Positions 1 through 64,000 of a stretch of DNA of 64,000 nt are shown piece after piece. The position numbers and the translations under genes were made by a program. The DNA comes from Vitis vinifera (taxonomy: Eukaryota; Streptophyta; Magnoliopsida; Vitales; Vitaceae). The notes beneath the pieces are model-generated. The model was given only the letters and a program-made list of their open reading frames with translations. It did no database searches and was not told the origin of the DNA. The stretch's first letter is position 1, and every line of letters starts with the position of its first letter. The DNA is taken from NCBI RefSeq assembly GCF_030704535.1, contig NC_081815.1, positions 3,053,001 to 3,117,000 on the forward strand. The letters run 5' to 3'.

Positions 1-2170
1 TTATAATATTAGAATCAACTGGTTATACCATTGTATCAATAAACACCAGCAACTTAGTTACAAGATATTAATTGCCCATGAAATAATGGTACTTTAGGCA
101 AGGAATCTATAAAGCAGTCTGATGTACAAATGAATTCACCTCTTTAGACCATGGACCTTTGATGAGTTCAGGATTTAAGACTTTCTGCCACCTGTGCAAA
201 CACTGAACATCGGTCCGATCCTTGAAACATTCAGCTGCAAATTAGATGGTTTACATATTAAGGAAGTTTGTGAAATAACTTATCTCTGTTAAAACTCCCA
301 TTCCTTCTCCCACAGATTAACTCCATTATGATTGACTAAAGTAACTCCAAATTTTTTGAAATTTTACGATAGTGGGGAGAGAACATCAAAGTCACTTTAT
401 AACAAATAGCCTCAACTATATTGATAAGAAAACTCTTGGTGGTGTTTCATATTCAATAATCCATCTTGGATCTTATGAAATCCACCAGAAAAAGTTTGCT
501 ATGGTTTAGTTCCAACAGCTATGTAAGCCATGCACTAAATAATATCTGAAAGCCAGTGGAATGTGGGATAACATGATATGATTTTCAAATAAATAGGAAA
601 ACAGAAAAAGAAAATAAAGAAGGCCTTCCAAATTTCAGCTTGGAGTTGAAAATGCAATTAATTTACGTAAAAAGTAGAAATATAGCAGTTCCACTAAAAG
701 TACCTATTTTTTTCCAATTTTTTCCTTTGAATCGTTGGACTGCCTTGCATAGTAACTCATCCTGAAAACAAGAAATCAAAAACTCCATTACTAAAATATG
801 ATTAATATTTAGGAAGATAAAGGTGTTCAGTCACCAATTTGATCCAAAAGTTTTAAGTTATAGGATAAAATTATATTTCAAGTCAACTTAGGTTAAAGCC
901 CTAACAATTTGCCTCATGGACAGCCTCCTTTGGCTCATATTGACCCCATGTAGAAGCCCAGAGAAGGCTAGAAATGAAACAGAGTGCTTAGGCTTCAGCT
1001 CAAGGCAGATTGATATAAATTATTGGTCTATTACTTTAGTGCTTGAACTTTTGGGTCAAATTGGTAGCTTTTTAAAAAGAAAAACATGAAAAGGAAAAGA
1101 TCACATTTTCTGAACACAATAATTTTTTTCAACTACAACAGGCATGGCAAAAATACTAGGCATGACACATGCTGTGCATGTGAAGTGTGAAGTGATTGGA
1201 AAAAGTTGTATGGCAAAACATAACAAAATAGAATGACAAGAAAAAGTAAAATAGCAAAGGGGGTTGCCAGTTACTAGATATCATTAGTGGGACCAAAAAT
1301 GTATAATTATCATTTAAAAATAAAATAAAATTGAGGATAATCAAATAACAAAACTGGATAGTTAGGTTATTTAATAAGGGAAAGAGGATGGAAAATGATA
1401 TGTAAGCATACGTGTATATAGATTAAGCATGGTGATAAATCCAGCCACAATTATTCAACATGCAATCATGAATTCTGATACCATGAAAGTCCATCAACTT
1501 TCATAGTTACTGCAAAAAGGAAAATAGAGACAGCTCCAGTTTCTTGTAAGGTAAAATCCTGATTTGGGTGAGAATAAAATGACCTATATCATCCATGAAA
1601 AGGTGAAAATTATGGACAGCCAAAAACATAATTGTAAAATAAAAAGGAATATTGCAGGAGCAACTTAATATCACAATCTTACTTGATATATTAATGGAAA
1701 CAAGAGGAACAAAGAGATTTTGCTATGCTAACAATTGGCTGAGAAAAATTTAAGACAACCAAAATAAAGAGTGCATGTCATTTTAAGTCTGTGTCAATAA
1801 AAAATACCTCTTCAGCTGTCCACTGTCCCTTTGTTGATCGCCTTGTAGGGCCAGTAGTCCTCCTAAAATACAGTCATATAACAAGATAAATATTCATGGA
1901 GAGATTTAAGGCTTTGTTGTTGAGTTGAGTCACATAAATTGCAAGCAATATCATTTTAAAAAATTGAATATTTAAAACAACAAGAAGGAAATTTTGGCTA
2001 TAGGATATTAACACTGCCAAAAAGAAACACAATAAAAAAATGCAAGTGCACACAATTATGGAAGTTTACCCATGCAAAGCCCTCATCTTTTGAAAACTAT
2101 CACCATTCGCCTCAGAAGTAGAGACTAAGACTTCAGCTCTCTTGACCCCTGCTGTCATCATACTTGCCAT
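1..2170 (-). CDS. MYB3R: R1R2R3-type MYB transcription factor (MYB3R), 5' part, runs off left edge
   Basis: Coding exons placed by splice sites and phase: 2170-2070, 1862-1808, 761-704 and 234-140; the rest lies left of the window. The protein starts MASMMTAGVKRAEVL and reaches the motif GPTRRSTKGQWTAEEDELL. It then completes the first MYB repeat with its three tryptophans (QWTAEE, KNWKKI, HRWQKV) and enters repeat two (LIKGPWSKE). A GPTRRSTKG stretch before R1 is the hallmark of plant MYB3R proteins. These bind MSA elements and control G2/M genes such as cyclin B, acting in the nucleus as activators or repressors depending on the paralogue. Only about 100 residues are visible, so activator and repressor types cannot be told apart here. 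Upstream leader exons are at 2288-2171, 2715-2652 and about 3330-3130. Family call is very secure; the exact paralogue is not. Confidence 0.93.
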
Positions 2171-3500
2171 TGTTCCTTGATAAATGGTTGAAACTGCATA
2201 TCTTAATTGCTCTTTGATTACAACTCCCTCCAGAACAAGGTCCACAAAACATTATTGACCTACCCAAGAATGGCAGAAATTTCCTTCTCTGAGAAAAAAC
2301 CATGCACTGGTGGAATGTTACACGAAATTATAATGCATAAAAATGATGAGCAGATAAAAGTGAAATACCTTTAGTGGGAACCAAAAACCGTTTTTGATCT
2401 TCCAAATACATTACTTGGTATTCCATTTTCAAACATAAACAGTTCTCTTCAACTAAATGAACTGAAATTTACCTCCATCTCCAAATCATTGAACATTGAT
2501 TGTTTAAATTTCCTAATAGACTAGTAATTGATATCTTAAACAAAAAAAAAAAAAAAAACCGAGGATCCCTACTCCTGAGAGAATTCTACTCATCCCAAAA
2601 TTGAGCTTAAGTTAAACAAAAAATGGGAAAAAAAAATCAAGAAACACTTACCCGGTTTCAATTGAAACAGCCAAGTTCATTTTTCTTACTAAAAGATTAG
2701 GTTGTGAATACTGGTCTAAAAATAAAAATTAAAAGTAAAAAATTAGACAATTAAAAGTATTTGCAGAAATACTAAATTCATAGAATAAGAAAGAAAATCC
2801 AATTCTCATAAAAATTGGATTATAGCACAAAGAACCCCATTTCATTCAACCAAAAAAAAAAGAAAGAAAGAAAGCAAGAAAGCAAGAAAAAGGTATATCC
2901 TCAATACTGAAGAGGATTACCACTCAAATTTTCCAACCATCTTAAAATTCTGCTCTTTCCCCAATTCTCATCCAACAAACTACATATTCAAAGAATTGAG
3001 TTTTGTTCCAAAAGCCCAAAATCACAGGAATGGAATTCAATAATCCCAAAACTAAAACAAATTATACTCAACACAGAAGCAAGACAGACATATAAGCAAA
3101 ATCATCAAGAAAACTAAACAATAACTCACCAAACAGAGCTTCAATAAATTTGAGAGTACCAGTATGCAGAGAGTGGACACAAATTCCGTGCACGTTGCAG
3201 ACAATATTGAATTTGCCTCTGAATTCTCCACAGAGACACAAAGTCCGTGCACAAGCCCAGAGATAAAATGTTTTAGAGAGAGAGAAACAAACGGTCGTCA
3301 GAAATTTGAAAAGTGAAAGGGCGGAGTGGGTACAGAAACCCTAAGCGTTAAAGATCGAGCAGGTTGGGGGTAGATGGAGGGTGGAGATTGGCGCAGTCGT
3401 TAATAAGAGCCAGAGATATCGGCCGTCGCTTTCATGGTCTTTATTTTTCCTCCACCCAAGTCCGCCTCTGTAATTTAAATCTCCAACGGTACGCCACCGG
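2171..3500 (-). promoter_or_regulatory. MYB3R spliced 5' leader and proximal promoter
   Basis: Good splice sites on the minus strand mark two non-coding leader exons: 2715-2652 (acceptor after a T-rich run, donor GTAAGTG) and a first exon ending at 3130 (donor GTGAGTT). The exon carrying the start codon begins at 2288. If joined this way, the leader contains a short upstream ORF that starts in the 2715-2652 exon and ends before the main ATG. Two AACGG cores lie near 3290 and 3484; AACGG is the core of the MSA element bound by MYB3R proteins, but the flanks do not match the full consensus. The first-exon start near 3330 is a guess. A GAAA-type microsatellite lies at about 2850-2890. Confidence 0.5.
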
Positions 3501-6500
3501 ACACTGCCGCTCACGTGGCCTTCATATTTATCCATTTCTTGGTTTTTCTTCCTTCAAGCCCATAGAAAATAAAAATTTACCAATTTTTTTTATTAAGTAA
3601 TTCCATATTAGTGGTGGATTAAATGTGAAAGAAAAAACAAAGTGTCATCAATAATAAAATTAAATTAAATTAAAAAATCATAATAAAAATTAACAAAAAT
3701 ATAAATAAAACAAAATCATACTTCCAAATGTTTTTTTTTTTCCATTCTAAAAAAATTTAAACTACTTTTAACATTTCTCTCAAAATTTCTCTTTTTCAAT
3801 AATTCAAATTTGAATTAAATCATTTTTTGACCTTACAAAAACTAAGGCCCTATTTAATAACTATTTAAAAAAATAGTTTTAAGAACCAATTTTTTAAAGT
3901 TGTTTTACGATGTATTATAAAATAAAATCTATTTAAAAATTTAAAATATTTTAAAACTATTTTTAATATTTTTTTGAAATAATTTTTATATTTAATACTT
4001 TATTTTTAATCATTTTATGTATAATTATTTGTTAAAATAATCTTAAAAAAATAAAAATAATTAAAAGATATTTTCTAAAAATACCATGTTTTCTTATTAA
4101 ACATATTTTCATTTTTTTTTTTTTTATAGAGAATAGAAAACTGTTTTATAAAACAATTTCCAAATAAACCCCCTGAGCATTAAATTTAATTATGATAAAA
4201 ATGAAATAAAAATATTATAATTAAATAATAAAATACTACACTTAATTTCTTCTTTTTTTTTTCTTTTTTTCTATCAATAATTGTTGAATTATATTCAATG
4301 TCCTTGAACATTATGAACAAGCAATGAGTCACATATGATAGATTTAAATATTATATAAATGGTTAGTTGAGCAAATGGTCTTTTTTTTTTCTCTAGACAC
4401 GTCATGATTTTTAAAATACTATTAACTTAAACAATTTCCAAGATTTATGTACTATGGTTTTAATTAAATGTTTGTCATATGCACCGACGACAGTGATCAA
4501 GAAAAATCCAAACATATTATACAATATGATATTGATCTAGATGATGAATAAGAAAGTTTATGTGATATAGGCTTTGAAATAACTTTTCTGTCTTCCACTC
4601 CATGAAGCAATCAATGTGAATTTTGAATATTGAAGAAATAATCAATGTGATGAGTTGGCTAATGCAACGTGCATTATGAAACATAATTATAACTTTTCTC
4701 CTATAAATTTGTATACTTTAATCATATTTTCCGTACTTTCATACATATATTTTTTAATAATAGCTATGTTTATCGGAGAAGTCATGTTATATTATTGCTT
4801 TATAGATTGCTAAATGGGATGACAATATAGATATTAAAATTTTTAGTGAAATAAATTATTACTAAATTATTTTCAAAAAAATGTGGTTTCTCAATTCGAT
4901 AAAATTTGAAATCAACAAATAATAAGTCTTATAAATATTTGTCATGTGTCATGATATGTGACGAAATTTGAAATACTACAAAATTTAGTATTGCAAATAA
5001 TATTTAAAAAATACAATTAATAATGGTTAAAATTTATATATTTTAAAACTTTTCTATGAAAAAAAAATGATTGGAATGAGCTGAATGTAACATACAAAAA
5101 TACTTTATTAATTTTAAAATATTTTTTTATTTTTTATTTTTATTTTTTGCATATGTCATGATCACTAACTTACTTTTTATGGATGGTAAAGTGTAATTAT
5201 AACCTCCTTTTTAGGGTTGGCAAAGTGCCATTATCTTTTTCTTTAATCCATACTCATTATGGTATTGTCATTGTTTTATTCTTTACTGCACTTTTGTCCA
5301 CCATTTGTGAAGAACCTGCTGAAAGTTAAATGCTTACCTAACAAAGTTGGGAAATAATTTCAAATTTTGAATCTCACATGGCTGAAAGTGTTGAAAGATA
5401 CAAAGTATAAAAAGGGTTTGATGATTGATCACAATGTTGAACAAAGATGAGAGTGCTAATGTCCTCAATTATTGTTGTCTTCCCATTTTCATGACCAATC
5501 CCCTGGTTCTGCTCTTCTCCCTGGCCCCCTTTGGAAGTAGCAACATTTCTGCATTTCTTGCTTCTTTTAATCCAGCAAATATGAGGGGCCATTTCCTTAG
5601 CCCCACAAAGATACAAGCCCCATTGTAGGGATCTCCAACACAACCAAATGAATATGAAATAGGACAACTGATTGAAAGCCCTTGTCTCAAGATGCTGCTC
5701 ATTAAATGGCTCCTGCTCTTGTATTTTGACCTTCATCGAAATTTGAAGGCCGCTCGTAACAGTACAAAAGTATATTTTTTCAGTATCTATCGAGAAAACA
5801 TCCAATAAGATGACGTCAAGTACGTATTTCTAAGTCCTATCATTTGTATCTTTTGTACATTTTTTCAACTGTCAAAATCTTAGTATTTGTATTCAACGAT
5901 TCAGATCTTGTTTTCAATAGGTACCATTAAGGTGCCTTGTCGTTTCCCAATTTCAAAATGCTCAAAATTGAATTTGGGTCATCAAGCTCAAAGCCTCAAA
6001 CCTTACTAAAGACAAATTGCAAGTGCCCTGCTAAATGTATGGTTACCTGAGAAAACTACAAGAAGAAATACAGTGGAAATGGGGCAATGGTGGACCAAGT
6101 TAAGCTCAGAAGCTGTTGTAGGTAACTCACGGAGTTAAATGTTCACTTGTTTTTTTGCTCTTAGAGTAGCTGGAAAGATTCAAATATTACTTTGAATTTC
6201 GGGAGTAACTTGCAAATTTGCATCTTCATGTCTGACTTTTAAGGCAACAACTAAAGTGACCAGATAAGTCAAATGGGCAGGTGGGTTTCCAAATACAGCA
6301 CTGTAATGGCTTAATTGTGGGGCCAAAAAGGATGGTTTTAACTTTAAACTTAGCTTGGCCATGGGCATCAGGCATTTGAAATTTGTACTATGCCCAAATG
6401 GTAGTTGTGGTGACTCACAAACCTCCTTCAATGGCATTCGCTCTAATTACTCAAAATTTTCAGCCTTGGAGGGGAGCTTGGTGTCAGTTTTGGGATTGGG

Positions 6501-8029
6501 CAAAACCAGAAGTCACATATTTGTTTTTTTGGGATTTTGAGGCACCACTTCACCTGTTGAAACCTGAAGAAAAAGCAGATTATCTTCCAGTTGCTGTTAA
6601 TTTCTATCCAAAGTATTAAAAAAATTTGAAACTTTGAAGCAAAATGCTTGGTAAGTAACCTGCAAAATGATGTTGATATAGTAACTAACTATACCTGCCA
6701 GAGAAGTTAATTAGAAAACAAAAGGCTGATGCATGGCCTGAAATGACTATATATTATTTATGTGAACGGTCTAAGGGGGGAAAAGAGTGGTGAGGATTCA
6801 ATTACATTTATGACAGACACCAAAAGAGAAAATTCAGCAGTCCCTATACTGCAAGAGTCCTGTGATTCTTTTAAATGTCACTTGGGCAGCTTGGCAGGGT
6901 CTTTGACTTCAATTTCACTTGATAGAATATAGATCTTTTAAGAAAAATATTTGAATCTTCACAGAACAGTTTCATACAAAAAGACCCATGAGAAATATTT
7001 GAGTTTCCTACATAGATCAGATAATATGTAAGCCCAACTGCAACACAACTGGAATTACTTAACCATCCAAACTTGTTTTGAGTGTGATGTCAAGCTCAGA
7101 AAAAGCAAATGTCAAGCTCAGGATGGGTTGAGTATGGAACTTGACTTCCAATCAAGCTCAAACCCTAACTAACTCTGAGATGGAATTTACTTGAAACTTG
7201 AGCTGGGTTTGAGAATCCAAGGTCATTTATCCAAAACCCATGATACCCCATCAGTATAGGATACTATGATATGGATTCACTTTTTAACACTCTTTCTCAC
7301 ATGCAGCCTCATACCCGAAAAGATAGACAAACCCGTGCACAAACAAATATCCAATGAGACTTGAACATATAATCTCCTGTCAATCACAATTTTGATATCA
7401 CATGAAATTACCAATTTTCCTAAATAAAAAAAAAATCCAAATCCTTTAAGATTAAGTTGTTAGAAAAATTAGTAATTTCCACACGTTTTACATGTATACA
7501 AGCAAAGTGGGATGAATCCAACAACAAAATCTCAAACCCATCCCGCTAGCTTACCCTTTTTTCTAGCATATTTTTTGGGTATCCCAAGCAGGGAGAAAAA
7601 AAAAAAAAGTGGTTTCTCTTCATGGATTCTCTTTGGAAATGGTGATAAAACATCTTAACAAGTCAGATAGTCAACAAAACACAAGTGCAGGGTAGTAGAT
7701 AAATATCTTTCTAGGCTGTGAATCTGTGATTGTTGCCTCACGTTGTTATGCTTTTGGACATATTAGCTTTTTCTTAGTATTCTGCCTCCAGCAACATGCA
7801 CACATACGACAAGAATCAAATGGGTCATTGATCACATCCAAAATCATTCAACAATCTTATTTTTTTCTAACTTTTATTTATTTGTTTTGGACCTTTTGGT
7901 TCCCTCATCTGATCTCATCATACTATCCCACAAATAAACAAAGAGCAAGGAATGGAACTATTTGTTTTGGAAAATACAAGTGGGAACACGCTTCATCATA
8001 AAGTCAATCCACCAGCTGTTCGCTTCGTC
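3501..8029. other. Intergenic region without a recognisable gene
   Basis: About 4.5 kb between the divergent MYB3R and TRM genes. It is AT-rich with A- and T-tracts. It holds a probable decayed MITE (3845-4176). Open frames near 5.4-5.8 and 6.2-6.6 kb are short, overlap on both strands and resemble no protein I know. The 5.4-6.6 kb part has a less extreme base composition and could be a transcribed non-coding region, but nothing specific supports this. Confidence 0.6.
3845..4176. mobile_element. Probable decayed MITE (hAT-like termini)
   Basis: The left end reads GGCCCTATTTAATAACTATT and the right end, on the opposite strand, reads GGGGGTTTATTTGGAAATTG. The ends are imperfect inverted repeats of the type common in plant hAT-like MITEs, followed on both sides by an AAAACAGTTTT-like motif. 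The interior is AT-rich and non-coding. I see no clear target duplication, so the limits and class are uncertain. Confidence 0.35.
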
Positions 8030-8707
8030 TTCCTTGGATCTGAATCTTTCTAAGCTCACATGCAGGTGAGTGAGTTTTCATGGGTTTTCATCAATGCCCA
8101 TTTGGGGTCTTTCATTTTCTGTTGTTTTTTTTTGGCTTATCTTCTGGGTTTTGGACTGAAGCTCAAACAGAGAGGATTGAGTTGATCAATGTTGAAAGAA
8201 CAACCCAAAGCTCAGGTATTCTTGTAGGAAATCTCATGAAAATATGACATGTTTCATCTCTTTTCAACTTGTTTGTTAAATTCTTCTTGTCTTTTCAACT
8301 ATGCTTCCATTTTCAGGCCAACAAAGAGAAACTCTCTGTCTCCCTCTCTCAAAGTAGCTGCAAGGATCTATTTGGATGAGAAATTGGGGTAAGAAGTGGA
8401 TATGAACATATACAATACCTCATGTTTTGAAGATTTCAAAAGGAGAATGATCATTTTTGTTTTTTTGCACTTATTTTTAATATTTTGGCAGTAATGGATT
8501 CTTTATTCTGCTTGTGTTTTTCAATGAACCAGAGCCGAACAAGTATTATATTTCTCTGTTACAGACAATCTTTGACGAATTCCTTTAGAAAATCCAAGAC
8601 CATGTATGTATTTTATGCGAATTTTACTGGGATTGGTGGATTTGATTCTTTATTGTATTTGTAAATACCAGCATCTGACCCTGTCAATGAATTTTCTGTG
8701 GCAGAAT
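8030..8707 (+). other. 5' leader of the TRM gene with introns
   Basis: This upstream region of the TRM gene has several plausible splice sites: a donor GTGAGT after ATGCAG at 8065, and a donor GTATGT at 8604 paired with an acceptor ending at 8704. The last splice places the first usable ATG at 8708. An open frame runs in from 8606, but that stretch reads as intron (T-rich, GTATGT start, TGGCAG end), so it is not included in the protein. Confidence 0.55.
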
Positions 8708-11700
8708 ATGCCTCAAGACAGTCGAAGATCAGTTGGCTACAGATCATTTGTCACATGTGATGATCCGAAAGGTGTTGTTGAATGTGGGACAATCAGAAAA
8801 TCCAAGAATGATTCAAAAAAATTGAAGCATAAGATTGAAAGTCGAGGAACGCCCAAGAAATCGATTACATCTTTGATTTGCAAGGAAGAGAGAAGGGAGA
8901 TGGAATCTAAAGGGACCACAGAAGGATTACATAATCCATCTACGTTTCAACTCTTGGAGGTGTCTAGAGGAGCTCAGAAGCTGAACAAAATGATTGATTC
9001 ATGGTCTCAGGGGCCAAGCATTGATGAGCAGTCCAACGATATTGCTAAAGATTTGCTGAAAGGAGCTCTTGACTTGCAGGAGTCTCTAATCATGCTCGGC
9101 AAGTTACAGGAGGCGTCACGGTATATGGCTCAGTTGAAGAAAAAGCAGAAGGAGAAGTCAGAAAGAGGAAGAAATGAAGAATTGGGGTCTGAAAGAATGG
9201 ACTCCAATCGATTTGGAGACTGCAATTACCATATGGGATTTCAAAAGCCAAGGCTTTCTGTTGATGGGTCTTCAAGGAATTCTACTGAGGAACTTAAGAG
9301 AGTGATTAGAGACAGCTTCGCCAGGCAGAATCTCACGCAGAGCATAGCTGCTCAAGAAAAGTCTTGTTTTAACCGAAGAAAATTAGACTCAGCTTTGGAA
9401 TTCCCATCAGCAAGCTCGAGCCAATCTTCATTGGTTCACTCTGATGACACTCCTTTTGCTGACTCGCTTTCACCAGTGGATTCCTCGAAGAAGACAAAAG
9501 GGCCGAATTTGATTGCCAAGCTTATGGGTCTAGAAGAATTCCCCTCAGAACAATTCCAGACCATTTCCCAAAAGCATTCGGAGGGTGGGAAGACACCGAA
9601 TCAGAAGAGACCTCTCTTTGATATTGATATGCCAAAGGTGAGGAAGCCTCAGTCTGCTGTCCAGAAGGTGGATTTGGAGCGGAGGACGCTGAAGGAAATA
9701 CTTGAGACCATGCAATTTAAAGGACTTCTGAAATGCAATTCTGCTAAAGGCCTTGAGCCTAAGGCCCTGCATTCCAGGACTTCCCATTCCAAAGAAAGGT
9801 TGATTGATGATATGCCACCTATTGTACTTATAAAACCTCTTCCTTTTCCATGTCTAGAATCAAAGCAGCTCCTTGCACCAAATTGCATTCGGGAGGCAGC
9901 TTTAGACACTAAGAAGATTCTCAGAAAACTGAAGCAAAAGGAAGAGGTTCCACTGAAGACAATTCACTGTGAAGAAGGGATTTTGAATTCCACTAAGATG
10001 TCTAGGAAACTGGAAGCTGAAAAGAAGCCGGTCAAAAGGATAAGTGAGGAAGGTGATAGGTACTGTAAAGAGTTAGTTCGGAAATCAGAAGAAAAAGAAG
10101 CCAAGACTAAGGAGAAAGCTTCAAACGAGATGAAAGCTGGAGTTTCTGTGAATCAAAAAGCACAGAAAAAGGAGATGATTGACAAGAAAGCTGACAACAT
10201 TCAAAAGGCGACACCCACAAACAGGAGGAGGAAAACTACAGAGGAGAGCGTGAAATCCAACAATGTGTCAAAATCTCAAGATCAAGCAGAGGTAACTTCT
10301 AAAATGCTCAGAAAGCCTGAAATTGGAACAAACATCTCAAAGAATCAGACTTCCCGACGACATAGTAAAGCCACAAATGCCATCACAGAAGACACAACAC
10401 AATCCATATTGCATGACTCAGCCAGTCAAAAGATTCAGACAAAGAAGGAAAAGCCAGTCAGGGAGAGACGGGCAGCTAATTTAGTTGTGAGTTTTTCTTA
10501 AATTCCCTTCGTGATACAGTCCTAATGTATTTTGTTTTTGTACTCCGGAACTTGTTATAGAGTTCATTGAAAGGATTATAGGAGTATGGGAATCAAAATG
10601 CAGAAACTAGACTTCTTCATGAGAGTTAACCTCTGAAAGAAGGAAAAGTTTTGGTAGCTGAAAATTAATGCAGCTGATCTTATATGCAGAAGGAGGATTT
10701 AGGATGCCAAGCTGATGACAAGAGGATTGATCTGACATGTGAAAACAACTCTGTTGTGGAAAGAATCGACACTACGCTTGCAGATCAATTCCCTTTGAAG
10801 GAGGAAACAGACACCTCTGGACTTCAAATTGAAGGTAACACTCTTTCTTAGAAATCAATTACTTGGTCATGCAGTGAGTGGAATTCGGTATTCTGCTCTG
10901 GTAACTTTGATGATGAAGCACGATTTAGTCTGTATATAAAAGCATTGATACATTGATGTTGGGTACTGTTACCAGTCATTGCATGGTGGTATTCTACCTT
11001 ATAACTTGAAAAATAATTGCTTTCTACCACTTATAATCTCTCTTTTACTTTCATCTTGACAATGTGGATGTTTACATGACTCTCTTTGATTGTAGAATAC
11101 CGCAGCAACGATCCATGTTCACTGCAGGAAGTTACAATGCTGAGCCCCCAACATGAAAAGAGTGTCAAACCTGCCGAAGATGTTTCTGATCATATTGTTC
11201 CCAGTAGAATGAAGAGGAAAAGCTCTAAAGCCATTACCAATCTGAAAGCTTTGCTCTCAAGCAATTCATCATTCCTCAGTCGTGCTGATGAGATATTTGA
11301 TCTCAATGTGACTCAACCAACTCCTTTGCAAACAATGGGCATCAATGATTTTGGACTAGCTAATCCGCGACTCTCTTTAGACTGTGCACATGAACTCATG
11401 GAACTCAAAAGCCTTCAAGATTCTCAAACAGCACATCCTCTGTGGCAAACCAGCTTAGGGAATTCAATAGCCTGCATCTCTCTGGACCAGTTGGTGGATG
11501 AAGTCTGTGATGGGGTTGAGCATCTCACCAGCTATAGTAAGCTTGCTGGTGAGAATCTTCCTACAGATACCATCTACGCAATGCTGCATTGTGATCTAAA
11601 GTTCAAGGGACCGATAACTGGTATATGGGATTTGGGGTGGAGGAATGGCTTTTCTATAGATGAAGTTGAGCAAGTTGTGGTTGATATACAGAAGTTAGTT

Positions 11701-11745
11701 TTAAGCAGGTTGATCGAGGATATACTTGTAGATTTTGCGCTTTAG
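8708..11745 (+). CDS. TON1-recruiting-motif family protein (DUF4378), TRM27/28-like
   Basis: Three coding exons: 8708-10486, 10690-10834 and 11096-11745, all in phase, giving 857 residues. The start gives MPQDSRRSVGYRSFVTCDD, a conserved-looking opening. Residues about 90-160 hold a stretch with IAKDLLKGALDLQESL and a Lys/Glu-rich helix. The motif PNLIAKLMGLEEFPS at about 266-280 is the hallmark of TRM/LONGIFOLIA proteins. The last 65 residues (AMLHCDLKFKGPITGIWD through VLSRLIEDILVDF) are the DUF4378 C-terminal box. TRM proteins recruit TON1 and the TTP phosphatase complex to cortical microtubules, guiding preprophase band formation, cell shape and organ elongation. The middle (about 430-590) is Lys/Glu-rich and low in complexity, as expected for microtubule-associated disordered regions. 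Family call is firm; TRM27/28 subgroup is from memory. Confidence 0.9.
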
Positions 11746-12298
11746 AAGTTTCCTTCATGCTCATTCAGACATGAAGGTTCTACTAGATGTCAGTACTACT
11801 GTTGTCTGTAAAAAACGATTACTTCGATTAATACAAGAAGGGAGAATTGAAATTGCTGGCTTGGGCCACAGTGCTGTTCTTGCCGTATCAGTATCAGGAT
11901 CAAGTTCTACACCATTTCAATGAATGCTGGTAGTTCACAATTTGACCTCAAAGATGGAGAACTCTAATTGATGTAAGTAAGATATATCCAGGTAACCTTA
12001 GATAAAGTGGAAGAACTGCATAGATTATTTCTACAGGTTATGGCCTAATAGGGATCTGTAAGTGTAGACAACAATGACAACTTGTATAGTGAACATCACC
12101 TTGTCATATTCTTTTCACTGCATGATCTGAAATACAGTAGAAGGCTTACAGAACCATCCTTTAGGATCTATAATTTCAATATCTGAAAGTCTTACCATTT
12201 ATAGAAAACGATTTCTAAAAGCATTATCATCATACAAAAAAGGAATGAAAATGACAACCCATGTGGTTGTCTCATGTCTGTCTCTTTCAATGTAAACA

Positions 12299-12681
12299 TC
12301 AAGAAGGGGAAGAAGAGGGTGCCTTGAAGACGAGGAAATTGAGGGTCTCCATTGCAAAATAAATGAAAGTCCCTTGCGAATGAGTGAAGAAACAACCAAA
12401 GTTTGAACCCACCACACATTGCCACCCACACCCAAATAACCCATCAAATTCCTGTAATTTCAAAACCCAACAATCAAACCCAGTCACCCACAATACTACA
12501 TATGGATTCAACAAGACTGATTGGTAGATGGTAGTAGTGTCACCTTCTTGATGTGGGCCGCTATGGAGACGCAGTCAGAAACATCATAGATGTCGAGGGC
12601 TTGAGAAGCAGAAGCCATGGCTTGCTTCTGCATCTTCACTGGCATGTCTGATTCCTTTATCACTGCTTTTCCTTCCAACAT
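12299..12681 (-). CDS. Dynein light chain, LC8/DYNLL type
   Basis: Two exons: 12681-12544 and 12451-12299, phase 0, giving 96 residues. The N-terminal half reads MLEGKAVIKESDMPVKMQKQ, matching the LC8 start (KAVIKNADM in animals), followed by AAHIKK. The second exon begins EFDGLFGCGWQCVVGSNFGC and continues FFTHSQGTFIYFAMETLNFL, the LC8 dimer and target-groove strand. Length fits the family (about 90-100 residues). Flowering plants lack cytoplasmic dynein heavy chains, so plant LC8 proteins act as small dimerising hubs, for example at nuclear pores. The start was set at 12681 because the longer frame to 12738 adds residues unlike the family. The gene is tail-to-tail with the TRM gene, about 550 bp from its stop. 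Confidence 0.93.
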
Positions 12682-13495
12682 CTTCTCTTTTCTTCCCTCT
12701 AAGAATCTGAAAATCAAATGTTGAAGACCCTTCAACAAGTCTTCTCTTACTTTTTTATAGTTTTATACTGCCTCCCCCACAATCTCCCTGGTCATTTTCC
12801 ACCTTTTTTCTAGAACAATTTATTTTGAAGCCTTAAATAATAAATATAATAGCTTTCTAAGATGAGAATTATCTATATGTTTAAAATTGTATCAAATTTA
12901 TAATTTTTTTTGTAATATAAAAAATTTCTTCAATTTAAAAAAATCCTTAATATTCATTTTTATCAAAATTGAGTATTTTTTTTACTGAAAAAAAAAATTA
13001 AATATTAGATTTAGAAGTCGGGGATTATTTCATCCTAGTATAGATTTTTTTTTTTTAGTTGAAAAAAAATAGAGGGTATGATTATTTTATTTTTTAATTA
13101 AATGATTTTATATAATCATAAATTTTTAGGATGAGAATTATCAATTATATTTAAAAATGGTATCAAATTTTTATTTATTTTTGTAATATAAAAAATTATT
13201 CTTTCATTAATAAATTTTTTTAATTAAAATTTAAATACGTTTGATAATAATTTTAAAAAATATTTTAAATCTTTTAATATTTAAAATTTTTATTTTTTAA
13301 ATATTAAATAAATTAAAAATATTTTCTAAAATTACTAACCGTCTCTACCACCAAAATGGTATGGCAGTGGTCAAATTTATTGGCGAGAAACGCTATAGTA
13401 CTCGTCTTAGAAAATGGGCGTCAACTAGCGCCGCCTCCGTGGCAGCTTTAGAAGGGTCGCGGCTGAACCGTCATAGACGGCTGGGCGTCCATTTG

Positions 13496-13569
13496 TTGAC
13501 TTGACTTTTATGATTTTTTGTTGTTGTTGATTTTGACCGTCGACACGTGTTGAATGATCAAGCTTGACC
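13496..13569. promoter_or_regulatory. W-box cluster with a G-box
   Basis: Four TTGAC cores on the plus strand lie within 74 bp (13,496; 13,501; 13,533; 13,564), two of them followed by C (TTGACC). A CACGTG G-box sits between them at 13,544. WRKY factors bind TTGAC[C/T], and bZIP or bHLH factors bind CACGTG. The site is about 850 bp upstream of the dynein light chain start. Whether it serves that gene is an inference. Confidence 0.4.
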
Positions 13570-14079
13570 AGTTGGGATTGAGTGTTTCCGACGTCATGTT
13601 ACATGGACCATATTTATTGGGCCACACATGGGTTATGGGCTGGGATCCACCTCAGAAATGGTGTCCAACCCAGAGCAAGGATTGAAGTTTGATCAAAGTA
13701 ACCTACCCTCGTAAATCTAAAATTCAGTAATTCAGTGCTTGTTGTATATACTTTTTGATTTTTTTATATAAAAAAAAATGGTAGTATTTTTTATATAAAA
13801 TATAGTAGTATGGACTTATCTTTTGTCCTTAAAAAATATTTTTAAAATTTGAGATAATAAAAAAATTAATACCTTAATATTTTTTTTAAAATAATTATAC
13901 CTTAAGGTAAGTCTCATAAAATTTATGAATTAAAATAATTTTTTTCTTTTTAAAAATAAATGTAAAACATATATCCAAACGACACCTTACTATTTGGTTT
14001 AGATATGTATTAAATTTCAATATTTATTGATCTATTATATACAAAAGTGCAAATTCCATTTTTATTAACTAAATGAAAC

Positions 14080-17000
14080 ACACTTAGAGTTTAAAGCAGT
14101 CTCAAATATACTTCAAAAAAAATTTCAAATTAGTTACGAGTTATATTATCGATTTATCACCTTGAATTTTAGCTTAAACTTGTAGATTTTTCAAAACTTT
14201 CATAAAGACTGGACCAATCGACCATCAAGTTGATTGGTAGAGGTGGTTTACCATGCCAAAGTTAGTAGTCATAAGTTAAGCTAGGGAGTTTGACCGATTG
14301 AGACACCAATCAATCGATACTCCAATTTGTCAAGGTTTTCCCTTTTTCATGGCTACATACTGCTTCTTGTACCACTAATGGCTAGCTAATCGGTCAATTG
14401 CTAGGTCAATAGTGGAGCTCTAAAATATGCTTAACGATAATTTTGTGGTTGAAACTTGTATATAAGTACTTTACATCTCATTCATTGTTAAGGGAACACC
14501 ATGAATTTGTCCATCAATCCTAATAGCTATTATATTGATTTTTAATTGTTTTAAATCAAAATTCGTATATCCTTTGATACACCATTCAATTCTAGCTTGT
14601 CATTGTAATTAGTTTAAGCAAAAAAATGTACTAGTATCTTGTTGTATAAAAAGCGAGATATCTCTTGAAAACAAATTGTGAAAGGTCCCTTAAAACTAAG
14701 AATCCAAGCGTAAAAGAGTAAGATTTTGTTCAAAGCCTTAGAGATTAGTGGAACCCTCATGTTGGTTTAGAGTTTGAGGAGAGTGGGTGTATGTTGGAAC
14801 TAATGTAACTGTTTCCATTTCTCTTTCTTACTCTCTTTTACTTTACATTATTTTTGTTATTACTTAATTTGTCATTTGCATTATTAATTGTTAAAATCAA
14901 CTAACACCTAATTCACCCTCCTTTGAGGTGTATACCTAAGTAGATTAATGTGAAATAAGACTAATTTAATTAAGAAAATCATCCAAAAAGGGAGAGCTAT
15001 GAATCTAGTGATTAAAAACTTTTCAAAAATGGTTAATTAAAACCACAATACAAGTAAATAATAGTGCATATAAGTAAAGAGTGGAAAAAAAAGGAATAAA
15101 AACTCCTTTTATAGTGGTTTGTCAACCAACCTACGCCCATTCTCTTCAATCTACTAACTCGAGTGAGGATTCATTGGCTCAAATGGACACTACTCTCCCT
15201 TCAAGTTTTCCCTTGACTTGAAGTCTATTTCAATAAAGAAAGAATAGGTAGAAAGAGTTTTAATGCTCTCAATCCTAGTACAAGTATAACTCACAATACA
15301 CAAGAAAACTATGATGAAATTCAAAGGTGCACTAAAAGAATTTTCAAGTTTGGATTCAATACGCTTAAATGAAGAGCTTTGAAAGAGATAAAATAGGTGT
15401 TTGTCAATTCAATCCAAGTATTCTTTTATTAATAAATGCGATTGAGCTCTTTAATTCATAGAAAACATTCTTGAGTACTTGAAACAACATAAAAATGCAT
15501 TGACTGATTGAGCTTTGATTCAATCGATTAACTAATTGTTGGTGCATTTAATGTTCTATAAGTGATCATTGGTGTTTTTAAAGTTTAATTAAACAAACAC
15601 TAGTTATTAGAAGAGAGAAATTTTTTTGAGCAAGCTTAACTAGTCCTCATTCAGTATAACCCAACTGATTGAGTTGGTTTCTTGACTAGTTCGACCAATT
15701 CAGAGTACCTTTAGCCAATTGAATCAAAAAATGACAAAATTGCTTTCAATTTTGGTTCTAAAAGTACAACATTTATCCACTATGAAAGAATTAGCCCCAA
15801 AGTTTTGAGATAAAATTATCGTTAGCCAATTGTATTCATTCTTAAAAGTTAAAACATTTATAAGTAAAAAGAATTAGACCTAAAGTTTTGAGATAAAATG
15901 TTTATCCACTTTAATAATAAAAAGTCATTTTTAAGCTTACATCAGGACGAAAGAAAAAAATGCTTTAAAAGTGCATGAAAATATTTAGACCTAAGTGTAT
16001 TAATGGGACACATCTTGTAATGTTTTCTAGACACCTTAAGTCTTAAAGTGATCTATTTTTTCATGTTATTTGAAACTCTCACAAGAGTACTTGAGGTTTT
16101 TTTTTTTTGGAAATTATTATCGAAACCTAAAAACTTCATTTAATTTAAACCTGTTAAGTGTACTTAACTTTGTTTTGCAATCATAAAAATATAATCAAGA
16201 GAATCATTAGGCTAACAATCTCCATTTTTTATGATGATAAAACTACACTATTTAGGAAAGAGAAAAATAACAACTCCTCCTCGAACTAAGCATAAAGGAA
16301 ATCAAGTGGTATAACTAGGTAATCAACATCATCTATCAAAATATCAATAAGAATCAAAGGCATGAACATCAATAAATAAAAGATAATATCCATAAAAGAG
16401 TAACTAACATATCGAAGATGCCAAAATAGTTAGGATAATAAGATGATCAATATGTCCAAAATGAGTAACGAAAACATATCCAAAAGACATAGGTAAAGCA
16501 AAACCAACATAAGTGTAAGTTTGTAAGATGCACCAACATGTCCAAAATGAAATCATAAGTAAGATGCATCAACAAAATGAAACTTATGCATCATCATGTC
16601 TAAAAAGAAATCTCTCATAGCTCTTAGATATGCCCATATAAGTATGTCTCCTCCTTTGACAACATTAAAAGAAGGGGGAAAAACCAGTAAGACTCAAGTA
16701 TGGGAAAAAGGCGGTGGAAACACTAAGTAGAAATATATTATCATCTCCTCATATTGTGCAATAGTTGTGGCACAATACTGTTCAAATTTGGTAGCAAGAC
16801 TCTCATACTAAGCAGTGAAACCGATCTAATACTAATCCATATGATCATCAATCAAATAAAGTACACATGCCTCCTCTATAAGAATGAAGCAAGAAAATAG
16901 GAAATAAAAAAACAATGATGACTACTTGAAGTGATAAAGACTCTACCAAGAAAGAATGGGAAAATGAGGTAGCTTACATAAGCTTCATGATTTTGGAGGA

Positions 17001-17760
17001 CCATGAAGATGAGGTAAATTCTTTTGCTAGTGGCAATACTCCTTAAGAAGCATTTGAAAAATTATACCTTGATCCTGAAAAGTTTGGTTTAAAGAATATT
17101 TTACTCAAGAAAAAAAAAACATATTCTCTTGAAAATAAACATAATAAACCTAAAGAAAATTTTAAAATTGTCAAGAAGATAAAATTTTGTTGAAAAATGA
17201 AAATGAGATTTTGGAAAAGAAGAATGAATTGTTGACATCCTTTTTGAAAAAGCTTTCAAATGGTTAAAAGACTTTTAACATTACTCTTGCAAGTCAAAAG
17301 TGTATTTTTGACATAAGGGTTAAGCCATAAACCTTTTAAAAATAAAAATAAAAATATTTCAAAAATTATTTTATAAAATAAGTTACATCGTGTACTTCTT
17401 CTTTAACCATTTGCAACTTTTATAATAAAAGAAGCCACATTAGTAACACTTGTCTCTTAAAAAGTCAAACTATGTTGCCTCTAAATCAACATCTACTTAG
17501 GTTTTAAAAGAGTGATAAATAAACCCTAAGGATCCAAAAAGGTATGAGCATTTAAAATAACTTAAATTCTTTTGTACATTTCAAAGTAGAACAAATGATT
17601 CTTAAATAGTGGATGTTCAAAACACTTAATAAATGTACCAAAACTTAACACATTAGCTAAGAGGTAACGAGGTTTTGTCACAATTGGAAATAATATAAAA
17701 GGAAAAATCATAGACCAAGGAAATGTTATTAATAACCCTTCTTCTTTCATTAAAAAATGT
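14080..17760. mobile_element. Old, heavily decayed LTR-retrotransposon debris
   Basis: Fossil. The stretch at about 14.6-14.95 kb resembles the end of a plant Copia LTR with its CACCTAATTCACC motif. The part at about 16.95-17.35 kb resembles a Copia gag segment (a Glu/Lys-rich helix followed by a SQKC-like motif). Repeated motifs of the type TCGATTGA occur throughout. It is broken many times, and its ends could not be set. Family call (Copia-like) is tentative. Confidence 0.35.
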
Positions 17761-19033
17761 CACTCTTATGGATGGTTTGAAACATTATTAAGCATTAGTA
17801 AATTGTGTGATGAAACAACTTTCATGGTCTATAAAAATAAAAATATTTGATATTAAAAAAACATAACAGTCATGATAAATATTTTTCATCCATGCATGAT
17901 GATGGTTGTGGAATAGCAGGTTGTGTAAATATGAACTTCAATATGAATTTGAATGATTGAACATAATCTTGGATAATTTAATTAAAAAGGTTTTTATTTG
18001 AAAAAGCTAAATATGAAGGTTGGAAAATGATGCTTCTTACTAAGCCTTTGGTAAAAAAAAATTATAATATTTACATCAATTTGAATTTTGAGGGGTATTA
18101 AGTAAAATTTAATACTTATTACTTAATAACTTAAGTTAAGTTTAAATTAAATTATACTTAAATTGTTGATTTAAAACTTATTCCTTAATTTTTATTTTAA
18201 ATATTAAAGTTATTTAATAAAATTAACTTAAAATATATTTTAAATCATCAAATTACATATTTTTTTTGATAAATTATAATTAGGGCAAAAAAAGTTGAGT
18301 AACAATGGAGGTTATGGAGTAATAAAAGAAATCGTAAATATAATTAGGACAGACAATTATAAAAAGGTAAAATAAAAATGTGAACTTAAAAATAAGTAAC
18401 TAGTTTTACTTATTATTTAAAATTATTTTTTATTTTAAGTCATATCATTAAATTATTTTATCAAACATACTTAATTTATTTGATGACTTAAATTAAGTTA
18501 TATAAATCACTTTAAGTTATTAAGTTGATTTACCAAATAGTTATTTAATTGAAGAAAAAAAGTTATTTACATAAATTAGCACAAGGAGACATAAAACAAA
18601 CTTTCAGACTTGTTAGAGGAATGATTAAAAATTATCCTTTTTTAAATGAACAATTTAATTGTTAGTAATCTTTCATAGATAATTTCTAAATTTTGAAAAT
18701 ATTGTATTAATTTTGATGCGATGATATTAGTCATACACAAAGGTCAAAAAAAGGCCGTTAAATATTTAACAGCTGGCATGCAATGATTGGTGACAGCTCA
18801 TCAAAGTGTTGCGTTGAATGTTCCTCTTGCTGAATCTAATGTTAAAGGTCCAGGTTTTCAAAGAAAATAAATAAATAAATAAGTTTTTCTAGAAGTCCTT
18901 GCCTCATATACATGTCACAAGCTCTCCATTTTCTCATTTCCCAAACACGCCATTTCCTTTCGCAAGAAAATTTTGAGACAGAAGAAAATTGAGAGAGAGA
19001 GATTCGCATCGCTCATCTGAAAAACTCTATGTG

Positions 19034-22000
19034 ATGGGCGATGAAAAATCGTCGATCGTGATGGCCACTAGAGAGCGAGATCGCGAGCTTCTCATCCCTG
19101 TCTCCGATTCCGTCAACGATGGCGATGCCTCCTCCAAGCCGTCCTCCTCCGCATCGTCTTCCCACCATCCCGGCAGAGAGGTTTGCTCTCTTCTGATTTT
19201 GCTTCCACCGGTTCTTAGATTGATTTAGCTCGTGATGCGCTTTGCCATGTTTGGTTCCCAAAAAAATCGAAGAAATATGGATTTCTTTTTTTCGTTTGAA
19301 TTAGGTGTTTTTGATGGATAGGCTGTAATTTCTTTTGACTAATTTTGATGTTATGGTGGATTTGGTTTTGTGAAACTTACCTTCGAGTATAATTTGACTA
19401 AGCCTAAGAGTGGGTTTGGGGGATTTGGTTTGAGTAATAGCTTGCTTGTAGGCTGATTTAAGAAAAAAATGTTGAATTTTTTTTTCAATTTGTAGGGCCT
19501 CGGTCTTCTAGTAGGTTGTTTATTCTAGGGTTTGTTTGTTTGTTCGTCTTTCTTGGTTTTCCATTTCTTGTTTTTAACTTACTCCTAGGGTTGTTTGGAA
19601 ATTTATGAAATTATGATATTGGATTGTTGTGTTCTTGGACTTTAGGTGGTGAGCGAATACCATTAATGTGTTTTAGATAGCATTAGAAGGTAGAAACTGA
19701 TCAAAGATGATGGGCTATTGCAGAAAAATAGCAGTTGCCATCATAATGACTTGGTAAGATTTTAGAACAGTGTGAATTCCAGAAAGCCTATGACTGATTC
19801 TATTCCATTTGTTCTGCAATTGGTGCACTTTCTCTAACATTTCTGCACTAGGTAAATTTTGTGTAATCTCTTGTTCAGTTGCAATGTAAAGCAAAATGGA
19901 ACCATCTAATTTCCATGGAAGTTGAAACTCGTTGTTGTCCTTTTTCCTGGTCCCAATATATACAAGCATGTCTAAATATGGAAGAAATAGCGGAAGTTGG
20001 AGTTCACTTTTTGAATATTTAAACTATCATTTGTTGTTGTACATGAATATAGGGAGGCATTTTGGGGGGCATTACTTCATCCAGGATGAATTCAGAATGA
20101 TTTAAGGAAAAAAAAATGTCAATCGTGATCGGAGGATAAATATGATCTGGACAAATATATCCACCTAACTATAATCAGGGAGATCAAGTTGGCTCTCTTA
20201 ATGTGAGAGTGGGAAAAGCAGATTTGGGTGTCAGAATTTTGCAAGTGCAATAATAATCCAAAAGACAATACTTGGTAGTGAGCAATGCAGTTAATATTTT
20301 CAACACCAGCCTCTAACTAGAACAAAGGAAATGCAAAGCAAGGAATGACAAAGTTCCTACAAATAATTCTATTAGCTGCCTCCTCTAGGATCTCTCCTAT
20401 TTAGTCTTGGTGGCAGCTAAAAGGTGAAATGAGATCCTAGCTCATGGGCTAGGTTTGGTGTTAGGTTATCCATAGAAAACTACATTTTTTTTGTTTGTTC
20501 TTTTAGTAGAACTTTTTCAAACATTATTTATCAAAAAAAAAAAAACAACTTTTTTGTCAAGCATTTTTCAAAGACTGATGTGAAAAAAATGCAGTTTTGG
20601 CTTTGGCTATCCATTTTCTTATAGATCACATAATTCATGCTTTTTATCTTTAAATTTAGGATCTATTTCATCCTTTTCATCCTCTTATGCCCGAGTTTTA
20701 CATTGTGGGCTAATTTGCTTCATTGGAAATTCAATATGACCAGGACTTTTCTGGAAGCTGTCATGCCCAAAGTTTCTGGTCTCAGTGCTCATGTGTGTGT
20801 TTATTTGTTTCTGTTCATCTGTACTACTATCTGACTAATAATGTGTATATATTATATTGTCACTGTAGACTTTTTACAAAGTTGTTAGGAGCTGGGCTTC
20901 AAAGAAGTTCATGACTGGATGGTGCGCACACTCTTCCTTCTTATATCTGCTGTTTCTGTTTCAAGTTTTGAATGCATATATTATCTCTTTTCATCTGTTT
21001 TTTCCTCTTTTCTTTTTCAGTATCTAGGATATCAATGGCATGCATTATTGCACTCCTTCTTTCCTTAGTTAGAATTTATTCTTTAACCTTGTTCTGTACA
21101 GGGTTTTGATATTTTAGTTTTTGACATCATAAACAATTCATTAATGATGAGATCAATTCAAATGTCAATTGTACTTGAATAATTGTGAATACCTTGTGTT
21201 GCATTGCTCATTATGATCATTTGAAACAATTTTTCTTAGCATAATGTTAAATATCTGGATTGTTGTGGTGTCATGTTCTTCAATTTGCAAGATTAAATAA
21301 AGGTGGATTGATCTTTTGAAATTGCTTGGTAAAAACTAGATGAGGAGCTGGTAATGCAAATAAGGGAAACTATGTTATAATCATTTTAAGCTTTGATGAT
21401 AATGGAGGAATGAAAGGCATTAGCCTATGCACAGAGTTTTTGGTAAACAATAGACTTCAGATCTAAATGCTAAATGTTGACACCTTCAATGTTAATAACT
21501 ATTCAGTAGTCTGTGAGACAGGCTGATTTTAATGGGCAACATAATTTCTGGTACATTCCTCAGTAATGAAAATAGCATTGTAGCCAAATATTTTGCCACT
21601 TTCTTGAGAAGAAATGAGGGAAGAAGGAAAACGGTGGTTTGCAGTGGAGTCCAAGTCCTTTGAGATCTCTATTGAGGGGCTTGGAGGGAATCTGAGAGGG
21701 GTCATAGTGGAGCGTGGAAGAGGTTATTCCAGGTGGGTCAGATTCGGGGAGTGCAGTCTAAGATGCCTTCTGGCAGGAGTGGAAGCTTGTTGCAGAGATG
21801 TTGAGATGCCGAGGTGGAGCAAAGGATGGAAGGAGAATGGAAGGTTTCTTAGGCTCGAATGCCGGGAGAATGGGGCTAGAAGGTTCATCTTCTGCAAAGT
21901 GGTCACGGCAGAAAAAAAGAGTTTCTCCCTGGTGTTCCCAGAAGGAGAAGGAATCCATGGGGGATGGCTCATATTGGCTGAGAATTTAAGGGCGCTCGGG

Positions 22001-25000
22001 GTGGTCCCTTTTTCTGAGGAAAAGGTGGAGCCAAAGGCTGTGTTCGGGAACAGCCGGAAGGTTGAAAGTGGGATGAATGGAGGTGAGAGGATGTCATATG
22101 CAAGTGTAGTAAAAAAGAATGAATGTTTGGAGGAGGAGGCTATTTGGTTGCAGATTGGAGAAAGAGCTGTGCAGGGCAGAGAAGAGAAGCTTAGGAGGTG
22201 CTTGGTTGGGAAGTTTGAGGAGGGACCTTTGTTAGGTTCAGAGGTTCAGGTGTTGAAGGTGTGGGCTAAGAGCACTTGGCAGCTGAGAGGTGGCTTGCAG
22301 GTGCATATTTTTGGGGGTTCTTTAATCCTCTTTGAGTTTGAGGATGTCTTGGAGGCAGAAAGGGTGTTGAAGAGAGGATCTAGAAGATTCAGGGAGAGAC
22401 TCATCAGTTTGGAAAGATGGTATCATGAGACGGGGTGCTTGGTACAGGAGGAGGCTTACAAGGAGGCGTGGGTGAGAGTATTGGGTCTCCCTTTACATTT
22501 GTGGAGCCGTGAAGTGCTCATTAAAATCGGGGGCTGCTGTGGGGGATTCTTAGAAGTGGATGAAGGTGCGGAGAATGCGGTCCAAATGCAGTGGGCTAGG
22601 ATCCTAGTGAGATCGAGCGGGAGAAGACTTCCCGGTTCCTTGCAGCTAGTGATCGGGTCTATATGCTACTCAATCCAATTGTGGTGGGAAATACTCCCGA
22701 AATTTTCAGTGGTTGTTCCGAGAAGCTACAGTGAAGGGTCGCCTGAGTCGAAGGTTAGAGGTGACATCGGTGGTGATCCACGCGCGAGCAAGGGGGTGGA
22801 GAAAGACCTTGGTCAGGAGCAGACTGGCAAAGAAGACGTGTCAAGCTCTGGAGGGAAGAGTGGCTGTTTAGGGGAAGGAGTGGACAGCCATCTCCAAAAG
22901 GTAGTTGCAGGCGGGGACGTCTTTGGAGGCGGTGGCAGGAGGGCCTGTTTGGAGATGACAGGGGACTCTAAGGGAGCAAGCGGGCCAGTGGGGGAAAGTC
23001 CAATTGGGAGGCAACAGGATAAGAGGGGAGTTGGGCCTGTGTTTGAGTTGAGGGAAGGATTGGGCTGGGCCCATTTCGGAGGCCCTTCTATTTTAAGTGA
23101 GGGGGACAGCTTGGGGGTGGAGAACCTGTTAGGGCTCATCGCGGGGGATGATCGCGCAGCAGCGACTGTCCCGATGGAGTGGATCGAGCCGCCGGAAGCT
23201 TGGAACTCAGGCGCCGATGAAGTTCTCCAGGCTGAAGCGGCAAGGTATTCCTCTTTTCCCTGTCCTTTGATGCCTCGGGGGGCGCGGGCTTTCTCTCCTT
23301 CTTCTATTTCTTGTCGGAAAAGAGCGGCGAAAGGGTATCGGGGGGTGCGGGCCTCCTATTCTTCTCCTCTTTCATGCCGGAAAAGAACGGCGAGTGGGTC
23401 TCGAAGACGCGGCTGTGGATCGGCGACGGAAATGGATGGAGTGGATGGGGACATTAGCCCCTTGAATATGGTATTGGCTGACGGAAGGGGTGAGGAGGGC
23501 TGTTCCGGGGAGGAAATGGCCATGGTTTTGGTCGGAGAGACAAGTATTGATGAAAAATACTCCTTGAGGCAGACTGTGGGTGGTACGGAGTCAGTGGAAG
23601 ATTGGAAATCCTCTTGTCTTGCTCAGTTTAGTGATTTTCTGGGCATGCCAACCACGGGATGTGAAGAGGAAATTTTAAATATGCTCAAGAGATGGATCAT
23701 GAGGAAAGATCAGAAGAACCAGAGGATTGGGGCTAAAAGGGCCAAGGTAGAAACCTCAAAGTCAGTAAGGGAACTTAAAAGGTTGGAGTGCTCCATTAAT
23801 TTTAAAAGCTCAGGGCATGGAAGAGCTCTATTTAGAGAGAGTGGGGGGTCAGTCTCTGAGGGCAAATGAAGATAAGAATTATATCCTGGAATGTGAGAGG
23901 GGCAAATGATAGAGATAAAAGAAGGCTCATCAAATCTCTAATCAAGACTCAGAAAGCGGATTTGGTTTGTCTACAAGAGACCAAAATCCAAAGAATGTCG
24001 TCTAGTATAGTTCGGTCCTTGGGGGTGGGAAGATCATTGGAGTGGGGTGCTCTTGATTCTCAGGGTATGGCAGGGGGGGTGTTAGTTTTTTGGGATACTA
24101 GAGTTCTAGAGCTATTGGAAATGGAAATTGGGAATTTTTCAGTCTCTTGTCGATTTAAAGACGCGGAGGATGGTTTCTGTTGGGTTTTTACAGGGGTATA
24201 TGGCCCTGCTGTTGGGAGGTTGAGGGAGGATTTCTGGGAGGAATTGGGGACAATCAGGGGATTGTGGCAGGACCCGTGGTGTTTAGGGGGAGATTTTAAT
24301 GTTATTAGATTGTTGGGAGAAAGGAACAGGATCTCAAGACTGTAGTTAGCAATGAGAAGATTTTCGGAGATCATTGATGATTTGGAATTAAGGGATTTCC
24401 CTTTGCAAGGGGGGTCTTTCACGTGGAGGGGGGGGTTGAACAATCAGACTCAGTCAAGGCTGGACAGATTTTTAGTTTCAGAGGATTGGGAAGGTTATTT
24501 CAGTGGGGCAATTCAAAGTCTTTTACCGAGAATTGTTTCTGACCACTGCCCAATTTTGCTGGACTGTGGGGGAACGAGGAAGGGGCCTTCCCCTTTTAGG
24601 TTTGAGAATATGTGGCTGAAGGAAGAAGGTTTTAGGGATTTACTTAGGAATTGGTGGGTGGGATTCAATTTCAGAGGTTCCTTTAGTTTCACGCTGTCTG
24701 AAAAGTTGAAAGCGCTTAAGGCCTGCTTGAAGGTGTGGAATAGAGAAGTGTTTGGGAATGTGAATGCTAGAAAAGAATCAGCTTTGAAGCAGATGATGCT
24801 GTGGGATGCAATAGAAGGGGATAGGGTGCTGAATACTGAAGAGCAAAATTCCAGAAAGAAGGCTTTGGAGGAGTATGAGAAGTGGGTGATAATGGAAGAG
24901 ACAGCTTGGAGGCAAAAGTCGAGAGAGTTATGGCTGAGGGAGGGAGACAAAAACACTGGATACTTTCATAAAATGGCCAATGCTCATAGGAGGGTCAATT

Positions 25001-28000
25001 CCATGGTGAAGATCAAGATAAATGGGACGTGGGTTTCTGAAGAAAGTGACATCAAGGAGGGTGTGGTTCAGGCTTTCCACTCTCTGTTGTCAGAAACAGC
25101 TGAGTGGAGGCCTAGATGCAATGGGCTGCAGGTTGGGGTTTTAGAAGGGGAAAATGCGACTATGTTAGAAGCTCCTTTCTCTGAGGAAGAGGTTTTTGGA
25201 GCTCTTTCGGATCTCAATGGGGATAAAGCTCCTGGTCCTGATGGTTTCACAATGGCATTTTGGCAATTCAGTTGGAGTTTTTTGAAGGAGGAAGTGATGG
25301 GGTTCTTCAAGGAATTTCATGATCAGGGCAAGTTCGTCAAGAGCATAAATGCATCATTTCTAGTGTTAATTCCTAAGAAAGGAGGAGCCGAAGACCTCAA
25401 GGATTTTAGACCTATAAGCTTGGTGGGAAGTCTTTATAAGCTGTTAGCAAAGGTGTTAGCTAATAGGCTTAAAAAGGTGATGGGTAAGTTAGTGTCCAAG
25501 TCCCAAAATGCTTTTGTGGAGGGAAGGCAAATATTGGATGCCTCGTTGATTGCGAATGAGGCGATTCATTCAATGCAGAATAGTGGGGGAGGGGGCATCC
25601 TTTGCAAGCTAGATATTGAAAAAGCATACGACCATGTGAATTGGAGTTTTCTCTTTTGGTTGATGGAAATGATGGGCTTTGGAGCTAAGTGGATCAGCTG
25701 GATTCAGTGGTGTATTGGGACTGTCAGCTTCTCTGTTCTGATTAATGGTACTTCCTCAGGTTTTTTCAAAAGTTCTAGGGGTTTGAGACAGGGGGATCCC
25801 CTTTCCCCCTACTTGTTCGTGATTGTCATGGAGGCTCTTAGTTGCTTGCTGAAGAGAGCAAAGGAGGGGGGGTTTTTGTCTGGGTGGCAACTCAGTGGTA
25901 GAGGAGGGGGGGGAGTGGAGATCACTCATTTGCTGTTTGCGGATGACACCTTAGTTTTTTGTGAGCCTTCCACTGATCAGGTGTCCTATTTGAGTTGGCT
26001 CCTTATGTGGTTTGAAGCAATGTCAGGGTTGAAGGTGAATTTAGACAAAAGTGAAATCATCGCGGTGGGAAGAGTGGAGAATGTAGAGGAGGTGGCCCTT
26101 GAGTTTGGATGCAAGGTTAGCAGGCTTCCTTCTACTTATTTGGGTCTTCCCTTGGGGGCTCGTTTCAAGGAGGTGGCTACTTGGGACGGAGTTGAGGAAA
26201 GGTTGAGGAAGAGGCTTTCTATTTGGAAAAGGCAGTATATCTCCAAGGGGGGCAGAATGACCTTGATCAGGAGCACTCTGTCCAGCATGCCTATCTATTG
26301 TATGTCCCTGTTTCAGATGCCAAGAAGCGTGAGTTTGAGATTGGAGCGTATCCAAAGGGATTTTCTTTGGGGTGGTGGGGCATTGGAAAGGAAGCCTCAT
26401 TTAGTGGAATGGTCTATTATATGTTCAGATAAACGAAAGGGCGGTTTGGGTGTGAGGAGCTTGGCGTTGCTAAATAAGGCCCTCCTTTGTAAGTGGAGTT
26501 GGCGTTTTGCGGTGGAAAGGGAAGCTTTATGGAGGCAAGTCATAAGTGCAAAGTATGGGGAAGAAGAGGGTGGTTGGAGGTCTTGTGTTGTGAGAGGAAG
26601 TTATGGGGTTGGGTTATGGAAAGCGATTAGGAGAGGGTGGGAAGCGGTAGGCAACAATTTGGCTTATGCTGTGGGAAATGGTAGGAGGATTAGATTCTGG
26701 GAGGATAAGTGGTGTGGTGATGATAAGTTGTGTTCCCTTTTTCCTTCTCTATATGCTATATCCTTGGATAAGGAGGCTTGGGTAGCGGATGTATGGAGTC
26801 ATTCTGGAGGGGGAGTGTGGGCTCCTAGGTTCTCTAGGAGTATTAATGATTGGGAGGTAATTGAGGTAGAACGCCTTCTTTTGAGGTTGCAAGGGAGGAG
26901 GGTTTACAGTGATGTGGAAGATGAAGTAATTTGGACTAAGGCAAAGGACAAAAGATTCTCAGTTAAGTCTCTTTACAAGGACTTGGACCCGGAAAGACGT
27001 GAAGAATTTCCTGCAAATATCATTTGGAATTCTTTGGTGCTGCCGAGGGTAAGTTTTTTTGTTTGGGAGGCCACGTGGAAAAAGTCCATAACATTGGATC
27101 GTCTTCAAAGAAGAGGGTTCTCCTTGGCTAATAGATGCTATTTGTGTTTGGTAGAGGAAGAATCCATTGATCACATACTCTTGCATTGTGGGCTGGCCAG
27201 AAGTTTATGGAGCTTACTTTTCTCTCTATTTGGAGTTTCATGGGTGCTCCCCTCTTCAATAAGAGAAGCGTTATTGGGGTGGTTAGGGCCTTGTGTGGGA
27301 AAGGAAAGGAGGAAAGTGTGGCGTTCAGCACCCTTGTGCCTCTTTTGGATTGTTTGGAAGGAAAGAAACAGTAGGGCTTTTGAGAATGTAGAGCATACGT
27401 TTCAGGGGTGTAAATCGGCTTTACTTTGTAATCTGTGGGCGTGGTCCAGGGGTTTTTTTGTTTCTGGTCCCACTTCAGTTGTAGATTTTGTTGATTGGAT
27501 AGGCCATGGGTAAAGGTTTTTTTTGTATACCTCCTGTATACTTAGGGGTGCTTCCTTGAAGTGCCTCTTTTTATTAATATATTGTCTCTTTATTCATCAA
27601 AAAAATTAGCCTATGCACAGCATACTCGATTGGAAGGATATTCACAAGTTGGTCTTGTCTTGCTGAAAAAAATTTTCTGTAACATTTTAGTTGTATATGT
27701 ATATATGTATATTGCGAACTATTCCTGTAGCTTACATCTGAAGTTTGTTGTATCTTGAGGGATGATGGGAATAAAAAGGATAATAGGTCAACATGCATAA
27801 CTTGGAATTTAAAACTCACAGTTCACAGTACCAGGCCACTGTGCTGGGGTGGGCAAGGGAGATGCTGTTACCTAGTTGGTATTTCCTCTGTAAACAAGAT
27901 GAGGAGTCAGAATATAATGTTCTTATTCATTGTAGGTGGGATTGCAATTTGTGGTATTTGGTTTTCTCTTTATTTGGGATTTCTTGGGTGCTTCCTCATT

Positions 28001-31000
28001 CTATCAAGGATCTTTTGTGAGGTTAGCTCATGAGTTTTGGAAAGAAATGGAAGAGAGGATTGTATTTCTTTGTTTGATGTGGTTCATTTGGAGTGAGCAG
28101 AGGAGAAGATGTTTTAAGGGAGTAGAGAGCTCAGAGGAAGTGTTGGAAATCTTCTTTATAAATTCTTTGTATTATTGATCTAACAGCGTCTATGTTGTAA
28201 TTTTAGCTATACTCTTAATTTTTTTTTTTACTGTTTAGGAAGGGTTAAGGTACTCTTTTTTGTTGCCCTTGGTTCTCTTTGTATGTATCCTTTGTACTTT
28301 TGCTTTCTTATACAAGTATGGGTGCACAATTCTTATAGGATACTTGCTACTTGATTTTGATTGATTTATTTCTTATTTTCAACTTCCTTAACAGATAATA
28401 CATTGAAAAAAAGGGAGTTTACAGGGAGTGAATTTTTATAAAATATTGAAGGATAAGAAAGGAAAGGTGGGATAAAATAAAAAGAAGAATTCTTATCATA
28501 GATATCTATGTTTATTTTATTTTATTTTATTGATATTTCTGTTTTTCCTTTTATTATAATGTCTCCAAGTCTCTATACCTGTTATTGAAATCATTTTTTG
28601 CTGAACAGACCCTTTTATCCCAAAATTTCTTGGTGTAAATGATCAACACCTACACACAAACCCGCACGTGACATGCATTTGAGGAAACCCAACTCACATC
28701 AATTTCTTTCACTAAGTAGAGGACATTCTTCATCAAATATTCCTTCCTGATTTACCAAAATAATTGAGAGAACAGAGGGTGTCTTTTATTCATAACATAA
28801 GTCTCATATATAACCATTTAAAAACTTGATATTTCTGAAACAAGATTGTATGAAGCAAAAACTTTTCCAACTAAGTTTGTTTAAACTAATAAACCTAGAG
28901 ATGGAACTCCTTAAAAGACACTGTTAGCATTAAACTTTCCTGTTTTGGCCAAGTAGAGCCCACTTAAAAGGTAATATTATTAAATTCAAGGCTATGGTAA
29001 ATGGCTTTAGAAAAGTGACCTTGACTTTAAGTAATGAAACAAGTAAAAGACCCAATCTCCATATGAATATATATACTCCCCCAGAAAACCTATATGAAGT
29101 GGGAGCCAATACAAAAAGTTAAACGTAAATGGCTTTAAAAAAAGTGACCTTGACTATAAGTAATCAAACAAATAAAAGACCCAATCTCCATATGAATAAC
29201 TATATGCTCCCAGAAAACCTATATGAAGTGGGAACCAATACAAAAAGTTAAACTAGGTGATCTACATTTAGGCATGTCAATTCCAAACCCAACCCACCCG
29301 ATTTTAAACTTGGGTTGGCCTTAGAGCATAAATATGGTGGCTCGATGATCCCAAATCTAAAGGACTGATTTTATTTAGCCTGGGAAACATGAAGGTTTTG
29401 TGGAGATTTTTACATTGATAGTATGTAATATATGTATTTTTTAACTTCATTCTTATACAAATATCAATGCTATTCTCCACAAGATGACAACTTATCATTC
29501 CAGTCAAAGGTTAGGGAGTTCAGGACCTTTAACTTCAGATTCTTTTCTCCCCTTCCTGTTGACAAGGATACATTGGCTGAAGTTGGAGGATCTAGGTACT
29601 ATAGGTTTTCCTATGTGTTGCATGGTGGCTTGTGAGGTTTGTCTAAAGCGTCTGAAGGGGGCCATATTGGGCCTTCCATGTTTGGGCCTTGTACTGTGGC
29701 TTTGGAGGGGCTGGCCTTTAGTGGTGGACTAGTGGTTAAGTTGACCCAAGAAGGGTTTTTAAACCCCTTTGCCAATGTGTCTCTTGGTTCTCAAGAGCTT
29801 CTTGACGTTCCCCTTATTCAGGTGAAGTCACAGGGCCAGAGTGGGAGTCGGGTGTCAATGATGTCCTTGTGGTAGAAGCAACTGGTTTTGGAGGTAGGTT
29901 TTCTTCCCTCACTCTTCCTTCTCCGATGGGGTCTCCCTTTCTCAGCGCAGCATGTGATGATGCAACGGGAGGGCCTTGCTTGGGGTTGCTGGGTTCGTGG
30001 ATCCAACTGCTAAATTTGCTACTTCAAGATGGGAGGTTGGTGGATCTCACGGGGAATGCAACAAAGGATTCCTTGGATGAGGATTTGGAAGTTAGGGTAG
30101 AGGAGTTGGAGGTCAGTAAAGCTTTGAAGATTGTTAGGGTTTCAGAGGAGGGGAAGCTTGGCCTCTAAAAAGTTTGTTACATTCAGCAACTTTTTGGGAC
30201 TCCCAGTGGCAGGGCTTGAGAAGGAAATCAATTCCCTTCTTAAGAAAATGGAGTCAAGAAAAGTTCATAGGGTTAAGGTTGCAGGAGGAAAGAAGAAATT
30301 GCTTTTGACTACTTGATTGGAGAAGGAGATCCAAAAACTTGAATGCTTGGTCAATTACAATTGCTCTCCTCTCTTAGCCAAGGGAAAGGGGAAGGGAGCA
30401 ATGGTTCCAAGTTGCTTCTTGTTGACATGGCTTTCTTCAATTCCTGTTTGGTTGTGGGTTTTGGGCTCTAGAAGGTTTGTGGCGCGTTTCTTTGTTTCTT
30501 GCTAGGCCTTAGAGGTTGTTTGGGTGTGGGTTGTGTTTTAGCACTAGTACTTCCCACTGGGGAGAGTTGGTTTGTTCTAGAATGTTGTGGTTTGGTTGGC
30601 TTTAGGGTGGTTGGTATTTTACTTTCTCTCTTATTAGCCTTTTGTGTGTGTTGTATACTTCGTTGTGTACTTTAATGCACATTTTTGTTAGTGCTCTTTA
30701 ATATATGAGTTACCTATCAAAAAAAAAGAAAAAAGAAAAAGATAATTGCACTCAGTAATTGTGTGTCAAATTTGCTTTTGGTCTTCCTCTTCTGGCCCTT
30801 CACCAAATTTGAAACTCCTAAAAATTCAGGAATGCACATTTGAAGACCAAAATAATTTGAATTTTTAAAATGTAATTTTACATATGCTATCGACACAATA
30901 TTGAAGTTGTTGTCGTTGGACTCACTTCCATCTCAAGAATCAATGGTGGAAACTCTTCAATGACATGCTCTGTTTAGTGTGCAATTCTGCTCGTTTTACC

Positions 31001-34000
31001 AAGGTCTTTGTTGGCCTTTCTTTGTCTGTTCTTGCTAGATGGTAGTGATTGTAGTCAATTCACTAAGCAATTTGTCAAAATTTAGAACATGGAAATTTGT
31101 TGCATTATCCTGATACACACTGTTTCATGCTGAGTTGTGTCACTGGAAGGCCTGCTAACTTAGATACGTTGGTTGAATAGGGTGCTATAGATATCATGTG
31201 ACATGTGAATGAGCAATTTGTCTGTCACATGTGTGTTTGATGCATTTAATATGTTACGGAATGATATAATAATCTTTACATGTTGATTTTACCTGATTGA
31301 GGTTTGAATCTAATTGCTTTAGCTTTTAATCACATGTGACTGAATCAAATTGTTCTTGCAAACTTCATGCATTTTTCAGCTAACTAGCTGAATCAGATAT
31401 AAATAAAATACTGTTTTATGTTCTAGCATATATGTGTTTCTTGCTCTCTATGCTGTTACAGTTATTTCTCATTCTTGGCCCTTTTGCAGTGTCATCCTAT
31501 TTCCAATAGCAATCACTTTCTATATAACCTGGTGGTTTATTCATTTTGTGGATGGCTTTTTCTCTCCAATCTATGCACAGCTTGGAATTAATATTTTTGG
31601 TAAGCATAGCCACTCTTTCAGCAGTTCAATCATCTCTTCCCCATTTCTTTGTTTTTTAATTGTATGACTTGCATGAGTCTTTTAGGAAAGTGATGTTTCT
31701 GGGGCAACATCTCAAGTTGCATGCCTTGTTCAACTTGGACATGGCAAATATTGCATTTGACAACATCATTTCCTTTTTATGTTTGTGATAGTTTTTAGTT
31801 GCTTAGCTTGTGTATTGAGCAACATGTTTTGTTTAATCAGAAAAACATGGATAAAGGGTTTTAGTACATCAAATAATGTGATCGCTTTGTTTTCTAATTT
31901 GAAAGTAGGTTCGGAAATGCATGGTACAATATTTTCTTAGCCACTTGCTCCCTTCAACATTTGTTTCCTTGAATCTTGCCTGCATGTTAGTGTTGCTAAA
32001 TCCAGTGTTTATTCTCTCGAACCGAAAGAAGAGGGGACACAACGGTATGTTTAACATACGGCTGTGAATTTGTTAGATCTAAATCTTTACATCTTTTGTT
32101 ATGAAAATATCATTATTTTTTAGGTGGCTATGCTAGATCCATATGAACATGTAAGCAAAATCATGTTATGATTAAGCTTTCGACATTATTCATTTTTTTT
32201 GGTTGTGGAGGTGTATGATGATGCATGGACCATGGTTCCTTGTTGATCTGAGAAATGCACAATCCAAGTTTAGGTCCTTTTAATTATATTTTCCTGCAAG
32301 AAAGTGAACATCTGAAATTACCTTCAGAATCAAATTACCAGCCCTGCTGTAAGGTTTTATGCTTCTGAGATAGCCTTAAGATTTGTTTCTATTTTATTTT
32401 TCAAATTTCATCTGGTAAACAATGTGATGCTTCAAACAATGTGAAAATATTCTAGCATTGGATTAGAAGGCTGTTCATATTTTTTTGTCTTTTATACACG
32501 TCTTTCAAACTGAAATTACTTCTTGAGTGGAGAAAAGGTTACAACTGTTGACAAAATTTATTTCTATTCATCGATCTTAGTGCTGATGAAAATGCTTGCT
32601 ATATCATTCTGCCTTGTATGGCAAGTGGTGACCATTAGAGGGACCTGATTTTGCAGTCATTAACCATTGACCTTGGCTTGTTTCATAGCTTGGCTCAACT
32701 GATGGAAATACTTCAATTTTACTTCACTTTTCGTTCTGTTTCTTTTCATTTTCTGTGTTATGTTTTTTGTTTATCTTTTCACTGCATCTCAGAATAACTG
32801 CCTAGAGTATTGAAAGCTTTAACCAAATCAGTGTTAGCCCTGATGTGTGTTGTTAGCCCACTATCTAATACCTTAAAGTTTTTGGTCAAATTGGTAGTTT
32901 AACAAGGAGCTCAGGTTAATTAGAGGTCTTGAGTTTGGGTCTATCTGTTCATTTCCCCATCTATTGATCAGTAGTTCATCATCTATGATTTACTTCTCTA
33001 TGTACAGGTGTGGGGCCCACATGCTTTAGCCTGGTATGCATTTTTAGTACACTACCTAATACCGTAGGCTTTTCAGTCAAATTGGTAGCCTACAATTAGG
33101 AGTTTCTGAAAGAGGCTAACCTTTTCTGCCTCCGTTCTTTCTTGTTCTTTGAAATGTTTTTGTTATTCCTGGCCCATAAATCTCCCTTAAAATCCCACCA
33201 ACAAGAGATTGTGTTGCATCTTCCTAAAAAATGGATTTACCTAATGTAAATGGTGGACAAATACTTCTGTTTGGTTGGTCGCAGTTTCAGACATTATGAA
33301 ATGCCAAGTTGGTAGACCTCCTTTAAGCCTTGTACCTTACTGGAACCTCATTTTAGGATGTGGCCTTAACCTATTCTCTGTAACACTTGCAGGAACTCCA
33401 GCTCCTTGTCTTGGAACAGATTAAATATCTCTTTTAAGAGTTGGGAAGAGGCTATAGTTCCATATTTTCAAAATAGGACTTGTCACTGCAATAAAAACCA
33501 TGTAAATATTAAAAAAAGAGTTGAGAAAACGATGGTTTGTGGTGTGTTCTTGTAGCCAATATTTGATATTTTGACAGTTAATGAGAACCAAATGCCGATG
33601 TTCCAAAATTTATTTATCCTCTTCTCCATTACATATCTCCCATTTTATAGGACTTTTTATTTTGTTTATTAATTTCATGGTCATGACTATCTGAATAAAT
33701 ACTTTTTTTTCCACTCCGTGAATAGGTCTTGGGTTCATAACTTCCATTACCTTCATTTTCTTGGTTGGAGTATTTATGTCATCATGGTTGGGTGCATCCG
33801 TTCTGGGCCTGGGGGAGTGGTTTATCAAACGGATGCCTTTTGTTCGTCATATTTACAGTGCCTCGAAGCAAATTAGTGCTGCCATATCACCGGGTGTGTT
33901 TTTCATCAATTTTCTCTTTCCCATATTTTTATTGGATTAAATTCGATGGGGATGAATAATATTTTAGATTTTTACAGATCAGAACACACAGGCATTCAAA

Positions 34001-35575
34001 GAAGTGGCCATTATAAGGCATCCACGTATTGGTGAATATGCATTTGGGTTCATCACTTCATCTGTAGTCCTCCAGGTCTGGAATGATTTCTATGTTGCAA
34101 AACTATCATTACCTCATATGTAACCTATATGCAGTGGTATCTGTCACAGTGCACCTGATCGCGTGTGTGATAAATTTTGTTTAGTTTTGATTCCAATAAT
34201 TCTTATGCTTTGCAGTTCACTATTTCCTGGTCATATTAATTTGTACAAATGATTATATTGTGTATGGGTGCATGTAAAGATGCATATACATGTAGATGCA
34301 ATAAAAAGGGCATGTGAATCATGGTGTTTTTGTGTTGGCATGCAAGTTGCTTGTTTTGCTGAATATATGTGACAGCATGAGTGGATGCAGATTCTTGTGT
34401 ACCCACTAAAAAATTGCCTTTTGTTTTTTCTTTTAATTTACTGTTCTCTTTCTGTTTCTGGAGATGAGAGCAGGGTCGGGGTTTGGTGTATGTGGGCTGA
34501 ATAACCACTAGCATCCTATTGATTTGAAATTTGGTGCATTCCATTATCAAGACACATTAATATCTAACACTGGCATGGATGATATTAGCACAAGTTTGAA
34601 GAGTTTGTCTGAGTTTATTAAAAATATCATTTACCACCATATCTCTTCCTCTGATTACTATTATTTTTTCACTTTATTCATATGTATTTTTTGTTCCTCT
34701 TTGGTTCTATGTTTTATCTTAGCTAGATTGCCTTGATTTTGTTCATGGCTATTGTGAGAATGTCTCAAGCTATACTTTAGCTATGTTATCTTCAATACCT
34801 CATACCCTAGATTTGATGAACATGATGCTTGTCTCCTATATGGAATGTCATATTTTTGCCATGTGAGTGCTGTTCCAGAACTAGAAAAGGAGTCTCTCAT
34901 ATGTGTACTCAAACCTGTGAAATAGTATAATATTTGATGAATGGGACATTGATTTATGTTTATCTTCTGACCATCTGAGAACATTTAAAGTGCAGTCCCT
35001 GATTTTTCCTTGTAATACAGAGTTATACCGGAGAGGAGGAGCTATGCTGTGTCTATGTTCCCACCAACCATCTTTACATTGGTGATATATTCCTTGTTAA
35101 CTGCAAGGATGTAATTAGACCAAACCTATCAGTTCGGGAAGGAATTGGTAAGGATTCATATCTTTATTTGTTATTTTAAAAAGTAATGGAAAAGTCAGGA
35201 GAAAGAAATGCAGACTCATTCTGCCATTCATGACTTTGTTGGGCTTTCTTTGTTGAAAAGCCCGTTTTATCCACTGTTTTGAATTTGAGAGTACTGTCTT
35301 TGGATGGGTGGTATGCTGCCCATCTACAGAAGATAAGGATGCTCGAACAAATTGTACTATTTATATGTGAAAATTACAAAGATTTTGAAGAAAAACTGCC
35401 TATCACTATCAGAGCCTTCTCTACCACTATCATATTACAGGATGCTGATACATTTCGTTTGCTCTTTTGAACTGCAGAAATTGTCGTGTCCGGTGGCATG
35501 TCAATGCCCCAGATCCTGTCGACAGTGGATTCAAGGATTACGACGGTGGATAGAAGTAGGCCCGAAAGAGGATGA
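19034..35575 (+). CDS. LCV: LIKE-COV (DUF502) membrane protein with a giant second intron
   Basis: Seven exons: 19034-19180, 20869-20921, 31490-31599, 33726-33893, 33978-34075, 35021-35147 and 35478-35575; phases all agree and give 266 residues. The protein starts MGDEKSSIVMATRERDREL, has a Ser-rich linker, and then FYKVVRSWASKKFMTG. Two hydrophobic segments follow (CVILFPIAITFYITWWF at about 67-83 and ITSITFIFLVGVFMSSWLG at about 106-124). The DUF502 core comes next, with KRMPFVRHIYSASKQ, AFKEVAIIRHPRIGEYAFGF and VPTNHLYIGDIFLV. COV and LCV proteins are integral membrane proteins of the endomembrane system; Arabidopsis COV1 affects vascular patterning and LCV proteins affect Golgi and vacuole sorting. 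Intron 2 is 10.6 kb and is swollen by LINEs in the same orientation. The start at 19034 matches the family; an in-frame ATG at 18989 only adds a short unlike tail. Confidence 0.93.
21419..21434. repeat. 5' target-site duplication of the LINE
   Basis: The 16-bp sequence ATTAGCCTATGCACAG occurs here and again at 27605-27620, directly after the A-rich tail of the LINE. It matches perfectly, so the insertion is probably fairly young. It also fixes the element's 5' end at 21435. Confidence 0.9.
21614..23869 (+). CDS. LINE ORF1: DUF4283-type RNA-binding-like protein
   Basis: The ORF is open for 751 residues. Residues about 190-320 resemble the DUF4283 module of plant LINE ORF1 proteins: KVWAKSTWQLRGGLQVHIFG, then EAWVRVLGLPLHLWSREVL. 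I see no CCHC zinc knuckle after it, which many relatives have. The middle is Gly/Glu/Ser-rich and disordered-looking. The C-terminal part (about 655-751) has the pattern FSDFLGMPTTGCEEEIL plus a basic helix, which recurs in the LINE derivative at 30.2 kb. ORF1 proteins bind LINE RNA and accompany it in a ribonucleoprotein. Its TGA overlaps the ATG of ORF2 (ATGA at 23866), suggesting coupled translation by re-initiation. Confidence 0.88.
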   Translation: MREEGKRWFAVESKSFEISIEGLGGNLRGVIVERGRGYSRWVRFGECSLRCLLAGVEACCRDVEMPRWSKGWKENGRFLRLECRENGARRFIFCKVVTAEKKSFSLVFPEGEGIHGGWLILAENLRALGVVPFSEEKVEPKAVFGNSRKVESGMNGGERMSYASVVKKNECLEEEAIWLQIGERAVQGREEKLRRCLVGKFEEGPLLGSEVQVLKVWAKSTWQLRGGLQVHIFGGSLILFEFEDVLEAERVLKRGSRRFRERLISLERWYHETGCLVQEEAYKEAWVRVLGLPLHLWSREVLIKIGGCCGGFLEVDEGAENAVQMQWARILVRSSGRRLPGSLQLVIGSICYSIQLWWEILPKFSVVVPRSYSEGSPESKVRGDIGGDPRASKGVEKDLGQEQTGKEDVSSSGGKSGCLGEGVDSHLQKVVAGGDVFGGGGRRACLEMTGDSKGASGPVGESPIGRQQDKRGVGPVFELREGLGWAHFGGPSILSEGDSLGVENLLGLIAGDDRAAATVPMEWIEPPEAWNSGADEVLQAEAARYSSFPCPLMPRGARAFSPSSISCRKRAAKGYRGVRASYSSPLSCRKRTASGSRRRGCGSATEMDGVDGDISPLNMVLADGRGEEGCSGEEMAMVLVGETSIDEKYSLRQTVGGTESVEDWKSSCLAQFSDFLGMPTTGCEEEILNMLKRWIMRKDQKNQRIGAKRAKVETSKSVRELKRLECSINFKSSGHGRALFRESGGSVSEGK
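23866..27513 (+). pseudogene. LINE ORF2: endonuclease-reverse transcriptase with one in-frame stop
   Basis: The frame is 1,216 codons including the final stop, broken only by a TAG at 24343-24345. N-terminal APE-type endonuclease: IISWNVRGAND, LVCLQETKI, GDFNVIR, and SDHCPILLDC after the stop. Reverse transcriptase: NGDKAPGPDGF, LIPKKGGAEDLKDFRPISL, SQNAFVEGRQILD, CKLDIEKAYDHVNW, GLRQGDPLSPYLF and the catalytic FADD box in HLLFADDTLVF. The C-terminal zf-RVT region has CYLCLVEEESIDHILLHC. All catalytic motifs are present, so apart from the stop the gene looks recently functional. The codon could have been CAG (C to T), but this is inference. ORF2 normally nicks the target and primes reverse transcription there. 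Confidence 0.92.
27605..27620. repeat. 3' target-site duplication of the LINE
   Basis: Second copy of the 16-bp direct repeat at 21419-21434. It marks the exact join back to the original LCV intron sequence. Confidence 0.9.
27790..28330 (+). mobile_element. 5'-truncated old LINE fragment (ORF2 C-terminus)
   Basis: In frames broken by stops, the stretch reads LFSLFGISWVLPHSIKDLL and MWFIWSEQRRRCFKGVE. These match the intact LINE's SLLFSLFGVSWVLPSSIREA and FWIVWKERNSRAFENVE. A zf-RVT-like C...H...C pattern (CKQDEESEYNVLIHC) is also seen. It is therefore a 3' piece of a related, much older LINE lying only 170 bp past the young one. No poly(A) or target duplication is visible. Confidence 0.75.
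28997..29253. repeat. Tandem duplication, two copies of about 128 bp
   Basis: Copy 1 at 28997-29124 and copy 2 at 29125-29253 abut directly. Each begins GTAAATGGCTTTA and ends CAAAAAGTTAAAC. They differ at about ten positions, so the duplication is old. It is non-coding and lies in LCV intron 2. Confidence 0.85.
29480..30745 (+). mobile_element. LINE derivative with ORF1 remnants and no ORF2
   Basis: Broken frames carry ORF1 C-terminal features: FVTFSNFLGLPVAGLEKEI parallels FSDFLGMPTTGCEEEIL of the intact LINE, and LEKEIQKLECLVN parallels RELKRLECSIN. After about 30,420 the sequence passes directly to a T-rich 3' UTR with a terminal TACCTATCAAAAAAA tail, like the end of the intact LINE. The roughly 3.6-kb ORF2 is missing. 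The copy carries several stops. It is either an internal deletion or a short non-autonomous form, and its 5' limit is approximate. Confidence 0.7.
30746..33725 (+). other. LCV introns 2 (end) and 3, no further gene
   Basis: Apart from LCV exon 3 (31490-31599) nothing codes here. At about 32,820-33,110 two related segments each carry GTCAAATTGGTAG (32,885 and 33,076), also seen at 1,055 in the MYB3R intron. They look like pieces of a dispersed plant repeat of unknown class. The rest is ordinary T-rich intron. Confidence 0.55.
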
Positions 35576-36349
35576 GAAGAAAGATATATTAGACTTTAGA
35601 TGAGTTGTTTATTTCTAGCCTCTGGATTTCAGGTAGTCATCGGAATGGCCACGAGAGCAATTTGTGTTCTTATTGCAGGAATATGAAGTTAGATTGTTGT
35701 TTGTCTGAAGATTGCAGTGTCAATCTGGTGACAGATGTAACATTTATTGCCATGTAAAATGTAGAATTCAATGTTTGTTCCCAAATATAGTTTGGTTTGT
35801 TATAGGCTGTTTTTGGATCTGAATTGTTTTCCCATTTCTCCTAGGTCAGGTACTTTTGGTTACACACTTACACAAGGCAATTTGTACCGATCCCTGTTTT
35901 GGGATTGTTTGTGGAGACAATGAGACTTTGGAGTGAGAAGTGTTTTTTAAAACAGTTTTGGAAAACAGTTGTTGACAACTGTTCATTGACATTTTGTAAA
36001 ATCAAGGTCTATTTGAGAATTTGCATTATTTTCTATGTTCTTAAATATGTTTTAAAATTAATTTTTATTGATTTATTGATAGAAATTGTATCATTTTTTT
36101 TAAAATATAACGTCATTTGCCAAAAACATTCTCAGTCCGCCTATTAATGACTGTTATTTTGTTTTTTTCTTTCCCTTTTATTGTTTTTGAAATGGCATGA
36201 CATAAAGCTATGCTTCTTTATCAATAAAATATGATGTAATATATATTTAAAATCAAATATTATGAAAGCATTTTATTTATAATGAATTAGTATAAGCAGA
36301 TATATTTTATATCGAATTTAATTCTAATTATAAGCGTATTGAACATTTA
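35576..36349. other. LCV 3' flank
   Basis: The first 200-300 bp is the likely 3' UTR of LCV. Between about 35,927 and 36,141 the ends GAGTGAGAAGTGTTTTTT and, inverted, GACTGAGAATGTTTTTGG suggest another small decayed MITE, without a convincing target duplication. Nothing else is seen. Confidence 0.4.
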
Positions 36350-37651
36350 GGGGGTGTTTGGTACATCGGAATAGGGAATGGAAATAATATTTTGTTTCCT
36401 TTCCTATTTCTTAGTGGAATGGAATGAATTTGATGATTCCATTTATAGCATTTGGATGAACTTAAGAATGCAAGATTGGAATGATTATTTGTTTACATTC
36501 CAATGTTTGATAATAATAGGAATGGAAATGAAAAATAAATAAATTTACAATAATATCCTTACATATAATTTAAAATATTTTTTTTTTACTTTTATTTTAA
36601 AAAAATAAAATTTGAGAGGTTTTTTGTTATTAAATAATAAGACTAAAAAATATATATATACTCAATAAATAAAAAATTAACCATAAAAAATCGTATAACC
36701 CTAATGCACAAATATTCAATTATTATTTTTATTAAAAATTTGAATAATTTGTCATGCTTAAGTAGTTATAAAATTATATTTTTCAAAAAAAAATTATTTA
36801 TTATAATATTTAAATTATCAAAGCTAGCAAATGTTTTTCCTATTTTCAAAAGAGAAAATAAAAGAATTCAAATTTATTCTAATTTTCAACAAGTATCATA
36901 TCCGATAAAATCCATAACCTTAAAAAATTTTAAATATTGTAAACACTGAAATCGAAAAATCTTTTTCCAACCATTTCAATTTTTCTCTCCAGTTTCCATT
37001 AATACAAGATAAAGAAACATCAAAGATTCCAAACATAAATTAATAAAAAAAAAAAAATTAATCCATTTATAGAGAAGAAGAAACACATATAAAGAAGTAG
37101 AAGAAAAAAAAGAGAAAATAAGGTAAACCTGATCGAAGATGTAGAAGGGAGTTTTCAGAACCTAGTTGCAGCAAACAATGACGAATCCTAAATCCAACAA
37201 TCAAAATGAACATCCAAAACCCTATAAATTAGAAATTGATTTTTTTTTTTTTTTTAAATATTGTGGAAGGTTTAATTGATTCAATTTGGAAGAATCACTT
37301 GTTGCAGAGAATTGGATGATGAGTGGGTCTCTAGCTTTGCAAAGAAGATAAGAAGTGGATGGTGAATGGATCTTTACCTTTGCAAAGAAGATAAACATCG
37401 GGTTTGAAGAACAAGATAAGAGGGTAAAATAGTAATTTAGGTTATTTTATATTATCAAATAGGTTTAATGAATCAGAATACCACCTACTTTTAATGAATG
37501 CAAATCCGACTCATAAGTTGGATTTGATTTCTGCCGGAATAATTTTTTATTTCATTTCCGCCTTCTTAACATTTATCCAAACATAGGAATAAGGGAGAAA
37601 AGGAATGAGATGTCTATTCTCACTCCCTATTCCCGTGTACCAAACACCCCC
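36350..37651. mobile_element. Non-autonomous PIF/Harbinger-like DNA element
   Basis: The 1,302-bp element has inverted ends GGGGGTGTTTGGTACA followed by a near-matching GGAATAGGGA on both sides. It is flanked by the 3-bp duplication TTA (36347-36349 and 37652-37654). A TTA target duplication and a GGG..TGTTTGGT terminus are typical of the PIF/Harbinger superfamily. The interior is AT-rich with no transposase, so it depends on a partner element. Its length is above that of usual Tourist MITEs. Confidence 0.8.
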
Positions 37652-37952
37652 TTAGGTGTATTTAAAGTATTTTGTGTTTAAAAAATATTTTTAAATTTTT
37701 TAATATTTAAAAAATTATATTATTCAAGTATTAGAAATGGTAAATTTTCTAAAATCACTATTTAATGCATTCTAATTTATTTAAAGAAAACACTCAAAAG
37801 GGATTAGTTGAGTGTTTAAAAACTTTTTCGAAAAAGACTGTTTAGTAAATAAAATCAAGAGATAAGGGTAAAGTGAAATCAAGCACTCGAAGGGCACACT
37901 GGTAATTAAATAAGCCTTTTGAAAAATGTAGAGTCGGTCATCCCATATGAGC

Positions 37953-38043
37953 AATGCGCCCCCGGCGCATTTTAGTAGAGCTTTTCCCCCCAAAACCCTA
38001 TTATGCTCTGAAACCCTAGCTCTCACGCGCATCTCTATAAATA
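37953..38043 (+). promoter_or_regulatory. Promoter of the snoRNA cluster: telo-boxes, TATA box and GC hairpin
   Basis: Two AAACCCTA telo-boxes lie at 37993-38000 and 38011-38018, followed by TATAAATA at 38036-38043. Telo-boxes are enriched in promoters of plant ribosome-biogenesis and snoRNA genes, often beside a TATA box. Just upstream, AATGCGCC and GGCGCATT form a perfect 8-bp inverted repeat around CCC (37953-37971). Transcription should start near 38,070 on the plus strand, before the first snoRNA at 38,326. Confidence 0.65.
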
Positions 38044-38325
38044 CAAGCCAATCAGTTCGAGCGTCACCGCCTCATGTAAATATTGGACTACTAGGGCTTA
38101 TGATCCGTTTCATACTACGATCTCGATTCAAGAACAAGAGGCGTTCCAAGAACTTCTTTAAGAATTTCCTCTCTTCATTTATGTTTCTTTCTCACAAAGC
38201 TCTTCACTTGGTTTGTTTTCTCAGTTGAAATGTTTGATCTTGGTTTTTTCTTGGTTTTTTTTCTTCTTTTTTTGTTTTTTTGTGCTTTGATTTGATCTGA
38301 TTTTATGAGTTTGAGAAGATGGTTA

Positions 38326-38425
38326 AGGACTGTGACGATTCGTGTGAAAGGTCTCGTTCGTCGTAAGGGCGAGTAGCTCGCCTTGCCGACTATTCTGATA
38401 TATCACCACCCATATTCTGAGTCCT
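38326..38425 (+). ncRNA. C/D-like snoRNA, structured, with two antisense stretches to 18S rRNA (copy 1)
   Basis: A terminal stem AGGAC (38326-38330) pairs with GTCCT (38421-38425). A C-box-like GTGACGA follows the left arm and a D box CTGA (38417-38420) precedes the right arm. AGGTCTCGTTCGT (38349-38361) is perfectly complementary to 13 nt of 18S rRNA (ACGAACGAGACCT). CACCACCCATA (38404-38414), just before the D box, is complementary to 11 nt of 18S (TATGGGTGGTG). By the D+5 rule the second stretch would guide methylation of the U before GGGUGG. Between them is a hairpin GTCG...CGAC with an inner stem ending GCGAG/CTCGC. A second copy lies at 39171. I do not recognise its established name. 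rRNA sequences are recalled from memory. Confidence 0.75.
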
Positions 38426-38504
38426 ATCTACGATCTACAAAATTCTCTTTGCTTTTTTCCGGATTTCATTTTCCGCATGTTTGCGTCTGTTTTTGGTGCT
38501 TTGA

Positions 38505-38591
38505 ATTGGCCAATGATTATAATTTTATATTAAGACAAGCATATGTCTGAAACAACTGTGTGGAACATCTAATCTTCTCTATGAGGCCAAT
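38505..38591 (+). ncRNA. U27: C/D-box snoRNA U27 (18S rRNA 2'-O-methylation)
   Basis: A terminal stem ATTGGCC (38505-38511) pairs perfectly with GGCCAAT (38585-38591). C box ATGATTA follows the left arm. An internal CTGA (D') is preceded by AGACAAGCATATG, which is complementary over 13 nt to the start of 18S rRNA (CATATGCTTGTCT). The fifth base upstream of the box pairs with the A equivalent to human A27, the known target of U27 in animals and plants. The terminal D box is a weak ATGA. It would act in the nucleolus with fibrillarin. Confidence 0.92.
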
Positions 38592-38636
38592 TTGTAAATT
38601 TTTTTCTTTTTCGATCGATCTGATCTGTTTTCATTG

Positions 38637-38733
38637 TATAAGTGCTGATGATGAAACAAAGGATACTTTGTAATGTATGAGAAATCATGATTACAACTAT
38701 ACCTCTACTGCCTTCCTTCTGAAGCTTCTTATA
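38637..38733 (+). ncRNA. C/D-box snoRNA guiding 18S rRNA (human A468 equivalent)
   Basis: Terminal stem TATAAG (38637-38642) pairs with CTTATA (38728-38733). C box ATGATGA is at 38648-38654 and D box CTGA at 38719-38722. The bases before the D box, CTGCCTTCCTT, are complementary over 11 nt to 18S AAGGAAGGCAG. The D+5 position falls on the A equivalent to human 18S A468 (yeast A420), a conserved 2'-O-methylated site served by U83 in human and snR52 in yeast. One mismatch follows, and then pairing resumes. The plant gene name is not certain. Confidence 0.88.
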
Positions 38734-38949
38734 ATCCTGCTTTTGTAAAATAATCATGTTTTGTTTTGTGTCTGATTGTTTTTAAAATTGAATCTGATTG
38801 ATTTCGAAATGAATTTGGATGGTTTGAACCCTAGATGTGTTCAAACATTAGGAATGCACAAAATGAAATTGTAGTTCTTGATTGATTCCATTTGAGGCAG
38901 CAAAACACCTCAATGATATGGATTTGGCTGGTTTATTGATTATTAGTGT

Positions 38950-39041
38950 GAGGGATCTCAAATGATGAACAGAAGCATAGTTCAAATGATAATCTTTGTG
39001 ATTAGAAATTGAATGTCTTTCGCTCCTATCTGATGATCCTC
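38950..39041 (+). ncRNA. C/D-box snoRNA guiding 25S rRNA
   Basis: Terminal stem GAGGGATC (38950-38957, one bulge) pairs with GATCCTC (39035-39041). C box ATGATGA is at 38962-38968 and D box CTGA at 39030-39033. The guide GTCTTTCGCTCCTAT pairs over 15 nt, with one G-U, to the conserved 25S segment ATAGGGGCGAAAGAC. The D+5 rule points to the second G of AUAGGGG. Neighbouring positions in this segment are methylated in yeast and human, but I do not recall this exact base as a known site. Confidence 0.85.
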
Positions 39042-39170
39042 ATATTATCTCTTCCTTGTTGGGTTGTAATTCCTGTATGCTTTTGAGTGATTGTTTTTCA
39101 ATATTCGATTTCAAATTTGGTATTTTTTTTGAATTGGATACGATACAAGTTTGTCAGGTTGTAGAAGGTT

Positions 39171-39268
39171 AGGGACTGTGACGAGTTGTGTGAAAGGTCT
39201 CGTTCGTCGTAATGGCAAATTTGCCTTGCCGACCATCCTGATATATCACCACCCATATTCCGAGTCCT
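39171..39268 (+). ncRNA. C/D-like structured snoRNA, copy 2
   Basis: This is a second copy of the RNA at 38326. The 18S-complementary stretches AGGTCTCGTTCGT and CACCACCCATA are unchanged. The inner hairpin differs: GGCA/TGCC replaces GGCG/CGCC, so a G-C pair has become A-U without loss of pairing, and the loop is remodelled. The D box has drifted to CCGA, and the terminal stem AGGGAC/GTCCT is kept. Unchanged guides together with compensating stem changes suggest both copies have been under selection as RNA. Confidence 0.72.
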
Positions 39269-39315
39269 GTCTAGAAAAATAAAATTTCGAAGTAATCTCA
39301 AATTTTTTTTTGTAT

Positions 39316-39397
39316 TGCCTATGATTATGAATTTTATATATAGAGGCCAAGCATACGTCTGAAACATTTGGTGTTGACAAACTAATCTTATGAGGCC
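39316..39397 (+). ncRNA. Diverged second copy of U27
   Basis: Same order as U27: C box ATGATTA, guide, internal CTGA (39359-39362) and terminal ATGA with a short GCCT/AGGC stem. The guide now reads GGCCAAGCATACGT. It pairs with the U27 target over only 8 nt, though this still covers the D+5 base. Together with the preceding RNA it shows that a block of two snoRNAs was duplicated within the cluster. It may be decaying or may have shifted target. Confidence 0.65.
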
Positions 39398-41058
39398 TAT
39401 TTAGTACTTCTGGTTTTTTCTTGGGTTTTTTTTTTCTTTTTCTTGTGATTTTTACTATGCTTGTCTTTTCTATCCTATTTGATCTCATGATGTTCTCTGC
39501 GTCTGCACCAGTGCAGTTAGAATCTGTTTGATGACTTACGAAACTGGTGTGAGACGTTACAGAACTAAAGGAGGGCTCTTGACTTTCTTTAGGCAATAAA
39601 ATCCAGATTTCAGTAATCTTTTGCTGGCATTTTTCCTCTTCGTATGCATTTTACTATTTTCTTTGACTTTCAACCATCTTCTTGATTTTCTTGATTTCAC
39701 ATAAGCATGAGCAAACTTCATGATTCCAAACAATGGAATTCATAGAATCAACTCATGCAAAATCAATCAAGGAAATTGTAGTTCTGAAGCTGGGAATTTG
39801 AGATAGCAACTCTTTTGCGTTTTGCCATTATCATTTGGAACCGAATCATAGCAGATGCTGGTATTGGGGTAACCAATGAGCTCACTGTCTATCTTGCTCA
39901 GGATGGTGCCTCATGATTCTTAAAAGTCTTTAAAGACAATAAGAATTCGAGGGTTGATAATGTACTGGTCAACTGGGTTTTGGCTTATTTCCACTGAGGG
40001 CGGCAGTGGAGAGATTCCTGTTGAGTTTTGGGTAGCAAATATGAATTAAATTCAAATTTAACCAAAATCAGAAAAAAAAAAATATTTTATATGAAAGTTT
40101 GCGACTTCAATAACAAAACTGAAATGTATTGAAAAGAAAGAAATCAAGAAGAATGATTATTATGTTTGATCGGAGGATGATGCCCATACACAAGTTCTGT
40201 GATTGGTTAGGCATGAGAAGGCTCTTTAAATACTTAATCTATGAGACGTCCTTTTTTGGGTGCATATTAGTTTTTATTGAATGCCTTGATTTTTAGTGAA
40301 GAATGATTATTATGTTTGATCGGAGGATGATGCCCATACACAAGTTCTGTGATTGGTTAGGCATGAGAAGGCTCTTTAAATACTTAATCTATGAGACGTC
40401 CTTTTTTGGGTGCATATTAATTTTTATTGAATGCCTTAATACTTTTAGTGTCATCAGTTGGAGATTGGAAGAATATATTATTAACAGAGCAGCCTAAGAT
40501 GTGGGGTAGTGACATGAGGGTTAGAAGTATTCGCTGAAGGGGTGTTGTTACTGTCGAAGAATGGTATTCTATCATCCCATGGAAGAGGTCATTTCATCTT
40601 AGATATGGCACAAGGTACCTCAGACTAAATAATCTTACTGTTGAAGCGGCTCTCTCTTCTGTTAGTCTGATGCTGTAAACCTTGGAGTTTTTTTTTGTTG
40701 TGGAAATGAAGGCCAAAAGAAGGGGAATGTGAGAGCGTCTTCGAGTCTCATTACTTTGATGGTGTAGTGGCAATGATATCAACTTCAGAAGGGATTAATG
40801 ATGTGATCCTCTCCTTTGTCTATAATGGTCACATAGCAGGCACATAGCTGCAGAATGCCTAGTTTTCCATAAGGATGGGGTGGTTGTTTGACTGGGAACG
40901 ACAATGTAAGAAGGAAATTCCCTCAGTCATTTTTTTTTAGCTCCGCGAGGTAATGGTTACCTGAAAAGTGGCTTATGTCCTAGCTACTGATTGCACAGCA
41001 ATACAATGGAGTTAAACTTTTGTGACTTGTTTGAAGTTTGGCTGCTATGTGTATATAA
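39398..41058. other. Downstream of the snoRNA cluster, no gene seen
   Basis: This region probably contains the end of the snoRNA primary transcript. A stretch at about 39,470-39,560 has snoRNA-like pieces (CTCA/TGAG ends, an ATGATG) but no proper D box and no rRNA match that I recognise. The 150-bp tandem duplication at 40148-40447 lies here. No convincing protein-coding frame. Confidence 0.5.
40148..40447. repeat. Tandem duplication, two copies of 150 bp
   Basis: Units 40148-40297 and 40298-40447 are almost identical up to the last 15-20 bases, and both begin GAAGAATGATTATTATG. They are non-coding. High identity implies a recent event. They lie just after the snoRNA cluster. Confidence 0.9.
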
Positions 41059-41713
41059 GTGGGTCCACTGTCTGGCGTCCTTATTATTTTGACTAGACCG
41101 GGTTCTGGAGCTCCATTGGTATATCCTCTTCATCTCACTTACTCCTTCATCTTTATACCCGTTAATCCATTTCTTCCCCTACCCGTTCTATCAGTGATAT
41201 CCACATTTTTCAATACCTATTATACCCATTTCACTCACCCATCCATCACACCCGTTGCCATAGCTAGCCCCATCACCCAACCCACTTCCTTTATCACCTT
41301 CCATTACCCGTTGTACCATTCTTTCATCACCCACTTGTTTTTTATCTTCTCATGTACATGGAGCTTTATACTCATGGTCATTTCCACCTTTCCATCCCTT
41401 ACATACTTCATGCCCATTCATCATATTCCTTTCTAGCAGCCCCACCTTTCTTTCTCTATACCACATACCCTTCATGCACACTGTTTTCTCACTAACCTAC
41501 CCATCCCACTGATTATATCCCATATCCCCCACACCCCCATGCATGACCACCTACCGGTGAAAGCATCCAAGGCCGACAAGTAGATCCCCCATAATTAGAA
41601 GCAGGGCCAGTCTCTGGATGAATACGTTCAGATTCCGATAGTTCCGATAGTTGCCACAGTGAAGAAATATGGTCAAACAGAACATGAAGACAGCACCGCA
41701 TCCTCACAAGTGC

Positions 41714-41905
41714 ACTAACCCTGTTGATTGGTATCCTTGGGGTGAAGAAGCTTTCTCTTAAGCATGCAAAAGAGACGCGCCAATATTCTTATCAAATGGA
41801 TACAACACCTGCCATCGGTGTCGTGTGAAAGAGGTGGAGTCTTTTGAGTATGAAGGGGTTGCAAAATTGCTCAATGATTGGTTTGTTAGCATCAAGGTGG
41901 ATCAA
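41714..41905 (+). pseudogene. Fragment of a DUF255 / SPATA20-like thioredoxin-domain protein
   Basis: The translation carries NPVDWYPWGEEAF, APIFLSNGYNTCH and EVESFEYEGVAKLLNDWFVS ending IKVD. These match the N-terminal thioredoxin-like domain of spermatogenesis-associated protein 20 homologues (NPVDWYPWG, IFLSVGYSTCHWCH, FVSVKVDREERPD). The CHWCH redox motif has become CHRCR, and the frame is not open throughout. Both sides run into unrelated sequence, so this looks like a single captured exon. Confidence 0.8.
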
Positions 41906-42489
41906 CTTTTTGAGAAGCCGTCACTGAACTTCCCAGAATTTGGTATCGGAAAAGCAGAGGGTCTTCCTTTCACAACTCCATTGGCGAGGGAGTTCGCAAG
42001 AGATCCCAATCTCCACCTTGTGCACTTCCCTGCTCTTACTCCTCCTGTAATACTTCCTGACTTGGATCCATGCAAACCCTCCATACCTACATATCCTACC
42101 CTACATGCAGGGTCGTCCTCCATAATACCCGTGTATAACCCATTTCCATACCATATATGCCCAACAATTCTTTCTAAACCTTTTAAACCCATTCCATGCT
42201 CACCACCTCATCCTTCCTAACCTTCCATGCAAATCACCATTTCTTTAATACCCTTTAACCTACTTCATCCTTCCTCCCTCACCCATCCTATCATCCATCA
42301 AATTCATCGTTTCACACTCACTGAACCCCTTGTATCCATTTCTCTCGCCACTTTCTATCTCCACCCCACCATTCGCTCATCACTCACTTATTTTCCATCC
42401 TCCCACATGCATGAAATTTACGCGCATGACCCTCTAGCATCCTTCCAAAGCTTTCCTTTGAAACTCATTTTCTACTGAACTGAAGTCCT

Positions 42490-42741
42490 AAACCAATTCC
42501 AGATAAAGAAGTCCTCATCTGAAGTGTCTGAGGTTCCAATTTCTATGGTGAAAAAGAGTAAGTCTGATGCTATATGCCTCGACGAGGTTGATCACACCAT
42601 GTACGTCTCCATCTGTAGTGTTGTTAACCCGCTTACACAACTCTACACGCAGGCCATGAATCAACAACGCTTGTTTTCCCAAGCCTGTGAGCGTCATGCG
42701 CTGGAGGGGAAGGAGACTGGTCTCTACCAAACCCACTATTA
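42490..42741 (+). pseudogene. Open fragment of an unrecognised host protein
   Basis: An open stretch reading VPISMVKKSKSDAICLDE and MNQQRLFSQACERHALEGKE. Its protein-like composition and balanced codons contrast with the C-rich filler on the left. I do not recognise the family. By its context it is probably another captured gene piece. Confidence 0.35.
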
Positions 42742-42870
42742 ACTCCCTTTCAGAAGGAAAAACCCACGTTGGATCTCCCAAAAATACAACAAACCCTTGA
42801 TGGATTTTGTGGGTTTGAGCTCATTTGTTAGATCTATGAGTCTTTTTCTTGTCGTGTGAACTTGACAGAA

Positions 42871-43590
42871 ATGGGGTCCAGTTCCAGCGAACCCCATTCA
42901 GTTTCTTCAACTTCATCTTCAACCGTACATAGAGTTCACAGGGTTTTCCACCCATCACACCTCAGGCCTCCATCTGGATCTCATCGCAGTGACAGTGACA
43001 ATGACAGTGATGACCACCCGGTTTCTGATCATCAGAACAAAGAAAATGGCTGCAATGGTCCGTGCACAGATCAGGGTGAAACAGAGTCTGATCAATTGAA
43101 AAGTGGGTGTTTCAGAAAGGTTAAAGTTGAACAACCTGATGAAATGCCCTCCATATCTTCTAATGTTGGTCTCCAGGAATGGGACCAAGCGAATTTCACT
43201 CGTATTCCCTCCAGAGCAGGTGGCAGCTCCACCCGAGCTTCATCGACTCAATCCTTGAACCCTTCTAGTTGATTCCTCTCTCGCTTTAATTTAATTCCTG
43301 GTAACATAAGTTTCAGGCTAAGCAGAGCAAGCAGTTTAGGTTCATTTCGAGCTTAACCTGTTTCTTCCACAAGTATTACTTCGAACAGTGAAGAAAAGTT
43401 GCATCCACGCATTGGACCTTCCAATAGCTTGGTTAATAGAAATGGGTCTCAACCCAACACCTATATCTGCCCCATCTACATGGGTCTGCCCGACACATTG
43501 GCGGTTTTGGATTCAAGGGTCATTGAGTTCGCAGTGGAAATGGTACCAAATATCTCAGTTTGACATTCCAATCGCTAGCGGTGAATAGTT
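42871..43590 (+). pseudogene. Fragment of a Ser-rich host protein, possibly a RING-type E3 family
   Basis: Starts MGSSSSEPHSVSSTSSS and continues with an acidic Ser/Asp stretch (SHRSDSDNDSDDHPVSD). Further on, in another frame, come FNLIPGNISFRL and LSRASSLGSF. The latter motifs recall the N-terminal region of a plant RING/U-box protein family, but no RING cysteines are present in the piece. The frame is not open throughout. Identification is tentative. Confidence 0.4.
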
Positions 43591-43739
43591 CCAGTTGAGT
43601 TTAGTGGTGGGCACAGGAGGTTTAACATTACTAGGGTCCATATGGAAGAGGATGCTGGGAAGCTGCTTCATTTTGGAAATGAGAGTTACTCACAGGTTGA
43701 TCTGAATAAAGTTGGAGTGCCTTTGCATGAAATTGTTTC

Positions 43740-44095
43740 TAAACCTAAATGTGAAGAAGCTCAGAATATGGTCATATTGCCTAGTTACGCGCCTCTTCCA
43801 TTTCTGTCTGTGGAGTTGCTAGAGAAGGTAAGGTTGGTAGTTGATGCCATCTTAATGACTGAAGGTACTTGAGAGAAAAGAGCCACTTACATTGTGGACA
43901 ACTAATAAGAAGGAAATTGGTGCTTATGGCATGAGCTTGCAGCAGATTGACAATGATGTCATTATTCCTCGATCAGGGTGGAAATACGCCAAGTGTGATA
44001 AAACAGAGAATCTTTGGTTAAATTTGACTAATGGAATGATCCCTTATAGGAGGTTGAGTGGAAACGAGCTGCCTTCTGTTTAAAAAGACGATTAT
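43740..44095 (+). pseudogene. Fragment of ubiquitin-specific protease UBP14 (USP5/isopeptidase T type)
   Basis: Pieces read [14 protein letters not shown], then NKKEIGAYGMSLQQIDN and [19 protein letters not shown]. These match the UBP14 segment at the zinc-finger ubiquitin-binding domain ([21 protein letters not shown]). The catalytic Cys box is not included. There are no introns in the piece, the frame is not open throughout, and the match stops abruptly at both ends, as for a captured fragment. Confidence 0.8.
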
Positions 44096-44139
44096 CAGAA
44101 TTATAGAAAGAAGAAAATGACAGCTGCAATCACCAACTT

Positions 44140-45078
44140 TGCAGTGAAGTATCAGTTGCACCTCAGGTCCTCGTGCATGACTTCACTTTTGGCCCACGTG
44201 CCATTTCCCATCTCACTATTTGTAATTTTGAAAATATTTTTTCCAAATCCCATTCTTCAAATAATTTTCCAAATTTTAGTTTTTTTTTTAAATAATTCTA
44301 ACTCTTCCATTTTTCATCCTTAGCATTTTTTTAGGTTCCAAAATCTCATTTTCAATAAAATTGGTTGTCATTTTCTCTTCGGCAAGCCTTTTTCATTTTT
44401 CCTTCTGTTTTTTAAAGTGTTTTAAAATAAATAAGGATTAAATTTCGTAATTCCAAATAATAGAGTTATTGGAATTGATTCTTGCAAAATAAAATGGGCT
44501 TGGTGGGGGCCCAACATCAAAGAATTTTATTTGAAATAAAAATGAACTCGAGTGAAGTGCTATGTGCGCCATTGATGATTTCGTATTTGGTTTAGTGGCA
44601 TGTGAGTCATGTTTTATGTTCATTTATTATACACTAATCTCATTTCTTGATAGCACATTGTGGCTCGTTGTCAAGGTATGCCCCCACTCTTACTCTAGCC
44701 ATTCTTTATTGAGTGTTTTGATTCTTACATGTGCATGATCATGTCGGTATTCATTGATTTTCTTACCAATTGTCATGATTGTTTTATTTTATCAATAGAA
44801 ACCTGTTTTTAGGGACTTAGAGGGGTGATACGGTCTTTACCGTACCTTCCCGATAAGTAACCTAACCCTCGAACCCGATCTAGTTTTTCATAGACCACCT
44901 TTTCCAAAATAAGGAGTCACACTTAGGGTTTTCTTTCTTATTTTGTTTACCCTTTAAAAATAAAACAAAAATAAGTGGCGACTTCAAGTCATTTTCTTAA
45001 TAAATAAAATCATTTTTCAAATAAAAAGCAAGCTCGTCATCGAATGGAAACGCATGAGCAAAAATGCGCGGTCCACAC
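44140..45078. mobile_element. Gypsy-like LTR remnant
   Basis: Fossil. It begins TGCAGTGAAG and ends GCGGTCCACACA. It contains the segment GGGGTGATACGGTCTTTACC and AAGGAGTCACACTTAGGG, which I associate with LTRs of plant Gypsy elements. It follows the captured fragments directly. No second copy is seen in the window, so it is either a solo LTR or the one surviving end. Both limits are approximate. Confidence 0.45.
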
Positions 45079-45237
45079 AATCACACATGATAAGTGATTT
45101 AATAATAATTAATGCTTTTAAGTTAAAACATGTGAGCAATTTTGTTAGCAACTGAAAATTTTATTCTTATACAACAATTGTTTATAGATGACTATACAGA
45201 GATTCATTCCTTTGGAGTACATTTTATTATTCCCAAC

Positions 45238-45426
45238 TATGATAGAACTCAACAGAGAAATGAATTTCTCATTACCCAAAATAAATGATTACAGCAAGGT
45301 ATATAAATACCCTTCTTAGTTAGCTAACTGACTCTGTTTTATTCTAACAAAAACAACCAACTAATTTTGTTTTATTCTAACTAAGTTATACACGTGGACA
45401 ACAACCATTAACCACTATTCCTAACA
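45238..45426 (-). repeat. 3' LTR of the Copia element
   Basis: 189 bp, about 96% identical to the 5' LTR at 49982-50170. Contains a TATAAATA-like promoter motif. Read on the minus strand it begins TGTTAGGAATAG. Confidence 0.9.
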
Positions 45427-47100
45427 TCTCCCTTCAAACTCAAAGTTGTAAGGTCTTCCACTTTAAGTTTGTTCCTCATTTGATTAAACTGTCCATTGGA
45501 GATTGCTTTAGTTAGAACATCTGTCACTTGTTCATTTGCTGGTACATGTCTTATATCCATGTATTTCTTCAAAACTTTTTCCCTTACAAAATAAAGATCC
45601 AATTCTATGTGCTTTGTTCGAGCATGAAGAATGGGATTGGCAGATAACAACATTGTGCTGAGATTATCACACCATAGAACCGGTATTCTAGGTGTCTTGC
45701 ACTGCAATTCAAATAGTAAGGATTGAATCCAGGTTATTTCAGCAACTAGTTCAACCAAACTTCTATATTCTACCTCTATGCTGGAACGGAAAATTGTTTG
45801 TTGTTTTCTGGAATGCCAAGACACAATATTATTGCCAAATAAGACACAGTGACCTAAAACCGATCGTCTATCATCAGGGTTTGAACCCAAATCAGCATTA
45901 GAAAACCCAATTAAACTCAACTCAACAACTTTATTTAAATGAATGCCATAATCCATGGTTGCTCTTAAGTACCTTAGAATACGTTTTACAGTCTTCCATT
46001 GCTCATCTGTAGGCCTTTGCATAAATTGACAAACTTTATTGACACTATATGCCAATTCAGGTCTAGTTACGGTAACATATTGTAAAGTTCCTACTGTACT
46101 TCTGTATAGCTGAGCATTTTCAATTGGAATTCCATCTTGGGAACTAATCTTTAAGCCACTAGTCATGGGAGTGGGAAGACCCTTGGCCTGCAACATTTTA
46201 GTTTTCACCAAAAGATCCCTTATATACTTCTGTTGAGAGAGATGAAACCCATTCACTATATGAGTAATCTGAATGCCCAGAAAATAGGTTATTTCTCCTA
46301 GATCTTTCAAAGAGAACTCAGCATCCAACTGTTTAATAAGAGTAGTTACTACCTCTGCATTGCTTCCAATTACCAAAATATCATCTACATAGACAAGAAT
46401 GTAGGTGGTCTGAGTTGATGTAATCCTGAAAAAGAGAGATTGATTTGCCTTGGAAGAGACAAATCCAAATTGCAGAAGTATTTTGTGAAGTCTCTCAAAC
46501 CATGTTCGTGGTGCCTGTTTGAGTCGATGGAGAGCTTTATACAATCTACAAACATATTCAGGGTGTTTCTCATCCACAAAGCCTTGAGGTTGTGACATAA
46601 ACACTTCTTTTTGTAAAATACCATTCAAAAAGACATTATTTATATCCAATTGCCTAACATTCCAACCTCTAGATAAGGGAATGGTGAGTACAATCTTGAT
46701 AGTTGTTGGTTTCACAACTGGGCTAAAAGTCTCATTAAAATCAAATCTAGCTTGTTGATGGAAACCCTTGGCTACTAACCTAGTTTTATATTTTTCGACA
46801 CTATCATTAGGATTTTCTTTGACCGTATAGACCCATCTACAACCAATAGGTATTCTTCCTTCAGGCAAGGGTACTAAAGACCAAGTGTTGTTTCTTTGCA
46901 AAGCTTCAAACTCAAATATCATGGCTTGTTTCCACTCATCCTTTTGTAAAGCCAACTCAACTGTCTCTGGTTCCTTTACTGTTGCAATATACACTTTAGG
47001 TTTAGCAATGCCATTTTTGCTTCTTGTTGTCATGACATGAGTGTTCCCTTGAACTCTTGGTTGACCTATCATTCTATTCAAATTAGTATTACTAGAAGAA
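45427..47100 (-). other. Copia reverse transcriptase / RNase H region
   Basis: Fossil coding part. Recognisable motifs are NNTWSLVPLPEGRIPIGCRW, the RT core with YVDDILVIGS, and the RNase H end with WHSRKQQTIFRSSIEVEYRS and NPILHARTKHIELDLYFVRE. Family is typical plant Ty1/Copia. Confidence 0.9.
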
Positions 47101-47125
47101 ACAATATCCTACACAACAACATCAG

Positions 47126-48560
47126 TTACTGGAGAAATAGAATGTACATTAGGAACATAGGTAAATTAACCTCATTGATTGGCTTGTCAATGGGGACTAT
47201 GAGAATAGGATGAGAATGAGTTTGAGAGGGGACTGTGAGAATAGGTGGACTAGCAGATGGGGTAGAATCAGACAATGAAAATGAATTATGGATAGAATAG
47301 GAAGATTGATCAGTTTGAGCAAATGGAAATGTTGTTTCATCAAATATAACATCTCTAAAAATATACAGCTTTCCATTTGAATCCAAGCACTTATATCCCT
47401 TGTGGTTTAAGCTGTATCCCATAAAAGTGCAAACATTGCTCCTAAATTGCAATTTATGTTTGTTAAAAAAGACGAGTGTTAGGATAGCATGCACAACCAA
47501 ACACTTTTAGAAAAGAATAGTTGGGTTTGGTTTTGAAGAGAAGTTCTAATGGACATTTTTGTTTCAGCATAGGAGTTGGAAGTCTGTTATGAGAAACACA
47601 GCAGTTTTGAAAGCTTCATCTCAATATTTGAGAGGAATTGAAGATTTAGCTAACAAGGCTAAACCATTTTCAACGATGTGGCGATGTTTTCTTTCGGCCA
47701 CTCCATTTTGTTCTTGAGTATGAGGGCAAGACATTGTATTAATGATACCATGTTGAGTAAGGAATGATTGAAAAGATCTAAATTCACCACCCCAATCAAA
47801 TTGAAAAGCTTTTATTTTGGAGTCAAGTTGAAGTTCAATTTGAGTTTTGAAATTGATAAAGGTTTGGATGACATCAGATTTATTTTTAAGAAGATAAAAC
47901 CAGGTGAATTTAGAATAGGCATCCACAAAATGAACATAGTATCTATAACCACTACTTGAAGGGATAGGAGCTGGACCCCATAAATCAGAATGAATCAATT
48001 GTAAAGGAGCGGTATAAACTATTTCAGATCTGGAAAATGGAAATTTATGAATTTTGCGTAAACAACATGATGAACAAAATGAAAGTGTCATTTTATTGAT
48101 ATTAGGGACATTACACTGTGAAAGAATTGTTTTTACAACTTGAATAGAATGATAACCTAATCTGGCATGCCAAAGATCAAATACATTTGGCTTTATTGAA
48201 TCACAAGGATTTGAAACAGTACAGGTTTGAACATTGCAGCTTTTTACAACAGGGGATGATTGACAAATGTTGAAGGCAACTTCTAGATGAGCAAGACACA
48301 AATTTGATGAATCAAACGAGTATAGACCATCTTTAACTTTCTCGGTAAGAAGAACAGCTTGAGAATCCTGATCCTTAACAAAGCAAACATCATAATGGAA
48401 TTCAAAGAAGACATTATTGTTTTTTGCAAATCTAGAAACACTAAGAAGATTCTTTGCAATAGAAGGAACCAAAAACATATGATTTAAGGAGAACACTTTA
48501 GGAGTAAGAGAGAAAAGTGAAGAAGAATGACCAATTCGTGAAATTGACAAACCTGAACCA
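47126..48560 (-). other. Copia protease/integrase region
   Basis: Fossil coding part. It has the GAG-pre-integrase HARLGYHS motif, zinc-binding Cys pairs (SFCSSCCLRKIHKFPF), and the integrase core with HSDLWGPAPIPSSSGYRYYV and the HTQEQNGVAERKHRH box. It lies in several frames, as expected of a decayed copy. Confidence 0.85.
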
Positions 48561-48599
48561 TCACCAATGTGTACTTTGTCTTAACCAGTAAATTCAGTG

Positions 48600-49771
48600 T
48601 TGTGCTAAAGATTATTAGCATTTGGTGTGACATGATTTGAAGCACCAAAATCAGGGTACCAAGAGTTATCCTTGAACACCTCAGGTTTTGTAAACAAAGT
48701 TGAAGAATGAGGAGAGGCTTGGCTGAAATAAGCACGAGGACCACCACTATTTTGAGAAGAGGAGGTTGGACTAACAAAACTTGGATCAAACCTGTAGTAA
48801 CACCTCTCAACTTCATGTCCAAACCTTCGACAAAGCTGGCACTTAGGTTTGCTAGTATTATTCCAGTTGTTATTCCAGCTAGATTTGCCACCATTTCCTC
48901 TGCCTCCATTAAAATTTCTTCATCTACCAAAGTTTCCAGCATTGAAACGACCTCCATTACCTTGACCAATACCTCGACCTCTTCCTGGACCAAAGTTGGT
49001 AGAGAAATTGCTTCTACCACAACCTCTAAAACCATTATTAGTAGAAGACGAGGCAAAATTGGCACTTGGTGCAGAATCAAGAGATTTAGCATTCTTTTCA
49101 ATTCTAGCTTCTTGTGCCATAATCAAAGACTCAACTTCTTCTACCGTATAGGATTCAGATCTAGTAAGGATGGAGGTGATGAAAGCATCATACTCATCAG
49201 TGAGGTTAACTAGAATAGCATCAATATGGTCCTTATCTGTAAGTATTTGACCAACCGAGGCTAAAGAATCAACACAGCTCTTGATTTTGGACAGATATTC
49301 AACAACATTCAAAGATCCCTTTTTCGTAGTCTTAAGCTGATCCTTAAACTGTCTGATTTTAGCCCTGGTTTGAGATGCAAAATATTGCTATAATTTCACC
49401 CAAACTTGAAAAGAGGTTTCAGATCCAACTAACCCTGGAAGAACTTTCTCAAAGATCGACGAGAGCATCCATGAAAGAAGCAATTGGTTTTGTTGTTCCC
49501 ACTCAACAAAGGCTTTGTTAACATTTTTGGCTTGTGCATCTTCTTTCAGTAGAAAACGTGGAGGAATTGCAGACTCAAAGAAGACAAATCTTTGTAATCC
49601 ATAACCTTTGATTGCAAAGACCACTTGTTGTTTCCAGATGAGAAAATTGTTGTTATCAAGTTTCACAAAAAAAGAATGTGTGAAACTCACAGGTAAAAAT
49701 CTTGACTGTTCTTGAGCTTCCATTGATGAATCTTGAGCAATGGTTTGAATCAGAGCCTCCATTGAAAGCAT
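48600..49771 (-). other. Copia gag region
   Basis: Fossil coding part. Starts MLSMEALIQTIAQDSSMEAQ, then VSFTHSFFVKLDNNNFLIWK and a UBN2-type gag core (DKDHIDAILVNLTDEYDAFI). A zinc-knuckle-like Cys/His stretch lies near 48.8 kb. Broken. Confidence 0.85.
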
Positions 49772-49981
49772 TTATGGATCAAGACTCCAGATTTTAGGGT
49801 AAATGATGCCTTTTTAGTCTCTGAAATTTTCAGCAAACATAATCAAGACGGCCCTAGCTTTGAACAGGTTCTAGTTTCGAATCTAAAACGCCGATTTGCC
49901 AGAAATTGTTGGTAAGGGAAGTTGTGGTATGAAAACTCCAGGAAGCTTGATGTCGATGGAGAAAACTTGGCTCTGATACCA

Positions 49982-50170
49982 TATGAGAGAACTCAACAGA
50001 GAAAGGAATTTCTCATTACCCAAAATGAATGATTACAACAATGTATATAAATACCCTTCTTAGTCAGCTAACTGACTCTGTTTTATTCTAACAAAAACAA
50101 CCAACTAATTCTGTTTTATTCTAACTAAGCTATACACGTGGACAACAACCATTAACCACTATTCCTAACA
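49982..50170 (-). repeat. 5' LTR of the Copia element
   Basis: 189 bp, flanked inside by the primer-binding site and outside by the CCAAC target duplication (50171-50175; the partner is at 45233-45237). Confidence 0.9.
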
Positions 50171-50175
50171 CCAAC

Positions 50176-51250
50176 TTTCATCCTTTTTCATTTCACAATC
50201 AAAATACAATATCACTAAAAAAATTTCATAAGCAAAACACACCCAGAAGTAAATCTTTCATTCTTCCAATCAAGTATCAAGGTTTCTCCTTCTCCTAAAC
50301 ACCTTTAGTTTTATCTAGAAAATGTGGTTATAAGAGAATGAACCACTTAGCCTTGTTAAGCAAAAATGTGCTTCTTGGTAGGTATACACAGTTGATACAT
50401 GGTAATTCAATTCATTAAAAACATCATTCACAATACAATCATCTTAAGTTACATTATTCATTCCAACTTATCATATACTTGTTTCATTCCCCAGTTGTGC
50501 TTTTAAGATAGCTCGTATGTATATTTTAGGGAGTTCAGCCCGAGATATACGTCTATGTCTTGTCTCCTATTAATCATGACAATAAAGATCTTTGAGTCTT
50601 TCATCTTAAGATATTGTACCATGTGTCGGGCACATTAATGTTTAAATTATAATATCATTTCGTGTTGTTCAATGTCTTATGTATCAGAATCCTTGGATGA
50701 TCCTAAATTCTTATCGCCAATGGTTGAAACCATTCTCATCCTAATATATTTTTTACTTCAACCAAAATCCCATTGCCATGTTAATCCAATCTCATTTGAA
50801 GAAGGCTGTCAAGCTTGAGTTACCAATTTGTCCTCCTATCTTTTAATTTCTTTAAATTTGTGTTTGATTAAAAAAAAGGGAAAATATTTTTTAAATATAA
50901 AAATTTTAAATATTTTATATTTATGATGTTCATATTCCTTTTTTATTTTGAGTTGTATTATATCATTTAAATGATTTTATTTCTTTTTTTTGTTTTCAAT
51001 TTTTCAAAAAACTATTTTTACTTATTAAAGAAAATTTTATAAATATCAGAGTGCTGTTCTCAATTTTTTCTATTTTCTTTACTCAGTTTTCTAAAAAAGG
51101 AGGATGAAAAGACAGTGTCCAAACAGGGTTTTAGATTTATTTCTATTTTTCTTTTTTTGAAAATTACGTGAGGACCATGTTCTACCTATTTTGTCCCGTG
51201 AAGCCAGAATGGCGAATTAAGGATATAATGGTAATTTAAGAATAACAGAA
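50176..51250. other. Intergenic spacer between the Copia element and the LEA_2 gene
   Basis: No gene seen. A T-rich, MITE-like segment lies at about 50,850-51,135 (GTGTTTGATTAAA on the left, AGTGTCCAAACAGGG on the right), without firm ends. The last 300 bp should include the LEA_2 promoter. Confidence 0.45.
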
Positions 51251-52003
51251 TTGGAGATCCCAATCTTAACCGAACTGGCGGTAAAGTTGGCAAGGCAGAT
51301 GCGAGCTAAACGACACCGTTCAAAACACCCCCCACCCCACCCGCCAAAGTTCCCGGCCGTTTGGAAGAAACTAACGACACATGTTTCCGAGCCTACAACC
51401 AGGGTTCCTTACCGAACCTACGGTTTCTGCTATCTCTATCTCAGTGGCGAACAACCAACCACTCTCCACTCTCTGCTTTTGTTTTTCCTTCCCTTTTCAT
51501 CTTTCTTTCTCTCGCTTTGCTCGCTTCCGTTCCCAAACACCAGCCTGTCTCTTTTTTTTTTTTTCTGCTTCTCGGTTTCAGATTTCAGAATCGTCTCAAA
51601 CACTTTTTTCTTTTGTTTTAATTTTGGGAAATGGTTCAGTTTCCCGTACGTTTCATTTGATTTATGACGTACGTTTGTTTATGTCATGCGTCAGTCACGT
51701 TTTTCTGTGTTCTTTTTTTGGTTCTGAATACCCGTTTGATCTGTTTGGTTGCTGAGAAATTTGTGAAAAGAGCAGAGAGTGATTCCGGTTCCGAATTCTC
51801 TAATTGTCACCCATTTTCAGAACCCTTCGCCTGGATGGGCCGTTTGTCGTTAATTTTGTCTATGAGGGCATGATTTCATCATTTTCTTCTCTTTTCCTCT
51901 GTTTTCTGGGCGACCAAATACGGGCTTAGAGGTGGTGAATTGAACAAGTTTTAAGTTCTTGGTATCTACCATTAAACTCCAAAGATCGTAGAGAAATTCG
52001 AAG
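51251..52003 (+). other. Promoter and 5' leader of the LEA_2 gene
   Basis: CT-rich DNA at about 51,440-51,620, typical of plant leaders, runs toward the ATG at 52004. Open frames here are low-complexity Phe/Leu/Ser runs from the CT tract and are not taken as genes. The transcription start is unclear, and a leader intron is possible. Confidence 0.5.
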
Positions 52004-53974
52004 ATGATGCACGCCACATCGGACTCCGATACGACAAGCAGATCACCATCGCCTCCAAGATCTCCAAAACGCTCCATGTATTTCGTCCAAAGCCCATCTC
52101 GGGACTCCAACGATGACTACAAATCATCATCAATTCAGGCGACTCCGTCCTGCAGCAGCCCCACGGACTCGCCCTCTCACCCTTCCTCTAGCCGCCACTC
52201 CAGAGCTTCCTCCTCCACCCGCTTCTCAGGTTCGTTAAAGGGAAACCGGAGGAAGAACGGTAAGGGTTGGAGGGAGTGCAAAGTGATTATAGAGGAGAGT
52301 GATTATGATGATCTTTACTATGAAAAGGGCCTTTTGGGGCGGTGCCGGACCTTTCTCGCTCTGGTGGGGTTTGCGCTTCTCTTCACTATCTTCTGTCTCG
52401 GCATCTGGGGTGCTAGTAAACCTTATAAGCCTGAGATTAAAGTCATGGTGTGCCAAATTCACAACTCCACTCTAAATTGTTTTCATTTCCTTGTTTGATC
52501 CAACATCAGATTATCATTTTTATGATTATTTTTTAAATGCTAGAAATTGTTGAACTTTTTCTAACATTTTGGCTACTGATTTATGATTGAAGCTGTTGCT
52601 TTCTGTGGTGATGAAATTGTTAAAATGTACTCTCTATAACTCTGGGTTTGAGATTATTAATTTAGATGCTTCACATTCTTTGAAATTTGTCCAAGTATCT
52701 TCAGAGCAAGAGATGATTGAAAGTAGTGTATGGTATGTCAAACTATTTGGTCAGATACATTTTTTTAGACCCATAAATATTTCTTCAACTGTGTTCTCAA
52801 TTGTCCTTTTGGTTCAGTTCTCTCTTCATAAAGGGCACACATGGAATTGTGTTCCATCAGTAGGAGGTTGTTGGTTTTGGATCTGCATTCCTATTTTGTT
52901 GTGGTTCATTCCTGAATAAGAATAGAAAGGGTATGAAAGTCTGCAGAAATATGGTGGCATTAATTTCTTATTCTGTGTTTAAACTCAGTACCTAATGAGT
53001 AGCTAAAATTATGAATCCATAGGATTCCATGATTGAATATTGTAAATTAATAATCTCTCTTATAAATGTTGAATTTCCTTTGATGGAGTGGTTTTTCTTA
53101 GATTTATTTGTCCTCTTCAGCATAAATGTTCTTAATACTATTTCTTGAATTGGTTTTTCTACATGAACTGCTTATTTTCTAGGCATGTTCATTCCTAATG
53201 GAAAATCCTTTTCTTCCAGAGCTTTGCTGTACACAATTTCTACTTGGGGGAAGGATTGGATGCAACCGGAGTACCAACCAAAATGCTGACAGCAAACTGC
53301 TCAATGAAGATGAGCGTGTACAATCCTGCTACATTTTTTGGCATTCATGTCAGCTCCACATCTGTCAATCTCATGTATGCCCAGATTACAGCTGCATCTG
53401 GTCAGGTGAGAATTAGGGCATTCCCCTCTGTTGTTGGTTGGTAGCAGCAACTTAAAAAATGGCAGGATTAGAACAAATTCTACCACCTCAGGAGATTATA
53501 ACAGCCTATTATCCACAGAATCAATAGCTGTAAAATCATGAAATAAGAAACTAATCCGGGTACTCATGAACACTGCTTGATGAGATACTAGACAACTTAT
53601 GAGGTAGTGTATCATTTTTCAATTATTTATGAAATTTTTGGGTAACTCCTTTCTCCTTGTGATACTTTTGATTAATTTGCATATTATGGTTGCAGTTCAA
53701 GAAATACTATCAACCAAGAAAGAGTAAGCGAACTCTGTTAGTGAACTTGAAAGGTGATAAGGTTCCTCTATATGGGGCTGGGGCAAGCTTAGCAATCGCA
53801 GACAGGAATGGAGGGGTTCCAATGAAGTTAGTCTTTGAGGTTCAAACTCGAGGAAATTTGGTGGGAAGGTTAGTGAGATCAAAGCATGGAAAGCACATTG
53901 CTTGTTCTGTTGTCATTGACTCTTCCAACATAAGATCCATGAAATTTACAGAGAATTGGTGTACATATTATTGA
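52004..53974 (+). CDS. LEA_2 / NHL-like membrane glycoprotein family protein
   Basis: Three exons: 52004-52447, 53220-53405 and 53696-53974, phase 0, giving 302 residues. The N-terminus is cytosolic-type and Ser/Pro-rich with the family motif SPPRSPKRSMYFVQSPSRDS, and then RASSSTRFSGSLKG. One membrane segment lies at about 115-136 (TFLALVGFALLFTIFCLGIW). The C-terminal LEA_2 domain includes GVPTKMLTANCSMKMSVYN, PATFFGIHVSSTSVNL, FKKYYQPRKSKRT and VPLYGAGASL. This fits the late-embryogenesis-abundant hydroxyproline-rich glycoprotein family (related to NDR1/HIN1-like proteins, e.g. At1g45688 and At5g42860). The biochemical role is unknown, though the family sits in the plasma or endomembrane and relates to stress. 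A CT-rich leader precedes the ATG; the second Met of MMHATSDSD could also be the start. Confidence 0.9.
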
Positions 53975-54764
53975 GGATTTTGAGGATTGCGGATCAGTGA
54001 ATAAGGCTCCACGATGAAACCTCAAGATGGCCGGTTTAGCCCTACAATCTGCATGATATTTGCAGTATTGTTTTTCTGATGGTATTTTGGGTTTTTTTTT
54101 TCTTACAAATGTATTTAGAAGTTTCCTTCCATCATCATTCAAGTTTGTGTAAGCTCTCAATAAGGTCCAGATTTGCAGACTTCACTAGACCTAATGACCT
54201 CACAGGTTATGTTTCACACTTTCAAGTGAACAAATACATGCAGTTATGTAATTAAATGGTTTTTAGTTCAGATGTAGATCATACGTTTCAAATAATGCCA
54301 CTGAATCAATCATAAACCAAAGGATTAAACAATATGTTTTGGAAAAGAAAAGAATTTTACATTGTTTACTCCAGAGCTCACAAACATTATGTGGGAAAAC
54401 TGGAGGCCTGTCTTATATCCTACCAATTCACTCCTATATTTTTGTATTTATGCTTTTTCTCCAAAGCTGGATAAGAAAACATCAGTTGAATTCATATTTG
54501 TCAATAGGAGAGTATTACCATTTCTTAAAATAAAAGAGATTGCGTATCAAATAATACAAGGGTCAATCTACAACTACCTTAAAATAACAAAGGGACCTTA
54601 AAAAATTTGGCCCAGGTATTGGAATGGCCTCTTTGCTTCTCATAAACGAACACAGTGATGTGAGATACAAAAAAACTCAAAGAGGGAATAATAGAAAAAC
54701 CTGGCATCAGCACCCAATGATGCACCTTGACACTGCAGAGTGGAATCAATCTGCTGGGATTTTA
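53975..54764. other. Tail-to-tail spacer between the LEA_2 and PLSP1 genes
   Basis: Contains the 3' UTR of LEA_2 (about 53,975-54,250) and probably that of the signal peptidase on the other strand. No other gene seen. Confidence 0.6.
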
Positions 54765-57700
54765 TCAAGGTGTTGGACTGCTTGATATGGGAACGCTCAA
54801 TGCTGGATTGCTCGATGATGCTGAATCACTTAATGCTGGACTACTCTCTTGCTTGTCAACAGCACAACCAGCATCAGAAACTGTGCCACCAATTCGGTTT
54901 GGAGGCCAATACCGAAAGATTGATCTTCCTAATATATTTTTGGCAGGCAGAGAGCCCCTAAACAAAACAATTTCATAAAATCAGCAACAATGCAAAAAAG
55001 GCAAAAAGGGAAGCTACTTGGGGTGTCATAAATCACAAAATTTTACAATTGTTAACTTGGTAAGGTCATAAAATATTACCAGACATGTGAATCATAGCTA
55101 TTATTACGATTGTCACCCATCACAAAAACCGCATTCTCTGGTACACGCTGCAACACAACATTCAAAAAGATATCCAATTCAGTATTTGCAAAGTTTGTCA
55201 ATTTCATTGGGCAGTGATATTGAGAAAGAGTAAAACTTACAATTGGTGTCATGCTGTAAGAAGGTCGTTCAAAGATGAAATTTTCATTTCTCACAACTCC
55301 GTTTACAATTAACTTCCCTTCACGAACCTGCATGGGAATAATTGGGTTTCAAAATATTTAGAAGAGAATTGGTCAACAAGCAGATTTTAAAGATTAAATT
55401 TCTTTCTAAATAACTGCTTCACATATGCCTTTATTTGATTACATTAAAAAGGAAGTCAAAGTGAAAGTGACTCTTGCATTTTGAATACAAAATATGAAAG
55501 GAACGTTTCAATTAATGGAATGACAGATTTAGTTCTTGATGAATAAGAATTCATTTGAACATGCTTATATTTTAATTATTCATCAACATAAGCCACAATT
55601 GAGGACAAACAGGCACTGTAAATCTCGAATTTGAATACTAGAGATGAAGGGGGTTCTAGCATCAGCCAGAACTTCAGTTACTTTTTCTTTTTCCTTTTTC
55701 TGTGGGTGGGGGTGAGTTTTCTTCTGGAGTTAAGGGGTGGTCTGCTTCCAACCTTAATTATGGTATCTGATTAAAGCTATGAAAAAGGTAATTGTGGTCA
55801 AACCACCAGTAAGCTAATAGCAGTTTCAATCATGCTTTAAAGCTTAATGACAACCAAGGGGCTCAAAGCCTAAGATAACACAATACAGAATATAAAAAAT
55901 AAGAGCACAGATATCTTCTGCATGTAAATCTATTTCAATTCTCTATTAGCACCTATCAAAACGAACATGGTTCGTTCATTTACAAATTGTAACATGCTGT
56001 TATCACTGTAGTAGGGACAATTTAATTAACAAAATGAAATATTTCAGGGGATCTAACATTTTAAAAACGAAGAAAAAGAACCCTTGTGATATAGATAAGA
56101 ACATCAACGAAGCCAGCATAAAAAAAAAGCGAGTTTACTACATTTAGTAATCTCACCTCCACAGTATCACCTTCCTTAGCAACAATTCTTTTAATGAATA
56201 CATCTTCATCAGTATATCCTACTTCTTGAAGGACTGGTGGGCTTTTAAAAATCACTATATCATTAGCACAAGGCTTTCTGAAATAGTATGAAACCTGAAA
56301 ATTTAAGACCAATATCTGTTATCTATAATACTTCCAACATTGCATTGACAAAGCAGAATAAAGATGGCATATAATTACATCACATGGAAATGAAAATTTA
56401 GATCCAAGAACCTCCTCTCTGTGCCTTTTACAAATGAAGTAGTGCACACTGAACATTCTAAACCCCATCATACCTAACTGAATTTTCTCACAAACTGTTT
56501 ATGCCTAAAAATGTAATAATAAACCTATAAGGATTTGTATAAAAATCAGCACACTATTTTTCTTGTCTGCTTTCTGGATTCAATGGTTTGTTTCCAGATT
56601 CTGAGAACTTTGAGCTTTTTCTTGAATACAGAATACCTAATACATCACTTTGTGAAAACAGAATCCAACACTAAAAAGAGTGCAAGAAGATGGAAAGAGA
56701 AGCTCTCTGAGTACCACGAGGATAACTGCAACAACACAATGGCAGATGATCCTCATTATCTTCACAGTTTGGTCCCATTATTTTCATAGTTTTAAAACAT
56801 AGCTCTGAATAAACCACGTTCTAATAGTTACATCCTATTTAACCTACAGTTGGTTATTCCAACTAATATAAATTGTAGATCTGTGGATAGACCTTGGGAA
56901 AGTTTTTGTTATAAACTATAACTCTTTTATTGTTATATGGAAATAAATTCAGTATATTTTTATTTGTCTCCTACAATTTGGTGTCGTCTATGGGAATGAT
57001 GATAAAGAGAGCCATTTGCCCAAGGAGTACAAAGCAAGGCAATGACTCACTTCAATGTTCGGAGCTTGGAACTTGCGATAGAAACATTTTATTATAGCAA
57101 GGATTTTCCTATTTTTACTGTTCATTTAATTATAGTTTTATTGATTTTAATTATCATTTAAACATTTTATTTATAAAAACTTTTTGCTATAGAAACAAAA
57201 GATCTTATGTTATTGTTGTATGACTCTTTTTTTTTTGATAAATAAGTAAGAGAATGTATTAAATTGTATGACTCTGTTCTTTCAAAGTTTTAAGAGAAGG
57301 CACATTTTGCATTTTTTTCCTTAATTTTTTCTGGATTCTATGCTAAATAAGTTTTCAATTACACAATTATCTATTAAAAAATAAATAACCGTTGAGGCTC
57401 TTGACTGATAAAAGCTCAGCGTAAAAACTGACTCATAAAAGCTAATTCTAATAATTAACCAAGAGATTGCTGGACTCACAAAGAATATATAAAAAGCAAA
57501 TAAATAAATTTAAAAAATTTAGCATAGATTCCAACAAGAAATTATGTACTTAAATGTGAAGGCCCAAAGTCCAAGCAACTTCAAATACACTAAGAGTGAG
57601 AATAAAAATTTAAAAAGATAATCTGAGAACATTGTTAACAGCAAGAAGACTCCCAGAACATTGTCAAACCAAAAGAAATAGTGTCTCGTCACCCTTTTTC

Positions 57701-59105
57701 AAACCAAGGTGCCAAGATTAGGGGAGCAATGTAGTATACATCACTTTGTAAAAATAGAGCCCAAGCAAAAAGAGTCTGAGAAGATGAAAAGCAAAGCTAT
57801 GACATCTAATCCCCACCCCACAGCATTGCAACATAGCTTGGAACAAACCATGCTCTGATGGTTACATCCTAACTTACAATTCTGTAACATGGGTCTAAAT
57901 AAACCATGTTCTAACAGCTGCATCCTAACTTACAGTTGGAAGTTGGTTATCCCAACTAATATAAATGATAGACCTCTAGATAGACTTGGGAAGTTTTTAT
58001 TATTTACAGTAACTCTTTCCCCCCCATAATTTCTCTTTTATCCAATTTATATTTCTGTTAGTGTTAGGAGAATTTTTGTCTCCTACACCTAAGGTTGTTT
58101 TTGCCACGGCATCCCTCATATATATTGCATTAACAAAACCAAAAATTTACATCAAGTTAATTATTACCACCACTATCTCCTCCAAAAATAGGCTCAACAA
58201 TACACCTAACTCTTACAATCTCCCCTCTCTTCTCAACATTCCCATGTATCCCACCTTCACCGACATTGCATGGAAACAAAACTCTATATTTACAGCCCTG
58301 CCCACGGGAGATCTCGCAATTCATAGCCATTACAGATAAAATTTTAAACCTTTGTTGATTTTCCGAAGTCCCTGCATTCTCTGCTTACAAAAACACCATT
58401 ATTATTACTCCTACCAAAAGATATATTCCAAAATTTAAGTGCAAATCTAATCTTAAATTCTGTTTATAGCAATATCAGATTTTATGTTCATTTTCATCAG
58501 AACCCAATGCCCAATTTCAAACTTTATCAAGAAAAAAATGTATAAAAAACATTAAATTATCGACAAAGCAAAGATAAACATCAAACCTTTTCTGCAACAA
58601 TTCTATCTCCAACATCAAATGTAGGGTACATTGACAATGAAGGAATGAATCTAGGTTCAGCCACAAACGACCGAAACGCAAACGATATCGCCAGTGCCGC
58701 AAAAACCGTTTTTGCATCGTCAGACGTCAAATTCACCCATTCCGGTAAAATCCCGACCTTTGCATCCTTCTTCTCCGTCTGGGCATCATCTCCTCCATCT
58801 CCGCCGCCGTCGCCGCCTTCCTCGTCCAGAACTGCTTTGGTTTCTTCACTGGAGTCTTTGAACCCATTGCAATTTAGTCTCTGCAAGCGGGTTCTGGAGT
58901 TTATGGGCTTAAACCCTTGAAAATTAGGGTTTTCGAAGGGAAGGATTAATTTTTTACTGAAATGAGGGGTTCTAGAAATGGGGTAGAGATTGAAGACAAT
59001 AAAACTGGGGTTTTCAATACGTTTCAAGCGTTGGACAAGGACTAAATTGGGGTCTCTCCGGGAAGATAATGATGACGACGGAGGGAAGAATTGCAGAGAC
59101 GTCAT
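54765..59105 (-). CDS. PLSP1: Plastid type I signal peptidase (thylakoidal processing peptidase, PLSP1 class)
   Basis: Five exons: 59105-58587, 56294-56157, 55327-55241, 55147-55080 and 54957-54765, in phase, giving 334 residues. A Ser/Arg-rich transit peptide is followed by an acidic Gly/Asp stretch and a membrane anchor ([19 protein letters not shown], about 134-152). The catalytic Ser is in [15 protein letters not shown] (S158) and the general-base Lys in [13 protein letters not shown] (K208). The conserved box E reads [17 protein letters not shown]. It cleaves thylakoid transfer signals and Toc75 maturation sites in the chloroplast. The C-terminus [26 protein letters not shown] matches Arabidopsis PLSP1, but about 27 Ser/Pro-rich residues follow that I do not recall in the Arabidopsis protein. 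The start at 59105 aligns with the family; in-frame Met codons lie further up. Intron 1 holds a short LTR element. Confidence 0.92.
56641..58087. mobile_element. Short LTR element (TRIM-like) in PLSP1 intron 1
   Basis: Fossil. Two related direct repeats, about 56641-56975 and 57737-58087, both begin TACATCACTTTG and end TTGTCTCCTACA. CCTAA lies on both outer flanks (56636-56640 and 58088-58092). After the first repeat comes TTTGGTGTCGTCTATGGGAA, resembling a plant Gypsy primer-binding site. A purine-rich AGGGGAGCAA lies just before the second repeat. The internal region of about 760 bp codes for nothing. It is 1.45 kb in all, with clearly diverged repeats, so it is old. Confidence 0.65.
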
Positions 59106-59901
59106 CTCTTGTGAAGTTGAAGTAAAGCCACGATTCATACAGCAGGACACTGTAAGAACATGGAGAAAGCAACAAAATGACTGAATTATCCTTGCTTTGA
59201 TCTGTTTTAAAACTACAAAGCTAGGGTCACTTTCGCCCAAATAAAATTGTCAGCAGAACGCATCACGTCTCCATGTAAATTGGAATTAGATTCTGGTGTT
59301 TTGGGCAGAGTCATGTTTGGCAGGATCATTTTGAAAGTCAATCAAAAGGACATTTGAAAATAATCATTTTAACAAATATGAAAATTCTGGTGTTAGAATT
59401 TCTTGCCTTTGGCTATCCAATATAAAATCAGTACCTACCAAAATTTGAATTTGAACCGTTAGAAGTATAGGATGAAATCTCAACCGTTAAATAAAAAAAA
59501 TAAGATTCAAACAAATTGATTGATTTTTTTTTTTTACAAAAAAGGAAGGCAACAAGCTCTGGCAGCCATTGAAAGCGTTTAGCATGTCTATTCCTTTGTA
59601 GCCAAGTTGTAACTAATTGAGTTGTACATTTGATAGGGAACACTCTAAATACCTTTATAAAGGTAAGAATATCGGATTTAATCGTGTCAACTGAAATAGG
59701 ATTGACTACAAATTCAAGTCATAGCACATGATTTCATAAAATCATACGATTTTCCGCTTTAAAATAAACAGTGAAGAAAATTTGGCTTAACATATACGGG
59801 TAGGAGAAAAACCCAACTCGGTATCCTTTGAATTCATTTGATATGATACCCATTTTAAATCATAAGAATATGTGGGCTATGGTTATATACCTTATTTCCT
59901 T
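59106..59901. other. PLSP1 upstream region
   Basis: Promoter and leader of the signal peptidase, then AT-rich DNA. No gene seen. Confidence 0.55.
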
Positions 59902-59975
59902 AGGATTGTAGTTCAATTGGTCAAAGCACGGTCCTATCAAGGTGGAAGCTGCAGGTTCGAGCCCCGTCAGTCCTG
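59902..59975 (+). tRNA. Organelle-type trnD (tRNA-Asp) copy in nuclear DNA, probably a pseudogene
   Basis: The 74-nt sequence aligns along its full length with the chloroplast trnD-GUC as I recall it: GGATTGTAGTTCAATTGGTC, the T arm GGTTCGAGCCCC and GTCAGTCC. About eight positions differ, nearly all C to T or G to A, the pattern left by deamination of methylated cytosine in nuclear copies of plastid DNA. The anticodon reads ATC instead of GTC, and the acceptor and anticodon stems are weakened. The next bases (TGATGGATCCAATAAA) also look plastid-like. Plant mitochondria carry a plastid-derived trnD, so that source is possible too. Confidence 0.8.
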
Positions 59976-60178
59976 ATGGATCCAATAAATAAGATAAAAT
60001 AGATTTATTCATTTATAGGGGATGCTTATTCTTATTTATATTTATCGTATCTAATTTTGTAACCCCTAACAATATGTAAAGAATAGTAATCACCAATAGA
60101 AGAGGAGAGCAGAGGGAAAAGAGAGAGAGTGAGAGAGATCTAGAACTGACCACATTTCTCAAAATAAAGGCATTTTTC
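59976..60178. other. Spacer before the 322-bp repeats
   Basis: AT-rich DNA followed by a GAGA-rich tract (60,100-60,140). No gene seen. Confidence 0.5.
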
Positions 60179-61144
60179 ATTACTTTCATAAAGAATGTGA
60201 CAGTGTCTTCGTCTGCCTCTGAATGAACAGAAATAGCGTAGATACATTAATACAAATTGACTAGTGAAGTCAAATAAAATGGAGGGTATATGTTTGTGAT
60301 TCCATAAGATTTTGAAATTCAACAAGGCTCCCTTTACTATCTACAGCTTGGGTTGAGTGCTAGGGACATGCCAATCCTTCCCACATCTCAGCCACATGGG
60401 GTTTTGTTAGGTTAGAAACACCAATCTACATGAATTAACACATTGCCCACATACCCCAACCTGGCCTTGGAACTGGGTCCTGCAGATAAAGGATGGCCTC
60501 ATTACTTTCATAAAGAATGTGACAGTGTCTTCGTCTGCCTCTGAATGAACAGAAATAGCGTAGATACATTAATACAAATTGACTAGTGAAGTCAAATAAA
60601 ATGGAGGGTATATGTTTGTGATTCCATAAGATTTTGAAATTCAACAAGGCTCCCTTTACTATCTACAGCTTGGGTTGAGTGCTAGGGACATGCCAATCCT
60701 TCCCACATCTCAGCCACATGGGGTTTTGTTAGGTTAGAAACACCAATCTACATGAATTAACACATTGCCCACATACCCCAACCTGGCCTTGGAACTGGGT
60801 CCTGCAGATAAAGGATGGCCTCATTACTTTCATAAAGAATGTGACAGTGTCTTCGTCTGCCTCTGAATGAACAGAAATAGCGTAGATACATTAATACAAA
60901 TTGACTAGTGAAGTCAAATAAAATGGAGGGTATATGTTTGTGATTCCATAAGATTTTGAAATTCAACAAGGCTCCCTTTACTATCTACAGCTTGGGTTGA
61001 GTGCTAGGGACATGCCAATCCTTCCCACATCTCAGCCACATGGGGTTTTGTTAGGTTAGAAACACCAATCTACATGAATTAACACATTGCCCACATACCC
61101 CAACCTGGCCTTGGAACTGGGTCCTGCAGATAAAGGATGGCCTC
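60179..61144. repeat. Three tandem 322-bp units at the 3' end of the PPR gene
   Basis: Units 60179-60500, 60501-60822 and 60823-61144 are identical as far as I can compare them. Each begins ATTACTTTCATAAAG and ends AAAGGATGGCCTC plus A or equivalent. The third unit contains the last 94 bp of the PPR coding exon with its stop codon at 61053-61051, so the repeat covers the end of the coding sequence plus 3' UTR. The other two lie downstream in transcript direction and would lengthen the 3' UTR or offer spare polyadenylation sites. Confidence 0.95.
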
Positions 61145-63909
61145 ACCCTGAACCCAGATGCTTGAGCAAGAAACATGGATTTCGTCGCAGTCCACAAATT
61201 CTCCGGTGGAGACCCGGGTCCTTTCATGATCATCCGGCTTCTTATGTTTGCAGCAGTGGACCCGTTTTGATCAGTCATGACTATACCAGGGACCTGTACA
61301 ATATCTGAATATGAAGCCTTCAAGTTTTGCTTCTGATAAATCCTTTCCAGGCTCTCTGCTGCTACATCATCCTCCTTAGTACTTATCATGACTTTGGGAG
61401 CTTCTTCAACATCATTCTTTATTCTCTTGGCTTCATTCGCTAAACCAAGGGCATGCCAGGCATCTGCAACCAGCTGGATAGTGCTCTTGACAGGGGCAAC
61501 ACCCTTCTGTTCCATAATTTGAAGCAATTCTTCTGCTTTCTGTGGTTCTTTTGCTTCTCCATAACCCCATATTAGAGTCTCAAAAGTTTTTAAATTGGGG
61601 CAAATGCCCATTTCGCACATTTTCTCATAAACTCGGGAAGCATATTCCATTTTTCCTGCACTGCACCATCCACTGATAATGGTAGTGAAAATTACAACAT
61701 TTGGCTGCACACCAGATTTGCCCATGGCTGTCAGGAGGGACTCGGCTTTCTCAGGTTCTCCAGCGCGCACATAGCCTTTTGCAAGAATGCTGAATGCATG
61801 GATATCAGGTTCTATGCCAGCCTTCACCATGTCATCAAAGATCTCCTGGCACTTGTCCATGAGACCTACTGAACTCCATGCATTCATTATCGTGCTAAAT
61901 GTTACCACATCTGGTTTGACGCCAAATTCTTCCATCAACGTCAAAGCCTGTCCAATTCACACAAGTGATTGTTTATATAAGAGAATATTCTTAAAGCAAG
62001 ATCATGGCAACTGAATGCATCCAGAACTCCACAAAAAGCAATGCATTAAGGTATTGAAACACAAATCTTCACTGTTAAACTAAAAGGAATCAATAAAAAT
62101 ATAAATAAAAAATCATAATAAATATAAAAGTAAAGCATGATAATCTATCCCCTTGTCTAGTGAAGTGAACCTCCTAACTTGCTTCCCTACCTACAACTTT
62201 ACAGTTTGGATGTAATTTAAGACTCTTGTTATTAGCAAATTCACAAGTATCTGATGTATTATTCCTACATGGAACCTTTTCGAGTAATTAAACAACAGAA
62301 GTTAAATAAGGAGTATAGTTCTACCAGAAATACAGATATAAATCAATGACTATCACGTGTCGAAGCACACCTCATCAACTCCATCAGTGTCTGTAATGTC
62401 TAAAAATCCTTTGATAAGAGAGTTGAAGATAACAAGATTGGGATGCACGCCATAATTCCTCATCCTGTACAAGAACCTCAAGGCATCCTTCATTTTGCCT
62501 TCTTTGCAATATCCATTTATGATGATGCCACAAGTTCGCTCATTGGGCATAACTCTGTTGTTCTGCATCTCTAATATCATTCCTTCGGCTCTACTAGTCT
62601 CCCCATTCTGTGCATAAGCCCTTGCTAGTGTGTTATATGTGACAACATCGGGTTGCAGACCAGATGCAGCCATCTTGTACACTACATTCCATGCTTCTGT
62701 TATTCTCTTCTTGTTACACCATGCTCTGATAAGACTATTGAAAGTTCTATCATTAGGCTTCACATTTTCTTCCTGTGACATTAAATCTAGCAGCTTCAGA
62801 CATTCTTCTGGCATACCAGCATTCCCGTACCCTTTAATCAAGGTATTAAAGGTACTAGTTGTAGGCTTACATCCCCTGTCCTTCATTTTCCGAAAGATTT
62901 TCATGGCTTCTTTAACATTCCCAGATTCAGAGAAAGCATTGATCATGGCATTGAAAAATACAGAGTCAGGCTTTAGACCATTCTTTTCCAACTTGGAGAT
63001 GAGTGAAGGAATGGACTTGAAACGCTTCTGGCGGGTCAAGGCTGCTAAGAGAGTTGTATATGTTATAAGAGTTGGCCGGTGTCCTTCTTCGGTTAAACTG
63101 TTGAAAATTAACTGGGCTTCTTGAGGCTTTCCTTTTTCAATCAAAATGTTCATCAGCTTTGTTCTTGAACGAACCGTCCGGCAACTATTGTTGCCCAAAC
63201 AGACAAGGCAGCGGGATTGAATCTGTGAATCCATTGAAGTTGACACTGACTGTAATTGGTCCTTCTCATGCAGTGGGGATTCCTATGAAGTTCAAAATCA
63301 TTGAGAATTTGGCAATTAGTAGGTACAAGGATATGCATATATGACAGGAAACAATATTGATCTGAAATTGAGTATGGTGAAAAAAAAAAAAAGTGTTTGG
63401 GATCGAGATAAAAAAAAATGCATCAATAGTTCCTTTTGTCCTAGTCTTTTGTAGCCTTATTATGCATTGTTTTGTAGTGAGTGAGGTTTGTACCCACCTC
63501 CTCTGTTGCAACAAATCTAATTTTTCATTAATAATTCTGGTTAGATCTCTGCCGAACCACCAAATTAAGCTGGATTCTATAGTGGGGAAAAGAAAAGAAC
63601 AAGAAAATTGGAGAAGAAAGAAAGAAGCTCATTAATATTATAGAATATCAGGCAATGCTCATTTGATAAGGTGGCATTTGGACATAAAAATGATATCATC
63701 CATTTCACTTAGCATAGCGAATGATTCACTTTGCAGATTCCAATAAATGCAATTGAACAATGCAGCTCATATAATCATATAAAAAGAATGTGTAGCTGTA
63801 ATAATACCATGACTGATGATGCTTGAACTCGTTTCTTGCTTGTATTTGTTCCATCCCGATGCTTACTCATAATGACAGGATGAACCTTCTCTTTACCAAA
63901 TCCTCCCAT
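61051..63909 (-). CDS. Pentatricopeptide repeat protein (P class), At5g25630/At5g21222-like
   Basis: Three exons: 63909-63808, 63282-62371 and 61947-61051, phase 0, giving 636 residues. The start [18 protein letters not shown] is preceded by an in-frame stop six codons earlier. Ten or so 35-residue PPR motifs follow, e.g. [60 protein letters not shown] and [20 protein letters not shown]. They are followed by a non-repeat tail with [17 protein letters not shown] and a Cys-containing end. P-class PPR proteins bind RNA, usually in mitochondria or plastids, setting transcript ends, stability or splicing. No E or DYW domain is present, so it is not an editing factor. I see no clear targeting peptide at the N-terminus, so the compartment is open. 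The last 30 residues fall in the 322-bp tandem repeat. Confidence 0.92.
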
Positions 63910-64000
63910 TTCCTCTCCACCAGCTCCTTAATATCTTAAGAAACCTTCCTAACTTATTCAATTGACAGTTCTATTATCAGGCAATACAGACAGGTGAGAG
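63910..64000 (-). other. Leader of the PPR gene
   Basis: Sequence upstream of the PPR start codon with an in-frame TAA close by. It probably forms the 5' UTR, which continues past the window. Confidence 0.5.

Follow-up and report, generated by a model that had tools for sequence, protein, structure and literature searches.

The window, a stretch of 64,000 nucleotides of Vitis vinifera DNA, almost certainly contains a pair of paralogous genes for snoR32 (Rfam family snoZ43), a box C/D snoRNA of land plants that would guide the methylation of 18S rRNA at U1266 and A1330. Both copies lie on the forward strand (38327 to 38424 and 39173 to 39267) and matched the full covariance model RF00330 (snoZ43, positions 1-100) with 106.1 and 113.8 bits, respectively, far above the gathering cut-off of 43 bits. 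The initial annotation had described a duplicated RNA at 38326 and 39171 which it did not recognise. Its coordinates agreed with the Rfam bounds within one or two bases, and the Rfam scores together with a published table now place the RNA in a named, curated family, snoZ43 or AtsnoR32. Copy 1 possesses a box C (GTGACGA), a box D (CTGA) and a terminal stem (GGAC/GTCC); copy 2 has the same features except for its box D, CCGA, which is one base off.

In Table 1 of Hoeppner and Poole (2012, PMC3511168), AtsnoR32 is equated with RF00330 and its target is given as Am1327, in an older numbering, beside human Am1383. We adopt this equation on the basis of that table and of the two matching target sites. 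Elsewhere snoR32 is counted as one of seven C/D families conserved across land plants. The two grapevine copies share with snoZ43/AtsnoR32 the full-length match, both guides, the degenerate box D', the terminal stem and the two targets. They differ in a hairpin apex that is shorter than in the RF00330 consensus by 2 bases in copy 1 and by 5 bases in copy 2, and in the CCGA box D of copy 2. A tomato paper has an entry named snoR32_R81. No family of that name appeared among the matches of either copy in an Rfam-type search up to E 10, and the label may refer to another RNA than snoR32/snoZ43. The RNA, both of its 18S targets and the degenerate D' box have already been described in plants, and the finding is in this sense an ordinary one.

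The guide geometry and the exact complementarity to 18S rRNA were established directly from the two copies. Both contain the 13-nt stretch AGGTCTCGTTCGT and the 11-nt stretch CACCACCCATA, each an exact complement of 18S rRNA and each identical between the copies, as the initial annotation had reported. The 18S targets were read in a public contig (L002) carrying part of an 18S gene, and the pairing was sought within a 145-nt piece of it. Numbering was fixed by setting the U before GGGUGG to position 1266, and the letters of the contig agreed at all five further Arabidopsis sites that were checked (1235, 1264, 1273, 1275 and 1330). The 11-nt guide upstream of box D (38404 to 38414 in copy 1, with box D at 38417 to 38420; 39247 to 39257 in copy 2, with the box D variant at 39260 to 39263) complements 18S 1264-1274. 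Counted back from box D, the fifth base lies opposite U1266 in both copies, in accordance with the U before GGGUGG to which the earlier reading had pointed. The 13-nt guide (38349 to 38361 and 39195 to 39207) complements 18S 1326-1338. It had been described as lacking a proper D' box, which holds insofar as the box is not canonical; the stretch is nevertheless followed directly by CGTA (38362 to 38365 and 39208 to 39211), in the RNA CGUA, a poor D' box when compared with the consensus CUGA. The D' box was placed by the D+5 rule, and A1330 is the pairing partner of the fifth base upstream of CGUA in either copy. When copy 1 was shuffled with its dinucleotide composition retained and compared with 8849 bases from two contigs, which comprise 18S as well as other sequence, complements of at least 13 nt were obtained in 23 of 2000 shuffles and complements of at least 11 nt in 291 of 2000. 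Against an 18S rRNA of about 1.8 kb, fewer such complements would be expected.

The methylation of both sites has been demonstrated in published work on other plants. In Arabidopsis, RiboMeth-seq revealed methylation of 18S U1266 and A1330, and Table 1 of Wu et al. (2021, PMC8053127) names SnoR32, with multiple gene variants, as the guide for both. The same paper notes that the SnoR32 guide for A1330 adjoins a degenerated box D', in line with the position of CGTA in the grapevine copies; its assignment of SnoR32 rests on complementarity. According to Table 2 of a 2024 review (PMC11542601), Am1330 was mapped in Arabidopsis, tomato and tobacco and has equivalents in human Am1383, archaeal Gm1064 and Am1297 of the alga Ostreococcus, the latter predicted from its snoRNAs. 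Since Am1327 and Am1330 are both placed beside human Am1383 (PMC3511168, PMC11542601), we take them to be the same nucleotide in two numberings. Um1266 is listed in the review's Table 2 for Arabidopsis and tomato and is not mapped in tobacco, and for humans, yeast and algae the table gives no counterpart (PMC11542601). We counted the absence of Um1266 from the tobacco, human, yeast and algal entries against the assignment of the two copies to snoR32 as guides of both sites.

The guide of human 18S Am1383 we take to be SNORD30. It resembles the grapevine RNAs in having the equivalent nucleotide as its methylation target. For this site the human column of Hoeppner and Poole prints snR53/RF00338 (PMC3511168).

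In the proposed mechanism, the guide before box D would act together with fibrillarin and the core C/D proteins to direct the 2'-O-methylation of U1266, while the guide before the degenerate D' (CGUA) would direct that of A1330; the hairpin would form a variable element between D' and C'. Expression and activity of the two genes in Vitis vinifera are predicted from their sequences. The initial annotation had suggested that the longer stretch might serve rRNA folding or some other function instead of methylation. A chaperone role of this kind, similar to that of U14, would be consistent with a 13-bp complement lacking a canonical D' box and with the position of the two complements, which bracket 18S 1264-1338 and could keep this region open if bound simultaneously. 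It is nonetheless highly unlikely in place of methylation, given that A1330 falls exactly at D'+5, is methylated in three plants (PMC11542601) and has been assigned to SnoR32 (PMC8053127). A folding-only or otherwise novel function is therefore not needed to account for the longer stretch, and the suggestion found no support. The case shows that a non-methylating function should not be concluded from a degenerate D' box behind a guide. An additional folding effect alongside methylation is possible and is required by none of the observations. In one such scheme, to which we give only a small chance, snoR32 would not only guide methylation but also pair with the two sites of a single 18S molecule simultaneously, holding the intervening stretch open during assembly; competition between the hairpin and the D' guide for the final two bases of that guide would serve as a release switch.

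A relationship to yeast snR4, whose bipartite pairing leads to cytosine acetylation in helix 34, was considered because the D guide (18S 1264-1274) overlaps the region bound by GS2 of snR4. GS2 is reported to pair to yeast 18S 1264-1271, or about 1268-1275 in plant numbering by our estimate of the offset, and both RNAs thus pair to an overlapping part of helix 34. In addition, GACTA at 38388-38392 of copy 1 could pair with the GS1 target (yeast 1286-1290, its letters deduced) with one wobble. In copy 2 this candidate reads GACCA and is not kept, and an exact search for the GS1-type complement AACTA returned nothing in 38311-38440 or 39157-39280. The second guide of the grapevine RNAs moreover has its pairing site some 50 nt closer to the 3' end of 18S and conforms to D'+5, so that their guides, unlike those of snR4, follow the D+5 rule. 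Lacking an exact GS1 complement in either copy, an acetylation guide was rejected and a plant counterpart of snR4 appears barely conceivable.

Over the 98 columns of the Rfam-type alignment, 10 substitutions and one 3-nt gap separate the two snoR32 copies, while a plain global alignment yielded 86 identities, 9 mismatches and 3 gaps. None of the changes falls within the 24 antisense bases (p = 0.046 under random placement), which for two copies alone is weak evidence of conservation. Capital letters in an Rfam consensus mark strong conservation, and in that of RF00330 they make up all 11 positions of the D guide and all but one of the 13 in the D' guide. This is stronger evidence for conservation of the guides than their invariance between two copies.

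The hairpin between D' and C' (38360 to 38390 in copy 1, 39206 to 39233 in copy 2) folds with -16.8 kcal/mol (z -3.80, 0 of 200 shuffles as good) and -9.9 kcal/mol (z -2.84, 3 of 200 as good), respectively. For the whole RNA, the fold of copy 1 exceeded that of the shuffles with a z of -2.44, and copy 2 showed a mild effect (z -1.54, 13 of 200 as good). The initial annotation had proposed that pairing in the hairpin is held while the sequence drifts. One compensated pair bears this out, as G-C at 38371-38379 of copy 1 aligns with A-U at 39217-39222 of copy 2; on the other hand, the G-U pair 38367-38383 of copy 1 is lost in copy 2 and the apical stem is shorter there. Read by eye, the Rfam consensus GGuAaauuguuUuugCC could likewise form the stem. 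Taken together, the two copies and the consensus are only suggestive of a maintained hairpin, as two sequences cannot prove covariation. The base of the hairpin shares two bases (38360-38361) with the 13-nt guide, so that the RNA cannot form all 13 bp with 18S and the complete hairpin at the same time; this overlap was also counted against the preferred assignment of the copies as snoR32 methylation guides.

Given its box D variant, the activity of copy 2 towards U1266 appears uncertain. It is possible, though we consider it unlikely, that the second paralogue is in decay, its box D being damaged, and that only copy 1 is fully working, a situation which would be compatible with the assignment of both genes to snoR32. 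Besides the CCGA at 39260, the divergence of a neighbouring second U27-like copy argues for such decay. Its Rfam score, higher than that of copy 1 (113.8 vs 106.1 bits), argues against it, as does the lower-case letter with which the Rfam consensus prints the varying base, suggesting that box D varies within the family and that the variation is perhaps tolerated.

Both snoR32 genes belong to a cluster on the forward strand with the order snoR32, U27-like, U83, U80-type, snoR32 and diverged U27-like, and both would probably be processed out of a single polycistronic snoRNA transcript. The U27-like RNA at 38508 to 38588, with the guide GACAAGCATATG before a D' box CTGA, scored 35.9 bits with SNORD27 (E 0.001); as this lies below the gathering score of 52, it is missed by a default Rfam scan. 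It is followed by snoU83 (38643 to 38726, RF01179, 74.9 bits) and by a U80-type snoRNA (38951 to 39041, snR60/Z15, RF00309, 66.9 bits); RF00309 is listed as AtU80 in Table 1 of Hoeppner and Poole (PMC3511168). The second U27-like copy (39313 to 39399) aligned to 38505-38593 with 68 identities, 14 mismatches and 12 gaps. Its guide is altered to GGCCAAGCATACG, and SNORD27 gave no match in 39313-39399 up to E 10. This copy is probably in decay, next to a snoR32 copy that is well preserved. Since snoR32 and U27 recur side by side, the two were probably duplicated together. A U32.2-U27.2-U80.2 cluster of Arabidopsis, described in a paper on plant snoRNA clusters, probably represents the same arrangement, its U32 presumably corresponding to snoR32. 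General knowledge of snoRNAs is unchanged by these results, which add a snoR32, U27-like, U83, U80, snoR32 cluster from another plant.

Telo boxes are in keeping with the promoters of plant snoRNA clusters. A pattern search of 37800-38340 located two of them (AAACCCTA at 37993 and 38011) and a TATA box (TATAAATA at 38036) on the forward strand, and found no site II element. The region from 37993 to 38043 may thus act as a promoter upstream of the cluster. A weak match to snoR64a at 40261-40333 (25.2 bits against a cut-off of 45, E 0.47) could either represent another member of the cluster or have arisen by chance.

Searches with two snoRNA patterns against viral contigs and a distant-similarity search of plasmids with 38300-39450 gave no match. 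A single pattern match in genome contigs, in a Clostridia metagenome-assembled genome, was judged to be due to chance, its surroundings (5200-5600) being unlike the rest of the snoRNA. In the reverse complement of an IMG/VR contig (L003), the sequence, when compared with that expected of 18S rRNA, breaks off just behind GTTAAC, past approximately position 118 and three bases short of A1330, which might mark an intron. By the same comparison, L002 appears to depart from 18S at a point further downstream. Elsewhere in the window, 59902-59975 matched a tRNA model with 35.3 bits (cut-off 29) and six marked columns of non-standard pairs, and possibly represents a pseudogene or an odd tRNA.
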